From: an uncultured Flavobacteriaceae bacterium
Lineage (GTDB): Bacteria; Bacteroidota; Bacteroidia; Flavobacteriales; Flavobacteriaceae
NCBI GenBank assembly: GCA_947503005.1
Contig: CANNCA010000006.1
Span: forward strand, 1 to 64,000
Length of the DNA stretch: 64,000 bases
Direction of reading: 5' to 3'
Shown: positions 1 through 64,000 of the stretch, in pieces
Layout: every line of letters starts with the position of its first letter
Numbering within the stretch: the first letter of the stretch is position 1
Notes under the pieces: model-generated
What the model saw: the letters and a program-made list of their open reading frames with translations, nothing else
The model's database searches: none
What the model was told of the DNA's origin: nothing
Translations under genes and position numbers: made by a program

Positions 1-1769
1 TCATCATCAAGATCAGTCAAATCGGGTATACCATCACCATCTGTATCTGGTCCATCATCCGCATCTAGATAATCTGGTGTGCCGTCACCGTCGGTATCAT
101 CGTTGGTAGGGTCACCGTCGCCATCCGCATCCTCGTCGGGAGTATCGATACCGTCACCGTCATCGTCAAGGTCACGGTAGTTCACATCCTCCGTACCATC
201 CGTATCGGGAAGATCGTTCGCCGGATCGTCGATTTCATCGTTGACGTCGAATCCGTCGTTGATATCACTGCCCTCGTAGCCATCGTCCAGACCGTCACCA
301 TCGGCATCGGTACCCAAAAACGTTTGATCGGGAATTCCGTCGAAGTTGAAGTCGTTACCCTCGTTGTTATCGGGAACCGTATCGTTGTCACTGTCCAAAT
401 CCAAATAATCAACTTCATCTGTTTCATCCGTATTTACGGGAGTGAGACCAGCATTACCTGAACCTTCATACGCATTGTCCAAACCATCCTGATCTTCATC
501 GGCAAGTAAGGGCGCAATATAACCATCAGTGGTCTGCGCCTCAATATTGTCAGGAATGCCATCATTGTCTGCATCGATATCCACTCTATTCGGATACCCA
601 TCACCATCTGAATCTATATCAGTGTTGAAGGTAATTGTCTGAGGATTGACAAAATTGTCCAAGCATGAAAACTGAATACCGGATTGCCTTGCTACATCTG
701 TAGTAAAATTGCCAGATCCAGGGGTTGCGTTGATACCGAACCTAAAAACGAAGGTTGAAATATTAACGAATTCAACTGCAACGTTTACCTCAGGATGGGT
801 ATTGGTAATTGCTGAATATTCGGTAGTGCCGCCATTGACTAGTAATCCTCCACCAGTATTTTCAACTGTAATATCCTTAGGGTCGTCAAATGTATAACTA
901 GCCGGTGTGTCAAATCTATTAAACTCTTGATAAAGTGCATTTCCATCAACGTCGATGAAATTAGCAATTAATTCATTTAGAACCGCAGGAGAATCGGTTC
1001 CTGAATTAACTAGGGATATTCTCAAATCTACGTAAGGATTTCTTATATCATTTGATGCAGTAAAAAAGATTTCAGGCTTAAAAAATTCAGGGTCAACGGC
1101 ATTTTGGTCTAAAGTGAAAATTTGACCGTTTACTATAGTGGATATCGTCACCAAAGCATCCAAGCCATCAGCTATAGCAGGGAATCGATACACAGCGCCC
1201 TCACTGAATTCTTCACCTGATTCCAAAACCGGCTCATTACTGAAACTCAGATTGGGTACAGTATCACAGTCAAAGTCAGTGCTTAGCACACTCGATTCAG
1301 AACTATCTAAAAGACCATCCCCATCAGAATCCAAATCAATATAATCAGGTATTTCATCACCATCAGAATCAATTGGAGTAAGACCGTTGGTTGCTTCATA
1401 ACTATTATCCAAACCATTGCCATTTGTATCTTGATTGGAAGGAGCGGTATACGAAAAAACCGATTGTGCCTCAACGTTATCAAGTATTCCGTCATTATCG
1501 GAATCCAAATCTAGGTGGTTCATGATACCATCGCCATCACTATCTATACTTGTACCTTCTACGATATCCAGAATTCCATCACCATCGTCATCGATATCAG
1601 TCTCATCTTGAACGCCGTCACCATCAGTATCCATAAAAGCAATCTTAGCTAACGATAAATCGGGGGCATTGATAAATGAAGAAGTACTACTAAGTATTAT
1701 AAAAAGAAAAACAGTAGTAATGCCATAAATACCTGTCTTCCTAAAAGAAAAGAAAGTAAAATTTTTCAT
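1..1769 (-). CDS. Thrombospondin type 3 repeat surface protein, partial (C-terminus beyond the left edge)
   Basis: This is an uninterrupted reading frame from an ATG at 1769 to the left edge, 589 codons with no stop seen. Residues about 5-35 are a hydrophobic export signal. Two acidic blocks (about residues 46-153 and 383-589) are built of DxDxDG-type calcium-binding repeats such as DSDGDGIMN, typical of thrombospondin type 3 repeats. Between them lies a roughly 230-residue region without such repeats, rich in beta-type sequence, that I do not recognise. Such proteins in Flavobacteriaceae are usually large cell-surface adhesins ending in a type IX secretion C-terminal domain; here that end is outside the window, so the export route is inference. 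The Ca-binding repeats are clear, the role is not. G+C is raised in the second block by the Asp/Gly codons. Confidence 0.85.
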
Positions 1770-2137
1770 ATGATGTCAGTTTTCAATTAAACTAAGCACC
1801 ATGGCCTGTAGGCGTTACGGAGTAAGATGTTTGGGACATTCTACACTGCAAGATATATCTAAAAATTTGAACGTCAAATAGTTTTGAGACTCCAACGTAT
1901 GAAATATCCTCAAAACACAGGTTTATTCGACAAAGTGTGATATTCCTGACTATCAATGCTTTATTACCTACGTTTTGCAATGAGCAAAAGACTATCCCAA
2001 ACCCCTAAATATCGATTAAATACAGATATACTCGACCAACTCTTTTGCATTGAATACTTTAGCATCTGCTTATTCACAACAAATTCACTCATCAAAAGTA
2101 GCCGAACAATTTAAAAACGGAGAACTCTTAATACCGT
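1770..2137. other. Intergenic region between divergent genes
   Basis: About 370 bases upstream of both the surface-protein gene (leftward) and prfC (rightward). I see no convincing gene: the only frame of note (1792-1980, minus) has no family resemblance and no start context. No TAnnTTTG element was found in front of the surface-protein gene. Confidence 0.5.
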
Positions 2138-2156
2138 TATATTTGCCTTATTTTTG
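2138..2156 (+). promoter_or_regulatory. prfC promoter, two overlapping -7 elements
   Basis: Two exact matches to the Bacteroidota -7 consensus TAnnTTTG lie in tandem: TATATTTG at 2138-2145 and TATTTTTG at 2149-2156. The second would start transcription about 8 bases before the prfC ATG, a very short leader as is common in this phylum. No clear TTG -33 element is visible for either. Confidence 0.55.
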
Positions 2157-2170
2157 CACAAATTTTTTCA

Positions 2171-3760
2171 ATGGGATTTAAAGAGGAAATAGCAAGACGG
2201 CGGACATTCGGTATCATTTCGCACCCAGATGCAGGAAAAACAACCCTGACGGAAAAGTTATTATTGTTCGGGGGTGCAATTCAAGAGGCGGGTGCTGTTA
2301 AAAACAATAAAATAAAAAAAACCGCGACCAGTGACTTTATGGAAATAGAGAGACAGCGTGGGATATCCGTTGCTACATCAGTTTTGGCATTTTTATATAA
2401 GAATAAGAAAATAAACATCTTAGACACACCTGGCCATAAAGATTTTGCAGAGGATACTTTTAGGACCTTGACGGCAGTTGATAGCGTAATCGTAGTTATT
2501 GATGTCGCAAAGGGGGTTGAGGAGCAGACTGAAAAATTGGTAGAGGTTTGCCGTATGCGAAATATTCCTATTATTGTCTTTATCAATAAGTTGGACCGGG
2601 AAGGAAAAGATGCTTTCGATTTATTGGACGAAGTAGAGCAAAAGCTTGGGCTATCAGTAACTCCATTGAGTTTCCCCATTGGAATGGGATATGATTTCAA
2701 GGGAATTTACAATATCTACGAGAAAAACATCAACCTCTTTAGTGGAGATAGTAAAAAAAACATAGAAGAAACTATAGCCTTTGATAATCTTAATAGTGCT
2801 GATTTAGAGAAATTCATTGGTGAGAAGGCAGCTGAAGAGCTTAGAGGTAATGTAGAACTAGTTTCTGGAGTTTACCCACCCTTTGACAAAGAAGCCTATT
2901 TGAAAGGAGAACAGCAACCTGTTTTTTTCGGTTCGGCACTCAACAATTTTGGTGTTCGAGAGCTATTGGATTGCTTTATAGAAATCGCACCACAACCTAA
3001 ACCAAAAAAGGCCGAAGAACGTTTGGTAGAGGCGAATGAAAAAGAAATGACGGGCTTTGTGTTCAAGATTCACGCAAATATGGACCCTAAACATCGTGAC
3101 CGTCTGGCGTTTGTGAAAATCGTCTCGGGTACATTTGAAAGAAATAAACCATACTTGCATGTCAGACAGGGAAAAAAGTTGAAATTCTCAAGTCCGAATG
3201 CATTTTTTGCCGAAAAAAAAGAAATTGTAGACACCTCCTACCCTGGCGATATTGTCGGCCTTCACGATACTGGAAACTTCAAAATAGGCGATACCATGAC
3301 CGAGGGTGAAATATTACATTACAAGGGTATACCCAGTTTTTCACCAGAGCATTTCAGGTATATAAACAATGCAGACCCAATGAAATCAAAGCAACTCTTT
3401 AAGGGCATAGACCAGTTGATGGACGAAGGAGTAGCCCAACTGTTCACTTTAGAAATGAACGGGCGTAAGGTCATTGGAACGGTTGGAGCACTTCAATTCG
3501 AAGTTATTCAATATCGTTTAGAGCACGAATATGGGGCCAAATGTTCCTATGAGAATTTTCCTGTTCATAAAGCTTGCTGGGTAGAAGCTCAAGATCCTAA
3601 AAATAATGAGTTCAAGGAGTTTCAGCGTGTCAAGCAAAAATTCTTGGCGAAAGATAAACGAGGGCAGTTGGTATTTTTGGCAGACTCACAATTCTCATTG
3701 CAGATGACGCAGCAAAAGTATCCCACCGTAAAACTTCATTTTGTGTCTGAGTTCAATTAG
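2171..3760 (+). CDS. prfC: Peptide chain release factor 3 (RF3)
   Basis: RF3 is a translational GTPase that removes RF1 or RF2 from the ribosome after peptide release. The 529-residue length is normal for the family. The GTPase motifs are intact: P-loop SHPDAGKTT (17-25), switch I RGISVATS (about 63-70), DTPGH (85-89) and NKLD (139-142). The RF3-specific C-terminal half follows without interruption. The gene is monocistronic: it has its own promoter at 2138-2156 and a strong terminator at 3811-3845. EF-G-like proteins share the GTPase domain, but the length and the N-terminal sequence identify RF3. Confidence 0.96.
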
Positions 3761-3810
3761 TCGCTTTAATCACTGATTACCTCTGAAGCCTCTTGGTTGA
3801 TTATTAAAAA

Positions 3811-3845
3811 AATAAAACCGTTTGTTAGAAACAAACGGTTTTATT
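3811..3845. terminator. Bidirectional terminator between prfC and the DUF3467 gene
   Basis: A perfect 15-bp stem (3811-3825 with 3831-3845) around a 5-base loop, with the A-rich left arm and the T-rich right arm supplying a U-tract in both directions. It separates two convergent genes. Confidence 0.9.
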
Positions 3846-3848
3846 TTT

Positions 3849-4154
3849 TCATGCCTCTCCTGTTGGACCGAAATTTAAAGGTATAGGAGGTTGCTCATAA
3901 TCTTTAATCGTACCGTGCGCCTTCTCAAAACGACTGACATTATCGTTCAGGGCCTTTAAAAACTTCTTTGCATGTTGCGGCGTCAATACAATTCTACTCT
4001 TGACTTTCGCTTTTGGTGCTCCGGGCATCATACTGATAAAATCAACTACAAATTCAGAAACTGAATGGTTGATTATAGCTAGGTTAGAATAGATTCCCTC
4101 CGCCATCTTTTCATCCAGCTCAATATTGATTTGTTTTTGCTTTTTTTCGCTCAT
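3849..4154 (-). CDS. DUF3467 domain protein
   Basis: A small cytoplasmic protein of 101 residues with the DUF3467 pattern: residues about 8-35 read INIELDEKMAEGIYSNLA, followed by a central segment ending in RIVLTPQHAKKFLKALNDN. The family is widespread in Bacteroidota and commonly found next to rpoC; its function is unknown to me. It lies directly downstream of rpoC but has its own -7 element (4163-4170) overlapping the rpoC terminator tail, so it is probably transcribed both by leakage from the superoperon and independently. The start at 4154 is the only ATG consistent with that promoter. Confidence 0.85.
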   Translation of the reverse strand: MSEKKQKQINIELDEKMAEGIYSNLAIINHSVSEFVVDFISMMPGAPKAKVKSRIVLTPQHAKKFLKALNDNVSRFEKAHGTIKDYEQPPIPLNFGPTGEA

Positions 4155-4162
4155 ATAACTAA

Positions 4163-4170
4163 CAAAAATA
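4163..4170 (-). promoter_or_regulatory. -7 element for the DUF3467 gene
   Basis: On the minus strand the bases read TATTTTTG, an exact TAnnTTTG match ending 8 bases before the DUF3467 ATG. The same bases form the U-tract of the rpoC terminator hairpin, so terminator and promoter are physically merged. Confidence 0.5.
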
Positions 4171-4197
4171 AACCCTGATAATTACTTATCAGGGTTT
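4163..4197 (-). terminator. rpoC terminator
   Basis: A perfect 12-bp stem (4186-4197 with 4170-4181) around a 4-base loop starts 9 bases after the rpoC stop codon. On the minus strand it is followed by a T-rich run, ending the superoperon or making DUF3467 expression partial. Confidence 0.85.
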
Positions 4198-4206
4198 GGG
4201 ATTCAC

Positions 4207-7200
4207 TTAGAATTTTAATGCTTCTTTGCGAGCCATTATTTCATCGTATTCTTCTTTGGAGCCTACAATGATATTTTCATAATCTCGCATACCTGTACCT
4301 GCCGGAATCTTATGTCCGACAATTACGTTCTCTTTCAAACCTTCCAAAGTATCTACCTTACCGCTAACCGCAGCTTCGTTCAATACCTTAGTCGTTTCTT
4401 GGAAAGATGCCGCAGATATAAATGATTTAGTCTGTAGCGATGCTCTTGTTATACCCTGAAGTATAGGCGTAGCCGTAGCAGCTACCGCATCTTTACCTTC
4501 GACCAAGTTTTTATCTGAACGTTTCAAAATCGAGTTTTCATCTCTTAATTCACGAGCCGTTATAATCTGACCAGCTCTTAAGTTTTCCGATTCACCAGCA
4601 TCCACTACCACTTTCTTACCGTAGATTTCATCATTTTCACGAATGAAATCATCTTTATGAACCAACTGGTTCTCTAAGAAAATCGTATCTCCCGGATCCT
4701 GAATACGTACTTTGCGCATCATCTGTCTGACAACAACTTCAAAATGTTTGTCATTGATTTTCACCCCCTGTAAGCGATATACCTCTTGAACTTCGTTCAC
4801 TAAGTACTGCTGTACTGCGGATGGGCCTTTAATTGCCAAGATATCCTCAGGAGTAATTGAACCATCAGATAACGGCATTCCAGCACGAACATAATCATTC
4901 TCTTGAACCAATATCTGATTCGAAAGCTTCACCAAGTACTTCTTGATTTCACCTAATTTAGATTCGATGATAATTTCTCGGTTACCTCTTTTAATTTTTC
5001 CAAAAGAAACAACACCATCAATCTCGGATACAACCGCCGGATTAGATGGGTTACGTGCCTCGAACAATTCGGTTACCCTTGGAAGACCACCAGTAATATC
5101 GCCTGCTTTCGCAGATTTACGTGGTATTTTCACCAAAATTTTACCTTCTTTGATTTTCTCACCATTATCTACCATAATATGTGATCCTACCGGAAGGTTG
5201 TAAGATCGTAAGGTTTCCCCTTTCGCGTCTTGAATCAATAATGTTGGAATCAACTTCTTGTTTCTTGAATCTGAAATTACTTTTTCTTGAAAACCAGTTT
5301 GCTCATCGATTTCAACCTGATACGTCACACCTTGATCAATATTCTCATAGGCAATTTTTCCAGGAAATTCCGAAACAATTACACCGTTGTATGGATCCCA
5401 AGAACAGATAATATCACCTTTGGCTACTTTGGCGCCGTTCTTAATGAATAATTGAGAACCATAAGGAATGTTATTTGTGCTCAAAGTAATTCCGGTCTTA
5501 GCGTCAACAACTTTAAGTTCAGAAGTCCTCGAAATGACTATTTCTGCTTTTTTGCCATCGCCATCTTCTCCCTTTACCGTTCTCAAATCTTCGATTTCAG
5601 CGATACCCGAGAATTTTACTTCAAGCTTGTTGTCTTCAGAAATGTTACCGGCAATACCTCCTACGTGGAACGTACGAAGCGTCAGCTGTGTACCTGGCTC
5701 ACCAATTGATTGTGCAGCAACGACACCTACAGCTTCACCTCTTTGCACCATTTTGTTGGTTGAAAGGTTTCTTCCATAACATTGGGCGCAAATACCCTTT
5801 GGTGCTTCACAAGTTAATGCAGAACGTACTTCTATTTTCTCGATTGGAGAAGCAGTAATTTTCTTAACATCACTTTCCATAATCTCTTGACCAGCAGAAA
5901 GCAACAATTCTTCAGTAAGTGGATCGTAAACATCATGTAAAGAAACCCTACCTAAAATACGTGCTCCTAAAGTCTCAACAATCTCTTCGTTCTTCTTCAA
6001 CGCCTGTACTTCAACACCTCTTAAGGTTTCACAGTCCTCAATATTAACGATTACATCTTGGGAAACGTCAACCAAACGTCTTGTGAGATATCCTGCATCC
6101 GCCGTTTTCAAAGCGGTATCTGCAAGTCCTTTACGTGCACCGTGCGTTGAAATGAAGTATTCCAAAATCGAAAGACCTTCTTTAAAGTTAGAAAGAATAG
6201 GGTTTTCGATAATCTCGCCACCACCGGCAGTAGATTTCTTAGGCTTGGCCATCAACCCACGCATACCGGTTAACTGACGAATTTGTTCCTTAGAGCCCCT
6301 TGCTCCTGAATCCAACATCATATACACCGAGTTAAACCCTTGCTGGTCTTCTCGAATACGCTTCATCGCCAGCTCAGTCAACATTGCATTCGTGGACGTC
6401 CAAACATCAATTACCTGATTGTATCGTTCGTTGTTGGTAATAAGACCCATGTTGTAATTAGCCATAATTCCATCAACCTGCTCATTAGCTTCAGCAATCA
6501 TCTCCGGTTTCTCTTCTGGAATGATGATATCACCCAAACTAAAGGATAGACCACCTTTAAAGGCGAAATCATAGCCCATAGTCTTAATCTTATCCAAGAA
6601 ATCAGCTGTTGTTGGCACATCTGTAACTGCCAAAATTCCGCCGATAATATCTCGTAACGATTTTTTGTTTAGTACGTCGTTAATGTATCCTGCAGCTTCT
6701 GGTACCTCCATATTGAACAGCACTCTACCAACTGTAGTAGGTATAATTTGGTTGACCAACTCACCTTCCTCATTGAAGTCTTTTGCTCTAACCTTTATAC
6801 CGGCATTTAAATCTACCATGCCTTCGTTGAAAGCGATCTCCACTTCTTCGTAGGAATAGAAAGTTGTGCCTTCACCTTTAATAGGTACTTCAGGGGTAGA
6901 CTTTCTTTCTTTGGTCATATAGTATAGACCCAAGACCATATCCTGAGATGGAACCGTAATCGGTGATCCATTCGCAGGGTTCAAAATATTATGAGAAGCC
7001 AACATTAACAACTGGGCTTCCAAAATCGCCTCCGGACCTAATGGAAGGTGCACCGCCATTTGGTCACCATCAAAATCCGCATTAAATGCAGTACAAACCA
7101 AAGGATGCAAGCGAATTGCTTTACCCTCAATTAATTTTGGTTGGAATGCTTGAATACCTAAACGGTGTAATGTTGGAGCCCTGTTCAGAAGAACTGGATG

Positions 7201-8505
7201 ACCCTTCAGTACATTTTCAAGAATATCCCAAACTACCGGCTCTTTCTTATCTATTATTTTCTTGGCTGACTTAACGGTCTTAACTATACCTCTTTCTATC
7301 AACTTACGGATAACAAAAGGCTTATACAATTCAGCTGCCATATCTTTTGGAAGTCCACATTCGAATAATTTCAATTCTGGACCAACAACGATTACCGAAC
7401 GAGCAGAGTAGTCAACACGTTTACCTAAAAGGTTTTGACGGAAACGACCTTGTTTACCTTTCAAGGAATCAGAAAGTGATTTCAAAGGTCTATTCGACTC
7501 TGTCTTGACCGCAGATGCTTTACGTGTATTATCGAAAAGGGAATCTACAGCTTCTTGAAGCATACGTTTCTCATTTCTAAGAATCACCTCAGGAGCCTTG
7601 ATTTCGACCAATCTTTTCAAACGATTATTACGAATAATAACCCTTCTATATAAATCGTTCAAATCGGAGGTGGCGAAACGCCCACCATCCAACGGAACTA
7701 ACGGACGAAGTTCTGGTGGAATAACCGGAACTACTTTCATAATCATCCACTCCGGATTGTTTTCTCGATTCTCTTGTGATTCACGAAGTGCCTCAACAAC
7801 CTGAAGACGTTTTAATGCCTCCGTTTTTCTTTGTTTCGAAGTCTCGGTATTGGCCTTATGTCTTAAACTGAAAGATAATTCTTTAAGGTCTATTCTAGAT
7901 AAAAGATCAATCAAGCATTCAGCACCCATTTTGGCAATGAACTTGTTAGGGTCCGTATCATCTAAATACTGGTTTTCTTGTGGAATTTCCTCAATTATGT
8001 TTAAGTATTCCTCCTCGGTCAAGAAATCCATTTTGTTGATTTCCTCGCCCTCAGGACCTTTAGCAATCCCAGGTTGTATTACTACGTACCTTTCGTAGTA
8101 AATAATCATATCCAATTTCTTGGAAGGTAATCCAAGAAGGTATCCTATTTTATTAGGTAACGAACGGAAGTACCAGATATGCGCAACCGGAACCACTAGG
8201 TTAATGTGTCCTACTCGATCTCTTCGAACTTTCTTTTCAGTTACCTCTACCCCACATCGATCACAAACGATTCCGCGATAGCGAATACGTTTGTACTTAC
8301 CACAGGCACATTCATAATCCTTTACAGGACCAAAAATACGCTCGCAGAAAAGACCGTCACGCTCAGGTTTGTGCGTTCTATAATTAATGGTTTCAGGTTT
8401 TAAGACCTCACCTCTTGACTCTGCCAAAATTGCTTCTGGTGATGCCAAACCAATTGAAATCTTATCAAACCTTTTTTGTGGTGTATTATCGTGTATTCTA
8501 GCCAT
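4207..8505 (-). CDS. rpoC: DNA-directed RNA polymerase subunit beta prime
   Basis: The catalytic large subunit of RNA polymerase, 1432 residues. The active-site loop NADFDGD is at 475-481, with the three Mg-binding aspartates at 477, 479 and 481. The N-terminal zinc ribbon has Cys66, Cys68, Cys81 and Cys84. A second zinc site ([11 protein letters not shown] pattern) is near residue 890. The beta prime C-terminal region is complete. It lies 38 bases downstream of rpoB in the same transcript and is followed by a hairpin terminator. There are no frameshifts or missing key residues. Confidence 0.99.
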
Positions 8506-8543
8506 AATATATTATGCTACTGTATTATTAAGTGTTCTAAAAA

Positions 8544-11500
8544 CTATTCTTCCAAACGGATATCCAAACCTAATCCCTTAAGTTCGTGCATCAGTACATT
8601 GAAAGATTCAGGTAAACCTGGTTCTGGCATGGTCTCGCCTTTAACAATAGATTCGTAGGTTTTTGCTCTACCAATCACGTCATCGGATTTTACGGTCAAT
8701 ATTTCACGCAAAGTAGCCGATGCACCATAAGCTTCAAGTGCCCATACCTCCATCTCACCAAAACGCTGGCCACCAAACTGTGCCTTACCACCCAAGGGTT
8801 GTTGTGTTATCAACGAGTATGGTCCGATTGAACGTGCATGCATTTTGTCGTCTACCATATGACCTAACTTCAGCATATAAATTACACCTACGGTCGCAGG
8901 TTGATCAAAACGCTGACCGGTACCACCATCATAAAGATAAGTATGCCCAAATCTTGGAATACCCGCTTCATCGGTATACTCATTAATTTGATCTAGAGTG
9001 GCACCATCAAAAATCGGTGTGCCGAATTTCTTGCCTAATTTCAGACCTGCCCAACCCAAAACGGTTTCGTAAATCTGACCAATGTTCATACGTGAAGGTA
9101 CTCCTAACGGATTCAATACGATATCAACCGGAGTACCATCTTCTAAGAATGGCATGTCTTCTTGACGCACAATTCTTGAGACGATTCCTTTGTTACCATG
9201 ACGGCCAGCCATTTTATCACCAACCTTTAGTTTACGTTTTTTAGCGACATAAACTTTAGCCAATTTCATGATTCCTGCTGGCAATTCATCTCCTACCGAA
9301 ATTGTGAACTTATCTCTTCGCAAATTACCTTGAAGATCGTTCAACTTAATCTTGTAGTTATGAAGTAAATCGGCAACCATCGAATTGGTGTCTTTGTCCG
9401 TAGTCCAACTTCCACCAACTAAGTGGGCGAAATCGTCAACGGCATTCAACATCTTCATAGTATACTTCTTACCTTTCGGCAATACTTCCTCTCCTAAGTC
9501 ATTTAAAACACCTTGTGAAGTTTTCCCGTTAATTAACGTGAACAATTTTTCAACTAAAACATCTTTCAATTGTTCAAACTTCACTTCATACTCTAATTCC
9601 AAAGCATTGATCGCATCTTTATCCTCAGAACGTTTGCGTTTATCTTTTATCGAGCGAGAGAATAGTTTCTTTTCAATAACAACACCTCGAAGTGATGGTG
9701 AAGCTTTCAAAGAAGCATCTTTAACATCTCCAGCCTTGTCACCGAAAATTGCACGAAGTAATTTTTCTTCCGGAGTTGGATCGGATTCACCTTTTGGAGT
9801 AATCTTACCAATAAGGATATCACCCGGCTTTACTTCGGCTCCGATGCGGATCATACCATTTTCATCCAAGTCTTTTGTCGCCTCTTCAGAAACATTAGGG
9901 ATATCATGGGTCAATTCTTCAGCACCCAATTTAGTATCTCGAACTTCCAAAGAATATTCATCAACGTGTATTGAGGTAAATATATCTTCTCGAACGACTT
10001 TTTCAGAGATTACAATCGCATCCTCAAAATTATACCCTTTCCAAGGCATAAAGGCAACGGTAAGGTTTCTACCCAGTGCCAATTCACCTTTTTCGGTTGC
10101 ATAACCTTCACAAAGAACCTGACCCTTTTTTACTTTATCACCTTTTTTAACGATAGGCTTTAAGTTGATACTTGTACCTTGATTCGTTTTTCTGAATTTT
10201 ACCAAATTGTAAGATTTGGAATCCTCTTCGAAACTGATCAAACGTTCTGTATCGCTTCTCTTATACTTAATCGTGATTTTCTGAGCATCGACATATTCGA
10301 TTACTCCATCACCCTCTGCATTGATTAATACTCTTGAATCAGAAGCGACTTGACGCTCAAGGCCCGTACCCACAATCGGGGATTGAGGTTTTAATAATGG
10401 CACAGCTTGACGCATCATGTTAGAGCCCATCAAAGCACGGTTCGCATCATCATGTTCCAAAAATGGAATCAATGAGGCTGATATCGATGCAATTTGATTT
10501 GGTGCAACATCCGTATAGTTGATTTCAGAAGGATCTACAACTGGGAAATCTCCTTCCTCACGTGCAATTACCTTCTCAGCATCAATCTGACCATTTTCTT
10601 TCATTGGAATATTCGCTTGCGCAATTTTCATTCCTTCCTCTTCCTCTGCACTTAGGTAAACATATTCTTTCGTATTTACCTTTGTCTTATCAACCTTGCG
10701 ATATGGAGTTTCCAAGAAACCCATTGGATTAACCTTTGCAAAAACTGCCAAAGATGAAATCAAACCAATATTTGGACCTTCCGGTGTTTCAATTGGACAA
10801 AGCCTTCCATAGTGGGTGTAGTGAACATCCCGCACCTCAAAACCTGCTCTTTCTCTCGAAAGTCCACCAGGTCCTAATGCTGATAATCTTCTCTTGTGTG
10901 TAATCTCTGCCAATGGATTCGTTTGATCCATAAATTGAGATAACTGGTTTGTTCCAAAAAAAGAATTAATAACAGAAGACAGCGTCTTTGCATTAATCAA
11001 ATCAATCGGTGTAAATACTTCATTGTCACGAACGTTCATACGTTCACGAATAGTTCTCGCCATACGGGCCAAACCAACACCAAATTGAGAAGACAATTGC
11101 TCACCAACTGTTCGAACACGACGATTAGAAAGGTGATCAATATCATCAATCTCAGCCTTTGAATTGATTAACTCAATCAAATACTTTATTATAGTAATGA
11201 TATCTTCTTTAGTCAAGACCTGCTTGTCCATTCCGATATCCAATTGCAATTTTTTGTTCATTCTGTAACGCCCGACTTCACCTAAGTTGTATCGTTGGTC
11301 TGAGAAGAACAATTTATCGATAATGCCACGAGCAGTTTCCTCATCGGGCGGCTCGGCATTACGCAATTGACGATAAATATGTTCAACTGCCTCTTTTTCA
11401 GAGTTTGTTGGATCTTTTTGAAGCGTATTGTGAATAATCGCATAGTCAGACTGTGCGTTATTCTCTTTATGCAACAATATAGTTTTTACATCAGCCTCTA

Positions 11501-12353
11501 TAATTTCGGCAATGTGTTCTTTTTCTAATATAGTGTCACGATCTAATACAATCTCGTTTCTTTCAATAGATACCACTTCACCGGTATCCTCATCAACAAA
11601 ATCTTCATGCCAGGTGTTCAAAACCCTAGCTGCCAACTTGCGGCCTAGCACTTTTTTCAATCCTGCATTGGAAACTTTTACTTCTTCCGATAAATCGAAA
11701 ATTTCCAAAATATCTTTATCGCGCTCAAATCCGATGGCACGGAACAAGGTTGTTACAGGTAATTTTTTCTTTCTATCGATATAGGCATACATAACCCCAT
11801 TGATATCGGTAGCGAATTCTATCCAAGAACCTTTAAAAGGGATAACTCTTGCAGAATATAATTTTGTTCCATTTGCATGGAAAGATTGTCCGAAGAAAAC
11901 ACCAGGAGAACGGTGTAGCTGAGACACAACAACACGTTCTGCACCATTGATAACGAAAGTACCACTAGGTGTCATATAGGGAATCGTGCCTAGGTATACA
12001 TCTTGTACTATAGTTTCGAAATCTTCATGTTCTGGATCCGTACAGTACAGTTTTAATCGCGCTTTCAAAGGCACACTGTATGTAAGCCCACGTTCGATAC
12101 ATTCTTGAATGGAATATCTTGGCGGGTCAATAAAATAATCGAGAAATTCAAGAACGAATTGGTTTCTCGTATCGGTTATTGGAAAGTTCTCTTGGAAGGT
12201 ATTGTATAAACCTTCATCACCTCTTTCATCAGATTTTGTTTCAAGTTGGAAAAAATCTTGAAAAGATTTGATCTGAATGTCCAAGAAATCCGGATATTCC
12301 GGCGTGTTCTTAGCGGATGCGAAATTAATTCTTTCAGTAGTGTTTGTGAACAT
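8544..12353 (-). CDS. rpoB: DNA-directed RNA polymerase subunit beta
   Basis: The second large RNA polymerase subunit, 1269 residues, the usual size in Bacteroidota. The rifampicin-region sequence is conserved ([20 protein letters not shown], then [12 protein letters not shown], near residue 460-490). C-terminal beta motifs include [12 protein letters not shown] and the [20 protein letters not shown] segment that contacts beta prime. It is preceded by a 133-base spacer with a terminator-like hairpin after rplL, so polymerase genes are probably expressed below the level of the ribosomal stalk genes. The start at 12353 fits the conserved N-terminus. Confidence 0.99.
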
Positions 12354-12390
12354 CTATGGACAGTATTTTGATAGTGAATACTAAGTGGGT

Positions 12391-12410
12391 CGTATATAAC
12401 TTTATATACG
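12391..12410. repeat. Near-perfect palindrome in the rpoB leader
   Basis: CGTATATAA (12391-12399) and TTATATACG (12402-12410) are exact inverted copies separated by 2 bases, 38 bases before rpoB. It could be a protein or RNA-processing site; there is no direct evidence for either. Confidence 0.4.
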
Positions 12411-12417
12411 TATCTAT

Positions 12418-12466
12418 AAAAAGGCTTAGGTCTAGCCCCGCAGAAGCGAGAAAAGACCTAAACCCA
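12418..12466 (-). terminator. rplL-rpoB attenuator hairpin
   Basis: On the minus strand TTAGGTCT (12461-12454) pairs with AGACCTAA (12433-12426), with an additional 5-bp inner stem of CTCGC against GCGGG. A run of five T follows (12422-12418). The structure has intrinsic-terminator form inside the operon. A partially terminating attenuator at the same gene junction is established in E. coli, so partial termination is a reasonable inference here. Confidence 0.7.
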
Positions 12467-12486
12467 AAGCGTTATGGTTGCTGCTA

Positions 12487-12867
12487 TTACTTAAGCTCAA
12501 CTTCTGCTCCTGCTTCTTCTAATGATTTTTTGATACCTTCTGCCTCGTCTTTAGCAACACCTTCCTTAACGGCTTTTGGTGCGCTATCAACAATATCCTT
12601 AGCATCTTTCAAACCTAAGCCGGTCAATTCCTTAACCAACTTAACAACTGCCAACTTAGAACCACCAGCAGCGGTCAAAATCACATCGAATTCTGATTTT
12701 TCCTCAGCGGCCTCACCAGCATCAGCTCCACCACCACCAGCGGCAACAGCAACTGCAGCGGCTGCAGGCTCGATACCATACTCATCTTTTAATATATCAG
12801 CTAATTCGTTAACCTCTTTTACGGTTAAGTTAACCAACTGTTCTGCGAAATCTTTTAAATCTGCCAT
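12487..12867 (-). CDS. rplL: 50S ribosomal protein bL12 (L7/L12)
   Basis: The stalk protein of the large subunit that recruits translation GTPases. At 126 residues it shows the classical plan: an N-terminal dimerisation helix pair (1-33), an Ala/Gly-rich hinge (about 34-53), and the C-terminal factor-binding domain from about residue 58 with the [20 protein letters not shown] signature. It lies 50 bases downstream of rplJ, the protein that anchors it on the ribosome. A hairpin attenuator follows before rpoB. Confidence 0.98.
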
Positions 12868-12917
12868 TTTTCTATCGTTTAATAAAATTTTAAATATAAT
12901 TAGTTTTTAGTGCGTAC

Positions 12918-13433
12918 TTATCTTTCTGATAATGTCTTAAGGATTCCAGCGAGTTTACCTCCACCAGATTTAAGTCCGGAAATAACATTCTTGGCCGGGG
13001 ATTGTAACAATCCGATAATTTCACCGATCATTTCCTCTTTGGACTTAATGCTAACCAAAGCATCCAAGTTTTCATCACCAATATAAATTGCTTCCTCAAC
13101 GAAAGCACCTTTCAATAAAGGCTTATCAGACTTTTTTCGGAAGTTCTTGATAAGCTTCGCGGGTGCATTTCCGACTTCAGAAAACATCAACGAAGTATTG
13201 CCTTTCAATACTTCAGGAAGTTCACCAAATTCTCTTTCAGAAGCTTCCATTGCTTTTGCAAGCAAGGTGTTTTTAACTACAGACAATTTGATGTCTGCCT
13301 TAAAACAAGCTCTTCTTAAATCAGAAGTTGTTTGGGCATCCAATCCAGAAATATCTGCCAAATAAATGGTCGAGCTATCCCCTAACTCCGTAGTTAAATC
13401 TTGTATTACGTTTGCTTTTTCTTCTCTTGTCAT
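12918..13433 (-). CDS. rplJ: 50S ribosomal protein uL10
   Basis: Binds 23S rRNA at the stalk base and carries the bL12 dimers on its C-terminal helix. At 171 residues it has the conserved N-terminus (MTREEKANVIQDL) and the SVVKNTLLAKA segment near 52-62, and a C-terminal region ending in KLAGILKTLSER. It lies 25 bases downstream of rplA. In many bacteria the uL10-bL12 complex autoregulates its leader; the spacer here is too short to show an obvious leader structure. Confidence 0.98.
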   Translation of the reverse strand: MTREEKANVIQDLTTELGDSSTIYLADISGLDAQTTSDLRRACFKADIKLSVVKNTLLAKAMEASEREFGELPEVLKGNTSLMFSEVGNAPAKLIKNFRKKSDKPLLKGAFVEEAIYIGDENLDALVSIKSKEEMIGEIIGLLQSPAKNVISGLKSGGGKLAGILKTLSER

Positions 13434-13458
13434 ACTAAAAATTTTTACTACCAGTTAG

Positions 13459-14148
13459 TTAAACTGTCTTGGGGTCTAGTTGAACACTCGGACTCATGGT
13501 ACTTGACATGAATACACTTTTCATGTACACACCTTTTGACGAAGTTGGTTTCAACTTGTTCAAAGTTTCCAACAATTCTTTTGCATTGCCTGCAATTTTG
13601 TCGGCTGTGAAAGATGCCTTACCAATTGCAGCATGCACAATTCCCGTTTTATCGACTTTGAAATCAATTTTACCACCTTTGACATCGGTTACTGCTTTCG
13701 CAACATCCATTGTCACTGTACCCGTCTTTGGATTCGGCATTAAACCTCTTGGACCTAAAACACGGCCTAAAGGACCTAATTTGCCCATTACACTTGGCAT
13801 GGTGATGATAACATCAACATCGGTCCAACCGCCTTTTATTTTGTCCAAATACTCATCCAATCCAACATAATCCGCCCCAGCTTCTGTTGCCTCTGCTTCC
13901 TTGTCCGGAGTTACCAAAGCCAAAACTTTTACGTCCTTACCCGTTCCGTGTGGAAGCGTAACTACCCCACGAACCATCTGATTTGCTTTTCTTGGATCTA
14001 CACCCAAACGAACCGCTAGTTCAATGGATGCATCGAATTTTGTACTGGTAATCTCTTTTATCAAAGCAGAACCTTCATCTACGGAATAGAGTTTATCTTT
14101 CTCTATTTTGGAGCGAGCTTCTTTTTGCTTCTTTGTTAATTTTGCCAT
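13459..14148 (-). CDS. rplA: 50S ribosomal protein uL1
   Basis: The L1 stalk protein contacting E-site tRNA, 229 residues as usual. Family motifs include the basic N-terminus, [15 protein letters not shown] (about 46-60), and the signature [14 protein letters not shown] near 132-145. It is 19 bases downstream of rplK. uL1 often represses the rplK-rplA message by binding a mimic of its rRNA site; no such leader was identified here. Confidence 0.98.
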
Positions 14149-14167
14149 TTAAATTGCTTTTTAAGAT

Positions 14168-14605
14168 TTAAAAAGGTCGTTTTCCAGCAACCTTCATACC
14201 CATTGAACGTGCAGTACCAGCGATCATACTCATTGCTGATTCAACAGTAAACGCATTTAGGTCTACCATTTTATCTTCCGCAATAGTCTTGATTTGATCC
14301 CAGGATACACTACCTAATTTCACTCGGTTAGGTTCGCCAGATCCTTTTTTAATCTTAGCTGCTTCCATCAATTGAACGGCCGCCGGTGGTGTTTTTACGA
14401 TAAAGTCGAACGACTTATCTTTATAGACGGTGATAACAACTGGTAAAACTTTACCCGGTTTGTCCTGTGTACGCGCATTGAACTGCTTACAGAACTCCAT
14501 GATGTTAACTCCGGCAGCACCTAAGGCGGGTCCGACCGGTGGCGATGGATTCGCTGCACCTCCCCTAACTTGTAGTTTAACTACTTTACCTACTTCTTTT
14601 GCCAT
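14168..14605 (-). CDS. rplK: 50S ribosomal protein uL11
   Basis: A component of the GTPase-associated centre, 145 residues. It shows the conserved N-terminal [19 protein letters not shown] (residues about 11-29), whose prolines are the thiostrepton-region linker, and the C-terminal rRNA-binding domain ending [16 protein letters not shown]. It follows nusG after 66 bases and begins the ribosomal protein part of the operon. Confidence 0.98.
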
Positions 14606-14671
14606 TGTTTAAAATTAAATTGAAATTGTGTTAATGGAAGCAACACAACTTTTATATATGTAACAATTACT

Positions 14672-15223
14672 TTAAATTTTCTCTACTTGCATGTAACTTA
14701 ATTCCAATGGCGTTTTTCTTCCGAAAATCTTCACCATAACCTCAAGCTTCCGCTTCTCTTCATTAATTTTTTCAACTGTACCGTTGAAACCATTGAATGG
14801 GCCGTCGATGACCTTTACCGTTTCACCATATACAAAAGGTATTGCTACACTATCTGTATTCACCGCTAATTCGTCTACTTTACCGAGCATTCTATTAACT
14901 TCGGACTTGCGTAAAGGAACAGGATCTCCACCTTTTGTTTCTCCTAAAAAACCAATGACATTGGTAATGGATCGAATGATGTGAATCATTTCTCCACCCA
15001 AATTGGCTTTTATCATAATGTAACCAGGAAAATAAACTCTTTCCTTATTGATTTTTTTTCCATTACGAATTTGCACCACTTTCTCAGTTGGCACAAGAAC
15101 ATCTTCTAAATAGTCGCCAAAACCAAGTCGGTTAACTTCACTTTCGATATAACCTTTAATCTTGTTTTCTTGACCACTAACAGCCCTTACCACATACCAT
15201 TTCTTTTCCAATACTTCTGACAT
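14672..15223 (-). CDS. nusG: Transcription termination/antitermination factor NusG
   Basis: Binds RNA polymerase beta prime and couples transcription to Rho or to the ribosome. At 183 residues it has the NGN domain (about 7-115, beginning KKWYVVRAVSGQENKIKGYI) and a C-terminal KOW motif (about 130-160, VKVIDGPFNGFNGTVEKI). The gene order secE-nusG-rplK is conserved across bacteria. It lies 11 bases after secE. Confidence 0.98.
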   Translation of the reverse strand: MSEVLEKKWYVVRAVSGQENKIKGYIESEVNRLGFGDYLEDVLVPTEKVVQIRNGKKINKERVYFPGYIMIKANLGGEMIHIIRSITNVIGFLGETKGGDPVPLRKSEVNRMLGKVDELAVNTDSVAIPFVYGETVKVIDGPFNGFNGTVEKINEEKRKLEVMVKIFGRKTPLELSYMQVEKI

Positions 15224-15234
15224 AGGGTTTCGAC

Positions 15235-15423
15235 TTAATTAAGAATATTGTCAAAATATAATTTAATCAATTCGCTGAAAACGGTATCTACGCCCCAAGT
15301 TGCCAAAGCAAATAATATGGAGAATACGGCAACAACAACCATAAGGTTGGAAGATTCCGCCCTTGTTGGCAAGGTTACGTGATTACGTAACTCTTCAATT
15401 GATTCCTTTATATATGTTAACAT
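15235..15423 (-). CDS. secE: Preprotein translocase subunit SecE
   Basis: The small essential subunit of the SecYEG channel. It has 62 residues with an amphipathic helix (about 1-20, YIKESIEELRNHVTLPTR) and a single transmembrane helix (about 28-50). It is the short SecE form found outside the gamma-proteobacteria. The gene sits between tRNA-Trp and nusG, its universal neighbour. Confidence 0.96.
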   Translation of the reverse strand: MLTYIKESIEELRNHVTLPTRAESSNLMVVVAVFSILFALATWGVDTVFSELIKLYFDNILN

Positions 15424-15490
15424 GTTGTATTGTTTTTACAAATCTCAAAACCGGATTCATACCGACTTAAAAATTTGTTTAAAATTTCAC

Positions 15491-15566
15491 TGGCACGGGA
15501 GGAGAGACTCGAACTCCCGACACCTGGTTTTGGAGACCAGTGCTCTACCAACTGAGCTACACCCGT
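15491..15566 (-). tRNA. tRNA-Trp (anticodon CCA)
   Basis: A cloverleaf on the minus strand: acceptor ACGGGTG paired with CTCCCGT (one U-U mismatch at the sixth pair), D arm GTAGCTCAGTTGGTAGAGC, and the anticodon loop CTCCAAA inside a CTGGT/ACCAG stem. The T loop is TTCGAGT. Unlike the four tRNAs upstream of tuf, the 3' CCA is encoded (15493-15491). It lies between tuf and secE. Confidence 0.96.
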
Positions 15567-15635
15567 ATTTGGCGATACTCTTCCTCTCCATAACTATCGG
15601 GAGAGCACACCTGTTTATATTTACATGTAAAGGTA

Positions 15636-15651
15636 TCCGCCAGTTGGCGGA
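15636..15651. repeat. Small inverted repeat between tuf and tRNA-Trp
   Basis: TCCGCC and GGCGGA flank an AGTT loop, giving a compact GC-rich hairpin 28 bases after tuf. It has no T-tract on the minus strand, so it is more likely a dispersed palindrome or RNA processing/stability element than a terminator. Confidence 0.5.
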
Positions 15652-15679
15652 CACCCTTAATGTAATATAGAATATGATC

Positions 15680-16867
15680 TTAATCTAAAATCTTAGTAAC
15701 CTGACCAGCACCTACTGTTCTACCACCTTCACGAATCGCAAAACGAAGCCCTTCGCTCAATGCAATGGGAGATAATAGTTCAACAGTAATAGTTAGGTTA
15801 TCACCAGGCATAACCATCTCAACTCCGCTAGGAAGATTAATAGTACCTGTAACGTCAGTAGTTCTTACATAGAACTGTGGACGGTAGTTATTGTGAAATG
15901 GTGTGTGACGACCACCTTCTTCTTTTTTAAGGATATAAACCTCAGCTTCAAATTTAGCGTGTGGCTTAACCGAACCTGGCTTACAGATTACCATTCCACG
16001 GCTGATCTGAGCTTTCTCAATACCTCTCAAAAGAATACCAACATTGTCACCAGCTTCACCTCGATCCAAAATCTTACGGAACATTTCAACACCAGTAACT
16101 GTAGAAGATAATTTCTCAGCACCCATACCGATAATATCTACGGCATCACCAGTATTGGCAACACCAGTTTCAATTCGACCCGTTGCAACGGTACCACGAC
16201 CAGTAATCGTAAATACGTCTTCAACTGGCATTAAGAAATCTTTATCTATATCTCTTTTAGGAAGCTCGATCCACTCATCAACTGCAGTCATTAGTTCCAT
16301 GACGGTATCAACCCACTTTTGCTCACCGTTCAAAGCTCCTAAAGCAGAACCTGCAATAACAGGACCATTATCACCATCGTACTCGTAGAACGAAAGCAAT
16401 TCCCTGATTTCCATTTCAACAAGCTCTAAAAGTTCCTCATCATCAACCATGTCAACCTTGTTCATGAATACAACAATTCTAGGAATACCAACCTGGCGAC
16501 CTAAAAGGATGTGCTCGCGTGTTTGCGGCATAGGACCATCGGTAGCTGCAACAACTAGAATAGCACCGTCCATTTGAGCAGCACCCGTAACCATGTTCTT
16601 TACGTAATCCGCGTGACCAGGACAATCAACATGAGCATAGTGACGATTCGCTGTAGAGTACTCTACATGAGATGTATTAATTGTAATACCTCTTTCTTTC
16701 TCCTCAGGAGCATTGTCAATAGATTCAAAACTTCTAAGTTCTGATAACCCTGCGTTTGCCAGTACTGTAGTAATAGCTGCAGTCAATGTAGTTTTTCCGT
16801 GATCGACATGTCCAATTGTACCAATATTTAAGTGCGGTTTGGAACGATCAAAAGTTTCCTTTGCCAT
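15680..16867 (-). CDS. tuf: Elongation factor Tu
   Basis: Delivers aminoacyl-tRNA to the ribosome. At 395 residues its GTPase motifs are intact: GHVDHGKTT (19-27), DCPGH (81-85) and NKVD (136-139). Domains 2 and 3 end with the typical [19 protein letters not shown]. The gene is embedded between four tRNA genes upstream and tRNA-Trp/secE downstream, so tRNAs and their carrier are cotranscribed. It is the only tuf copy in this window. Confidence 0.99.
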
Positions 16868-16927
16868 TTTTAATGAATTTTAATCTTATGTTTATATTAG
16901 TGTGTGTACAAATTTGCAACCTAATAG

Positions 16928-16999
16928 AGCCAACGACGGGAATTGAACCCGTGACCTCTTCCTTACCAAGGAAACGCTCTACCCCTGAGCTACGTCGGC
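16928..16999 (-). tRNA. tRNA-Thr (anticodon GGT)
   Basis: Acceptor GCCGACG pairs with CGTTGGC. The anticodon loop TTGGTAA gives GGT, and the T loop is TTCAATT between GCGGG-type stem bases. The 3' CCA is not encoded. It lies immediately upstream of tuf, corresponding in position to E. coli thrT. Confidence 0.95.
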
Positions 17000-17040
17000 G
17001 TAAAGTGTTTAGCATCTTCTTTCCTCATATTCCAAGGAAG

Positions 17041-17065
17041 AGATTCCTGCCTTCGCAGGAATGAC
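17041..17065. repeat. Dispersed palindrome copy 1 (between tRNA-Gly and tRNA-Thr)
   Basis: ATTCCTGC and GCAGGAAT (8-bp perfect stem) flank a CTTC loop, followed by GAC. It belongs to the same family as the copies at 26625, 27894, 32364, 41331 and 42294, and lies inside the tRNA-tuf transcript. Confidence 0.8.
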
Positions 17066-17081
17066 CAAATAGTCAATTTAG

Positions 17082-17154
17082 AGCGGGAGACCGGGTTCGA
17101 ACCGGCGACATTCAGCTTGGAAGGCTGACGCTCTACCAACTGAGCTACTCCCGC
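17082..17154 (-). tRNA. tRNA-Gly (anticodon TCC)
   Basis: Acceptor GCGGGAG pairs with CTCCCGC. The anticodon loop CTTCCAA, inside a TCAGC/GCTGA stem, gives TCC; the T loop is TTCGAAC. CCA is not encoded. It is third in the tRNA cluster, as E. coli glyT. Confidence 0.96.
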
Positions 17155-17290
17155 AATTTTACAACTCAGATAATTCTGAAATGCTATTTTAAAGATGCGG
17201 GGAGGGCGATACCTAAAATTTCGGTAGAACCTGCGAGCCCAATACTCGACAAACACTCACTTACCAGCCACAACTTTAAACTTTAAAGAG

Positions 17291-17372
<82 letters not shown>

Positions 17373-17416
17373 TTCTTTAAAACTTCAATATTTTTAATGA
17401 ACTTCTTTCTAAATTG

Positions 17417-17490
17417 AGCCGATAGAGGGACTCGAACCCACGACCTGCTGATTACAAATCAGCTGCTCTAGCCAGCTGAGCTACATCGGC
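17417..17490 (-). tRNA. tRNA-Thr (anticodon TGT)
   Basis: Acceptor GCCGATG pairs with TATCGGC (one G-U). The anticodon loop TTTGTAA in a GCTGA/TCAGC stem gives TGT; the T loop is TTCGAGT. CCA is not encoded. It is the first gene of the tRNA-tuf-secE-nusG transcript, as E. coli thrU. Confidence 0.96.
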
Positions 17491-17511
17491 TTTTTAGCCT
17501 TTTTTACGCAT

Positions 17512-17538
17512 AAAAAAGTCCGCTATTTCTAACGGACT
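17512..17538 (-). terminator. Terminator of the hibernation factor gene
   Basis: On the minus strand AGTCCG (17538-17533) pairs with CGGACT (17522-17517) across a 10-base loop, followed by a T run (17517-17512). Its upstream arm overlaps the inferred start point of the tRNA-tuf transcript. Confidence 0.7.
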
Positions 17539-17539
17539 G

Positions 17540-17568
17540 CAAATGTATATATTTATTTGTTTAATCAA
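17540..17568 (-). promoter_or_regulatory. Promoter of the tRNA-tuf-ribosomal protein superoperon
   Basis: On the minus strand TTG (17568-17566), an 18-base spacer, then TACATTTG (17547-17540) match the Bacteroidota housekeeping promoter. The predicted start is near 17533, about 43 bases before tRNA-Thr(TGT). This is the best promoter candidate upstream of the first tRNA. Confidence 0.7.
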
Positions 17569-17590
17569 AACAAATTAAGGAAAATTTTAA

Positions 17591-17893
17591 TCAGACGTAA
17601 ACCCTCATTTTTTCTTTCCTTTTAATAAGTTTTCGTTCTAAAGAATTGCATGCAGAATCAATCGCTTCCTCAAAAGATTTACATTGCTTTTTCACCACAA
17701 AATTATCCTTAGGTACAAGTAATTTTATTTCAACGATTTTATTCTCCTTAGAACTGGTATTCTCAACCTTGAGATATACGTCAGAACTAACCACCTTATC
17801 ATAAAAAGTTTCCAATTTATCCAATCGATTTTGAACGAATTGAATTAGTGTTGCATCCGCATTGAAATTTACAGATTGAGCATTTACTTTCAT
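17591..17893 (-). CDS. Ribosome hibernation promoting factor / RaiA family protein
   Basis: A short S30AE-domain protein of about 100 residues that binds the 30S decoding region and inactivates ribosomes in slow growth. The N-terminus MKVNAQSVNFNADATLIQFVQ and the following KLETFYDKVVSSDVYLKVEN are typical, and the C-terminus is basic (SLERKLIKRKEKMRVYV). I chose the ATG at 17893. A longer frame begins at 17920, but its extra nine residues are not part of the family fold. The lack of a C-terminal dimerisation domain makes it the short form. It lies just upstream of the tRNA-tuf promoter and downstream of the recombinase gene. Confidence 0.88.
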   Translation of the reverse strand: MKVNAQSVNFNADATLIQFVQNRLDKLETFYDKVVSSDVYLKVENTSSKENKIVEIKLLVPKDNFVVKKQCKSFEEAIDSACNSLERKLIKRKEKMRVYV

Positions 17894-17935
17894 AAATTGA
17901 AGATTTAAAAGGTTAAACAACTTTTCAGTGCCGTA

Positions 17936-18826
17936 CTATTTTTTACTTCTAGGATGTGAAGCCAAGTGTACTTTCTTTAGTTCGGCAATACTATTGTGGG
18001 TGTACACCTGGGTAGATGCCAAACTTGAGTGGCCCAGCAATTCCTTTACAGAATTTAAGTCCGCTCCTTTATTGAGCAGATGGGTTGCAAAGGTGTGCCT
18101 AAGAATATGAGGGCTCTTCTTTACCTTATAAGACACCTCACTAAGGTACTTATTTATAACTCTGTAGACAAGGGTTTCGTATATTTTATGCCCTGTTTTC
18201 AACAAAAAAACGTGCATTTCATCGGCAATTACCTCTAAGCCACTTCGTTCAGCTATATAGGTTTCATAGACTTTAGCGGTGGTGTCCAGCAGGGGCAGAA
18301 TCCGCTCCTTGTTTCGCTTACCTAGTACCTTGATGGTGTGGCCAGAGACATTAACATCAGATAATCTCAGATTGATAAGCTCCGCTCTTCTGATGCCTGT
18401 CGTGTATAGTAGTTCGATGATTAGTTTGTCTCTGCTTCCTTCAAATCCTTCCTCAAAAGAAATTTGTTTTAATACGGCATGCATTTCCGTCTCCGAAAAT
18501 GGAACCTCCAGTTTTTTCGACGTTTTCAAGGCTTTATGTTTTGTCAATGGATTTGCCTCTATTTTTCCAATACGCTGTAAAAACTTATAATATGCTTTTA
18601 AGGAAGCAATCTTACGATTAATGGTTCGGTTCGAAACGGAGGTGTTTACCAAACTCACTATCCAACTTCTGACCAAATTATAGGAAACGGTATCGATATC
18701 AAAAACCTCATATGTCTCTAGACAGAATGCCTTGAAGTCAGTAATATCGGTATTATATGCTTTAACAGTATGGGAAGAATAATTCTTTTCTAGGGATAAA
18801 TAGGATAGGAATGCTTCGAGTGACAT
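17936..18826 (-). CDS. xerC: Tyrosine recombinase XerC/XerD-like
   Basis: Probably resolves chromosome dimers at dif. It has 296 residues: an N-terminal SAM-like core-binding domain (about 1-85) and a catalytic domain with Arg136 (TGIRRAEL), Lys160, His230, Arg233 (HILRHTFATHL), His256 (LLGHSS) and nucleophile Tyr265. All catalytic residues are present. Length and neighbourhood (hibernation factor on one side, rpsU on the other) are those of the housekeeping Xer protein of flavobacteria, not of an integrase of a mobile element; no attachment site or cargo is nearby. Whether it is XerC or XerD cannot be told here. Confidence 0.88.
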   Translation of the reverse strand: MSLEAFLSYLSLEKNYSSHTVKAYNTDITDFKAFCLETYEVFDIDTVSYNLVRSWIVSLVNTSVSNRTINRKIASLKAYYKFLQRIGKIEANPLTKHKALKTSKKLEVPFSETEMHAVLKQISFEEGFEGSRDKLIIELLYTTGIRRAELINLRLSDVNVSGHTIKVLGKRNKERILPLLDTTAKVYETYIAERSGLEVIADEMHVFLLKTGHKIYETLVYRVINKYLSEVSYKVKKSPHILRHTFATHLLNKGADLNSVKELLGHSSLASTQVYTHNSIAELKKVHLASHPRSKK

Positions 18827-18918
18827 ACCTCAAAGTTAGGAAAGTTTATAGGTAAAAAACTATCACCTCATTTAAAAAGATTAGCAACTCATCTATAATG
18901 AGAAAATACAGTAACGAG

Positions 18919-18943
18919 AAAATCCCGCCATGAGCGGGATTTT
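18919..18943 (-). terminator. rpsU terminator
   Basis: A perfect 10-bp stem, AAAATCCCGC (18919-18928) with its complement (18934-18943), and a 5-base loop, 26 bases beyond the rpsU stop codon. T-rich arms flank it in either direction. Confidence 0.85.
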
Positions 18944-18969
18944 AAAATCTATAATACAAGATTGGAAAA

Positions 18970-19164
18970 TTAGATTTCCTCTTGATCTCTCAAGCCTTGT
19001 ATGTATTGTGCTTTTTGAATCTGTGCTCTACGAGCTACTGAAGGTTTTGTAAATGCTTGTCGCTTGCGCAATTGACGCATTGTACCTGTCTTATCGAACT
19101 TTCGCTTGAAACGTTTCAAAGCTCTGTCTATGTTTTCTCCTTCTTTAATTGGTATTATCAGCAT
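18970..19164 (-). CDS. rpsU: 30S ribosomal protein bS21
   Basis: A small basic subunit protein (64 residues) at the 3' end of 16S rRNA, with the signature GENIDRALKRFKRKFDKTG at 8-26. In Flavobacterium, bS21 with bS18 and bS6 sequesters the anti-Shine-Dalgarno end of 16S rRNA, and rpsU is among the few messages that keep a strong Shine-Dalgarno sequence, allowing autoregulation. The same arrangement is visible here: a GGAGG at 19178-19174, nine bases before the ATG. The gene has its own promoter (19200-19229) and terminator (18919-18943). Confidence 0.97.
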   Translation of the reverse strand: MLIIPIKEGENIDRALKRFKRKFDKTGTMRQLRKRQAFTKPSVARRAQIQKAQYIQGLRDQEEI

Positions 19165-19172
19165 GGGCTACA

Positions 19173-19180
19173 ACCTCCTT
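19173..19180 (-). promoter_or_regulatory. Strong Shine-Dalgarno sequence of rpsU
   Basis: On the minus strand the bases read AAGGAGGT, full complementarity to the 16S rRNA tail, nine bases ahead of the start codon. It is exceptional against the A-rich, SD-free start contexts of most other genes in the window, and fits the known bS21 feedback control in flavobacteria. Confidence 0.85.
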
Positions 19181-19199
19181 TCTTTAATGATTAGGGCTG

Positions 19200-19229
19200 C
19201 AAAGATATAAACTAATTTGCATCTCGCAA
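19200..19229 (-). promoter_or_regulatory. rpsU promoter
   Basis: On the minus strand TTG (19229-19227), a 19-base spacer, then TATCTTTG (19207-19200): a full match to the Bacteroidota promoter. Predicted transcription start is near 19193, giving a leader of about 30 bases that contains the Shine-Dalgarno sequence. Confidence 0.75.
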
Positions 19230-19276
19230 CCAAAAATGAATAAATATGAAAAAAACCTCACTTTTACATTTTACCC

Positions 19277-20446
19277 TCAGTTCCTGGGGGCTTTGTACTC
19301 CTTCTTATCAATTACGATTTTAGCAATTATCTCTCGCAGAATCTCCGAAGTTCCACCTCCTATGGGTCCTAATCTACTATCTCTTAGTAGCCGTGCCATC
19401 GGGTAATCTTCTATGTAGCCATAGCCTCCTAAAAACTGTAAACAGTCATAGGCTACTTCGTCCGCCATCTTAGTGGACTTCAATTTTGATATAGTTGCTT
19501 CTCGAACAACATATTCACCCTTATCCATTTTGTAAACAACACCATAGTTGTATTGTTTACACATATCCATATCGGCATGTAAATCAACAATACGGTGGCG
19601 CAAGGCTTGATATTGATTTATAGGCCGACCGAAGGTTTCACGTTCCGACATATATTTCAGAACGTATTCCAAAGCATATTCGGCTCTCGCATGGGCATTG
19701 ACACCCATAATTAAACGTTCTAGCGAAAAGGCCTCCATAATAAAACCAAATCCTTTACCCTCTTCTCCCATTAGATTCGCTGCTGGAACGATTACATTGT
19801 CAAATGCCAATTCTGCCGTATCTGATGCCCGCCATCCGAGCTTATTCAATTTATTGGCAGAAACCCCTTTGCTTTTAAGATCTACTATAAAAAGACTGAT
19901 GCCTTTGTTACCGGCAGAAGGGTCCGTCTTAGCGGCCAAAATGATGTAATCGCCATAAACTCCGTTGGTGATAAAGGTTTTCGAACCATTAACCACATAG
20001 GTATCTCCTTTTTTGATTGCAGTAGTTCGCATGGCTGCTACATCACTTCCCCCGAAAGGTTCAGTCACCCCGAGACATCCTATTAATTCGCCCCTAACAC
20101 TAGGCTCTAAATATTTTGCTTTTTGAGAATCATTGGCATTCTTGTTCAGATGGGTCATTGCCAAATATACATGCGCCCAAACGGCTGCGGCAAAACCGCC
20201 GGAATTGATTTTCTGAAGTTCTTCTAGTAAGATGACAGTGTAAAATAAATCCACACCCATTCCGCCATAAGCTTCAGGAGTTGCCAGACCCAAAAAGCCC
20301 ATTTCACCAAATTTGACCCATATAGACCTATCAATGGTGCCCGAGGCTTCCCAATCTTCAATGTGAGGAACTACTTCTTTTTGTAAAAAATCTTTAAGAC
20401 TTTCTCTAAATAATCGATGTTCTTCAGTGAAGTACATACTTGTCAT
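19277..20446 (-). CDS. Acyl-CoA dehydrogenase
   Basis: An FAD enzyme introducing the alpha-beta double bond in acyl-CoA during fatty acid or branched-chain oxidation; cytoplasmic. It has 389 residues: an N-terminal helical domain, a middle beta domain with GCLGVTEPFGGSDVAAMRT (about 135-153), and a C-terminal helical domain with YGRP-like FGRPINQYQALRHR and QFLGGYGYIEDYPMARLLRD. The usual YEGT glutamate position reads GGGT (IGGGTSEILRE), so the catalytic base is expected at the alternative helix-G position, as in isovaleryl- and long-chain-type enzymes (candidate in ARAEYALEY). Substrate cannot be assigned. Confidence 0.92.
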   Translation of the reverse strand: MTSMYFTEEHRLFRESLKDFLQKEVVPHIEDWEASGTIDRSIWVKFGEMGFLGLATPEAYGGMGVDLFYTVILLEELQKINSGGFAAAVWAHVYLAMTHLNKNANDSQKAKYLEPSVRGELIGCLGVTEPFGGSDVAAMRTTAIKKGDTYVVNGSKTFITNGVYGDYIILAAKTDPSAGNKGISLFIVDLKSKGVSANKLNKLGWRASDTAELAFDNVIVPAANLMGEEGKGFGFIMEAFSLERLIMGVNAHARAEYALEYVLKYMSERETFGRPINQYQALRHRIVDLHADMDMCKQYNYGVVYKMDKGEYVVREATISKLKSTKMADEVAYDCLQFLGGYGYIEDYPMARLLRDSRLGPIGGGTSEILREIIAKIVIDKKEYKAPRN

Positions 20447-20456
20447 AGCACATTTT

Positions 20457-21350
20457 TTAAAGGGACAAATATAAGGCTAATCTATTGATCTTGTCGGACG
20501 GAAAACCTTCAATATCTTGTAACTCTTCAAAAGATGTTATTCTTCCATTAGCCTCTCTGTACAACACTATCTTCTGAGCTACACTATATCTTAAATAAAC
20601 CAATTTCGCCAATTCAGCGACGGTTGCTTTGTTCATGTCTATTTTAGGCACCTCAGGTTTGGAAAGTAATTTGAAACGCTGTAATGTGCTCTCTGCAACA
20701 TCTGCCTCAAGACCGTAAACATCGTACAATTGTTCCTCAACTAAGAAACCACCTAGACGATCTCGGAATTTCACAATACGTGCACTAAGCGTCTGCCCAA
20801 TACCATTGACGACTTTTAAATCTTCTGCAGTTACCTTGTTTAAATCCTTTATGGCGAAAAACTCACTTAACCTTTTCGAAGGTGAGGAATTACCCTGCTT
20901 ACTGACCAAGGCCGACTGTTCACTATTCTTTGTCCATTCGGGAAATTTGAAATAAGGCGAAATCGCATCGAGTAGCGAATCGGATATCAACGTAACCTTC
21001 TGGAATTCTTCTGCGGAGTTGGCAAACTTGTTTTGTTTTCTAAATGAATGCAACCTATCAATTTCTTTTACCGACATTCCTAAAGTATAGCCCTTATAGT
21101 CCGTAATGAAATTAGGATTGAAGGGGTACACCTTGATGGAATCTTCTTGCAAGGCTTTTTTCTTGAGCACATCAATTTGTTCTTGTGTTTCCACATCCAA
21201 CGAAAACATTTCTGAAGAAGCATCCATCGGAAAAGAACGAAATATAAAGTATCCGAATTGGAGAAGCAGTATAATAAGCAGTAAAAAGAAAATCCCACTT
21301 CGTTCTTGTTTGTTGAACTTGAAGTGGGATTTAAAATTATTCAAAACCAA
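20457..21350 (-). CDS. Helix-hairpin-helix membrane protein (ComEA-like DNA-binding domain)
   Basis: 297 residues: a short basic N-terminus, one transmembrane helix (about 19-36), a linker, and helix-hairpin-helix motifs at about 175-205 (VNGIGQTLSARIVKFRDRLGGF) and at the C-terminus (about 237-297, with KATVAELAKLVYLR and a terminal GFPSDKINRLALYL). This is the layout of flavobacterial HhH proteins annotated as DNA uptake or ComEA-like; DNA binding on the cell surface or in the periplasm is inference. No ATG exists at the N-terminus; the start is a TTG at 21350 or 21344, only 3 or 9 bases after the symporter stop codon, suggesting translational coupling. Confidence 0.75.
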   Translation of the reverse strand: MVLNNFKSHFKFNKQERSGIFFLLLIILLLQFGYFIFRSFPMDASSEMFSLDVETQEQIDVLKKKALQEDSIKVYPFNPNFITDYKGYTLGMSVKEIDRLHSFRKQNKFANSAEEFQKVTLISDSLLDAISPYFKFPEWTKNSEQSALVSKQGNSSPSKRLSEFFAIKDLNKVTAEDLKVVNGIGQTLSARIVKFRDRLGGFLVEEQLYDVYGLEADVAESTLQRFKLLSKPEVPKIDMNKATVAELAKLVYLRYSVAQKIVLYREANGRITSFEELQDIEGFPSDKINRLALYLSL

Positions 21351-21353
21351 GAT

Positions 21354-22967
21354 TTAATTTCCCATCGATTTGATAGCCGCGAGATACCTGTTCAATTCTT
21401 CCTTCACCTTCGGAAACAATATCAGTAACCCTATCATATTCGGAAAAACTAATGCAAGTATCATTGCATCAGAGAATGCAAATACAGCACCCATGGATGC
21501 TGATGCTCCAATTATAATGAATGCAATGAACAATACTTTATAACAAAGATCCGCAGCCTTGCTCCTTCCAAATAAATATTTCCATGATTGTAGGCCATAA
21601 TACGACCAAGAAATCATTGTAGAAATAGCGAATAAAAGAACTGCCAAAGTCAACACATACGGAAACCATGGAATCACGGACTGAAACGCCATTGAGGTTA
21701 AAGTAACGCCCCCGACATTAGATCCATCAACTAAAACCTGGCCAGCACCATCACCACCATACTCAAAAGCACCACCGCTATTATAGAAAATAATAACTAA
21801 TGCCGTCATTGTGCAAATTACAACGGTATCGATAAAAGGTTCTAGTAAGGCGACAATTCCTTCACTAGCCGAGTACTTTGTTTTTACGGCCGAGTGAGCG
21901 ATTGCTGCAGAACCTGCCCCTGCCTCATTTGAAAATACCGCTCTTCGAAACCCTACAATTAAAACGCCGAATAAACCACCTAAACCAGCTTCAGGAGTAA
22001 ATGCACCTTTGAAAATGAGACCGAATGCGTCGTCGATATAAGAGAAGTTTGCAAAAATAACTATCAAACAAGCAATGGCATAAATGACGGCCATGAAAGG
22101 AACAATTTTTTCGGTAACCTGTGCAATACGTTTTATTCCACCGATGATAACTATACCTACTACTATTGCCAATATAATTCCAATGATAAAACCTGAGGAA
22201 CCGCCCTGCAAGCCCATCATACCTATTAACTGTTCAGCGGCCTGGTTCGACTGCACTGCATTACCCCCTCCGAAAGAGGCTCCTACACAAAGTATGGCGA
22301 AAATTGCCGCCAAAGCTTTTCCTAAACCGGTAAAACCCCTTTCCTTTAACCCTCTTGACAGATAATACATTGGGCCGCCATATACCGTGCCGTCTTCACC
22401 AACATCCCGATACTGAACTCCAAGAGTACATTCCACGAATTTGGTCGACATACTCAACAAACCACACAAAATCATCCAAAAAGTAGCACCAGGGCCACCA
22501 ATGGCGATTGCTAAGGCTGCACCGGCAATATTACCAAGACCGACCGTACCAGAGACTGCTGTGGCCAATGCTTGAAAATGACTTACTTCACCTTCCTCAC
22601 TTTCATCGCGTATGGTATCGGGCAAATCACCGTCAACTATATTCACCTCAGCTTTTTCGACTCCATGACCTTCAGGTTGCTCAATATCATCATATTTTCC
22701 ACGAACAACATTAATCGCCAATGGAAATTTTCTGATATTAATAAATCCAAAGTATATAGTAAAAAAAGTAGCACCTAACACTAGTATAATAACCACGAGG
22801 GGAATTCCCGTACCTGGCACCTGCCAAAAAACTATACCTTCCCAAACTGCCGTAATTGGTTCGAACCAAGCATTAATTCGCTCGTCTAAACCCATCTCCG
22901 AGGTTTCTTGAGCAACAGTTAATAATGGTGAAAAAAGTGTGAAAAGAGTAAGAAGTTTATACTTCAT
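21354..22967 (-). CDS. Sodium:alanine symporter (AGCS family)
   Basis: An inner-membrane amino acid:cation symporter for alanine or glycine. At 537 residues it is slightly long for the family because of an N-terminal signal-like segment (1-20) and a hydrophilic insertion after the first helices (about 90-125). The family signatures are present: HFQALATAVSGTVGLGNIAGAALAI (about 132-156), MYYLSRG and RRAVFSNEAGAGSAAIAHSA (near 343-362). About ten membrane segments are visible. It is transcribed with the downstream helix-hairpin-helix gene (3-base spacing). Confidence 0.92.
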   Translation of the reverse strand: MKYKLLTLFTLFSPLLTVAQETSEMGLDERINAWFEPITAVWEGIVFWQVPGTGIPLVVIILVLGATFFTIYFGFINIRKFPLAINVVRGKYDDIEQPEGHGVEKAEVNIVDGDLPDTIRDESEEGEVSHFQALATAVSGTVGLGNIAGAALAIAIGGPGATFWMILCGLLSMSTKFVECTLGVQYRDVGEDGTVYGGPMYYLSRGLKERGFTGLGKALAAIFAILCVGASFGGGNAVQSNQAAEQLIGMMGLQGGSSGFIIGIILAIVVGIVIIGGIKRIAQVTEKIVPFMAVIYAIACLIVIFANFSYIDDAFGLIFKGAFTPEAGLGGLFGVLIVGFRRAVFSNEAGAGSAAIAHSAVKTKYSASEGIVALLEPFIDTVVICTMTALVIIFYNSGGAFEYGGDGAGQVLVDGSNVGGVTLTSMAFQSVIPWFPYVLTLAVLLFAISTMISWSYYGLQSWKYLFGRSKAADLCYKVLFIAFIIIGASASMGAVFAFSDAMILALVFPNMIGLLILFPKVKEELNRYLAAIKSMGN

Positions 22968-23057
22968 AATTAGAGTGAGTTGGTGTATATTTTGGTTTGT
23001 AAAAGCAGCAATATCATAAAAAATATCAATGGAATCAAATAATCACTATGAATTAAC

Positions 23058-24065
23058 TTAGTCGATATGAAACATCTTGTTCAATTTACGTATCTGTTCA
23101 GGCCTTCCAAGGACTATGACCTTACTTTTCGGCTCTAATTCCATATCAGCCTCTGGGTTGATGATATATCTTCCGTCTGGGGCTATGTAGCCAATGATGG
23201 TGCATCCTGTTTTTTTTCTGAGGTCAAGATCACGAAGGGAATTACACTCGATCTGATCGGCAAAATCTTCGATAGCTACTTCTTCTAGATTGGTCGTGTG
23301 TTCTCCTTCCATTGAAAGTTTATCCATAAAGGTTATCAAATCGGGCATTACTACCAATGAGGCCATATGATCACCGCCAATTTTATCTGGCATGATTACT
23401 TTATTGGCACCTGCTAATTGTAATTTTTTTTGCGACGTTACCAAAGACGCACGGCTTATGATAAAAAGTTTTTGGTTCAATTGACGTGCCGAGAGTACCA
23501 CAAAAAGATTTGCAGCATCATCTGGCAAAGCGACTATGAGGTATTGCGCGTGATCAATTCCTGCTTCTTTTAAAACTTCATCTTCATTGGCGTCTCCTTC
23601 CACGAAAAGCACTTCTTCTTCATAACGTTCTATGATCTCTCGTTGACGTTCGATTACAACAAAAGGTCTTTCATACGCTTTTAGGCGCTCGGCGGCTTGC
23701 ATTCCATTTCTTCCGAAACCGCACACAATAACATGATTCGACAAGTTTTTGATTTTATTTTTCACCCTCTTTTTTTTTAAAAGTTGCAAGGAATTTCTTC
23801 CTAAAATATACTCAGTAAGTACGGATATGGCAAAACCCAGTATGAACACACTTGCCACAATTAAAAATACCGTAAAAATCTTTGCAGTGTCATCTAAAGG
23901 TTGAACTTCTTTAAAACCAACCGTCGCCATGGTTATGATGGTCATATAAAGCGCATCAATCCATTTGTAGTCAGCTATATAACGATAGCCAACAGTTCCG
24001 ATTAAAACTACGGTAAGTGTAAGAGATAATGCTAAATAAAGCTTAGAACGGGAGAGTTTAATCAT
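23058..24065 (-). CDS. Potassium-channel-like protein with TrkA/RCK domains and an unusual selectivity filter
   Basis: 335 residues: TM1 (about 8-28), a pore loop, TM2 (about 62-86), an RCK N-domain with the nucleotide motif GFGRNG at 116-121, and a TrkA-C domain at the end (about 250-335). The pore signature reads TVGFKEV (48-54) where canonical potassium channels have TVGYGD: the second filter glycine and the following aspartate are replaced by Lys and Glu. Ion selectivity is therefore uncertain. It is cotranscribed with the PspC gene just upstream (2-base spacing). Confidence 0.85.
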   Translation of the reverse strand: MIKLSRSKLYLALSLTLTVVLIGTVGYRYIADYKWIDALYMTIITMATVGFKEVQPLDDTAKIFTVFLIVASVFILGFAISVLTEYILGRNSLQLLKKKRVKNKIKNLSNHVIVCGFGRNGMQAAERLKAYERPFVVIERQREIIERYEEEVLFVEGDANEDEVLKEAGIDHAQYLIVALPDDAANLFVVLSARQLNQKLFIISRASLVTSQKKLQLAGANKVIMPDKIGGDHMASLVVMPDLITFMDKLSMEGEHTTNLEEVAIEDFADQIECNSLRDLDLRKKTGCTIIGYIAPDGRYIINPEADMELEPKSKVIVLGRPEQIRKLNKMFHID

Positions 24066-24067
24066 AT

Positions 24068-24295
24068 TTAGAGGTCAAATACGGATGTTCTCTTGGTATA
24101 TATCAAATCTTTGATTTTCAACCAAAATGCCAAAAATAAGTATAAGGCAAAACCAAAGCCAACGGTAACAAACGTAAGATAAATAAACGAAGTTCGAACC
24201 ACCCTAGCCCGAATACCCAAACGCTCTGCTATTCTTCTGCAAACTTCAAAACCGCGTTTTTGAAAATAATAGAGTATCGAATAAAAAATGTTCAT
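24068..24295 (-). CDS. PspC-domain membrane protein
   Basis: 75 residues with the PspC pattern: an amphipathic N-terminal region ending in CRRIAERLGIRARVVR (about 19-34), a transmembrane helix at about 36-58, and a short polar tail. PspC proteins sense or respond to membrane stress together with phage-shock proteins; no other psp gene is nearby. It lies between DUF2851 and the channel gene in a tight minus-strand operon. Confidence 0.7.
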   Translation of the reverse strand: MNIFYSILYYFQKRGFEVCRRIAERLGIRARVVRTSFIYLTFVTVGFGFALYLFLAFWLKIKDLIYTKRTSVFDL

Positions 24296-24304
24296 GAAAT
24301 AAAA

Positions 24305-25588
24305 TTAATCATTTCCATTCAATAAACGATTTCCGATTGCACATTGCAAGCATTTATTTTGAGTACAATACTCATTGTACAATTGAAGTATAGCCTGACT
24401 ATCCTTAGCATTCGCGGCAGACACTCCATTTGCATTAAAATTCTTGATCACTGCATTTTGCTCCCCGTTGATTTGAGATATAATTTTGAGTATCTCATTA
24501 TTGACATCTTTGCCCATATGTCGGGCATAGCAAAACTTTAAAGGTAGAATAGCATTTATAACGAGTAAATCTATAAACGCTTTTGAAATTTTTTTGGTAC
24601 TCTTTTTTGATGATTTTCCAAAGGTAAAATGGTCATTCCAATAACTGCTTGCAGAACCATTAAATATCGTATACATAGTTTCCAGATTTGATGCATGAAT
24701 GACCTGCTCGAACAAACCTTGTTGTTTACCATACACATTCGCAAGTTGGGATAGTCTTATGGTTGGAAAATTAGGTGGACGTAATTTAAAAAATTGCGGC
24801 ATTAAGACTGCGGCATCATTTAGACCGAACTTTTTCTGTGCAAATGAATATTCTTCTCTAAGTTTCAAATAATAGGCATCAACAATGTTATCATCTTCCA
24901 GCAAATGACACATGCCATATAATAAACTCTCAATTTGGGCGGTATTCGCCAGTACTTTCCTAACAACGGAAAACTCCAATGCCTCGGCCAGACTAGTGAA
25001 AGCGTCCCCATTGATTTTGAGTCCGAAGTTCTTTAAAAGAAGTGCGAACAGAACCTGCTCCCAATTATTTTTGGATTTTTCAAGCAGTTCGAATACGAAT
25101 GCAGATTTCCGTTCCAATCGTTCAAAATATAATCTTTCCAACCAATTCTGAACAACGAAATCATCAACTTCTGAAAGGGAGGCCTCGCAATTAATAAAAG
25201 TGTATTTCTTTTTGTCAAATAGGTTTTGATAGGCTGTGAGGATTTCTTTAGAGACGTAGTCTTGTAGCGGCAAGGTGGGAATTCGAGAACCGTCCCTTCG
25301 AAAAACTGCGGCATCATCTTCCCAAACTACATGAAGAATTACGTTATCGTAGTTGGAATCTTCTTCGTGACCATGCGCATACCAATCCGACGATTTGATA
25401 TGGATTTCGACATTACCGGCCCAAAGTTGTCCGTCTATTTTTGCCTGAGCATTCAAAAAGTCCGGACCGGATAAATGGTTATGGGTTCCGACCTTGATTA
25501 TGGTAACCTGTTCATTGTTCGAGGTTAACAAATCAACCAATTGTAACTTTCTATACTTCCAGATAAAATGGAGCAAATCTTCTCGCAC
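24305..25588 (-). CDS. DUF2851 family protein
   Basis: A 427-residue soluble protein of the Bacteroidota-specific DUF2851 family: N-terminal MREDLLHFIWKYRKL, central GNVEIHIKSSDWYAHGH (about 78-94) and C-terminal Cys-containing NEYCTQNKCLQCAIGNRLL. The Cys cluster near residues 411-419 could bind metal. Function is unknown to me. It starts with GTG at 25588; no in-frame ATG precedes the conserved N-terminus. It heads the operon that continues into the PspC and channel genes. Confidence 0.85.
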   Translation of the reverse strand: MREDLLHFIWKYRKLQLVDLLTSNNEQVTIIKVGTHNHLSGPDFLNAQAKIDGQLWAGNVEIHIKSSDWYAHGHEEDSNYDNVILHVVWEDDAAVFRRDGSRIPTLPLQDYVSKEILTAYQNLFDKKKYTFINCEASLSEVDDFVVQNWLERLYFERLERKSAFVFELLEKSKNNWEQVLFALLLKNFGLKINGDAFTSLAEALEFSVVRKVLANTAQIESLLYGMCHLLEDDNIVDAYYLKLREEYSFAQKKFGLNDAAVLMPQFFKLRPPNFPTIRLSQLANVYGKQQGLFEQVIHASNLETMYTIFNGSASSYWNDHFTFGKSSKKSTKKISKAFIDLLVINAILPLKFCYARHMGKDVNNEILKIISQINGEQNAVIKNFNANGVSAANAKDSQAILQLYNEYCTQNKCLQCAIGNRLLNGND

Positions 25589-25665
25589 GACCCCTTAGTT
25601 AGTGTTTCAGGCCAAAATATAAGGAAAAAATAAAACGTAAGAAAAAACTGTATTGAAATGGGTTG

Positions 25666-26022
25666 TTATTCAGCAACTTCGCCTTCCCAATTCATAAAAC
25701 CACCTTCTAAGTTATAGGCGTTTTCAAAACCAATACTGTTCATAATGGCACATGCTTGGCCGCTTCGGTTTCCGCTACGACAATACACATAGTAATTCTT
25801 TGATTTGTCCAATTTCTGGAGTTCATCGATAAAACCTTGACCCAAATAAATGTCAATATGGGTCGCGTTAGGAATATATCCCTCCGCCATTTCATCCTCA
25901 GTTCGAACATCTAGGATAATGGAGTTGTCGTCTTGCAATAATTGCGCTACCCACTCTTCTTGTGATAAATCAGCCATTTGTGTTTTATTTGCTTTCCACG
26001 CTTTTGTGGTGAACGTGGACAT
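25666..26022 (-). CDS. Rhodanese-like domain protein
   Basis: A single rhodanese domain of 118 residues, a sulfurtransferase or phosphatase-like fold. The active-site loop is CRSGNRS with Cys81, and IILDVRTEDEMAEGYIPNATHID (about 35-57) is the conserved CH2 region. A second possible start (Met16, 25977) precedes the folded domain directly; the longer start is kept because a -7 element (26033-26040) sits 10 bases before it. It is cytoplasmic, with no signal peptide. Substrate is unknown. Confidence 0.85.
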   Translation of the reverse strand: MSTFTTKAWKANKTQMADLSQEEWVAQLLQDDNSIILDVRTEDEMAEGYIPNATHIDIYLGQGFIDELQKLDKSKNYYVYCRSGNRSGQACAIMNSIGFENAYNLEGGFMNWEGEVAE

Positions 26023-26032
26023 CTTGAGATTT

Positions 26033-26040
26033 CAAAAATA
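26033..26040 (-). promoter_or_regulatory. -7 element of the rhodanese gene
   Basis: On the minus strand the bases read TATTTTTG, an exact TAnnTTTG match 10 bases before the start codon at 26022. Confidence 0.45.
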
Positions 26041-26118
26041 GTGTATCCATAAAAACCTGACTATAAATTTTTAACAAAATTTTATAGACCTAAGAATTTT
26101 TGGTCTCGAAAATAGAAA

Positions 26119-26147
26119 TACATTTGTATATACAATTGTTGTAACAA
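26119..26147 (+). promoter_or_regulatory. marR promoter and candidate autoregulatory operator
   Basis: TACATTTG (26119-26126) is an exact -7 element. Overlapping its end is the 10-base palindrome TGTATATACA (26125-26134), and a second inverted repeat TTGTT-GT-AACAA (26136-26147) abuts the start codon. Palindromes over the transcription start are the usual binding sites of MarR-type repressors, so autoregulation is inferred. Confidence 0.55.
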
Positions 26148-26148
26148 C

Positions 26149-26595
26149 ATGAATGTTGAACAAATCATAAAAACTGATAAAGAAATTCCGCTTTATAGCA
26201 GAACTATTATTCATTTTATGTTGGTAAACAACAAGATAAACGAGGCCATATCAAAAGCACTAAAACCTTTTGACATTTCGTTGCAACAATTTAACGTCTT
26301 GCGTATCTTAAGGGGGCAGAACGGAAAACCAGCAAATCTTTCGACCTTGAACGAAAGAATGGTTACGAAGATGAGCAACACAACAAGATTGGTTGATAAA
26401 TTGATTTTGAAGGGTTTTGTTGATAGAATAATCTGTCCATCAAACCGAAGAAAAGTTGAAATTAATATTACCTCCGACGGTGAAAAAGTTTTGAAAGAGA
26501 TGGATACGGCGATGAGTACAGCAGAAAAATCCATCTTAAGAAATATTTCGGAAAAAGAATTGAAACAACTGAACGTATTGTTCGATAAATTTTAA
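26149..26595 (+). CDS. MarR family transcriptional regulator
   Basis: 148 residues with a winged helix-turn-helix core: PFDISLQQFNVLRILRGQNGKPANLSTLNERM, then the recognition helix region MSNTTRLVDKLILKGFVDRI (about 82-101) and the wing CPSNRRKVEINIT. It acts as a cytoplasmic dimer. It precedes the yceI gene in the same direction (69 bases apart, with a palindromic repeat between them). A regulator-YceI pairing suggests it controls yceI, but this is inferred from context only. Confidence 0.9.
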   Translation: MNVEQIIKTDKEIPLYSRTIIHFMLVNNKINEAISKALKPFDISLQQFNVLRILRGQNGKPANLSTLNERMVTKMSNTTRLVDKLILKGFVDRIICPSNRRKVEINITSDGEKVLKEMDTAMSTAEKSILRNISEKELKQLNVLFDKF

Positions 26596-26624
26596 TATAG
26601 GCACACTAATTTATTAATTAAAAA

Positions 26625-26647
26625 ATTCCCGCATGTGCGGGAATGAC
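26625..26647. repeat. Dispersed palindrome copy 2 (between marR and yceI)
   Basis: ATTCCCGCA and TGCGGGAAT form a 9-bp perfect stem with a 2-base loop, followed by GAC. It shares the outer ATTCCCGC...GGGAATGAC with the other copies. Confidence 0.8.
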
Positions 26648-26664
26648 GTTAAACCACATTATTT

Positions 26665-27243
26665 ATGAAAAAGACAGTATTAAGTTTAGCACTAGCCGTA
26701 ATATTCGGAGCAACTGCAACAGCAACAGAGCCAATCGCAGACGAAAGGAAAGAAGTAAACACAGAAACCAGCAAAGTAACTTGGAAGGCTTACAAGGTAA
26801 CTGGATCCCACACAGGTACCGTCGATTTACAATCAGGAGCTTTGATGTTCGACGGGGACAAACTAACTGGTGGTGAATTCGTTGTGGACATGCCAACACT
26901 GATTTCTACGGATTTGGAAGGGGAATACAAAGGGAAATTAGAGGGTCATTTAAAATCTGATGATTTCTTCGGAGTTGAAACACACCCCACTGCAAAATTA
27001 GTTTTTACTAATGTGGAAGCCTCAGGTAAGAACTCTTATGAAGTAACTGGCGACCTTACTATTAAAGGTATCACAAAACCTGTTACCTTTGATGTATCTA
27101 TATATGGCAGTAAGGCTACTGCCACCATGAAAGTTGATAGAGCCAACTATGATGTAAAATATGGTTCAGGAAGTTTCTTTGAAAACCTAGGAGACAAAAC
27201 CATCTACGACGAGTTTGACTTGGTAGTTGATCTAGAATTTTAG
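26665..27243 (+). CDS. YceI family periplasmic lipid-binding-like protein
   Basis: 192 residues with a cleavable signal peptide (about 1-21, ending ATATA), then a lipocalin-like YceI domain: VTWKAYKVTGSHTGTVDL, LEGHLKSDDFFGVETHPTAKL (about 92-112) and TIKGITKPVTFDV. The family binds isoprenoid-type lipids in the periplasm; the ligand here is unknown. A strong terminator follows at 27269-27298. Confidence 0.93.
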   Translation: MKKTVLSLALAVIFGATATATEPIADERKEVNTETSKVTWKAYKVTGSHTGTVDLQSGALMFDGDKLTGGEFVVDMPTLISTDLEGEYKGKLEGHLKSDDFFGVETHPTAKLVFTNVEASGKNSYEVTGDLTIKGITKPVTFDVSIYGSKATATMKVDRANYDVKYGSGSFFENLGDKTIYDEFDLVVDLEF

Positions 27244-27268
27244 TAGACTTGACCTCACAGTTAAGCAG

Positions 27269-27298
27269 CCTGCACTTTTTAACGAGTGCAGGTTTTTT
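27269..27298 (+). terminator. yceI terminator
   Basis: CCTGCACT (27269-27276) pairs with AGTGCAGG (27285-27292) over an 8-base loop, followed by six T. It isolates yceI from the trp promoter. Confidence 0.92.
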
Positions 27299-27318
27299 AT
27301 TTTTATTCGTACTGGTTA

Positions 27319-27349
27319 TTGGTGCTTTTAAAAATGATTTCTATATTTG
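27319..27349 (+). promoter_or_regulatory. trp operon promoter
   Basis: TTG (27319-27321), a 20-base spacer, then TATATTTG (27342-27349) match the Bacteroidota promoter in both elements. Predicted start lies at about 27355, just before the leader-peptide ATG, so the leader message is nearly leaderless. Confidence 0.75.
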
Positions 27350-27356
27350 ACCTTCA

Positions 27357-27413
27357 ATGAAAGAAATTAGAACAAATATTTGGTGGTGGAACAACTCTCG
27401 ACAGTTATCGTGA
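27357..27413 (+). CDS. trpL: trp operon leader peptide
   Basis: An 18-residue open frame MKEIRTNIWWWNNSRQLS with three consecutive tryptophan codons (27381-27389), starting just after the trp promoter. Its stop codon lies in a hairpin that precedes an attenuator hairpin (27441-27467). Consecutive codons for the pathway end product in a short leader ORF are the hallmark of ribosome-mediated attenuation: stalling at the Trp codons when charged tRNA-Trp is scarce would favour the antiterminator. The 294-base GIY-YIG gene now separates this leader from trpE. Confidence 0.88.
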   Translation: MKEIRTNIWWWNNSRQLS

Positions 27414-27475
27414 GCTGAGCATCATTATAGGAAAACTATATAAGGCCTGTCATCACGACAGGCCTTACTTATTTA
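27395..27475 (+). promoter_or_regulatory. trp attenuator (pause hairpin plus terminator)
   Basis: Segment 1:2 is CTCTCGA (27395-27401) with TCGTGAG (27408-27414), one mismatch, covering the leader stop codon. Segment 3:4 is a perfect 11-bp stem, TAAGGCCTGTC (27441-27451) with 27457-27467, followed by a moderately T-rich tail. A competing antiterminator is possible: GACAG-TTAT (27400-27408) can pair with ATAA and CTGTC around 27440-27451. The U-tract is weaker than that of other terminators in the window. Confidence 0.75.
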
Positions 27476-27490
27476 TAAGCATTTAATTTC

Positions 27491-27510
27491 ATTTCGACGA
27501 AGGTCGAAAT
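27491..27510. repeat. Palindrome upstream of the GIY-YIG gene
   Basis: ATTTCGAC (27491-27498) and GTCGAAAT (27503-27510) form a perfect 8-bp stem with a GAAG loop. The sequence differs from the ATTCCCGC family, so it is a second palindrome type. Confidence 0.75.
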
Positions 27511-27579
27511 CCCTTTGAAGGTAAAAAGTTGAAGTCGCATTGAAGATGGGAGTCCTGTTTAAATAGTAGAAAGGTTAGT

Positions 27580-27873
27580 TTGGACGGAAAAGATTTTTAC
27601 ATATACATCATAACCAACAAAAAGCTCGGTACACTTTACATTGGTTATGCAAATGATATGAAAGATAGAATGAAAAGACATAAATCAGGCAATGGAAGTG
27701 TTTTTGCGAAAAGATATAATCTCGATAAACTAGTTTACTATGAAAAATATAAGTTCCCGAATGTTGCTATAAAAAGAGAAAAACAACTGAAGAAATGGAA
27801 ACGTCAATGGAAAATCAACCTCATAAATGATTTCAATTCAAATTGGGAAGATTTGACTTATTTTTTCGAATAA
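27580..27873 (+). CDS. Small GIY-YIG nuclease domain protein
   Basis: 97 residues, essentially one GIY-YIG domain: Y7-I-Y9 and Y20-I-G22 form the family tyrosine pair, Arg30 lies in the DR motif, and Glu67 in AIKREKQLKKW is the metal-binding glutamate; the C-terminal NSNWEDLT fits small URI-type members. It is not UvrC, lacking all other domains. The start is a TTG at 27580 with AAGG five bases upstream; no ATG precedes the fold. It interrupts the trp regulatory leader, has a palindrome on each side, and is followed 61 bases later by trpE. Possible roles are nuclease of a repeat-associated mobile unit or an ordinary DNA processing enzyme; neither is demonstrated. Confidence 0.88.
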   Translation: MDGKDFYIYIITNKKLGTLYIGYANDMKDRMKRHKSGNGSVFAKRYNLDKLVYYEKYKFPNVAIKREKQLKKWKRQWKINLINDFNSNWEDLTYFFE

Positions 27874-27893
27874 AATGTAGAGAACATTAAACA

Positions 27894-27916
27894 GATTCCC
27901 GCCTTCGCGGGAATGA
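27894..27916. repeat. Dispersed palindrome copy 3 (between GIY-YIG and trpE)
   Basis: ATTCCCGC and GCGGGAAT flank a CTTC loop (perfect 8-bp stem). Flanking bases TAAACAG before and AATAAAGA after are shared with the copy at 32364, so the repeat unit is about 35 bases, larger than the palindrome. Confidence 0.85.
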
Positions 27917-27934
27917 AAATAAAGATTTCATTGT

Positions 27935-29332
27935 ATGAAATACCAATTACAATCACATCACAAGAAAATTTTGGCGGACACCATCACTCCAGTGAGTGTG
28001 TATTTGAAAATCAGGGACAGATTTCCGAACAGCATTCTCTTAGAAAGCAGTGATTATCACGCCAATGATAATAGTTTCTCTTATATCTGTTGCAACCCGA
28101 TTGCCTCGATAAAAGTTGAAAACGAAAATATTATTCAGCAGTTTCCTGACGGTTCTAAAGATGAAATTCAAATTGAGGAACGCACTGATGTGGTGGGAAT
28201 CATTCACGATTTTAGTCGGCGTTTCGAAACTAACAAAAGTGATTTCAAATTCATTTATAACGGACTCTTCGGTTACATGGCATATGATGCCGTTCGTTAC
28301 TATGAGGATGTAAAACTTTCAAAAAAGGATGGTACTATTAAAATACCTGATATCTATTACTCGGTATATCAGAACATTATCGCCATCAATCATTTTAAGA
28401 ACGAGGCCTATATTTTTGCAAACTGCTACGAGACTGAAAATAATGTTCCGGAAATTGAACAAATTCTGAACGTAAAGAATTTTGCTTCCTATAATTTTTC
28501 TTTGGACGGAAATGCAACTTCCAATTTAAAAGATGAAGAATATAAAGAACATGTTGAACTCGCCAAAAAGCATTGTCAACGTGGCGATGTCTTTCAACTT
28601 GTGTTATCTCGAAGATTTTCTCAAGGATTTAAAGGAGATGAATTTAACGTATATCGAGCACTTCGTTCCGTGAACCCTTCTCCTTATTTATTTTATTTTG
28701 ACTATGGAGATTTTAAAATCTTCGGAAGTTCGCCCGAAGCTCAGCTCATCGTCAAAGATGGTACAGCTGAAATACATCCCATCGCAGGAACCTTCAAACG
28801 AACCGGAAACGACGAACAAGATGCCATTTTAGCAAAAGAATTGACCGAAGACGATAAAGAAAATAGCGAGCACGTCATGTTGGTTGATTTGGCAAGAAAC
28901 GATTTAAGTCGCAACGGAAGCATGGTCAAAGTCACCAACTATCGTGAGGTTCAATTTTTCTCACATGTAATTCATTTGGTTTCGAAAGTAACCGGGCAAA
29001 AGAAAAAAGATACCCCCACCATGAAAGTGGTTGCCGATACTTTTCCAGCGGGAACGCTAAGTGGTGCGCCCAAACATATGGCAATGCAACTTATCGAGAA
29101 ATACGAAAAAACAAGCAGAGGGTATTATGGTGGAGCAATCGGTTTTATGGATTTTAATGGGAATTTCAACCATGCCATTATGATTCGAACTTTCTTGAGT
29201 AAAAACCATGAATTGCATTATCAGGCTGGTGCAGGTTTAGTCGCAGCCTCAGACGCAGAAGATGAATTACAAGAAACCTATAACAAACTAGGCGCTTTGA
29301 CAAAAGCCCTTGAAATTGCTGAAACGATTTAA
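27935..29332 (+). CDS. trpE: Anthranilate synthase component I
   Basis: Converts chorismate to anthranilate with ammonia supplied by TrpG, the first step of tryptophan synthesis. 465 residues in the chorismate-binding fold: N-terminal LLESSDYHANDNSFS region (feedback-binding LLES), RGDVFQLVLSRRF (about 216-228), NPSPYLFYF, GSSPEAQL, HPIAGTFKRTG (about 286-296) and the final YQAGAGLVAASDAEDE. Serine of the LLES motif is present, so Trp feedback inhibition is expected. First enzyme gene of the trp operon; overlaps no gene but is one base from trpG. Confidence 0.97.
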   Translation: MKYQLQSHHKKILADTITPVSVYLKIRDRFPNSILLESSDYHANDNSFSYICCNPIASIKVENENIIQQFPDGSKDEIQIEERTDVVGIIHDFSRRFETNKSDFKFIYNGLFGYMAYDAVRYYEDVKLSKKDGTIKIPDIYYSVYQNIIAINHFKNEAYIFANCYETENNVPEIEQILNVKNFASYNFSLDGNATSNLKDEEYKEHVELAKKHCQRGDVFQLVLSRRFSQGFKGDEFNVYRALRSVNPSPYLFYFDYGDFKIFGSSPEAQLIVKDGTAEIHPIAGTFKRTGNDEQDAILAKELTEDDKENSEHVMLVDLARNDLSRNGSMVKVTNYREVQFFSHVIHLVSKVTGQKKKDTPTMKVVADTFPAGTLSGAPKHMAMQLIEKYEKTSRGYYGGAIGFMDFNGNFNHAIMIRTFLSKNHELHYQAGAGLVAASDAEDELQETYNKLGALTKALEIAETI

Positions 29333-29333
29333 G

Positions 29334-29897
29334 ATGAAGAAGATACTTGTTATAGACAACTACGACAGTTTTACTTACAATCTGGTTCATTACTTGGAAG
29401 ATTTAGATTGTGAAGTAGTCGTTAAACGGAACGACCAATTAACTTTGGACGAAGTCGATGTTTTCGATAAAATCGTCCTTTCTCCTGGACCGGGCATACC
29501 CGAAGAGGCTGGACTTTTAAAAGAAATTATTGCCAAATATGCTCCTACCAAAAGTATTTTTGGCGTTTGTTTGGGACAACAAGCTATTGGGGAAGTTTTT
29601 GGAGGTTCGTTGATAAATTTAGACGAAGTATATCATGGCATTGCCACTAAAATAAGAATCGTCAAAGATGATATCCTTTTTGAAGGATTACCAAAGGAAA
29701 TAGAAGTAGGTCGTTACCATTCATGGGTGGTAAATCCAGAACTTCCTAAGGTTTTGGAAGCTACTTCCTTTGATGAAAATGGACAAGTAATGTCTTTACG
29801 ACATAAAGATTATGATGTTTGCGCTGTACAATTTCACCCTGAATCGGTTTTGACTCCGGAAGGAAAAATGATTCTAGAAAACTGGTTAAAAAAATGA
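29334..29897 (+). CDS. trpG: Anthranilate synthase component II (glutamine amidotransferase)
   Basis: Releases ammonia from glutamine for TrpE. 187 residues with the class I amidotransferase triad Cys79 (GVCLGQQ), His168 and Glu170 (FHPES), and the family N-terminus ILVIDNYDSFTYN. The start is taken at the ATG one base after the trpE stop; an upstream TTG at 29310 would extend into trpE and adds eight residues not seen in the family. The stop overlaps trpD by four bases (ATGA). Confidence 0.97.
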   Translation: MKKILVIDNYDSFTYNLVHYLEDLDCEVVVKRNDQLTLDEVDVFDKIVLSPGPGIPEEAGLLKEIIAKYAPTKSIFGVCLGQQAIGEVFGGSLINLDEVYHGIATKIRIVKDDILFEGLPKEIEVGRYHSWVVNPELPKVLEATSFDENGQVMSLRHKDYDVCAVQFHPESVLTPEGKMILENWLKK

Positions 29898-30889
29898 AAG
29901 AGACACTAAATAAACTAATCAATCACGACATTCTTTCTAAAGAAGATGCAAAACAGATATTGGTCAATATTGCCAAGGGTGATTACAATACAAGTCAGAT
30001 TGCCGCATTTTTAACAGTTTATATGATGCGTAGCGTTACGATTGATGAGCTAGAAGGCTTTCGTGACGCCCTTTTAGAATTATGCTTAGCAATAGATTTA
30101 TCGGCCTATAATCCTGTTGATTTGTGTGGTACGGGGGGCGATGGAAAAGACACCTTTAATATTTCGACCTTAGCCTCTTTTGTTACTGCAGGTGCTGGAG
30201 TAAAAGTCACCAAACATGGGAATTATGGAGTTTCCTCAAAATGCGGAAGTAGTAACGTGATGGAGTTTCTGGGCATCAAATTTAGTAACGAAGCAGAGTT
30301 TTTAGAGAGGTCGATTGATGAAGCTGGCATTTGTGTTTTACACGCACCCCTATTCCATCCTGCAATGAAAAATGTGGCGCCTATCCGAAGAGAATTGGGT
30401 GTAAAAACCTTTTTCAACATGTTGGGGCCTATGGTAAATCCTGCTTTTCCAAAGAACCAAATGGTGGGAGTTTTCAATTTAGAACTGGCACGTATGTATG
30501 GATACTTATATCAAAATACAGATAAGAATTTTACAGTCTTGCATGCTTTGGATGGCTACGATGAAATTTCTCTTACAGGAAACACCAAAACCATTTCAAA
30601 TACTTCAGAAGGAATGATAAAACCTTCCGACTTTGGATTAAAGGCCATTCAACAAGCTGAAATTGTAGGTGGCGATAGTATTGAAGAATCCGCTCAAATA
30701 TTCTTGAATGTCTTGCAAGGAAAAGGTACTGAACCACAAAATAATGTGGTTTGCGCCAATGCTGGAGTGGCCATTGCAACAGTTGAAAATATGGATGTAA
30801 AAGAAGGATTTGAAAAGGCAAAAGAATCTTTATTGAGTGGTAAAGGTTTAATAGCATTAAGAAAATTACAAGAACTAAGTAAAAATTAA
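29894..30889 (+). CDS. trpD: Anthranilate phosphoribosyltransferase
   Basis: Transfers the phosphoribosyl group from PRPP to anthranilate. 331 residues, with the PRPP-binding CGTGGDGKDTFNIST (78-92) and the KHGN motif (107-110). The four-base overlap with trpG implies translational coupling. Confidence 0.97.
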   Translation: MKETLNKLINHDILSKEDAKQILVNIAKGDYNTSQIAAFLTVYMMRSVTIDELEGFRDALLELCLAIDLSAYNPVDLCGTGGDGKDTFNISTLASFVTAGAGVKVTKHGNYGVSSKCGSSNVMEFLGIKFSNEAEFLERSIDEAGICVLHAPLFHPAMKNVAPIRRELGVKTFFNMLGPMVNPAFPKNQMVGVFNLELARMYGYLYQNTDKNFTVLHALDGYDEISLTGNTKTISNTSEGMIKPSDFGLKAIQQAEIVGGDSIEESAQIFLNVLQGKGTEPQNNVVCANAGVAIATVENMDVKEGFEKAKESLLSGKGLIALRKLQELSKN

Positions 30890-30890
30890 G

Positions 30891-31673
30891 ATGGACATTC
30901 TATCTAAAATAGTAGCCGACAAATACAAAGAAGTTGATTTGAAAAAATCGCTTATTACAACTAAGCAGTTGGAGTCATCTGTTTTGTTTTCAAGAGCAAC
31001 GCTTTCTTTGGCAACTGCCCTACGAAATAGCAGTATCGGAATCATCGCCGAGCACAAAAGAAGGTCCCCTTCAAAAGGAACAATAAACCAAGACACAAAT
31101 GTGGGACAGGTAGCAAAAAGCTATCAAAAAGCTGGAGCCTGTGGTATGAGTGTCCTTACCGATATCAAATATTTTGGAGGTTCTTTAGAAGATTTGCTTT
31201 TGGCTAGAGCCTCCGTCACTATGCCGCTACTGCGCAAAGAATTCATCATTGACGAATATCAAATTCTGGAGGCCAAAGCTAATGGTGCAGATGTTATTCT
31301 CTTGATTGCAGCAGTGCTTTCCAAAGAAGAAATAAAGTCATTTTCTGAACTCGCTAAAAGTTTAAATTTAGAAGTGTTATTGGAAGTTCATAATGAAGCC
31401 GAATTGAATAAATCCATTATGCCCAGTTTGGATATGTTGGGTGTAAATAATCGAAATCTAAAGACTTTTCAAGTGAGTTTAGAAACTAGCAAAACATTGT
31501 CAAATTTGATTCCTGATGACTTTGTCAAAGTTTCTGAAAGTGGCATCAGTACGATTGAAGCCATTAAAGATTTAAAACAATATGGATATCAAGGGTTCTT
31601 AATTGGCGAAAACTTTATGAAAACCGAGAGTCCTGGAAAGAGCGCAGCCACATTTATTCAAAAACTAAGCTAA
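30891..31673 (+). CDS. trpC: Indole-3-glycerol phosphate synthase
   Basis: Closes the indole ring from CdRP. A 260-residue TIM barrel with the signature IIAEHKRRSPSKG near residues 44-56, the LLRKEFIIDEYQI strand (about 112-124), GVNNRNLKTF (about 183-192) and KVSESGIST. It is a separate protein, not fused to trpF. One base separates it from trpD. Confidence 0.97.
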   Translation: MDILSKIVADKYKEVDLKKSLITTKQLESSVLFSRATLSLATALRNSSIGIIAEHKRRSPSKGTINQDTNVGQVAKSYQKAGACGMSVLTDIKYFGGSLEDLLLARASVTMPLLRKEFIIDEYQILEAKANGADVILLIAAVLSKEEIKSFSELAKSLNLEVLLEVHNEAELNKSIMPSLDMLGVNNRNLKTFQVSLETSKTLSNLIPDDFVKVSESGISTIEAIKDLKQYGYQGFLIGENFMKTESPGKSAATFIQKLS

Positions 31674-32360
31674 GTGGAGTATTATTATTCAAATAAAGAC
31701 GATAAGAGAACTCCCTCGCCTCAGAGGAGGGTCGGGGTGGGGATTAAAGTCTGCGGCATGAATAAAAATACGACTGAGGTAGCCACTCTAAAGCCTGACT
31801 ATTTAGGCTTTATTTTCTGGAAACCTTCTAAAAGATACTTTGACGGTACAATGCCTTCAATTCCGCACAGCATTAAAAAAGTGGGGGTTTTTGTGGATAC
31901 TACAATACAGGAAATTGCTGAAAAAGTAAAAACCTACGGATTATTATTGGCACAACTACATGGCCAAGAAACTCCCACATTTTGTAATGAACTCAAAAAA
32001 ACCGTACCACAACTAAAGATCATTAAAGTATTTTCGATAAAGGATGATTTTGACTTTAGTCAATTGAAACAATTTGAGGCTAGCTGTGATTATTTTTTGT
32101 TCGATACCAAGGGAAAATTACCTGGTGGCAACGGATATACTTTTAACTGGGAGGTTCTAAAAAAATATCCTTCTACAAAACCATATTTTCTAAGTGGAGG
32201 GATAGGTTTGGATGAATTAGAATCCATCAAAGAATTTTTAAAAGGACCGGAATCAAAATATTGTGAAGTTTTTGATGTGAACAGTAAATTCGAAATCGAA
32301 CCGGGATTGAAGGATATAGCAAAATTGAAAGAGTTCCAAAAAGCCATTAAGACGAAATAA
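31674..32360 (+). CDS. trpF: Phosphoribosylanthranilate isomerase with repeat-derived N-terminal extension
   Basis: Isomerises PRA to CdRP. The barrel begins at IKVCGM (24-29), normally the very N-terminus of TrpF. The frame from the GTG at 31674 directly after the trpC stop adds about 22 residues, including TPSPQRRVGVG, which is the translation of a GC-rich repeat (31711-31742). Two starts are possible: the GTG at 31674, or the GTG at 31737 inside the repeat, which is preceded by a GGAGGG sequence. Other motifs (LHGQE, GGNGYTFNW, LSGGIGLDELE) are normal. Confidence 0.92.
   Translation: MEYYYSNKDDKRTPSPQRRVGVGIKVCGMNKNTTEVATLKPDYLGFIFWKPSKRYFDGTMPSIPHSIKKVGVFVDTTIQEIAEKVKTYGLLLAQLHGQETPTFCNELKKTVPQLKIIKVFSIKDDFDFSQLKQFEASCDYFLFDTKGKLPGGNGYTFNWEVLKKYPSTKPYFLSGGIGLDELESIKEFLKGPESKYCEVFDVNSKFEIEPGLKDIAKLKEFQKAIKTK
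31711..31742. repeat. GC-rich imperfect palindrome fused into the 5' end of trpF
   Basis: Bases CCCTCGCCTCAGAGGAGGG followed by a G-rich tail stand out from the AT-rich surroundings. CCTC and GAGG are inverted copies. It is read in frame as PSPQRRVGVG. I believe similar short elements recur in Bacteroidota genomes, but only one copy is in this window. Confidence 0.6.
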
Positions 32361-32363
32361 ACA

Positions 32364-32387
32364 GATTCCCGCTTTTGTGGGAATGAC
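32364..32387. repeat. Dispersed palindrome copy 4 (between trpF and trpB)
   Basis: ATTCCCGC and GTGGGAAT (one G-T pair) flank a TTTT loop. Outer bases TAAACAG and AATAAAGA match those of copy 3 upstream of trpE. Confidence 0.85.
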
Positions 32388-32399
32388 AATAAAGAGAAT

Positions 32400-33581
32400 A
32401 TGTACCACGCAGACGAAAAAGGATACTACGGAGAATTCGGTGGAGCTTTTATTCCTGAAATGCTCTACCCGAATGTAGAAGAATTGCGCCAAAAGTATTT
32501 GGACATAATGTATGAAGAATCTTTTCAAAAGGAATTCAATCAATTATTAAAGGACTATGTCGGCAGGCCTTCTCCACTTTATTTTGCGAAACGACTTTCT
32601 GAAAAACACAGATGCAAAATCTACCTAAAGCGAGAAGATTTGAACCATACGGGAGCTCATAAAGTAAACAATACGATTGGTCAAATCTTGATGGCCAAAC
32701 GCTTAGGAAAAACTAGAATTATTGCCGAAACGGGTGCTGGACAACATGGCGTTGCTACGGCTACAGTTTGTGCGCTAATGGGTATGGAATGTATTGTTTA
32801 TATGGGCGAAATCGACATTGCACGTCAAGCACCAAATGTAGCCCGAATGAAAATGTTGGGGGCTACCGTTCGACCTGCATTATCAGGAAGTCGCACCCTA
32901 AAAGATGCCACCAACGAAGCCATTCGTGATTGGATAAATAATCCTGTTGATACGCATTATATTATTGGTTCTGCCATCGGCCCACACCCCTACCCTGATA
33001 TGGTCACCCGGTTTCAATCAGTAATTTCGGAGGAAATCAAATGGCAGCTGAAGGAGAAGGAAGGGCGCGAAAACCCTGATTATGTGGTTGCCTGTATCGG
33101 TGGTGGAAGCAACGCCGCCGGAACTTACTATCACTTTTTAGATGAGCCCGAAGTGGGTATTATTGCTGTGGAAGCGGCGGGAAAAGGAGTTGAATCTGGC
33201 GAAAGCGCAGCAACCTCAGCATTGGGTAAAATCGGAATTATCCACGGTTGTAAAACCATGTTAATGCAGACAGCTGATGGGCAAATAACAGAGCCCTATT
33301 CCATTTCTGCGGGATTAGATTATCCTGGTGTAGGCCCCATGCATTCGCATTTACACAAATCAGGCAGGGCGGAATTTTATTCTGCCACAGATGATGAAGC
33401 CATGACCGCAGGAGTAGAACTTTCACAATTGGAAGGAATCATTCCAGCCATCGAAACAGGCCATGCCTTCGCCATTTTCGCCCATAAGAAATTTAAGCCA
33501 GAGGACATTGTTGTGATTAGTCTCTCTGGGCGTGGAGATAAGGATTTGGATACATATATAGACTACTTTAAGTTAGCGTAA
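32400..33581 (+). CDS. trpB: Tryptophan synthase beta chain
   Basis: PLP enzyme condensing indole with serine. 393 residues (TrpB1 type): PLP lysine Lys88 in [11 protein letters not shown], phosphate-binding GGGSNAAG (about 233-240), and conserved AETGAGQHG (about 107-115). The last base of its stop codon is shared with the first base of trpA (overlap of one base), typical of coupled alpha/beta expression. Confidence 0.98.
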
Positions 33582-34345
33582 TGAGCAATAGAATTAATGA
33601 GAAGCTTCAGGAGGACAAAAAACTCCTCTCCATATACTTCACAGCTGGTTATCCGGCATTGGAAGACACCGTACAAATCATTCAAGATTTAGAAAAAAAT
33701 GGTGTTGACATGATTGAGATTGGCTTACCGTTCAGCGACCCATTGGCTGACGGACCAACGATTCAAGAAAGTTCTACGGCCGCTTTGAAAAACGGAATGA
33801 CCACTGAAAAACTTTTCGAACAACTGCATGACATTCGCAAAACCGTTTCAATTCCTCTAATAGTAATGGGCTATTTCAACCCCATGCTGCAATATGGCGT
33901 TGAAGCCTTCTGCAAAAAATGTCATGAGATTGGTATTGACGGTATTATCATGCCCGATTTACCCTTAGATGTCTACCAATCAGAATACGAAGCAACATTC
34001 AAAAAATACGGCCTAATTAATATTTTCTTGATTACACCGCAAACGAGTGATGAAAGAATTAAACAAATCGATGAAGCTTCTGACGGATTTATCTATATGG
34101 TAAGTTCAGCAAGTGTGACTGGTTCAAGTTCGGGCTTTGGAAAAACTCAGACCGATTATTTTGAGCGTATTGCTGAGATGAATTTAAAGAACCCACAAAT
34201 TGTAGGTTTTGGTATTAAAGATGCTAAAACTTTTCAAACCGCTACAAAAAATGCAAATGGAGCAATTATTGGTTCTGCGTTTATTAAACATTTGACGGCT
34301 AATGGAGTGGATTCTATATCAAATTTTATAAAGAAGATTCGTTGA
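33581..34345 (+). CDS. trpA: Tryptophan synthase alpha chain
   Basis: Cleaves indole-3-glycerol phosphate and channels indole to TrpB. A 254-residue TIM barrel with catalytic Glu46 (DMIEIGLPFSDP) and Asp57 (ADGPTIQ) in place. Last enzyme gene of the trp operon, followed after one base by a small membrane protein gene. Confidence 0.97.
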   Translation: MSNRINEKLQEDKKLLSIYFTAGYPALEDTVQIIQDLEKNGVDMIEIGLPFSDPLADGPTIQESSTAALKNGMTTEKLFEQLHDIRKTVSIPLIVMGYFNPMLQYGVEAFCKKCHEIGIDGIIMPDLPLDVYQSEYEATFKKYGLINIFLITPQTSDERIKQIDEASDGFIYMVSSASVTGSSSGFGKTQTDYFERIAEMNLKNPQIVGFGIKDAKTFQTATKNANGAIIGSAFIKHLTANGVDSISNFIKKIR

Positions 34346-34346
34346 C

Positions 34347-34565
34347 ATGAACGATTTAATCAACAACTGGAAATTGGTATTACTGTTGTGCTTGGCCTTA
34401 GGCCTAGCCCCCTTCTTCCCTGAACCACATCTTTGGGGAAAACTAAAATGGATTGCTGGTGGTGCTCATGGTATGAAACTTATGGATTGGTTCGATGTTT
34501 TGCTGCATGGTTTTCCGTTTTTACTTTTAATGCGCCTTCTGGTTTTAAAGTTCAAAAGCAAATAG
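34347..34565 (+). CDS. Small membrane protein downstream of trpA
   Basis: 72 residues with two hydrophobic helices (about 8-25 and 49-66) joined by a loop with PEPHLWGKLKWIAGG. It starts one base after trpA and is read in the same direction, so it is the last gene of the trp transcript. I recognise it as a short conserved hypothetical of flavobacteria but know no function; its presence in the operon is the only hint. Confidence 0.7.
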   Translation: MNDLINNWKLVLLLCLALGLAPFFPEPHLWGKLKWIAGGAHGMKLMDWFDVLLHGFPFLLLMRLLVLKFKSK

Positions 34566-34616
34566 TAATCTCCTAATAATCCTTACTTTTAGCCTTCGCA
34601 AACAATCAAATTCTGA

Positions 34617-36110
34617 ATGAAAAAATTACTTTTTACAATATGCTGTCTTATCTCTTTTTTAAGTTCAGCCCAAGATGAAGCACAACTCAAAAGACAAGTC
34701 CGGCAAGCAATAAACGAAATTCGAAGTTTTGTAAAAATTCCGAATGATGCGCTGGATCATGCCGATATCAATCGAAATTTAACTTGGTTGGAAAAGAACT
34801 TTAACGCTAGAGGTTTTAACTCCTCAATACTTCCTACCGAAGGAGAATCGTTGTTTTTTGCTTCCCTTCCGATGGAAGATAGTAAACCTACCATTCTATT
34901 CTATATGCACCTTGACGGACAATCCGTGGACCCTTCCAAATGGAATCAACCCAATCCGTACGAAGTAGTTTTAAAATCTCCAGATGGTGAGGGTTGGAAG
35001 AAACAAGTCTTTGAAGATTTAGACGATGACATCAATTACGATTGGCGCTTGTTCGGGCGTTCAACTTCAGATGACAAAGGACCTATTGTGATGTTTTTGA
35101 GTGCCATCGACCTGTTGAAAGAAAATGGCAAAGAACTTCCTTTTAACATCAAAGTCATTTTAGATAGTGAAGAGGAAAAAAGCAGCAAACCCCTGCCGAA
35201 AGCAGTAAAACAATATCGAGAATTGCTCGAAGCCGATTTTTTAGTTATCAATGACGGCCCGGTTCATGTTTCTGGCAAGCCCACGGTGGTGTACGGCTGT
35301 AGGGGAATAACAACGCTCTCCCTAACAACACACGGCCCCATAAAACCACAACACAGTGGTCACTACGGAAACTATGCACCCAATCCCGGATTTCAATTGG
35401 CCCAAGTATTGGCGACCATGAAAGATACGGATGGAAGGGTGACCATTGACGGCTATTATGATGGCATTTCGTTGGATGAAATTGCGATGTCCGTTTTAAA
35501 AAGCGTACCGGATGATGCCAACACAATCAACACAAATTTAGCTGTTAAAACTCCTGAGAAAGTAGGTTCTTTTTATCAGGAAGCATTGCAATACCCATCT
35601 TTGAATATTAGAGGTATGGGTTCTGGTTGGATTGGTAAAAAGGCCAGAACAATCGTTCCTGAATCAGCAACCGCTGAACTCGATTTGCGATTGGTACCAG
35701 AAAGTGACGGAACACGACTGAAAGGTTTAGTCAAAAAACATATTGAAAAGCAAGGTTTCCATATCATGGATACCATTCCATCGCGGAAGGAACGCATGGC
35801 ATATGGCAAAATCATGACGGTTTTAGAAGGTCCTGTAACGGACGCTTTTCGTACCGACTTGACCAATCCCTTTGGCGAATTTTTGGTGAATACGTTAAAA
35901 ACTACCTTAGGTGAAGATGTTGTCCAAATTCGTATAATGGGCGGTACGGTACCTATCGCTCCATTTATTAATGAATTGAAAATTCCTGCTTTTATCGTTC
36001 CTATGGTAAACCCCGATAACAATCAACACAGCCCCAACGAAAATTTAAAGATCGGGCAGATTGCCTACGGGATCAAAGTTTTTTATGGCATATTGAGCAC
36101 AAAAAAATAA
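34617..36110 (+). CDS. Secreted M20 family metallopeptidase
   Basis: 497 residues with a signal peptide (about 1-18, ending FLSSA). The di-zinc M20 core is seen: MHLDGQSV (His98, Asp100), FGRSTSDDKGP (Asp152 or 153), and LDSEEEKSS (Glu185/186), plus the terminal metal His in PDNNQHSPNENL. Substrate is a peptide or acyl-amino acid; periplasmic location inferred from the signal. It starts 51 bases after the small membrane protein and ends about 100 bases before the next gene. Confidence 0.92.
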   Translation: MKKLLFTICCLISFLSSAQDEAQLKRQVRQAINEIRSFVKIPNDALDHADINRNLTWLEKNFNARGFNSSILPTEGESLFFASLPMEDSKPTILFYMHLDGQSVDPSKWNQPNPYEVVLKSPDGEGWKKQVFEDLDDDINYDWRLFGRSTSDDKGPIVMFLSAIDLLKENGKELPFNIKVILDSEEEKSSKPLPKAVKQYRELLEADFLVINDGPVHVSGKPTVVYGCRGITTLSLTTHGPIKPQHSGHYGNYAPNPGFQLAQVLATMKDTDGRVTIDGYYDGISLDEIAMSVLKSVPDDANTINTNLAVKTPEKVGSFYQEALQYPSLNIRGMGSGWIGKKARTIVPESATAELDLRLVPESDGTRLKGLVKKHIEKQGFHIMDTIPSRKERMAYGKIMTVLEGPVTDAFRTDLTNPFGEFLVNTLKTTLGEDVVQIRIMGGTVPIAPFINELKIPAFIVPMVNPDNNQHSPNENLKIGQIAYGIKVFYGILSTKK

Positions 36111-36215
36111 GTATTTGAAGCGTTAGAGACTTCTCTCAGCCTTTGTCATAAAACCTGTACCGGTTAGACATTTGAAACCCAGTAAACGGTATGGTTTTTG
36201 CGATTCAGTTCACAT

Positions 36216-36662
36216 ATGAAAACTAAATCCGGCCTTATTCTTGCACTTTGTATAGCTTTTAGCATAGTGCCCATATTCTCGTTTGCGAACAAAGATTCAA
36301 AACAGGACAAACTAAGTTCTGGTGAACCTGAATTAACACTCATCGAATCATTAGAAAATGGCGAAAGCTTTTCGATTGAAATAACTTCAATAGGTTGCTT
36401 TCATGGTAAACGCCAAACAATACTGATATCTAAGGAGACAAATGTTGTTACCGCAAGTTGGGGAGCTATTTCAAAACTACTAACTGATGAGGACATTCAA
36501 ACGTTCAAATCTTTCGAAATCGAACTTCGGAAATTGAAGATGGGAGGTTGTAGCACGGTTGATACTTACGTACTTCGATTTGGAAATCAAATGTTTCAAA
36601 CGAGCGATGGAACTTGTAGTTGGCACGGGTATCGACCGCTTATTGAACTGTTCAGCGAATAA
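36216..36662 (+). CDS. Hypothetical secreted protein
   Basis: About 148 residues from the ATG at 36216 (a TTG at 36198 lies upstream but the signal peptide fits the ATG). Signal peptide about 1-23 (ends SFAN), then a mature domain with four cysteines (SIGCFHG, GGCSTVD, DGTCSWHGY), possibly disulphide bonded. No family recognised. Confidence 0.7.
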   Translation: MKTKSGLILALCIAFSIVPIFSFANKDSKQDKLSSGEPELTLIESLENGESFSIEITSIGCFHGKRQTILISKETNVVTASWGAISKLLTDEDIQTFKSFEIELRKLKMGGCSTVDTYVLRFGNQMFQTSDGTCSWHGYRPLIELFSE

Positions 36663-36735
36663 CTATTCAGATACTTACTGGGCCTACATTTTTTGCACTA
36701 AAACACTTTAATTATCTTCCTTTCGTTTTATTAAT

Positions 36736-37710
36736 ATGAAGCTTATTGCATCGAAATATCTATTGTGCGTTTTAATACTGTTCTTTACGAATATTATTGT
36801 AGCTCAGACCATATCAATAATGGATGGTTTGAATCGAGAGTCTATACCTTTTGCCACCATTTCTTTTGGTAACGGCCTTGGAAATTTTGCAGACGACGAT
36901 GGTAAATTTTCGTTTTCCAAAGAAAAATATAGTGATGTGGATACGCTATTTATCTCGGCCATGGGATATGTTGAAAAAGCCGTATTGACAGCTACCCTCC
37001 CAAAAGAAGTCCTTTTAAAACCTTCCGTTGCACAGTTGAACGAAGTTGTGGTTTCTGCGCCAAAAGAAGGCAAGTTTAGATTTAAAAAACAAAAGCCCAA
37101 AACCAATACAGATTTGTTCGCTTCATGGCTTCCGACCGTTGAAAGTGAAGTAGCAGTTTTATTCAAACGTTATGAAGATATGCCAACCCAGATTTCCAAG
37201 CTGTTGCTTCCCATTAATGCAGAATCAAAATACAAATCGAAAGGAAAAGGAAAGTTCGCTACCATATTCCGGGTAAACTTTTACAAGAATAACAACGGCT
37301 CCCCAGGTGAGTCAATTTGTTACGAAAATGTAGTGTTCTCTATGGATGAAAAGGAGGATAAAGTTTTTGAACTGGATATTTTGGACAAATTCATTTACGT
37401 TCCTGAAAATGGACTATTTATATCAATTCAAGTATTGGGATATGAAAATTCAAAAGGACGTTTAGCTCAGACCAAGCAATATCGCGAAATCAAAACGGCC
37501 CGTGGCATTCAGAAAATATCCACTTCGTTTAGACCCCTACTACCTTTTACAAACGAGCTTCCGATGCAGAATACCTACGTTCGACGGATCTTCTTGAACA
37601 AAAAGAAATGGCAGATTTTTGATAAAAGCTATAATGCGAAATCAAAACTCATTCAGACAGGGCATCGTAACTATGGGATGGGTGCAGAATTTAAGGTATA
37701 CGAAAACTAG
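36736..37710 (+). CDS. Secreted protein with CarboxypepD-reg-like domain
   Basis: 324 residues: signal peptide (about 1-24, ending VAQ), then a beta-sandwich domain (about 25-100) of the kind found at the N-terminus of TonB-dependent receptors (IPFATISFGNGLGNFADDDGKFSFS), ending LNEVVVSAPKE. The remaining 200 residues are an unrecognised C-terminal domain without a barrel. It lies convergently with the plug-domain protein gene, four bases apart at the stops. Outer-membrane or periplasmic role is inference. Confidence 0.75.
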   Translation: MKLIASKYLLCVLILFFTNIIVAQTISIMDGLNRESIPFATISFGNGLGNFADDDGKFSFSKEKYSDVDTLFISAMGYVEKAVLTATLPKEVLLKPSVAQLNEVVVSAPKEGKFRFKKQKPKTNTDLFASWLPTVESEVAVLFKRYEDMPTQISKLLLPINAESKYKSKGKGKFATIFRVNFYKNNNGSPGESICYENVVFSMDEKEDKVFELDILDKFIYVPENGLFISIQVLGYENSKGRLAQTKQYREIKTARGIQKISTSFRPLLPFTNELPMQNTYVRRIFLNKKKWQIFDKSYNAKSKLIQTGHRNYGMGAEFKVYEN

Positions 37711-37714
37711 AGTC

Positions 37715-38377
37715 TTACTTTATCAAAGTAACTATGATGACCCCACTTCCACCCCTGGCTCCATACAGAGCAGTATCTTCGCCTTTTAACAGTTCAATTG
37801 TTTTTATCTCATCAGGATTAACGCCCGCAAGACTATTTACATAATTACCGTCAATAATATACAAGGGTTCATAGGCGGGACCTGCTAGCGTTCCCGAACC
37901 GCGAATAACTACTGAAGTGCCATTTACTTCTACCCCGGTAAACTTTTCTCTAATGATTTGAAAAATATTTGAATACTCCGCGTAACTCTTTTTACTTAAA
38001 CCTCGAAACACCTCTATATCAAAAACATAGCCCAGTTCAGAAAGTTCTTGTTCAGTAATAACTTCAATAATTTCAGGAAAAGTGAAATCGATTTTTTCCT
38101 GTCCGTTATAAACCTCACTTTGTATTCCATATTTCTCGGAAAAAACACTGATGACATCTGTTTCAGACGGAACTCGAACCTTGTACTCTCCTTTTTTATT
38201 GGTACGGAATCCTGTTTTTAAGGAGTCTACAAAGATATAACCCTTCTGAATCGGGAACCCCTGAGCATCGGTGACAACTCCCTTGACCTTGACTGCCTTG
38301 TGGTTACCACTTTGGGCATTCATGGAAACAGTCAGGAAAATAACAAACAATATGGAAAATAGAAATCTAGTTTTCAT
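37715..38377 (-). CDS. Stand-alone TonB-dependent receptor plug domain protein
   Basis: 220 residues: signal peptide (about 1-21), a carboxypeptidase-regulatory-like domain (about 28-95) and a TonB plug ending YIIDGNYVNSLAGVNPDEIKTIELLKGEDTALYGARGGSGVIIVT, with the classical LYGARGGSGVI end, but then it stops. There is no 22-strand barrel. Such barrel-less plug proteins occur in Bacteroidota and their role is unclear; they may pair with other outer-membrane components. Confidence 0.8.
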   Translation of the reverse strand: MKTRFLFSILFVIFLTVSMNAQSGNHKAVKVKGVVTDAQGFPIQKGYIFVDSLKTGFRTNKKGEYKVRVPSETDVISVFSEKYGIQSEVYNGQEKIDFTFPEIIEVITEQELSELGYVFDIEVFRGLSKKSYAEYSNIFQIIREKFTGVEVNGTSVVIRGSGTLAGPAYEPLYIIDGNYVNSLAGVNPDEIKTIELLKGEDTALYGARGGSGVIIVTLIK

Positions 38378-38487
38378 AATGAGAATGATTGGAAATTGTT
38401 CAAAACAACCTCAATTAAACATCAAAAATAGTACCATTTTCGGCTCAAAGAAAACCCAAACCACAAACCCAGAATGCAAGTCGTCAA

Positions 38488-41034
38488 CTAGGCCGAATTG
38501 CGACTAGCGTTGATATTTCCGTATAAAGAACGTGTGACTATTTTCTCATACAGTTCTTTGAAATCTGTCTTTTGACCTATTTTTTGTAATGCATATTGTT
38601 GAATGACCAAAAGTGGCAAAACAATGTTCTCCCTAATTTTTATCGACTCACGAGATACGGCTTCCCGTTCCATCAAAATATCCATATCGGATATTAAGAG
38701 CAACATCTTTATAGACAATTGGTATTCGGCATGTAAAATCTGCCAAAACTCACCGTACTCTTTGTCTTCCTTCATATAGCTGGTCAGTTCAAAATAACAT
38801 TTTGACAATGACATCATACTATTCAACATCAAAGTCTTAAAGAATGGAACTTCTTTGAACATTCTTTTAATATCTTTCAACTTCCCTTTTTCCTTCAAAG
38901 TTTGAATTGCAGTACCAATCCCGAAATAGCCTGGAACATTTTGTTTCAATTGACTCCAGGAACCTACAAAAGATATGGCCCTTAAATCACTCAATTCCAA
39001 TTTCGCCTTATTACCTCGTTTGCCTGGCCTACTTCCAATATTGGCCTTTCCGTAATATTTCAACGTACTCATGTTTTCTAAGTATGACATGAATTTCTTA
39101 TGCTGCTTTAACGCATCGTATTTCGCAAAGCTCAAATCAGATAGTTGTTCCATGAGTTTTCGCTCTTCCCTAGAAATCACATTCTCCTTTCCGAACAAAT
39201 TATTAGATAGCCCAGCAGTTAACAACTGCTCACAATTGTATTGAAACTGTTCTTTAGTACCGTACGTGCTCGTAATCGTCTGACCTTGAATGGTCAACTG
39301 AATCTCATTGTTGGCAATATCTTTGGTTTGAGCCGCATAGAAACGATGTGTTTTTCCACCGCCACGTGCAGGAGGGCCACCTCTACCATCGAAAAATATC
39401 GCTTTGGTTTTGTTCTTTTTGCAAACCTTGGAGAGGGTTTCTTTAGTTTTTAAAATATTCCAATTGGCTTTTAAGTAACCTCCATCTTTTGTTCCATCGG
39501 AGAAACCCAACATTATTGTATGAATATCGTTTCTTCTAGTCAAATGATCTCGGTAAATTTTAAGATCGAAAAGACGTTGCATGGTATCTTCAGAGCTCTC
39601 CATACCATTCATAGTTTCAAATAGTGGAACAATATCGAACGTGATTTCATCGGTATTCCAACCACACCATCTGAACAATCCGAAAACAAAAAGTACCGAG
39701 AAAATATCCTCTGAATTACTGATGATATATCTATTGCATCCTTCTTCTCCGTTTTTGTTTTGAATTGTTTTTAACTGGCGGATATTTTTTATGGTATCCT
39801 TAACGATATCTTCTTTGTAATCACCCGCAAGAGCATTTATTTCTTCTTTCAATAGTAGATTGATCAACTGCTTTTCAGTCAATTCATCAAGTCCGCCTTT
39901 AATCTTTCCATTCTTTTTAAGGATTTCCTCAACAACCAGCTTATGCTTGCTATGATCCTGCCTTATGTCTAGTGTAGCAAAATGGGTTTTAAAAATTTTG
40001 ACCTTATCAATTAAATGATCTAAATCTTTAAGATAGAGCCCATGATATTTTTCGACTAGTATGATTCTTATTTCCAATAGGGTTCTCAAAATCTCTTCAT
40101 AGGATATTACCTTGCTTGCATCGAACATGGTATTGTAAAGCTTGCCGCGCAAATCGAACAAAAGTGTCTGTAATCCTTTAAATGATAGTTTACGGTGCAA
40201 CTCTTTCAAATCGTTATAATAACATTTCATCAAGGTCAACCGCAACTCATCGGCGACATCTTTAGTAATTGATGCTGTTACAAACGGATTACCGTCACGA
40301 TCTCCGCCAGGCCAAAAGCCCAATTTCATGATGTTATGATTTGAGAAGTCTTCTTTATCGATATTCTCTTTGATATAGGCGTATAAGTCACCTACAGCAT
40401 CATAATATACATTTCTGAGAATGTAAATGATATTCTTTGCCTCATCCAACGGAGTTGGCTTTTTGGCATTGATTAATGAGGTTAGTCCTAATTGCTGAAG
40501 TGTCACATCTATATCATTGATCTTGTTTTCAACAATTAACGATCTAAGATTACCCATAATACCGAGTACCGCAGGGGTGTAAAACTGGGTAGGGTGAGCG
40601 GTCAAGACAATTCTAGCGCTGAAATTCGATAGTTTTTCCGACACGGTAGCCCAACTCTTGTTCTTCTCGATCAGCTGCATATAATCACGTATAGACAAAG
40701 AAGTACTGTGTTGGTGCAATTCGGGAAAAGCGGCATCTTCAACACTATCGTACAACACCACCTGACGCTCAACATATTGCACGATTTTGAACATAAAATC
40801 AATGCGCTCTTGCTCCGAATCAATGTGTGCGTAGTTTTGAAAAAAGTTGTCTAATATCTGCTGGGGATTCTGGCCTGATTTAAGCCCTTTTTGACATTGA
40901 TCTAACAACAAGGGGATTAGCATACCCACGTTCTCAATATTGCGATACGGCAAATTGAGAAATAAACTGTTGTATATATTGAATTTATTATTGACTGACT
41001 TTTTGAAAACTTCAAGTCTTTCAGCTTGTTGCAT
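38488..41034 (-). CDS. ppc: Phosphoenolpyruvate carboxylase
   Basis: Adds bicarbonate to PEP giving oxaloacetate, an anaplerotic reaction. 848 residues. Catalytic His147 lies in VLTAHPTQ; the phosphate-binding FDGRGGPPARGGG and the GSRPGKR motifs are present further down. The C-terminus RSLYGNINASRNSA resembles the family NTG ending only loosely (SRNSA), which might affect effector or tail function. It appears monocistronic. Confidence 0.96.
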   Translation of the reverse strand: MQQAERLEVFKKSVNNKFNIYNSLFLNLPYRNIENVGMLIPLLLDQCQKGLKSGQNPQQILDNFFQNYAHIDSEQERIDFMFKIVQYVERQVVLYDSVEDAAFPELHQHSTSLSIRDYMQLIEKNKSWATVSEKLSNFSARIVLTAHPTQFYTPAVLGIMGNLRSLIVENKINDIDVTLQQLGLTSLINAKKPTPLDEAKNIIYILRNVYYDAVGDLYAYIKENIDKEDFSNHNIMKLGFWPGGDRDGNPFVTASITKDVADELRLTLMKCYYNDLKELHRKLSFKGLQTLLFDLRGKLYNTMFDASKVISYEEILRTLLEIRIILVEKYHGLYLKDLDHLIDKVKIFKTHFATLDIRQDHSKHKLVVEEILKKNGKIKGGLDELTEKQLINLLLKEEINALAGDYKEDIVKDTIKNIRQLKTIQNKNGEEGCNRYIISNSEDIFSVLFVFGLFRWCGWNTDEITFDIVPLFETMNGMESSEDTMQRLFDLKIYRDHLTRRNDIHTIMLGFSDGTKDGGYLKANWNILKTKETLSKVCKKNKTKAIFFDGRGGPPARGGGKTHRFYAAQTKDIANNEIQLTIQGQTITSTYGTKEQFQYNCEQLLTAGLSNNLFGKENVISREERKLMEQLSDLSFAKYDALKQHKKFMSYLENMSTLKYYGKANIGSRPGKRGNKAKLELSDLRAISFVGSWSQLKQNVPGYFGIGTAIQTLKEKGKLKDIKRMFKEVPFFKTLMLNSMMSLSKCYFELTSYMKEDKEYGEFWQILHAEYQLSIKMLLLISDMDILMEREAVSRESIKIRENIVLPLLVIQQYALQKIGQKTDFKELYEKIVTRSLYGNINASRNSA

Positions 41035-41277
41035 ACGAATTTGTGGTTGAACTAAATATTATAATCATTTCCTTTACTTTTGAACCCATTAAGGGCATAA
41101 ATATCGCCATTATATGAGAATTTGAAGGAAAGATAACACCGGAAATCACAAAATAGATTACCTACGCCACAAAACCAACACAGTTCACAACAAAATTTTC
41201 GAAAAGAAGTGGAACGGTGGTAGATTTACTGTGTAATAAAGAAATAAAATTTTTCATTTTCATATAGTGTTCTCGTA
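41035..41277. other. Intergenic region upstream of ppc
   Basis: About 240 AT-rich bases before the terminator-like hairpin. No gene is supportable: a 32-codon frame (41165-41263, minus) has no recognisable features. A + strand small RNA ending at the hairpin is conceivable. Confidence 0.35.
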
Positions 41278-41310
41278 AAAGAGCTCCGATCGAAAGACGG
41301 GGCTCTTTTT
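41278..41310. terminator. Terminator-like hairpin with no obvious upstream gene
   Basis: AAAGAGCTCCG (41278-41288) pairs with CGGGGCTCTTT (41298-41308), one G-T, 9-base loop, and T run on the + strand. On the minus strand it could terminate the glycosylase gene, 160 bases away; on the + strand no gene precedes it. Confidence 0.7.
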
Positions 41311-41330
41311 AGTTCATAATGACTTTATAC

Positions 41331-41355
41331 GTCATTCTCACGACGGCGGGAATCT
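41331..41355. repeat. Dispersed palindrome copy 5 (reverse orientation)
   Basis: On the minus strand it reads AGATTCCCGCCGTCGTGAGA and then ATGAC, a degenerate copy with imperfect stem. It lies in the ppc-glycosylase spacer. Confidence 0.65.
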
Positions 41356-41469
41356 TTATTTAACAGTGTAGGTTACTTAATAAGCATGAGGAGTAAACTC
41401 AATCAATTATTTAAAGATTCCACCAAACAACTTTAATCTCGATAATTGTCGGCACCTCGAGGGGGAAAC

Positions 41470-42141
41470 CTATTCAAAGAACTCTCGATATTGTAGTACC
41501 CGAAAATCCAATGTGGTAAAATCAGGATTTTCATTCTTCATCCTTTTATAAGCTTCCATACTACCTACAGCTCGGTTAGCAGCACCGGATGGAGCGGTCA
41601 AAGAAACCGTTTTTACGATTCTACTTTCGTTTAAACTCGACTTTAATTCAAATTCGTGAATTCTTGGTACTTTATCCGAAACCTCCTTTAAGGTCAATCC
41701 ATTTTCCTTTACATGTTTTCTAAAGAAATACTCCGGCCCATTTTTGCTATTACCACCAGTAAATAAAAGGGTTTCTATATTTGGATATTCTTTGAGATAA
41801 CCCACAAGATTTCGAAGGGTTATGTGTTGCATTCCCAAATCAGAGGCATCCACTTTTTCACGCTTGGCGCTTTCCACAATATCACAAACACCAATCTTAT
41901 GTTTCAACAGAAAATCTTTGCGTTGTTGTGCGGCAAAATCAGTGGTTTCATATTTTAGGTTCAAATTGAAAATACGATCTAAGATGGGCCAGAGCTGCCC
42001 ATTTTTGCTGCCATAGCAAAAATCAACATCTTCGGGTTTCAGTTTTCCTGTAGTAAATCTAGGAGGCGGCAAAGTCCCAACTATGAGTTTTGTTGCTTCG
42101 GGAAAGAGAAAGGGCTCGTAGGGGTGTGTATGTAGGAACAA
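41470..42141 (-). CDS. Uracil-DNA glycosylase superfamily-like protein
   Basis: 223 residues. The N-terminal strand LIVGTLPPPRF (20-30) followed by FCYGSKNGQLWPIL (41-54) resembles motif 1 of TDG/MUG-type glycosylases (a G-x-x-P-x loop followed by an aromatic-rich turn), and KIGVCDIVESAKREK and LLFTGGNSKN fit the same fold. The catalytic Asn/Asp is not obvious, so activity is uncertain. Function as a DNA repair enzyme is inference from weak motif similarity; it could be another protein of that fold. Confidence 0.55.
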   Translation of the reverse strand: MFLHTHPYEPFLFPEATKLIVGTLPPPRFTTGKLKPEDVDFCYGSKNGQLWPILDRIFNLNLKYETTDFAAQQRKDFLLKHKIGVCDIVESAKREKVDASDLGMQHITLRNLVGYLKEYPNIETLLFTGGNSKNGPEYFFRKHVKENGLTLKEVSDKVPRIHEFELKSSLNESRIVKTVSLTAPSGAANRAVGSMEAYKRMKNENPDFTTLDFRVLQYREFFE

Positions 42142-42293
42142 GAATATTGGATTATCTGGTGGTCGGAAAGCTAAAACTATCTATCCTAAAAATCAAGAAA
42201 AAGTCAAACCGAATTGAAATCTGGTACCAATACTGCAATTGACTTTTTACCCTCAATTGAGTACCTTACAGAAATCCAGCATGGATTAAAACA

Positions 42294-42316
42294 GGTTCCT
42301 GCCTTCGCAGGAATGA
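42294..42316. repeat. Dispersed palindrome copy 6 (before the THX gene)
   Basis: TTCCTGC and GCAGGAA flank a CTTC loop (perfect 7-bp stem), with AAAACAG before it and AATGA after it as in the other copies. It ends 15 bases before the THX start. Confidence 0.8.
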
Positions 42317-42331
42317 AAAAAACAATTATTT

Positions 42332-42460
42332 ATGGGAAAAGGTGATAAAAAATCAAGAAGAGGAAAAATATGCAATGGTACCTTTGGCGTGAGAAGACCT
42401 CGAAAAATAAAAAAAAGAGCTACAGTCGAAGAAAAAGTAAGCGGTCGAAAGAAAAAATAG
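42332..42460 (+). CDS. 30S ribosomal protein THX (bTHX-like)
   Basis: A 42-residue highly basic protein that begins MGKGDKKSRRGKI and continues NGTFGVRRPRK, the signature of the small ribosomal protein THX of Bacteroidota, which binds in the head of the 30S subunit. The C-terminal RATVEEKVSGRKKK is a basic tail longer than many homologues. The frame is 43 codons including stop, with a REP-like palindrome just upstream. Its stop is directly adjacent to the stop of the convergent lipoprotein gene (42461). Confidence 0.88.
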   Translation: MGKGDKKSRRGKICNGTFGVRRPRKIKKRATVEEKVSGRKKK

Positions 42461-42823
42461 TCAATCTTTCAAAATATCCACTTCTATAGGCATTTCTTCC
42501 GTTAAGCCTTTTATTCGATAGGTAAAGAGATTTAACTGGGTCGAATCGATTTCAAAGATACTGTCAATTGCAACAGTGGTTGATAACGAATCACCTGTCA
42601 AAACTACGCTTTGTGGCAGTGAGAGACCGTTATACTTCTGATAAAAAGCAAGTTCATCAGGCTGCAAATCCGAAAAAATCAAAGAATCGATTACTACCTC
42701 CGTAAATGTACTTCCGGTCGTGTTTTCGACACGTATCTGAACACCCTCCAAATTATCATCACGATCTGTACAAGAAAACACCAAAACCAAAGAAAATATC
42801 AAAACAGCTACAGAAATTTTCAT
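42461..42823 (-). CDS. Hypothetical lipoprotein (paralogue of the next gene)
   Basis: 120 residues with a lipoprotein signal peptide ending LVFSC (Cys18). The mature part begins RVENTTGSTFTEVVIDSLIF and has alternating hydrophobic residues, a small beta-sandwich in appearance. It shares the pattern I.V.N.....F..v.i....F.DL..GE or DE..Y with the neighbour at 42935, so the two are probably a tandem duplication. Function unknown. Confidence 0.7.
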   Translation of the reverse strand: MKISVAVLIFSLVLVFSCTDRDDNLEGVQIRVENTTGSTFTEVVIDSLIFSDLQPDELAFYQKYNGLSLPQSVVLTGDSLSTTVAIDSIFEIDSTQLNLFTYRIKGLTEEMPIEVDILKD

Positions 42824-42934
42824 AGATACACCTTTTTAAAGTTCAGTACTTTTAAAACGGATAGTTTCAAAAAATATTCTATCTGTAAATGACCATGTAG
42901 TATTTTGAATCGGACAATCGCAAAGGATTCCTGA

Positions 42935-43300
42935 TTATCTATCTTTAACAAAATCAAAGCTATTCGACCCATCCAATTCAATGGTATAAAACCCCTTTTC
43001 CATTAAATAGGCCTCAGGTACGTAATCATAGATTACAGGGCCGTAAGTACCTCGCTCCGTTCTTAGCTCGAAGATATCTGGCCGATAGTCGTATGGCCAT
43101 GGTTGGTATTCCGTGGTTTCACCAAGTTTGATGTCTTCGAAAACAATAGTTTCGAAATTAATCGAAAAGGTCTCAACTACAATAGTATCGGTATTCTTTG
43201 CCCGAATGTTTATGTCGGTCAGTTCAATTGGTCCATTATCATTTTGACAACCAAGGGATAGGAAAACTAGGAAAATGACGAGGACAAAAGTATTTTTCAT
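42935..43300 (-). CDS. Hypothetical lipoprotein
   Basis: 121 residues, lipoprotein signal ending LSLGC (Cys18), then a domain beginning INIRAKNTDTIVVETFSINFETIVFEDIKLGETTEYQPW. The shared plan with the preceding small lipoprotein suggests common origin; no family name is known to me. It is 110 bases from that gene and probably forms a two-gene unit. Confidence 0.7.
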   Translation of the reverse strand: MKNTFVLVIFLVFLSLGCQNDNGPIELTDINIRAKNTDTIVVETFSINFETIVFEDIKLGETTEYQPWPYDYRPDIFELRTERGTYGPVIYDYVPEAYLMEKGFYTIELDGSNSFDFVKDR

Positions 43301-43361
43301 ATTGAACCCTTTACAGATAGATGCCTGAAAACGGCTTGGTTGCGTATAAATCGAGAAATGA

Positions 43362-44123
43362 TTATCGAATAAAAACCGGCTCTGTCTCTTTCAGCGTGTG
43401 TTCTTTACTGTAAACATAGTCATCGAGATCAAACCCCTTCATATCATCCAAGGTTTTGGCATTTGAATCAATAATATAGCGCACCATTGAACCACGTGCT
43501 TTTTTTGCAAAGAAACTGATGACCTTGAGTTTATCGTTTTTCCAATCCTTGAAAATAGGGGTGATTACGGGTACCTTCAAAGTTTTAGGATCAACCGCCC
43601 CAAAATATTCGTTACTAGCTAAATTCACGAAAAGTTCGTCATCTTCCAATTCTGAATTCAAATGTGCCGTTAGGTCTTTTTTCCAGAATTCATACAGATT
43701 TTTTTTTCGCCCCACTTTTAATTGTGTACCCATTTCAAGACGATAGGGTTGTATTAAATCCAGCGGCTTTAAGATCCCGTAGAGTCCCGAAAGTATTCGG
43801 AGTGTGTTTTGAAGCTTATCCATTTTCTTTTCCGATAACGTATACGCGTCCAGACCTTGGTACACATCACCATTGAAGGCGTAAATCGCGGGGCGGGCAT
43901 TTTCTGGTGTGAAAGGAGTTAAAAACTGTTGGTTGCGCTCCCAGTTCAATTGCGCCAAGTTATCCGAGATATCCATTAGTTTTGACAGCGCTTTTGGCCT
44001 TTTCTTCTGAAGCACCTTGTTCAATTTTTCGGATTGGGTTAAAAATTCGGGTTGGGAATATTTTTCTAGCGGCAAGGCAGTTTCAAAATCAAGCGACTTT
44101 GCTGGAGAAATAACAATTTTCAT
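43362..44123 (-). CDS. yaaA: Peroxide stress protein YaaA (DUF328)
   Basis: 253 residues starting [14 protein letters not shown], the invariant N-terminus of the family, with [15 protein letters not shown] (about 69-83), [23 protein letters not shown] (about 95-117) and [11 protein letters not shown]. YaaA helps cells limit iron-dependent oxidative damage in E. coli. An upstream frame extension to 44180 is not supported by the family N-terminus. Confidence 0.93.
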
Positions 44124-44220
44124 CTTCAAAAGTTTTAAGGTAAAAATAATTGCAATTTTCGGGAAAAGCAACGTCCTCAAAAAGGAGTTTTTGATGCGGC
44201 TATCAACTTAATCGATACCC

Positions 44221-45246
44221 TCACTGACTATGCTGCGAATACCCCCTCCACTTCTCAATACAATTTGCCATATCTTCAGGAATTTCAGAATCAAAACGCA
44301 TCATCTTACCCGTAACGGGGTGTACAAAACCTAAAGTTTTTGCATGCAAAGCCTGTCTGGGGAGTATTTTAAAGGCATTCTCAACAAACTGTTTGTATTT
44401 GGTGAATGTGGTTCCTTTTAATATTTTGTCCCCGCCATAACGCTCATCATTAAAAAGTGTATGCCCAATGTACTTCATATGAGCTCGAATCTGGTGGGTT
44501 CTACCGGTCTCCAACTTACACGATACCAAAGTGAGGTACCCTAGTCTTTCAATTACCTTGAAATGGGTTAGGGCATCTTTGCCCGTTTCACCGTCTGGAA
44601 AAACGTGCATTTGCAGTCTGTTCTTCGGATGCCTGCCAATGTGACCTTCAATGGTTCCCTCATCATCTTCCATATTTCCCCAAACTAGGGCTACGTATTC
44701 ACGCTCAGAAGTCTTATCAAAAAATTGTTTTGCCAAGTGCGTCATTGCTGCCTCCGTTTTTGCTACTAATAGTAGTCCCGAAGTATCTTTATCAATACGG
44801 TGTACAAGACCCGGCCGTTCATTACTATTTGATGGGAGGTTATCTATATGATAAATCAAAGCATTGATGAGCGTTCCCGAATAATTGCCGTGACCGGGAT
44901 GTACGACCATCCCCGCAGGCTTATTGACCACCAACAGAACGTCATCTTCATAAACGATATCCAAAGGTATATTTTCAGGCACTAGAAGAAATTCATGGGG
45001 CGGGTGCTCAAAAAGCACCTTTACCTCATCCCCCGCCTTTACCTTGTAATTTTGTTTGACGATTACTCCATTCACCCAAATATTCCCATCTTTCGCGGCT
45101 TTCTGAATCTTGTTGCGTGTCGCGTTTTCGATAAAGTTCATCAAAAACTTATCCACGCGCAGCGGTTCTTGTCCTTTGGAAGCAACAAACCGATGGTGTT
45201 CAAAAAGTTCGTCTTCTTGAAGTTCTGGACTATTATCAGGCTCCAT
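44221..45246 (-). CDS. rluD: RluD-type ribosomal large subunit pseudouridine synthase
   Basis: Modifies 23S rRNA (helix 69 in E. coli). 341 residues: an N-terminal S4-like RNA-binding domain (about 28-88, LRVDKFLMNFIENATRNKIQ), and the catalytic domain with Asp154 in HRIDKDTSGLLLVAKT, plus GRTHQIRAHMKYIGH. It is two bases from the PASTA gene with the same strand, so cotranslated. Confidence 0.93.
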   Translation of the reverse strand: MEPDNSPELQEDELFEHHRFVASKGQEPLRVDKFLMNFIENATRNKIQKAAKDGNIWVNGVIVKQNYKVKAGDEVKVLFEHPPHEFLLVPENIPLDIVYEDDVLLVVNKPAGMVVHPGHGNYSGTLINALIYHIDNLPSNSNERPGLVHRIDKDTSGLLLVAKTEAAMTHLAKQFFDKTSEREYVALVWGNMEDDEGTIEGHIGRHPKNRLQMHVFPDGETGKDALTHFKVIERLGYLTLVSCKLETGRTHQIRAHMKYIGHTLFNDERYGGDKILKGTTFTKYKQFVENAFKILPRQALHAKTLGFVHPVTGKMMRFDSEIPEDMANCIEKWRGYSQHSQ

Positions 45247-45248
45247 AA

Positions 45249-45836
45249 TTACTCCGAATCTGCCTTGACTTGGTCGCGTTGACCAATATTGCCGTTACCA
45301 CAGACCAATTCTACTTTAGAGGTTTTAGGTAATTTATCGCCAGGCTTAATCTGTTTGCCCTTATACTTGATGTAGTAGACCATATCTTTACCGATTTGGT
45401 CGATATAGGTGGTACGTTGCACATCTAAACCGACAGCGCGAAGCATTGAAGCCGCATTACGTTGAGTAACCTGGATGACATTGGGTACGGTAACCGTTTT
45501 ATAACCTGACGGATTTACCGTAAAATAAATTTTTCGATTTTGCTTGACTTTGTTGCCAGCTTTTGGGTCTTGATCTATAATCGAAAATCTGGGGTAATCT
45601 GGATTGTAATTTGCAGAATCCAATACCTCATAGCGTAAATCGGCCTCATCGATTGCCTTACGCATATCCATCACCGACATTTTCGAAAAATCCGGTACTT
45701 CAACAAATTTACCGTGATTGGTGGTACTTTTTAACCAGCTTAGAAGCACGAAAACCAAAATAATAGAGGCTAAGAGTGCCAATCCAAGTTGGATCAAAAA
45801 AGTTTTACTAATAAGAAATTTAAGAAAATTACGCAT
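45249..45836 (-). CDS. Membrane-anchored PASTA domain protein
   Basis: 195 residues: short cytoplasmic N-terminus, one transmembrane helix (about 15-34) and two PASTA repeats (about 41-112, VEVPDFSKMSVMDMRKAIDEADL and following, and about 113-185, VTVPNVIQVTQRNAASMLRAVGL). PASTA modules bind peptidoglycan precursors or muropeptides. The position next to rluD and divergent from ddl is a frequent flavobacterial arrangement and hints at cell-wall sensing; there is no kinase domain. Confidence 0.85.
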   Translation of the reverse strand: MRNFLKFLISKTFLIQLGLALLASIILVFVLLSWLKSTTNHGKFVEVPDFSKMSVMDMRKAIDEADLRYEVLDSANYNPDYPRFSIIDQDPKAGNKVKQNRKIYFTVNPSGYKTVTVPNVIQVTQRNAASMLRAVGLDVQRTTYIDQIGKDMVYYIKYKGKQIKPGDKLPKTSKVELVCGNGNIGQRDQVKADSE

Positions 45837-46004
45837 TGTTTCAACTTATCAAAGCAAATATAGGAAATGCCCTATTACTAACGCTAGTACTCCAATAAAT
45901 ATTGGTTTACAAAACTTCTCATAAAAAAAATAATTCCTTGGTAGAAACATTCCCTATTCTTTTTTCTTTACTTTGAACCGGCCATTGTTAATTAACACTT
46001 TAAG

Positions 46005-46988
46005 ATGAAAAAAAAGATTGCCATTATTATGGGTGGTTATTCAAGTGAATATGAGATATCGCTCAAAAGCGGCAATGTGGTGTATCAATATTTGAATAGC
46101 GAAAAATATGACAGATATCGCATTCATGTTTTAAAGGATAAATGGGTGTATGTCGATGCGGATGAACATGAGCACCCTGTAAATAGAGCTGATTTTTCAG
46201 TGCCGTTGGAATCAGAAACCGTGCAATTCGATTGCGTTTTCAATGCAATTCATGGTACCCCTGGCGAAGATGGTTTGATGCAAGCGTATTTTAAATTATT
46301 GAGTATTCCGCAAACATCTTGTGAATATTACCAATCTGCGCTCACCTTTAATAAACGTGATTTACTGAGCGTATTGAAACCATATGGCATAAAATCAGCG
46401 GTTTCCTATTATCTCAATTTGGGTGATGAAATTAATTTGGATGAAATAGTTGCCAAGGTAGGCCTCCCTTGTTTTGTGAAGGCCAACAAGGCCGGTAGCA
46501 GCTTTGGTATATCGAAGGTGTACGAAAAAGACAAATTGATAACGGCTATCAAGAACGCCTATAAAGAGGATGACGAAATCATCATCGAGGCCTTTTTAGA
46601 CGGAACCGAAGTGTCGGTCGGGGTCATCAAATATGAAGGAGAAACCAAAGTGCTTCCCATTACTGAAATTATCACGGAAAATGATTTCTTTGATTATGAA
46701 GCCAAATATGAAGGTAAATCGAAAGAAATCACCCCAGCCAGAATAACCGAAGTGCAAGAAAAAAAAGTTGCCGAAGTCGCAAAACGTGCTTATGATATTT
46801 TGAAAATGACGGGATATTCTCGAAGTGAGTTCATTTTTGTTGGTGAAGAACCATATATGCTCGAGATGAATACCACCCCTGGTTTGACCGAGCAGAGTAT
46901 TCTACCACAGCAGGCAGGTGTGGCAGGCATTTCGCTAGCAAGATTATTTGAAAGTGCCATTGAAGGGGCTTTGAACCAAAACCTATAA
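46005..46988 (+). CDS. ddl: D-alanine--D-alanine ligase
   Basis: Makes the D-Ala-D-Ala dipeptide for peptidoglycan. 327 residues of ATP-grasp fold: MKKKIAIIMGGYSSEYEISLKSG (1-23), FNAIHGTPGEDG (about 78-89), PCFVKANKAGSSFGISKV (about 159-176), IIEAFLDGTEVSVGV and EMNTTPGLTEQS (about 288-299). Nine bases separate it from coaD. Confidence 0.96.
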   Translation: MKKKIAIIMGGYSSEYEISLKSGNVVYQYLNSEKYDRYRIHVLKDKWVYVDADEHEHPVNRADFSVPLESETVQFDCVFNAIHGTPGEDGLMQAYFKLLSIPQTSCEYYQSALTFNKRDLLSVLKPYGIKSAVSYYLNLGDEINLDEIVAKVGLPCFVKANKAGSSFGISKVYEKDKLITAIKNAYKEDDEIIIEAFLDGTEVSVGVIKYEGETKVLPITEIITENDFFDYEAKYEGKSKEITPARITEVQEKKVAEVAKRAYDILKMTGYSRSEFIFVGEEPYMLEMNTTPGLTEQSILPQQAGVAGISLARLFESAIEGALNQNL

Positions 46989-46997
46989 CTTTACACC

Positions 46998-47453
46998 ATG
47001 AGAAGAGCAGTTTTTCCCGGTTCGTTCGATCCATTGACCCTTGGCCATGACGATATCATCAGAAGAGGAATTACCCTATTCGACGAATTGATTATCGCAA
47101 TAGGAATCAATGCAGAGAAAAAGTACATGTTCCCATTAGAAGAACGCATGCAGTTCGTAAAAGATACTTTCAAAGATGAACCCAAGATTAGTGTGCTTAC
47201 CTACAAAGGGCTCACTGTAGATTTCTGTAAGGAAGTTGATGCAAATTTTATCCTTAGAGGGTTACGAAATCCGGCGGATTTTGAGTTTGAGAAAGCCATA
47301 GCGCATACTAATCGCAAACTTTCTGAAATTGAAACGGTGTTTTTATTGACCTCCTCGGGCAAGTCATATATCAGTTCATCAATTGTGAGAGATGTAATTA
47401 GGAACGGGGGAGACTATACTGGGCTTGTACCTAACTCCGTAAAGGTCAAATAA
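46998..47453 (+). CDS. coaD: Phosphopantetheine adenylyltransferase
   Basis: Penultimate step of coenzyme A synthesis. 151 residues; TLGH (14-17) in PGSFDPLTLGHDDIIRRG is the nucleotidyl-transfer motif, and the substrate-binding FILRGLRNPADFEFE (about 83-97) and SYISSSIVRDV are conserved. It ends the ddl-coaD transcript; a 150-base spacer precedes the kinase gene. Confidence 0.97.
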   Translation: MRRAVFPGSFDPLTLGHDDIIRRGITLFDELIIAIGINAEKKYMFPLEERMQFVKDTFKDEPKISVLTYKGLTVDFCKEVDANFILRGLRNPADFEFEKAIAHTNRKLSEIETVFLLTSSGKSYISSSIVRDVIRNGGDYTGLVPNSVKVK

Positions 47454-47606
47454 TATTCATTTGTAGGAAATTACACCTTATTATATCTAAATATTCAGAT
47501 TTCCCAATAGCTTTATCATCTGTCACCACTATAATTAACCTATTCACAACAATTTTTTCGGTTTGCCTTTGAATTATAGGTATTTTGTAAGAAATTACTT
47601 ATATAA

Positions 47607-49457
47607 ATGCTTCAAAGGAGTACCTTTCATACAGATAGCTTTCTAATTAAGCAGTTACCACAAGCAACAGCCTTTATAAATATGGAGGAAGAAATCATGA
47701 TTGCTTCTGACAAATGGGTAAAAGAATTTACACCGTTGAGTGGCTCCTGTATCGGAATGTCTCTGACACATCTTTTTAGTCAACAGAACAAAAACTGGCA
47801 AAAAGTTCTAAAAGAGTGTATGAATGGGGAACCTGGACAGCCAAGAGTTGGACGATACCAGGATGAAAGCGGAAACGAAAAGTGGTTTGAATTGCTAAAG
47901 ACCGCCTGGCATGATGAAGATGAGAATGTAATAGGATGGATTGTGCAGGGCGAAAAAGCGAGCCAGAGAATGCATAATGAAGTGCAACTCGACAAGCTAC
48001 ATATACTATCTACTGAAATGTCCGACATTGCCAAAATCGGTCTCTGGGAATATAATTTGGCCGATGATGAGTTAAACTGGTCTGAAATGACTAAAATCAT
48101 TCATGAAGTACCATTAGATTATGTTCCCAATTTAGAAAAGGCGACGAATTTTTACAAATCAGGGCATAGTAGAAATACTATTGCAATGATGGTACAAAGG
48201 GCAATTATTAATCAGACCCCATGGAGTGAAAAACTACAACTGCTTACCGCCCAAGGAAATGAAATTTGGGTAATTATCTCAGGGAAGCCGATTTACGAGA
48301 ATGACGAATTTACCGGTTTGATCGGCACCATTCAAAATATTAACTCCCTCACCCTTTCAGAAATAAAAACAAGGGAAAATGAATATCACCTGAGAACGCT
48401 TGTTGACAATTTACCATTGAACGTGTTTATCAAAGACCTTGATTCTAGAAAAATCTTGGTCAATAAGTCTGAAATGAAATACTGTGGGGTTCAAAAAGAA
48501 TCTGAAATACTCGGAAAAGATGACTTCGAATTTCTAGATCCAGAAACCGCAAAAAAATCAAGAAAAGATGATCTAAAGGTCATGCAAGATCTCAAACCTG
48601 TTCTTGGTAAAGAGATGGTCCATTTCAAAAATGATGGTTCAAAAACAGTCTTCTTGACTTCAAAAATTCCATTGGTAAATAGAGATGGAAGCGCTTACGG
48701 GCTCGTCGGCATCAGCATGGATATCAGCGAGTTAAAACAAAAAGAAGAAGAACTTAAAGCCCTTATTTCAGTAACCTCGCTTCAAAATGAAAAATTACTC
48801 AATTTCGCACATATTGTCTCTCACAACCTAAGATCACACACGGCGAATTTTTCAATGTTGCTAGATTTTCTAACAAACGAAAAGAACGAAAACGAAAAAC
48901 AAAAAATAATGGGAATGTTGACCACCGCCTCCGACAATTTGCTAGAGACACTAGACAATTTGAACGAAGTAGTCGATATCAACTCAAAAACCGGACTCGA
49001 AAAAAAATCGATAAATCTGAACAAAGAAATAAGAAGTGCCAAGCAAAACCTCACCGCAAATTTATCGGAACATCAGGTAAAAATAATCAACAGAATCAAC
49101 CCCAAGGTTTACGTAAAAGCAATACCGGCATACCTAGAAAGTATTCTGATGAACTTCTTGACAAACGCCATAAAATACAGGTCGCCTCAACGAAAGCCAA
49201 TTATCGAACTGAGTACTACTTTTGAAAATGGGTACACCGTATTAAGTATTAAAGATAACGGCCTTGGTATTGACTTAGAAAAATATGGAGATAAACTATT
49301 TGGTATGTATAAAACATTTCACGACAGCGCAGATTCCCGTGGTATCGGCCTTTACATCACAAAAAACCAAATTGAAGCCATGAACGGTAAAGTATCCGTT
49401 GAAAGCAGGGTTGGTCATGGTACAACTTTTAAAATATACTTCAATGAAAACGATTAA
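47607..49457 (+). CDS. PAS-domain sensor histidine kinase
   Basis: 616 residues, no membrane segments, so cytoplasmic sensing is likely. PAS-like regions lie at about 18-115, 130-255 and 262-375 (the last with LDSRKILVNKSEMKYCG). The dimerisation domain has His406 in FAHIVSHNLRSHT and the catalytic domain ends with NFLTNAIKYRSPQR (N box), DNGLGI (G1) and RGIGLYITKN (G2). The last 14 bases overlap the response regulator gene (49444), its likely partner. Confidence 0.93.
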   Translation: MLQRSTFHTDSFLIKQLPQATAFINMEEEIMIASDKWVKEFTPLSGSCIGMSLTHLFSQQNKNWQKVLKECMNGEPGQPRVGRYQDESGNEKWFELLKTAWHDEDENVIGWIVQGEKASQRMHNEVQLDKLHILSTEMSDIAKIGLWEYNLADDELNWSEMTKIIHEVPLDYVPNLEKATNFYKSGHSRNTIAMMVQRAIINQTPWSEKLQLLTAQGNEIWVIISGKPIYENDEFTGLIGTIQNINSLTLSEIKTRENEYHLRTLVDNLPLNVFIKDLDSRKILVNKSEMKYCGVQKESEILGKDDFEFLDPETAKKSRKDDLKVMQDLKPVLGKEMVHFKNDGSKTVFLTSKIPLVNRDGSAYGLVGISMDISELKQKEEELKALISVTSLQNEKLLNFAHIVSHNLRSHTANFSMLLDFLTNEKNENEKQKIMGMLTTASDNLLETLDNLNEVVDINSKTGLEKKSINLNKEIRSAKQNLTANLSEHQVKIINRINPKVYVKAIPAYLESILMNFLTNAIKYRSPQRKPIIELSTTFENGYTVLSIKDNGLGIDLEKYGDKLFGMYKTFHDSADSRGIGLYITKNQIEAMNGKVSVESRVGHGTTFKIYFNEND

Positions 49458-49848
49458 ATCTATTTGCATCATTGACGACGATCCAATTACGGTATTTGGA
49501 ATGCGTAAAATATTGGAATCTGTTGTGGAATGCGACGCCATAGACACCTTCGCAAACGGTAAACTAGCGATTGACGACATGAATAATCGTGTCGCTGATA
49601 ACAAACCGATTCCTGAAGTAATCTTTTTAGATATTAACATGCCCATCATGGACGGTTGGCAGTTCTTACAAGAGTTTATAGATCTTCCTATTAAAAAAAG
49701 TATTCGTATCAACGTTGTGACTTCATCGATAGATACGGCGGACCATGATAAATGGAAATACTTCGAGAGCAAAACCCATCATACCATTACTTTTAACAAC
49801 AAACCATTGCGTAAAGAAAATCTAGCAGAAATAACAACTGCGGCTTAA
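49444..49848 (+). CDS. Single-domain response regulator
   Basis: 134 residues, receiver domain only (no output). Asp63 is the phosphoacceptor (IFLDINMPIMDGW), Asp11/Asp12 form the acidic pocket (IIDDDP), and Lys120 with Pro121 completes the site. The start is the ATG at 49444, overlapping the kinase by 14 bases; a frame extension to 49399 lies inside the kinase gene. A phosphorelay intermediate or protein-interaction role is expected. Confidence 0.93.
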   Translation: MKTIKSICIIDDDPITVFGMRKILESVVECDAIDTFANGKLAIDDMNNRVADNKPIPEVIFLDINMPIMDGWQFLQEFIDLPIKKSIRINVVTSSIDTADHDKWKYFESKTHHTITFNNKPLRKENLAEITTAA

Positions 49849-49873
49849 GCGAGAAAGACATTTGGTTTTTGAC

Positions 49874-49899
49874 TAGTTTTGTGTCTTTATAAAGACACA
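49874..49899 (+). promoter_or_regulatory. Promoter -7 element overlapped by a perfect 20-bp palindrome
   Basis: TAGTTTTG (49874-49881) matches TAnnTTTG. The bases 49880-49899 form a perfect palindrome, TGTGTCTTTA and its complement, covering the predicted start of transcription nine bases before the M14 peptidase ATG. It could be a repressor operator or a folded 5' end; it has no T-tract to act as a clear terminator of the response regulator gene. Confidence 0.5.
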
Positions 49900-49908
49900 T
49901 ATAAAGTC

Positions 49909-51654
49909 ATGAGAGCAATTATCGGGGTTTTACTCACACTGTTTTTGTTGGGTTGCGAGTCGGTGAAAGAAAATAAAACGGTTAGTTTTCCAACACACTT
50001 TGAGCTTTCTGAGGGAACGGAAACCGCTACTTATCTTCAAGTGGTCGACTTCTACATTCATTTGGCGAAAGAATTTCCTGAAATAAATATCCAAACGATC
50101 GGCGATACAGACTGTGGATACCCCCTTCATGTGGTAACCTACAATAGTGATGGAGATTTTAACTTCCAAAAAATCGTAAAGGAAAAGACGATTATTCTCA
50201 TAAACAACGGAATACATCCCGGTGAAAGTGATGGTATCGATGCCACTATGTTACTCTATAGAGACTTGGCGGTCGGTAAATTGGGGCGTCCTGATAATAC
50301 GGTTTTAGTAACGATTCCAATCTATAATGTGGGGGGCGCCTTAAATCGAAACAGTACTACCAGGGCAAATCAAAACGGACCTAAATCATATGGTTTTAGA
50401 GGGAATGCCCAAAACTATGACCTCAACCGTGATTTTATAAAGGCAGACACCAAAAATGCAAAGACCTTTTCAGAGATATTCCATTTGGTGAATCCTGATA
50501 TATTTATTGACAACCATGTAAGTAACGGGGCCGACTACCAATATACCCTTACCCATCTTTTCACCCAACACAATAAACTTGGTGATGAGTTAGGCAATTA
50601 TTTACATACCGAAATGATGCCTTCATTGGAAAAATCTTTGGAAGAAAACGGTTGGGATATCACTCCATACGTAAATGTTTTCAACCAAGTACCTGAAGAT
50701 GGATTTTCGCAATTTATGGACCATCCGAGATTCTCTACTGGGTATACCACGCTCTGGAATTCTCTAGGCATGATGGTGGAAACGCATATGCTGAAACCTT
50801 ATAAACAAAGAGTTGAAGGTACTTATCAATTGATGAATAAAATAATAGCCATTTCAGAAAAAGATGGTAAAAAAATAAAAACGCTAAGAGATAATGCCAT
50901 GACGCGTCATTTGAGTTGGCAATATTATCCCGTAAAATGGGCAATCGATAGTACACGATTATCGACCTTAAACTTCAAAGGTTTTGAGGCAGATACTATT
51001 ATCAGCTCGGTTACAGACCTGTCTCGATTAAAGTATGACCGTTCGCGACCCTTTACCAAAGAAGTGGTTTATCAGAATTATTATGTTCCGTCCGATTCCG
51101 TTTTAGTACCTGAATTTTACATCTTAAAAAAAGGATGGGCACGAGTGATCAACCTGTTAGAGCTCAACAAAATTAATTACATTCCGCTGGATAGCGATAC
51201 TACTTTGACCGTAGAGTCGTATAAAATCAAGGATTTCAAAACCCGAACCCGACCCTACGAAGGGCACTACCCGCACTATGATACCAAATTAGAAAGCAAC
51301 ATAGAGCGTCTTAAATTTTCAGAGGGTGATATCGTCATACCAACAGATCAACCTGGCATTCGATATATTTTGGAAGTTTTAGAACCATCCGCTATAGATT
51401 CTTTTTTCAATTGGAATTTCTTCGATACCATTCTTCAGCAAAAGGAAGGCTTCTCCCCATACGTCTTTGAGGACCAAGCTTTGGAAATGTTAGTAAAAGA
51501 TTCGGAGTTAAAAGAATATTTCGAACTTAAGAAAGCTACCGATTCGGTATTCGCCGGTAACTGGTATGCGCAGTTGGATTGGTTGTTCAAAAAATCGGAA
51601 AACTATGAACCGGCCCATATGCAGTATCCTGTTTATCGTGTATTGAAAAAGTAG
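49909..51654 (+). CDS. M14 family zinc carboxypeptidase, lipoprotein
   Basis: 581 residues from the ATG at 49909 (the frame opens at 49879, but the lipoprotein signal begins here). Signal ending LFLLGC (Cys15) predicts lipid anchoring. The M14 zinc ligands are in NNGIHPGESDG (His and Glu, about 94-104) with a third His in DNHVSNGADYQY (about 200). NRDFIKAD is the substrate-side Asn-Arg motif. Mature domain about 40-360, followed by a C-terminal region of unknown role. Substrate is unknown. Confidence 0.88.
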   Translation: MRAIIGVLLTLFLLGCESVKENKTVSFPTHFELSEGTETATYLQVVDFYIHLAKEFPEINIQTIGDTDCGYPLHVVTYNSDGDFNFQKIVKEKTIILINNGIHPGESDGIDATMLLYRDLAVGKLGRPDNTVLVTIPIYNVGGALNRNSTTRANQNGPKSYGFRGNAQNYDLNRDFIKADTKNAKTFSEIFHLVNPDIFIDNHVSNGADYQYTLTHLFTQHNKLGDELGNYLHTEMMPSLEKSLEENGWDITPYVNVFNQVPEDGFSQFMDHPRFSTGYTTLWNSLGMMVETHMLKPYKQRVEGTYQLMNKIIAISEKDGKKIKTLRDNAMTRHLSWQYYPVKWAIDSTRLSTLNFKGFEADTIISSVTDLSRLKYDRSRPFTKEVVYQNYYVPSDSVLVPEFYILKKGWARVINLLELNKINYIPLDSDTTLTVESYKIKDFKTRTRPYEGHYPHYDTKLESNIERLKFSEGDIVIPTDQPGIRYILEVLEPSAIDSFFNWNFFDTILQQKEGFSPYVFEDQALEMLVKDSELKEYFELKKATDSVFAGNWYAQLDWLFKKSENYEPAHMQYPVYRVLKK

Positions 51655-51671
51655 CCCAGTTCCGCCTAATT

Positions 51672-52253
51672 TTAGAATAGGATTTTGATATTAGCATATG
51701 AGTTCTCCAACGCTTTTTTGATTTTCCTAGGACCTTTCCATTTTACCTTCATGATACCTTCTTTCGCTTCACCCACCAGAGGCCCTTCATAATGGGTCTT
51801 CATAGCGAACCAGTGTACTTCTTTTAGTTTATAGCTTCCGCTATTCTTAAAGATGTGATAGGTAGTTCTTAAAAAGTTTTCGATTTTCAAGTCCTGAACC
51901 CCGGTTTCTTCCATGACCTCTCTAATGGCGCAATCACGTATCGATTCACCTTTATCAAGTCTTCCCTTCGGCAAATCCCATTTATCCTTTCTAAAAATGA
52001 AAAGTACCTTGCCCGCATCATTTGTTACCACACCCCCAGCAGCAACAACCAGCGGAATGGTTTTTGTAAAGGTTTTTAGAATTTCCTCATGGTTCGGGTG
52101 GTAAATATAGGCACCTTTCAGTTTTCCCTTGGCCAACGATTTGACCACTTGTTCTATCGATTTTTTGTTCAATGGAAAATAGTCACCGTTACCTGCTTCC
52201 GACAGTTTATTCGTCAAGATCAACAGCCGTTCATTGACAAAAACTTTATACAT
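51672..52253 (-). CDS. NUDIX hydrolase
   Basis: 193 residues from the ATG at 52253 (longer frames to 52376 overlap pyrE and lack a conserved N-terminus). The Nudix box GRLDKGESIRDCAIREVMEETGV is complete with all metal-binding glutamates (near residues 104-126). The N-terminal 65 residues (MYKVFVNERLLILTNK) form an additional domain. Substrate unknown. The gene is divergent from pyrE with start codons only seven bases apart. Confidence 0.9.
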   Translation of the reverse strand: MYKVFVNERLLILTNKLSEAGNGDYFPLNKKSIEQVVKSLAKGKLKGAYIYHPNHEEILKTFTKTIPLVVAAGGVVTNDAGKVLFIFRKDKWDLPKGRLDKGESIRDCAIREVMEETGVQDLKIENFLRTTYHIFKNSGSYKLKEVHWFAMKTHYEGPLVGEAKEGIMKVKWKGPRKIKKALENSYANIKILF

Positions 52254-52256
52254 TTG
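52249..52256 (+). promoter_or_regulatory. -7 element of pyrE
   Basis: TACATTTG is an exact TAnnTTTG match ending 4 bases before the pyrE ATG (52261), implying a leaderless or nearly leaderless message. It overlaps the NUDIX start codon on the other strand. Confidence 0.5.
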
Positions 52257-52260
52257 CGTC

Positions 52261-52902
52261 ATGATTTTGAACAAAGACACTGCCAAAAAAACAGCCGAGC
52301 TTCTGCTGCAAATTAATGCAATAAAATTGGAACCGGAAAATCCTTTTACTTGGGCCTCCGGATGGAAATCACCCATTTATTGTGACAACCGGATTATTTT
52401 ATCATACCCGACCATAAGAACCTATGTTCGCGAGCAGATGGGGAAACAGGTAGAATCGCTGTACGGCAAACCTGATATCATAGCCGGTGTTGCTACCGGT
52501 GCCATAGGAATCGGAATGCTGGTTGCCGAATATTTAGGTCTTCCATTCATTTATGTGAGACCGGAGGCGAAATCGCACGGTAGACAAAACCAAATTGAGG
52601 GAATATTAGAACCAAATCAAAGTGTTGTTGTCATCGAAGATTTGATCAGTACCGGAAAAAGCAGCCTAAATGCTGTTGAAGCCCTAAAGGCCGGTGGTGC
52701 CAATATCAAAGGAATGGTGGCCATATTCACTTATGGTTTTGAAGTCGCTGAAGAAAATTTTAAAAAGCAAAATATTGACTTGCATACTTTAAGCGATTAC
52801 CAGTATTTAGCCAATTTAGCATCTGAAACGGGCTACATTCGAGAAGAACAATTAGAAACATTAATGCAGTGGAGAGAAAATCCATCTGTATGGAAACCAT
52901 AA
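52261..52902 (+). CDS. pyrE: Orotate phosphoribosyltransferase
   Basis: Converts orotate and PRPP to OMP in UMP synthesis. 213 residues from the ATG at 52261; the frame upstream (52234) is in the NUDIX start region. The PRPP loop VVVIEDLISTGKSSLNAVEAL (about 122-142) and FTWASGWKSPIYCDNRI near 27-43 are conserved. Three bases separate it from the SRPBCC gene. Confidence 0.96.
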   Translation: MILNKDTAKKTAELLLQINAIKLEPENPFTWASGWKSPIYCDNRIILSYPTIRTYVREQMGKQVESLYGKPDIIAGVATGAIGIGMLVAEYLGLPFIYVRPEAKSHGRQNQIEGILEPNQSVVVIEDLISTGKSSLNAVEALKAGGANIKGMVAIFTYGFEVAEENFKKQNIDLHTLSDYQYLANLASETGYIREEQLETLMQWRENPSVWKP

Positions 52903-52905
52903 TTT

Positions 52906-53298
52906 ATGTATATAGAAACCCCCGAAAAAAAGGTAGCAAAAGGTGACAAAGAAGTTTTCGAGTTCTTATCAGAACTAAAAAACTTTGAAGTATTAATGCC
53001 CGATAACATTGATAAATTCGAAGTATTGTCTGAAGATCGTTTTTTGTTTGCACTTAAGGGAATGCCAGAAATTGTTTTGGAACGAAAAAGTCAAACTGAA
53101 TTTAGCCAACTGGTTTTAGGAGCCGCAAGCGAGAAACTACCGTTTACGCTTACTGCGGATATTTCAAAAAAGGGCGATTCAGAAACGAATGTTAAATTGA
53201 GTTTTAATGGAGAATTCAATGCAATGATGGCCATGATGATTAAATCCCCTATTACGAATTTTATGGGTACATTATCACAGAATTTATCGAAAATTTGA
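52906..53298 (+). CDS. SRPBCC family protein
   Basis: 130 residues in a START/SRPBCC-like hydrophobic-pocket fold: N-terminal strand YIETPEKKVAKGDKEVFEFLSEL (FEFLSELKNFEVLMPDNIDKF), beta strands in the middle, and a C-terminal helix (AMMAMMIKSPITNFMGTLSQNLSKI). Ligand and role unknown. Cotranscribed with pyrE. Confidence 0.7.
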   Translation: MYIETPEKKVAKGDKEVFEFLSELKNFEVLMPDNIDKFEVLSEDRFLFALKGMPEIVLERKSQTEFSQLVLGAASEKLPFTLTADISKKGDSETNVKLSFNGEFNAMMAMMIKSPITNFMGTLSQNLSKI

Positions 53299-53308
53299 GA
53301 TTTGCAGC

Positions 53309-54040
53309 TTAATATAGTAACTGAACTTCTTTCAAATCAAACTCCATCAAAACAGCATCTTCGAGTTCAACCCGAAGCTTTCCCTGCTCAGAAACACCCC
53401 TGATAAAACCTGTGAGAAATGCTCCTTCTCTATTTTTAAAAGTAGATGGTTTATCTTTTCGAAACAGTTCATTTTCGTATGTAGTTCGCAATGACTCAAA
53501 ACTCTTTTGCTTCAAAAGAGAAAATAACTCGCGATACTTCAACATAATAGTTTTGTGAACCTCATCCAAATTAAAAGACTGGCCTAACAACAATTTCATT
53601 GAGGTCGCGTTTGACACAGTATGAAAGGTGGTTTGATTGACATTCAGGCCAATGCCAACTATAGCGTACTTAATTTGTTTGCCAACTAACACATTTTCGA
53701 CCAAAATACCGCAAATTTTTGCATTGCCTGACAGAATGTCGTTTGGCCATTTGACATGTAAATTTGGTATTGAAAAATGCTTTAGTGCATTTAAGATTGC
53801 CAAGGAGGCACAAATATTTAAAAGAAAACCGTTGGTAATAGAAAGATGATTAAATTTTTTCAATGTGCTAAAGGTGAGGTTTTTACCTGGCTCCGACTCC
53901 CAAGCAGCACCCATTTGGCCTTTGCCATTTGTCTGATGGCGGGTCACAACCGTCGTAAAATCATCGACCTCGGTTCGCTTTGCCATATTTTTCAAATAGG
54001 TATTTGTAGAATCAGTGGCATCAAGTTTGATTATGTGCAT
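53309..54040 (-). CDS. birA: Biotin--[acetyl-CoA-carboxylase] ligase
   Basis: Attaches biotin to carrier proteins. 243 residues from the ATG at 54040 (MHIIKLDATDSTN). Catalytic core: DATDSTNTYL (6-15), RHQTNGKGQMGAAWESEPGKNLTFS (about 36-60, with GKGQMGAAW), KWPNDILSG (about 99-107) and KICGILVENVLVG. There is no N-terminal helix-turn-helix domain, so unlike E. coli BirA it is not a repressor. Convergent with the SRPBCC gene, divergent from rsfS. Confidence 0.94.
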   Translation of the reverse strand: MHIIKLDATDSTNTYLKNMAKRTEVDDFTTVVTRHQTNGKGQMGAAWESEPGKNLTFSTLKKFNHLSITNGFLLNICASLAILNALKHFSIPNLHVKWPNDILSGNAKICGILVENVLVGKQIKYAIVGIGLNVNQTTFHTVSNATSMKLLLGQSFNLDEVHKTIMLKYRELFSLLKQKSFESLRTTYENELFRKDKPSTFKNREGAFLTGFIRGVSEQGKLRVELEDAVLMEFDLKEVQLLY

Positions 54041-54105
54041 GGGCAGACCTAAAATCAAAGTAGAATCTATTATTGAAAACAAGGGTTAAAAGAACAAAAA
54101 AATAA

Positions 54106-54113
54106 TAACTTTG
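54106..54113 (+). promoter_or_regulatory. -7 element of rsfS-ftsH operon
   Basis: TAACTTTG is an exact TAnnTTTG match 19 bases before the rsfS start. No TTG is found at the right distance upstream, so it is an incomplete promoter call. Confidence 0.45.
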
Positions 54114-54132
54114 TAGAAACTAAAATTTTTGA

Positions 54133-54519
54133 ATGCAGAAAGGAAAAGCAAGCACAGATGAGTTGATTGCATTAATTTTACAAGGCATTGAAGATGTAAA
54201 AGGACATAACATTCTTTTACTCGACTTAAGAGAAATTGAAAATACCGTTTGTGACTACTTCATTATTTGTAATGGTACTTCAAATACACAGGTAAACGCC
54301 ATAGTAGGCTCCATTCAAAAAACAGTAAGCAAAGCTATTCATGACAAACCTTGGCACGTAGAAGGCCAAGAAAACGCCGAATGGGTGTTGATGGACTATG
54401 TAAATGTGGTAGTTCATGTCTTCCAAAAACATATTAGAGAATTCTATGATATTGAAGGACTTTGGGGAGATGCAAAGTTTACCGAACTAGGTAGCAGTAT
54501 AAATAGTACCCTAAAATAA
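54133..54519 (+). CDS. rsfS: Ribosome silencing factor RsfS
   Basis: Binds uL14 and blocks subunit joining under nutrient limitation. 128 residues: GIEDVKGHNILLLDLREIENTVCDYFIICNGTSNTQV (about 19-55) and the conserved HVEGQENAEWVLMDYVNVVVHVFQ (about 76-99). Transcribed with ftsH 22 bases later. Confidence 0.95.
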   Translation: MQKGKASTDELIALILQGIEDVKGHNILLLDLREIENTVCDYFIICNGTSNTQVNAIVGSIQKTVSKAIHDKPWHVEGQENAEWVLMDYVNVVVHVFQKHIREFYDIEGLWGDAKFTELGSSINSTLK

Positions 54520-54541
54520 ATTCAGGGTTAAAAAAAAAATA

Positions 54542-56557
54542 ATGGCAAAAGATAATAATACAAATCCTAAAAAACCGAAGTTCAGTTCTTGGTGGATATA
54601 CGGTTTAATTGCAGTTGTACTTATAGGTTTTCAATTTATTGGAAGTGGAAACCTATCGAATCAAGAGAAAACGACAACATCAGAACTTCAAGAGTACTTG
54701 AGGAACGGTGATGTCGAAAAAATAATGATCATTACCAATGCCAGACAGGCCAAAGTTTATTTGACCGATGAAGCATTAAAAAAAGATGTTCATAAATCAG
54801 TTTCCGAGAAACCCATGTTTCCCTCAACGGCTGCTACTCCGCAATATGTTTTGGATTATGGGGATCTTCAAAATTTCGAAAACGAAATAAAAAAGAGTAA
54901 AACCGATAATAATCTTGACACCATCGTAGATTACGATACAGATAACAACTACCTTATGGATTTGTTGTTGGGTATCCTTCCGTTTGCTTTGTTAATCGGA
55001 ATATGGATTTATCTCATGCGTAGAATGTCAGGTGGTGGAGGTGGTGGCGCAGGCGGCCAGATTTTCAATATCGGAAAATCAAAAGCTAAACTCTTTGACG
55101 AAAAAACTGATACTCGTACTTCTTTTAAAGACGTAGCAGGACTTGAAGGGGCCAAAGAAGAAGTTGAAGAGATTGTTGAATTTCTAAGAAACCCGGATAA
55201 ATATACTTCCCTTGGTGGTAAAATTCCGAAAGGTGCTCTATTGGTAGGCCCTCCAGGTACTGGCAAGACCCTTCTAGCGAAGGCGGTTGCAGGTGAAGCC
55301 AAAGTACCTTTCTTCTCGCTATCAGGTTCCGATTTCGTAGAGATGTTTGTTGGTGTTGGGGCTTCTAGAGTACGTGATTTGTTCAAACAGGCAAAAGACA
55401 AATCCCCTGCAATCATTTTCATCGATGAGATTGATGCGATTGGTCGAGCGAGGGGGAAAAACAATTTTACCGGTTCGAACGATGAACGTGAAAACACACT
55501 GAACCAGTTACTTACTGAGATGGATGGTTTTGGCACAAATACCAACGTAATCGTTTTAGCGGCAACAAACCGTGCCGATGTATTGGATAAAGCATTGATG
55601 CGTGCAGGTCGTTTTGACAGACAGATATATGTTGATTTACCGGACATCAGAGAACGTAAAGAAATTTTCGAAGTCCATTTAAGACCTATTAAAACATCCG
55701 AAAAACTAGATCTTGATTTTCTAGCACGTCAAACCCCTGGATTTTCTGGTGCCGATATTGCAAATGTTTGTAATGAAGCCGCATTGATAGCCGCCCGTAA
55801 AGAAAAGAAAGCAGTTACCAAACAAGACTTTTTGGATGCTGTGGATAGAATTGTTGGAGGGCTCGAAAAGAAAAATAAGATTATCACTCCCGGTGAAAAA
55901 AGAACCATTGCATATCATGAAGCTGGTCATGCAACCACGAGTTGGATGCTTGAACATGCCGCTCCTCTGGTAAAAGTTACGATCGTACCAAGGGGACAGT
56001 CACTAGGTGCCGCGTGGTATCTGCCCGAAGAAAGACTGATTGTACGCCCGGAACAGATGTTGGACGAAATGTGCGCCACTTTGGGAGGCAGAGCAGCCGA
56101 AAAAGTCATTTTCAACAAGATATCTACTGGTGCACTGAGTGACTTGGAAAAAGTGACCAAACAAGCAAGAGCTATGGTCACCGTTTACGGACTCAATGAT
56201 GAGATAGGCAATCTCACTTACTATGATTCCTCTGGTCAGGACTCCTATGGATTCTCCAAGCCATATAGCGAAGAGACCGCTCAAACAATCGATAAGGAGA
56301 TTTCGAAAATTATTGAAGCGCAGTACAAAAGGGCCATTGAGGTTTTGACCGAACACAAGGACAAACTTACTACCCTCGCGGAAAGACTTCTTGAAAAAGA
56401 AGTTATTTTCAAAGAAGATTTGGAAAAGATTTTTGGCAAAAGACCCTTTGACCAGCAGTTTGACGAAAAGGGACAGGAAATAACCGAAACCGAGAGAACG
56501 GCGGAAGATAGGGATGAAGACATCATCAAAGAAGAAATTCCAAAAGAAAATAATTAA
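54542..56557 (+). CDS. ftsH: ATP-dependent zinc metalloprotease FtsH
   Basis: Membrane-bound AAA protease that degrades misfolded membrane and regulatory proteins. 671 residues: TM1 about 16-34, periplasmic loop, TM2 about 140-158, Walker A GPPGTGKT (about 235-242), Walker B IIFIDEIDAIG (about 294-304), SRH region with RAGRFDRQI, and zinc site HEAGH (about 459-463). C-terminus is acidic, ending EIPKENN. It is followed by the LUD protein gene after 60 bases. Confidence 0.98.
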   Translation: MAKDNNTNPKKPKFSSWWIYGLIAVVLIGFQFIGSGNLSNQEKTTTSELQEYLRNGDVEKIMIITNARQAKVYLTDEALKKDVHKSVSEKPMFPSTAATPQYVLDYGDLQNFENEIKKSKTDNNLDTIVDYDTDNNYLMDLLLGILPFALLIGIWIYLMRRMSGGGGGGAGGQIFNIGKSKAKLFDEKTDTRTSFKDVAGLEGAKEEVEEIVEFLRNPDKYTSLGGKIPKGALLVGPPGTGKTLLAKAVAGEAKVPFFSLSGSDFVEMFVGVGASRVRDLFKQAKDKSPAIIFIDEIDAIGRARGKNNFTGSNDERENTLNQLLTEMDGFGTNTNVIVLAATNRADVLDKALMRAGRFDRQIYVDLPDIRERKEIFEVHLRPIKTSEKLDLDFLARQTPGFSGADIANVCNEAALIAARKEKKAVTKQDFLDAVDRIVGGLEKKNKIITPGEKRTIAYHEAGHATTSWMLEHAAPLVKVTIVPRGQSLGAAWYLPEERLIVRPEQMLDEMCATLGGRAAEKVIFNKISTGALSDLEKVTKQARAMVTVYGLNDEIGNLTYYDSSGQDSYGFSKPYSEETAQTIDKEISKIIEAQYKRAIEVLTEHKDKLTTLAERLLEKEVIFKEDLEKIFGKRPFDQQFDEKGQEITETERTAEDRDEDIIKEEIPKENN

Positions 56558-56617
56558 TTACATTTAGCGTTGTCTTTAGTACAAAAGAGGGCACAAATTG
56601 AAGTTTTATAGTGGTAA

Positions 56618-57229
56618 ATGGGGCTGTTTGACAAAATTTTTGGAGGCGGTAAAAAGAAGGTTTCCAAAGAGACTGCGGAAACCCGAGGGGTTCATATGCC
56701 CGACCTCAATATTCCTATAGACGAGAAATTTACAATTCACTTCAAAAAGAACGGAGGTAAGTTTCTTTACTGTGATTCCTTCTCCGAAATTTCTCAGGCT
56801 TTAAAAAATATCGTTGATGAAAACAGTTGGCAAGACCATCCTTTCTTCATCCTAGACCAGCGCCTTGAGGATAAATTCTCAAAAGAAGGCATCAGTTTTA
56901 CCAAAGAGGCCAAACAAAGTGATGTTTTTTTCACCACATGCGAACATTTGATTGCCCAGAATGGGTCCATTTTAGTTTGCTCAAACCAACTGCAAGAAAA
57001 GAAGTTGAATGAACTCCCTCCCAATGTTATCGTCTTTGCCACAACTAGCCAATTAGTTGAATCAATTGGGGAAGGTTTGAAGAAAATAAAGAAAAAATAC
57101 GGTCATAGTATACCAGCAAATATTACCACCCTTAAACATTTTCAGGCAAACGAGGAAAATTCCGATGATTTCTTGACGTACGGAAGCAGCTCCAAAAATT
57201 TGTATCTTTTATTTTTGGAAGATCTATAA
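56618..57229 (+). CDS. LUD domain protein (lactate utilisation B/C-like)
   Basis: 203 residues with the LUD fold: FGGGKKKVSKETAETRGVH at the start (poorly conserved), then a core with FFTTCEHLIAQNGSILVCSN, LPPNVIVFATTSQLVESIGEGL and KKIKKKYG. The LUD family includes LutC; most single-domain members are of unknown function. It lies between ftsH and cdsA with one base before cdsA, so it belongs to the lipid operon. Confidence 0.82.
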   Translation: MGLFDKIFGGGKKKVSKETAETRGVHMPDLNIPIDEKFTIHFKKNGGKFLYCDSFSEISQALKNIVDENSWQDHPFFILDQRLEDKFSKEGISFTKEAKQSDVFFTTCEHLIAQNGSILVCSNQLQEKKLNELPPNVIVFATTSQLVESIGEGLKKIKKKYGHSIPANITTLKHFQANEENSDDFLTYGSSSKNLYLLFLEDL

Positions 57230-57230
57230 T

Positions 57231-58043
57231 ATGAGTGAAATTTTAAGGCGTGCGATAACCGGAGCATTATATGTTTTTTTGATATTATCTGCTGTTTTTT
57301 TAAGTTCGGATGCCTTTGATTTTCTTTTCATGATTTTTGGCCTTGCCTGTATCTACGAGTATAAGCGTTTGACAGGTCTGCGTGGCTACCACATCTTCTT
57401 GGCATATCTCACCCTTTGGTGGATTTTTATCTACCTACTCAAAGAATACGACCGAATACCGATAATTATCCTAATGTCGATAACTATAATGGTTAACATA
57501 GCCTTATTGCTCTTCTATCTATTCTCCAAAAAAGAAAAGTCATTTAATAAGTTCAAGAAATTTGTGGTCGGGCTTTTTTATATCGGAGGAGGTTGTATTT
57601 TTTTAACAATGATTCCCTATAAAAATGATGCATTCGCAAAATATTTGATCGTTGGTATTTTCTTATTGATATGGATAAACGATTCATTTGCTTATTTGGT
57701 AGGCAAAAGTATAGGCAGAACCAAGTTGTTTCCCGCAGTTTCTCCGAAGAAAACCTGGGAAGGCACCATTGGAGGTTTGGTCTTTAGCATGGGAGCAGCC
57801 TATTTAATGTCAAAGTACGAACCCATTCTAAGTCCATTTCAATGGGTTATTATGGCCGTGGTAATTGTTATTGCAGGTAGTTTTGGCGATTTAGTGGAGT
57901 CAAAACTAAAAAGGTCTGCCGGAGTCAAAGATAGCGGAGCTATTTTACCGGGCCACGGTGGTATGCTAGATCGCTTAGACAGTCTTATATTTGCAGCACC
58001 GTTTGCATACCTAACTTTAAATATTTTTACCTATGTTTCATAG
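57231..58043 (+). CDS. cdsA: Phosphatidate cytidylyltransferase
   Basis: Makes CDP-diacylglycerol, precursor of all phospholipids. 270 residues with about seven or eight transmembrane helices and the CDP-alcohol transferase signature near the end (SFGDLVESKLKRSAGVKDSGAILPGHGGMLDRLDSL, about 220-255). Its stop codon overlaps psd by 11 bases. Confidence 0.94.
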   Translation: MSEILRRAITGALYVFLILSAVFLSSDAFDFLFMIFGLACIYEYKRLTGLRGYHIFLAYLTLWWIFIYLLKEYDRIPIIILMSITIMVNIALLLFYLFSKKEKSFNKFKKFVVGLFYIGGGCIFLTMIPYKNDAFAKYLIVGIFLLIWINDSFAYLVGKSIGRTKLFPAVSPKKTWEGTIGGLVFSMGAAYLMSKYEPILSPFQWVIMAVVIVIAGSFGDLVESKLKRSAGVKDSGAILPGHGGMLDRLDSLIFAAPFAYLTLNIFTYVS

Positions 58044-58707
58044 AGAGGGGCAAAACATCATATTGATCACCTTTTTTATAGTAATAGTTACCGTTCTCGT
58101 TGCACAGTTTTATATAAACGTTCCTTGGTTACGTTTACTCTTGCAGATAATCGGCCTTTTGCTATTGGTGTTGATTCTTCAGTTTTTCCGAAACCCGAAA
58201 AGAATAGTAAGAAAAGACTTTGATGAGATCCTGGCGCCGGTTGACGGTAAAGTTGTCGTAATCGAAGAAGTAGAAGAAACCGAATATTTTAAGGACCGTA
58301 GAAGGCAGGTCTCCATATTTATGTCTCCCACCAATGTGCATGTAACTCGTTATCCGGCAAGCGGTATTATTACTTTCTCGAAATATCATCCAGGTAAGTA
58401 TCTGGTTGCTTGGCATCCAAAATCAAGCACGGAAAATGAACGCACGACCGTAGTTATAAGAACTCCTAAATTTGGTGAGGTCCTTTACCGCCAAATTGCT
58501 GGGGCGTTGGCTAGGCGTATCGTGAATTATGCTGAAGAAGGAGAGAGTGTTCAGCAAGGTGATGACGCCGGTTTCATTAAGTTTGGTTCAAGAGTTGACT
58601 TATTTCTACCCCTGGATTGTGCAGTAACAGTCAAATTGAATCAAAAAGTTATCGGAGCAAAAACATGTATCGCCAGTACGGTAGAGAAAAAAGATAATGA
58701 AGAATGA
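58033..58707 (+). CDS. psd: Phosphatidylserine decarboxylase family protein
   Basis: Forms phosphatidylethanolamine. 224 residues: two N-terminal hydrophobic helices (about 8-26 and 35-52) and the PSD domain with PVDGKVVVIEE (about 69-79), RRQVSIFMSPTNVHVTRYP (about 90-108) and the cleavage motif FGSRVD with Gly185-Ser186, where the pyruvoyl group forms. Short non-canonical type common outside Proteobacteria. Start overlaps cdsA; end overlaps the next gene by 11 bases. Confidence 0.93.
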   Translation: MFHREGQNIILITFFIVIVTVLVAQFYINVPWLRLLLQIIGLLLLVLILQFFRNPKRIVRKDFDEILAPVDGKVVVIEEVEETEYFKDRRRQVSIFMSPTNVHVTRYPASGIITFSKYHPGKYLVAWHPKSSTENERTTVVIRTPKFGEVLYRQIAGALARRIVNYAEEGESVQQGDDAGFIKFGSRVDLFLPLDCAVTVKLNQKVIGAKTCIASTVEKKDNEE

Positions 58708-58966
58708 AAAACTACATATTGATTTTTCAAATGCCGTTGCATATGTAAACGCCTACTCAAAGCCTTTGCCTGCTGATTTGCTATTAAAACTATATGCCTA
58801 CTACAAAATAGCGAATGAGAATCAGAACCACCCTGGTAGTACAACTCCACTTATCAACGCATTTAAGGCGAACGCTCTGATTCAAGCCAAAAATGTTGGC
58901 CGTACCGAAGCTATGCGACGGTACATAAAGCTCGTTCAAAAAGAACTGAAGGCTTCAACGAAATGA
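58697..58966 (+). CDS. Acyl-CoA-binding protein (ACBP)
   Basis: 89 residues, a four-helix ACBP fold: helix 1 HIDFSNAVAYVNAYS, LKLYAYYKIANENQNHPGSTTPL (the acyl-CoA binding region, with conserved Tyr-Lys) and AMRRYIKLVQKELK at the end. ACBPs are mainly eukaryotic but occur in bacteria. Overlap with psd points to a role in supplying or buffering acyl-CoA for lipid synthesis; this is inferred from position. Confidence 0.88.
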   Translation: MKNEKLHIDFSNAVAYVNAYSKPLPADLLLKLYAYYKIANENQNHPGSTTPLINAFKANALIQAKNVGRTEAMRRYIKLVQKELKASTK

Positions 58967-59000
58967 GAATTTACGACGCACTACCTTTTCTTAGGAGGAT

Positions 59001-59762
59001 TCACTCATAAAGATTTTCCAAATCAGCTTGGCAAAGTTCAAAGATCATAGCGCCCATTTTCACCGTGACATCTTTGAAAAAACGTTCTCCTTTTTCCGCA
59101 GAAGATTTATGAGGATTGCCTACTCCTGTATCGGCACTAATCTTTGACCATTCACGTTCTGCCCAAGCCCAACCTTCTGAAAAGGCGTTAATCTTGAATT
59201 TCTTAGCACTACCATCGCCCCATTTTTCTTTGGGAAGTACCAAATCAGGTCTCAGGTACATCATCAGACTGGTTTCCATCTCATCAGCATGATCTCCCTT
59301 TTCCTCAAAATAATTTGTTTTATCTAGTGCTTGTGGGAAAAAACAAAAACTGATGAACATTTTTGGAAACCGCAAGCCTAATTCACGAACTAGTGGTTTA
59401 AAATTGTTACCCCCATGGCCGTTAAAAATAAGTAGTTTGTAAATGCCCTGCCGGTTGAGCACAGTAACAATATCATTCAAAATGGCCAGTTGCGTACTGG
59501 GATTCAAATTTAAATCAAGATAAATATCGGATTGACCTGTATTTACTCCAAAAGGAATCGTGGGTAAAACAATGACTTTTCCTCCCTTTTCATGGGCAAT
59601 CCTTGCAGATTCTGCCACCAGATAATCCGCTTGAATATTATCGGTTGCATATGGTAAATGATAATTGTGCGCTTCGGTCGCGCCCCAAGGTAGAATCGCC
59701 AGTTCGAAGTTAGCATCTTTCAGGGCTTCCCAATTGGTCTCGGCAAGAATATATGGTCGCAT
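59001..59762 (-). CDS. Creatininase family hydrolase
   Basis: 253 residues. The start is placed at the second Met (59762, MRPYILAETNW), six bases inside the frame opened at 59768. The creatininase metal residues are in GATEAHNYHLPYATDN (about 30-45), NGHGGN (about 116-121) and GDHADEMETSLMM. Family members act on creatinine, 2-amino-5-formylamino compounds or related amides; substrate here is unknown. It stands alone between the lipid operon and the next secreted protein gene. Confidence 0.88.
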   Translation of the reverse strand: MRPYILAETNWEALKDANFELAILPWGATEAHNYHLPYATDNIQADYLVAESARIAHEKGGKVIVLPTIPFGVNTGQSDIYLDLNLNPSTQLAILNDIVTVLNRQGIYKLLIFNGHGGNNFKPLVRELGLRFPKMFISFCFFPQALDKTNYFEEKGDHADEMETSLMMYLRPDLVLPKEKWGDGSAKKFKINAFSEGWAWAEREWSKISADTGVGNPHKSSAEKGERFFKDVTVKMGAMIFELCQADLENLYE

Positions 59763-59813
59763 AAGCATGATTTATTATACAAACTTAGCAAGCCACTATG
59801 AAATTTACGCTAA

Positions 59814-60245
59814 CTATTCAAAAATATCTAAATAATAGGCGCAGGTATATTGGTCACAAAGGTCGTTGCGTTCCTTTAACCGCCAGTATTTCCTACTTCC
59901 TGTCTTTCTAAAAGTGTAGTCAACTTCTCGATCCAACAAACCACAACAACCTTCAGTAAAGAGTTTGAGATTTCCTTTTATCTTGAAATTTCGTTCGTCG
60001 ACTACGGTTATTACACCCTCCAACAGTACATATTCTTCCTTATTAGTTGAATATTGTTCTCCTTTGATATTTAGTACTCCTTGTTCATCTTTCGAAATTT
60101 CGGCTGTACCATAACCATCCCATATGAACTGCACCCCAAATTCATGTTGACCAATCAATGAAGTTTTAAATTTAGAATGTTGCGCAAATCCAAAAAGGGA
60201 AATACTGTAAAATAAAATGAACAAAAGTATTTTCGTTATTTTCAT
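59814..60245 (-). CDS. Hypothetical secreted protein
   Basis: 143 residues with a signal peptide (about 1-21, ending GFAQ), then a mature domain with a Cys cluster (GCCGLLDREV, and DLCDQYTCAYY near the end). Possibly a small beta-rich domain with disulphides. No family recognised. Confidence 0.65.
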   Translation of the reverse strand: MKITKILLFILFYSISLFGFAQHSKFKTSLIGQHEFGVQFIWDGYGTAEISKDEQGVLNIKGEQYSTNKEEYVLLEGVITVVDERNFKIKGNLKLFTEGCCGLLDREVDYTFRKTGSRKYWRLKERNDLCDQYTCAYYLDIFE

Positions 60246-60260
60246 CTTGGAAATCTAAGT

Positions 60261-60857
60261 TCAATCAATGGTGACAACTCGGGTTTTGGAAAACTTATCA
60301 TGCCAACCTGAAGCATCGGAACCTAAGAATGACAGTGCATCAAAAGGAATATATCTGCACATTGACCTAACGAAAATAGTACCAAAGTCAGGGTCTTCAC
60401 CATCTTCAGTTACCACCTTGGTCCTCGTGAAGAATTTACCGATAGACCTTCCTGTAAAGCCTTCAAAAAAACTATAATAAATGGTGCCGATAATAAAGCC
60501 GTAGAAGTAATCCAATAATCGATTCTCTTCATCGAATATGCTCAAATGTTCAGGAGCAAAATGACCTAGTAAAAGTCCTAAGGCCGCTCCTACAAGAGCG
60601 CCCAGACCAATAAGAAATAGATAGTCAATAATGTAATTAGCAAAGCGTTGACCCTGAGAAGCAATTTTACCTTCTAAAGCATAGGCTATATTTCTTTCTT
60701 GTAGTCTTTCTTCTTTGGCAGTATCTCTTTCAAACGATTCGCAAGAAGTTTCAAAATCGGCGATTTCATCGGTAAGACTACAGAGAATACCTCGCTGAAA
60801 ATCTTTCTTTTGATTGACGCAAACCTTGCAAAATGCTAGTTGTTCCTCTCTGTTCAT
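60261..60857 (-). CDS. RDD family membrane protein
   Basis: 198 residues with a cysteine motif at the N-terminus (FCKVCVNQKKDFQRGILCSL) and an RDD domain: ASQGQRFANYIIDYLFLIGLGALVG (about 63-87), a second helix pair, and GRSIGKFFTRTKVVTEDGEDPDFGTI near 140-165. RDD proteins are thought to be transporters or channels for small molecules; no partner is adjacent. Confidence 0.78.
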   Translation of the reverse strand: MNREEQLAFCKVCVNQKKDFQRGILCSLTDEIADFETSCESFERDTAKEERLQERNIAYALEGKIASQGQRFANYIIDYLFLIGLGALVGAALGLLLGHFAPEHLSIFDEENRLLDYFYGFIIGTIYYSFFEGFTGRSIGKFFTRTKVVTEDGEDPDFGTIFVRSMCRYIPFDALSFLGSDASGWHDKFSKTRVVTID

Positions 60858-60966
60858 AATGGTTAGATTTAATGTTCAGTTGGAATTAGCTAACGTGAAG
60901 CGGCTCCTTTTCATATAAATATTCGATGAAAGGGAGATTTTTTCTAAAAAAACCGGTGAAATAGGT

Positions 60967-62232
60967 CTAAACTAGATCAGCAACCGCATTGGTTTTCTCA
61001 AAATAGGTGAAGTAGATACCACCTAAAATGGTAATGAAGAAATATAAAGCAACTAGCAAGCTTCCCCATGAAACAAAGCCATCGATACCAAACCAATCTT
61101 TGGTCAACCAAATAAAAACTATTCCGGCCAAGCCCCTAAATACTTCAATATAAACTGCGTATTTCGAACGATCCATAAGTGTGGTGTATCCATAAATCCC
61201 AACAAAAACAAAAGCTCCGAAAAGCAGCAATCCGTTAAATCCTATGTCGGAATAATTGTAAAACATAAAAAGCAAAAAGAAGAGCGTAAAAAACAATTGA
61301 AAAATAGCATAGCCGTTCAATGCCTTTGTAGATGGAGTATTAAAACGTTCAAAACCGTAGACATTCTCAATTATAGCAATCGGATATTTTTCCTTCACAT
61401 CAGCTGGCCGCCAACCTGTAGGCATAAACCAAATACGAAGCTTGTCCCAATAACTTCTAGTACGCCATGCATCTTTTATCAAACGCCAAAGATGCTGAAA
61501 ATTTATAAGTACAGGATTCCATGTGTTTGCTGGCTTTAGTACTCCGTACTGTGGTGGCACATCTTCCAATTCTTCTTGAAATGTGCCGAACCAGCGGTCC
61601 CAAACACATAAAATCTGGCCTAAATTCTTGTCGATATATTCGGGATTAATTGCATGATGCACGCGATGTTGCGAGGGAGTAATGATGATATATTCGAGCC
61701 AGCCCATCTTACCGATATGCTGCGTATGGTACCAGAATTGGGCAAACAAATGAATAGGAGCTAAAATTGCGATGACCTTATATGGTACACCAACCAAGGC
61801 AGCTGGTAGCAAAAACAAGGGAAAATAACCAATCAAATTAGAAATTGATTGTCTCAGTGCACAAGCCAGGTTAAATTCTTCACTGCTATGATGAATGACA
61901 TGTTGGTTCCAGAAAAAATTTACTTTATGGCTTAAGCGGTGGTTCCAATACCCCGCAAAATCAATGACCAAAAAGGCAACTACCCAAACTAACCAAGTAG
62001 CTTTTATTTCCGTTAAGGCAAGTTTTTCGACTAAATAGGGGTAGGAGACGAGAATAAGACCCAACCCCAAAGAATCCTTTAAAATATTGGTAAAGCCTGA
62101 GCTAATGCTCGAGACTGTATCCATCACCTTATATTTCTGATTCTTGACAAAATACCCATAAACAATTTCAACTACCAAAAGCAGTATAAAAAACGGAATT
62201 GCATACAAAAGTGCTTTAGCATAGGTCTCCAT
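60967..62232 (-). CDS. Sterol desaturase / fatty acid hydroxylase family protein
   Basis: 421 residues, membrane-bound, several hydrophobic segments. The di-iron histidine motifs are present: HRLSHKVNFFWNQHVIHHSSEEFN (about 98-121), HTQHIGKMGWLEY, and SQHRVHHAINPEY (about 187-199). C-terminal quarter is hydrophobic. It could hydroxylate lipids or carotenoids; substrate unknown. Cotranscription with its downstream neighbours is not evident (large spacer). Confidence 0.85.
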   Translation of the reverse strand: METYAKALLYAIPFFILLLVVEIVYGYFVKNQKYKVMDTVSSISSGFTNILKDSLGLGLILVSYPYLVEKLALTEIKATWLVWVVAFLVIDFAGYWNHRLSHKVNFFWNQHVIHHSSEEFNLACALRQSISNLIGYFPLFLLPAALVGVPYKVIAILAPIHLFAQFWYHTQHIGKMGWLEYIIITPSQHRVHHAINPEYIDKNLGQILCVWDRWFGTFQEELEDVPPQYGVLKPANTWNPVLINFQHLWRLIKDAWRTRSYWDKLRIWFMPTGWRPADVKEKYPIAIIENVYGFERFNTPSTKALNGYAIFQLFFTLFFLLFMFYNYSDIGFNGLLLFGAFVFVGIYGYTTLMDRSKYAVYIEVFRGLAGIVFIWLTKDWFGIDGFVSWGSLLVALYFFITILGGIYFTYFEKTNAVADLV

Positions 62233-62247
62233 TTTACAACTGTCTTA

Positions 62248-62838
62248 TTAATTCGGACCTACCATGATATGTGCACGGTGCGTGCCGGGGTCCATCAACC
62301 ATGGCATTCCCTTAGCATGGGGCTTCAATGGAAGACCTGTAGATTCTGAGGTAGCAAATGGTGTATAGATAACATACCTGAACTGACCATCACCTAAAGT
62401 ACCTTTTGTTTTGTCGTAAGTTTCTTCAGTACCGTAGAAAATATACATCATGCTTGGTGCTTCGGGCATTTTTAATTTTCCGGAGGCTACTTCTTCTCCA
62501 CGAATTTTTCTGATTTCCATGGTTTCTTTTACCTCCTTCTTTAATTCACGACCTCGTTTCATAAACGGGTCTAATTCTTTGAAATAGCAGGAAACACTGA
62601 TTCCGTCATTATACGGATTGTCAGCAAGACAAACCAAATCATTGGTTCCCTCACGTAATACCACGATTTCACCATCCTCATTAAAACCATAAACCATCGC
62701 CCCTTCCTTTTTGTCGTCAGGAGCTGGCAATAACGCTGTTTTAATCTGTATGTCCTTGGACATGATTTCAGGTTTTTTTTCCTGAGCACAACCGGAAAAT
62801 ATAGATAACACCAATGTGGCTAGCAATAGATTTTTCAT
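62248..62838 (-). CDS. Hypothetical lipoprotein
   Basis: 196 residues, lipoprotein signal ending IFSGC (Cys17). The mature part holds GAMVYGFNEDGEIVVLREGTNDLVCLADNP, GNSKPGAYS-like stretch LKMPEAPSMMYIFYG and the ending PGTHRAHIMVGP. Histidine-rich end could bind metal. Function unknown; it follows the desaturase gene after 15 bases on the same strand and may form a unit with it. Confidence 0.72.
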   Translation of the reverse strand: MKNLLLATLVLSIFSGCAQEKKPEIMSKDIQIKTALLPAPDDKKEGAMVYGFNEDGEIVVLREGTNDLVCLADNPYNDGISVSCYFKELDPFMKRGRELKKEVKETMEIRKIRGEEVASGKLKMPEAPSMMYIFYGTEETYDKTKGTLGDGQFRYVIYTPFATSESTGLPLKPHAKGMPWLMDPGTHRAHIMVGPN

Positions 62839-62884
62839 GTTCGAGTTCTTTTTCTAAAGATAGCAAATTCCGGAAAAAGAAGAT

Positions 62885-63460
62885 TTATCGATTTTGAAAA
62901 CCTAACTTCTCCACTTTTTGCAGCCATTTGTTCCTAAAACTTTCCTTTGATAACCGTATGGGACCAATGGATGTGATGCGTACTTTCTTGACACCTACAA
63001 AATTAAGGGTCAATCGTTTCATCGCGACATGACTTGGTCTATTGTTAATCCATCGGTAATACCAAGTAGGTTGATCCATTGTACAGATGATACGAGAGGT
63101 TTTTCCGGTCAAGTTTTTATCCCACCAGACGGAGCCTTCTCTTTTTTCGAATGCAAAACCCGGAAGCAACACTCTATCTAAAAAGCCCTTCATCAATGCA
63201 GGAACCGAACCCCACCATACAGGATAAATCCAAACAATATGATCTGCCCATTTGATACTTTCTTGGGCTTTTAATAAATCGGCTTCAAGTTCAGTGCGTT
63301 TTCGATAACCGTATTGCAAGTTGGGATTAAAGTATAGTTCGCCAATATTTATTTCCTTAACCTCAGCACCAGAATTAACAGCTCCCTTTTTATAGGATGC
63401 GGCTAATGCGTAGTTGTAGCTTTCTTTATCAGGATGACCATTGATAAGTAATATCTTCAT
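62885..63460 (-). CDS. NAD(P)H-dependent oxidoreductase, flavodoxin-like fold
   Basis: 191 residues of the NAD(P)H dehydrogenase (quinone)/flavodoxin_2 type: LLINGHPDKESYNYALA (3-19) is the FMN phosphate loop, SIKWADHIVWIYPVWWGSVPALMKGFLDRVL (about 68-98) and the C-terminal helix. It reduces quinones or flavins with FMN. Cytoplasmic. Confidence 0.9.
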   Translation of the reverse strand: MKILLINGHPDKESYNYALAASYKKGAVNSGAEVKEINIGELYFNPNLQYGYRKRTELEADLLKAQESIKWADHIVWIYPVWWGSVPALMKGFLDRVLLPGFAFEKREGSVWWDKNLTGKTSRIICTMDQPTWYYRWINNRPSHVAMKRLTLNFVGVKKVRITSIGPIRLSKESFRNKWLQKVEKLGFQNR

Positions 63461-63478
63461 AAGAATTGTGTTTTAAAA

Positions 63479-63871
63479 TCAAGAGTTGCCCCAAAAAATA
63501 AGTCCCGAAATAGCTAGCATCAACAACCATTGCCACATCTTGAAATAGATATTCTGAAACTTTTTAGAAATGATTAGGCTCACCAAAAATGCAATTCCGT
63601 AGCCCAAAAAATAAAGTGCAAGAAGGTTAAGTAGAAGCTTGGTGTCCTTAACATAATCTGTAAAATTAATTAAAGTCAAACCTATTGAAGCAAATAAGAA
63701 GTCAACGGAAACAATGTGAAATGCCCCACGACTCATCGTCCAGAATATTCGAAGCCTTTTTGGATTGTCGGCTTCTGGTTCTATCTCCCGAAGATTTTGG
63801 TCGCCACCAAATGTGTGGATGACAAAAGTGAATAAGACTATGACGTTGGCTATAATTAGTATTGTATTCAT
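63479..63871 (-). CDS. Hypothetical membrane protein
   Basis: 131 residues from the ATG at 63871 (a TTG at 63886 would add five residues). Four hydrophobic helices (about 3-20, 45-65, 75-98, 108-128). No family recognised. It precedes the oxidoreductase gene by 18 bases, so the two are likely cotranscribed; the oxidoreductase may use it as a membrane partner, which is speculation. Confidence 0.6.
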   Translation of the reverse strand: MNTILIIANVIVLFTFVIHTFGGDQNLREIEPEADNPKRLRIFWTMSRGAFHIVSVDFLFASIGLTLINFTDYVKDTKLLLNLLALYFLGYGIAFLVSLIISKKFQNIYFKMWQWLLMLAISGLIFWGNS

Positions 63872-63923
63872 CTTCTTTTTTACCAAAGTTAACTTGGCGG
63901 AAGAAGATTTCCTTTGATATAAA

Positions 63924-64000
63924 TCAAATTCCGTTATTGGAATTTCGAATTCGGCTCAAGGTCTCTTGTGTAATACCTAAATAGGATGCAATATCGCCAA
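63924..64000 (-). CDS. Crp/Fnr family regulator, C-terminal fragment (N-terminus beyond the right edge)
   Basis: The frame enters at the right edge and ends at the TGA at 63924-63926. The 24 visible residues, GDIASYLGITQETLSRIRNS and a short tail, are the recognition helix of a Crp/Fnr winged helix domain. Nothing more can be said of ligand or regulon. It is transcribed toward the hypothetical membrane protein. Confidence 0.75.
   Translation of the reverse strand, partial: GDIASYLGITQETLSRIRNSNNGI

Follow-up and report, generated by a model that had tools for sequence, protein, structure and literature searches.

A family of small GIY-YIG nucleases is probably the cognate enzyme of the CGTC REPs, its gene lying in a widespread REP-gene-REP unit in which the palindromes serve as terminal repeats. 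A widespread class of bacterial repeats has been missing its partner enzyme, and the family is a strong candidate for that role. CGTC REPs were described by Di Nocera et al. in 2013 (PMC3733652), and the accessible text of that survey gives them a CGTC or TGTC tag, a stem of 8-9 bp that nearly always starts with AT, a loop of 4-5 bases and a tail mostly fitting CCA. It records them from Proteobacteria, Bacteroidetes and three further phyla, with dimers as their main form and dRS3 as their form in Neisseria. As far as that text goes, they have no associated transposase gene and 'apparently lack a dedicated transposase'; the mobiliser was left open in 2013, with the suggestion that the enzyme had vanished or been replaced (PMC3733652).

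The window, that is, the whole 64,000-nucleotide stretch analysed from an uncultured Flavobacteriaceae bacterium, holds one such unit between the trp attenuator and trpE (Table 1). Across loci, conservation ends just beyond the tag, and the limits of the unit were drawn from this edge together with the empty sites. The left palindrome, ATTTCGAC-GAAG-GTCGAAAT, is perfect, and its position is occupied by an orthologous palindrome in G200, L038 and L039; the right one reads ATTCCCGC-CTTC-GCGGGAAT. Both have 8-bp stems starting ATT, the loop on the right is the complement of that on the left, and the four-base tags face outward. The original prediction spoke of two different palindromes; the stems do differ, but both belong to one REP superfamily and stand in inverted orientation. 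It also placed palindromes on both sides of the gene and an 8-mer, ATTTCATT, at both ends, and this layout was confirmed, with the 8-mer at 27486-27493 and again ending two bases 5' of trpE. Its suggestion that this direct repeat might be a sign of insertion did not survive. The repeat is neither a target-site duplication nor another insertion footprint: the left copy overlaps the palindrome and consists of the REP tag plus the first stem bases, and the right copy is host sequence that already stands at the empty site of G205 (AAAGATTTCATTGA 5' of trpE). The 8-mer occurs 752 times in the window's genome, counting both strands. The predicted attenuator 5' of the block was recognised as a Bacteroid-trp leader, though at 36.9 bits, under the gathering score of 49, and its sequence was recovered in congeners.

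Table 1. Positions, in window coordinates, of the unit upstream of trpE and of neighbouring features.
Feature	Coordinates	Strand	Remarks
Whole REP-gene-REP unit	27487..27918	+	432 bases; inferred, approximate limits
trp leader/attenuator region (context)	27337..27451	+	5' of the unit; Rfam RF01692 Bacteroid-trp
Left REP	27487..27513	+	tag TTTC (degenerate TGTC); palindrome 27491-27510; tail CCC
GIY-YIG nuclease gene	27580..27873	+	TTG start, 97 codons plus stop; PF01541
Right REP, inverted	27893..27918	-	palindrome 27895-27914; tag GAAA (reverse complement) 27915-27918
Second ATTTCATT	27925..27932	+	host sequence outside the unit; also at the G205 empty site
trpE (context)	27935..29332	+	match at E<=1e-150 in 13 of 14 genomes of the genus
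trpB-trpA overlap TAATG	33579..33583	+	empty here; second unit at this site in four congeners

Hairpins are concentrated beside the gene. One scan of named genome contigs yielded 166 relatives, and in the best 80 of these 166 loci the density of hairpins (arms of at least 7, loop 3-6) was 8.5-9.1 per kb within 100 bp of the gene on either side, compared with about 0.3 per kb farther than 700 bp away. Hairpins were about as common upstream as downstream. The expectation that palindromes would accompany GIY-YIG homologues was borne out in this set, a hairpin with a loop of 4 or 5 lying within 80 bp of the gene in 72 of the best 80 of 166 loci, and on both sides in 44. Because REPs are mostly intergenic, a second comparison was restricted to non-coding segments, and it gave the same answer: hairpins occurred in 125 of 146 gene-adjacent segments versus 24 of 105 others of the same loci, or 6.0 versus 2.1 per kb, the densities being the fairer comparison since adjacent segments are longer. 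The wider set comprised 170 distinct genes; full flanks were available for 169, of which 8 were outgroup GIY-YIG genes. A hairpin was present on at least one side in 138 of the 169 and on both in 102, and a strict tag motif lay within 200 nt upstream in 91 of 147 in-group genes compared with 48 of 1413 far windows. The remaining 31 genes, with no simple hairpin within about 130 nt, include the 8 outgroup genes and 14 members of a single clade. In that clade tags were found upstream of 10 genes and downstream of 7 (far windows, 2/137). By eye, its members L206, L208, L186, L188, L201, L213 and L216 have long, bulged, tagged repeats, possibly a third repeat architecture.

The link does not extend to GIY-YIG genes in general. 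Around the six others found in the window's genome, 700 bases to either side hold no palindrome of REP type, and one AT-rich hairpin lies near L003; the yazA-type gene L147 has no palindromes within 250 bases, and the 8 outgroup genes had a tag upstream in none and downstream in one. Congeners hold further small GIY-YIG genes without upstream tagged palindromes (L154, L155, L157, L158, L167, L181 and L182), and the G205 genome has 14 GIY-YIG matches of all kinds. The hairpins might be transcription terminators or mRNA stabilisers with no connection to the nuclease, and their position near both gene ends, often within operons, speaks for this. The reading is highly improbable, and terminators are disfavoured with it: hairpins are no rarer upstream than downstream, both tag and tail show conservation, copies are dispersed, stem type tends to track the enzyme clade, and the six other genomic genes and the outgroup genes lack such upstream repeats.

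The arrangement is also found well outside the Flavobacteriaceae. A protein search of a plasmid collection matched 34 records, with hosts including Azospirillum lipoferum 4B, Novosphingobium aromaticivorans, Sinorhizobium meliloti and Neisseria; several of these hosts are also among those of CGTC REPs in the accessible text of the survey, and Bacteroidetes are a further shared group (PMC3733652). REP-type hairpins lay within 250 bases on both sides, with at least one outward-facing pair, in 12 of the 18 loci fetched, from Rhizobiaceae, Sphingomonadaceae, Azospirillum, Aeromonas and Neisseria, the last being counted although its repeats are clustered there. As for the others, R. tumorigenes L142 lacks a flanking pair and has hairpins only about 190 bases downstream, Photobacterium L137 has one side only, with a hairpin 197 bases downstream, Sinorhizobium K101 (L145) carries tagged palindromes in another arrangement, and Planktothrix L131 and Spirosoma L143 showed none under the simple-hairpin criterion.

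The repeats beside the gene belong to a dispersed type. Palindromes of the ATTCCCGC type occur 6 times in the window at up to 3 mismatches, where 0.12 are expected, and at 43 places in the whole genome at up to 2 mismatches, where the reversed pattern has a single one. In the family at large, the gene is flanked by inverted REPs of the type that is dispersed in the genome. On the strength of the enrichment, the distance profile and the non-coding control, chance is rejected as the source of the palindromes or of their association with the gene. The ATTTCGAC type showed no enrichment in the window: allowing up to 3 mismatches there are 2 copies versus an expected 0.48, and 9 of 100 shuffles gave 2 or more. 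Five more REP-type palindromes, with 0 to 3 mismatches, stand in the window with no gene alongside, at 26625-26644, 32365-32384 (between trpF and trpB), 17043-17062, 41334-41353 and 42295-42314. Sub-threshold matches to the Francisella sRNA FtrB of Rfam also lie over REPs of the window (27838-27931 and 26585-26657, both on the minus strand); our guess is that the FtrB family may itself include a CGTC-type REP.

The nearest loop-4 repeats gave the consensus TTGTCATTCCTGCGAAGGCAGGAATCCA, found 53 times upstream as written and 46 times downstream as the reverse complement. It comprises a TGTC tag, an 8-bp stem from AT, a loop of 4 and a CCA tail, and is inverted downstream of the gene. The five-base-loop type is skewed, with 15 downstream and 2 upstream. 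The tag is TGTC in the main set and CGTC in alphaproteobacterial copies, neither being the GTAG of REP/RAYT systems. This consensus, together with the alphaproteobacterial copies, agrees with every structural point of the description of CGTC REPs in the accessible text of the survey (PMC3733652). The window's own two copies carry the degenerate tag TTTC; in the structural features tested, both palindromes fit the CGTC-tagged superfamily, with their tags outward.

Enzyme and repeats also tended to occur together, both across genomes and in type. Among 199 Flavobacteriaceae genomes the gene, counted as present at E<=1e-8, was found in 98, in up to 7 copies per genome. Repeats of the ATTCCTGC type (up to 1 mismatch) had a median of 4 in genomes with the gene (n=98) and 0 in those without (n=101; p=7e-12), and five or more were found in 41 of the 98 carriers versus 11 of the 101 others. 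The association is not strict, with at least one such repeat in 33 of the 101 genomes without a detected gene and none in 23 of the 98 carriers. Two further repeat types were also commoner with the gene (p=9e-6 and 1e-13). Repeats of the ATTTCCGC type were more numerous in the nine genomes with an enzyme of that type than in the remaining gene carriers, also once two repeats were subtracted for the flanking pair (p=6e-6); the equivalent test for ATGCTGAA was weak (p=0.023, 7 genomes). In the window's genome, about 43 ATTCCCGC-type repeats accompany a single gene copy.

Matching was also seen between the two sides of a locus. Left and right stems were identical in 59 of 102 two-sided loci, where shuffling gave a mean of 23 and a maximum of 34 in 10,000 rounds, and the excess persisted without the commonest pair (20/63 versus 3.2 shuffled); the other 43 of the 102, the window's unit included, have non-identical stems. 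On a tree of 169 enzymes (fasttree on 89 columns, 77 of 165 inner branches being open), repeat type changed 42 times versus 66 in shuffled data, whose minimum in 300 was 63. The nearest enzyme from elsewhere shared the repeat label in 82 of 138 cases and differed in 56, with 38 matches expected; without the commonest type, 22 of 67 matched against 1.8 expected. Since host relatedness could by itself produce agreement between clade and repeat, comparisons within a genome matter most. G061 has three gene copies with three repeat types, each matching that of the nearest enzyme of another genome, a partner under 85% identical; type matched in 3 of 4 copies in G044 and, by exact label, in 0 of 4 in G141. 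In these sequence comparisons, repeat types tended to track the clades of the enzyme.

The prediction that the 97-codon gene encodes a GIY-YIG nuclease proved correct. The 97-aa window protein matches PF01541 at 59.6 bits (cut-off 22.6; 3.7e-16), this is its only Pfam match, and no Y1/HUH tyrosine transposase was found in it. PF01541 was matched by 35 of 35 members of alignment A1; Y20, G22, R30, H34 and E67 are invariant in 35 rows, with a yazA-type outgroup included, and Y9 is also invariant in an alignment of 34 rows. We take the conserved Tyr, Gly, Arg and Glu positions to be the catalytic residues of the GIY-YIG superfamily. The AlphaFold2 model (mean pLDDT 94.6) predicts a GIY-YIG core followed by a basic C-terminal segment, with consensus KKWKRQWK. 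The closest solved structures by sequence were of UPF0213 only (PDB 1zg2 and 1ywl), and a Foldseek search with the model ranked 1zg2 first and Slx1 next, at a weak E of 0.02, with no match at E<=0.001. Matches to homing endonucleases of phage and of a defence library were weak.

The nuclease gene is under purifying selection, dN/dS being about 0.02-0.16 in nine of eleven pairs, those with measurable dS. This pattern fits either a selfish element that needs the gene for its spread or a useful host gene. On the latter reading, the nuclease would process or repair REP cruciforms and be kept by its substrate, with no role in spreading, and its weak fold likeness to the branched-DNA nuclease Slx1 points the same way as the selection. 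We regard this as improbable given the selfish pattern of the family: up to 7 copies in one genome, patchy presence in 98 of 199 genomes, decayed copies, and arrays with shortened copies. Copy number, patchiness and decay favour a selfish element over a useful host gene. Head-to-tail arrays of two or three copies, 94-97% identical and with a period of 490-550 bases, were found in L042 (3004-3753), L067 (3004-3816) and L080 (3004-4272). One full and two shortened copies lie in L066 (3004-3845), L023 being the same stretch from another collection. Decayed copies with stops occur in G200 (at the trpE site), L063 and others.

Occupied and empty sites were found side by side among relatives. All 13 genomes of the genus with TrpE, the window's (G000) included, were readable upstream of it: G000 and G200 are occupied, G050 has a different, longer spacer, and ten are empty, with the attenuator motif 35-41 bases from the trpE start and no REP. 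The original prediction looked to relatives for such empty sites and took the block for an insertion. Empty sites do exist, but the direction of change is unsettled, as L038 and L039, whose TrpE is 81 and 83% identical, have the block at the same place; an old insertion followed by repeated loss is as possible as a recent gain. The unit at trpE looks old rather than freshly inserted. Its right palindrome has a different stem in each of four species, with 2-3 of the eight stem pairs altered on both sides in three species relative to G000 and one broken pair, in L039. As these four palindromes were picked by position, the paired changes point to selection on the fold, or to repeated copying.

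At trpB-trpA, eleven genomes were readable. Five of them, G000 included, have the stop/start overlap TAATG or TGATG, four congeners have a second GIY-YIG unit there, complete with a REP pair of its own, G207 (L222) has a tagged insert of about 87 bp that lacks the gene, and G050 a different spacer of about 74 bp. TAAT stands on both flanks in two of the four units, which is at most suggestive. In Azospirillum lipoferum, a GIY-YIG gene and two REP dimers (four REPs, one imperfect) lie between sufB and sufC (L139, 1357-1975); the site is empty in two sister species (96.2 and 95.7% identical) and holds a longer, unrelated spacer in a third (94.9%). None of the three sites, trpE, trpB-trpA and sufB-sufC, yielded a clean target-site duplication; at sufB-sufC the divergence of the spacers hides the junction. 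In coarse view, a Shinella relative lacks the gene. For Rhizobium L133, no gene-less record with both flanks was among the matches listed, and one flank is an IS4 element.

These sites bear on the idea that REPs spread by other means and that the GIY-YIG gene codes for a free-standing homing endonuclease, which cuts gene-less REP dimers, the gene then being copied into them through REP recombination. GIY-YIG is a classic homing-endonuclease fold, and the weak matches to such enzymes and the gene-less insert at trpB-trpA of G207 are in keeping with this idea. So is the predominance of dimers among CGTC REPs in the accessible text of the survey (PMC3733652). Homing would, however, require an empty allele that holds a REP as its site, and no REP was present at the empty trpE (ten genomes) or trpB-trpA (five genomes) sites, which indicates that REPs and gene arrived or left together. 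Moreover, repeat type tends to track the enzyme clade even inside one genome, and a passenger would have no need of this unless it was already matched in specificity. We therefore consider homing unlikely.

As the cognate enzyme of the REPs, the nuclease would recognise the folded repeat, as a hairpin on single-stranded DNA or as a cruciform, and nick the foot of the extruded hairpin, at the TGTC tag or next to it. Host replication and repair would then copy the pair of REPs elsewhere, either together with the gene or alone. The known GIY-YIG enzymes cut DNA by hydrolysis, with no covalent intermediate, so strand transfer would require help from the host. The arrays and shortened copies could reflect replicative slippage or recombination following nicking. 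More tentatively, and with slightly more doubt than confidence, we propose that the unit, about 430 bp long, belongs to a novel class of autonomous transposable elements, with a GIY-YIG nuclease of about 97 aa as its only protein and hairpin-forming inverted-repeat ends. It might spread both itself and gene-less REP pairs without a known transposase, and the CGTC REPs of Bacteroidota, Alphaproteobacteria, Neisseria (dRS3) and others might stem from it.

With a candidate enzyme of 97 residues inside the repeat pair and tending to match it in type, the question of what mobilises CGTC REPs becomes directly testable. If our reading is true, two unrelated nuclease superfamilies have converged on a partnership with palindromic repeats, and genes labelled just 'GIY-YIG nuclease family protein' or 'excinuclease ABC subunit C' gain a likely role. 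Our literature search, with preprints and most subscription papers outside its scope, found no report linking GIY-YIG to REP-type repeats among the papers listed, and the link to CGTC REPs may have been published elsewhere. The sole co-mention with extragenic palindromes that we found, in the accessible text of PMC9465073, is a table with a RAYT gene and a GIY-YIG gene as separate entries.

Among known GIY-YIG proteins, the nuclease is closest in solved structure to the UPF0213/YazA type; the yazA-type gene L147, however, lies between a tRNA methyltransferase gene and rsmI, without palindromes, and its product lacks the KKWKRQWK segment. Slx1 has the same fold and acts on branched DNA, but repeats are absent; it also works with a partner, Slx4, and has a RING domain. 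Free-standing homing endonucleases of the Seg/I-TevI kind share the catalytic domain and are likewise small, patchy nuclease genes, whereas the protein of the unit has only about 97 aa, its gene is surrounded by inverted palindromes and no intron was seen. The repeats themselves resemble CGTC REPs in tag, stem length, AT start, loop of 4-5 bases and CCA tail, with the difference that a GIY-YIG gene stands alongside here while the survey, in its accessible text, has no associated enzyme (PMC3733652). The original prediction likened the block to REP/RAYT systems, and the comparison is apt. In REP/RAYT (TnpA_REP) and REPIN systems, as here, a small dedicated DNA-cutting enzyme is encoded between inverted tagged palindromes, the palindromes are also dispersed, and enzyme and repeat types match. 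Unlike there, many unit-bearing genomes have several gene copies, the tag is CGTC/TGTC rather than GTAG, and the enzyme is a GIY-YIG nuclease instead of a Y1/HUH tyrosine transposase. The unit is best read as working like REP/RAYT with unrelated chemistry; having neither a tyrosine transposase nor the GTAG tag, it is no member of that family.
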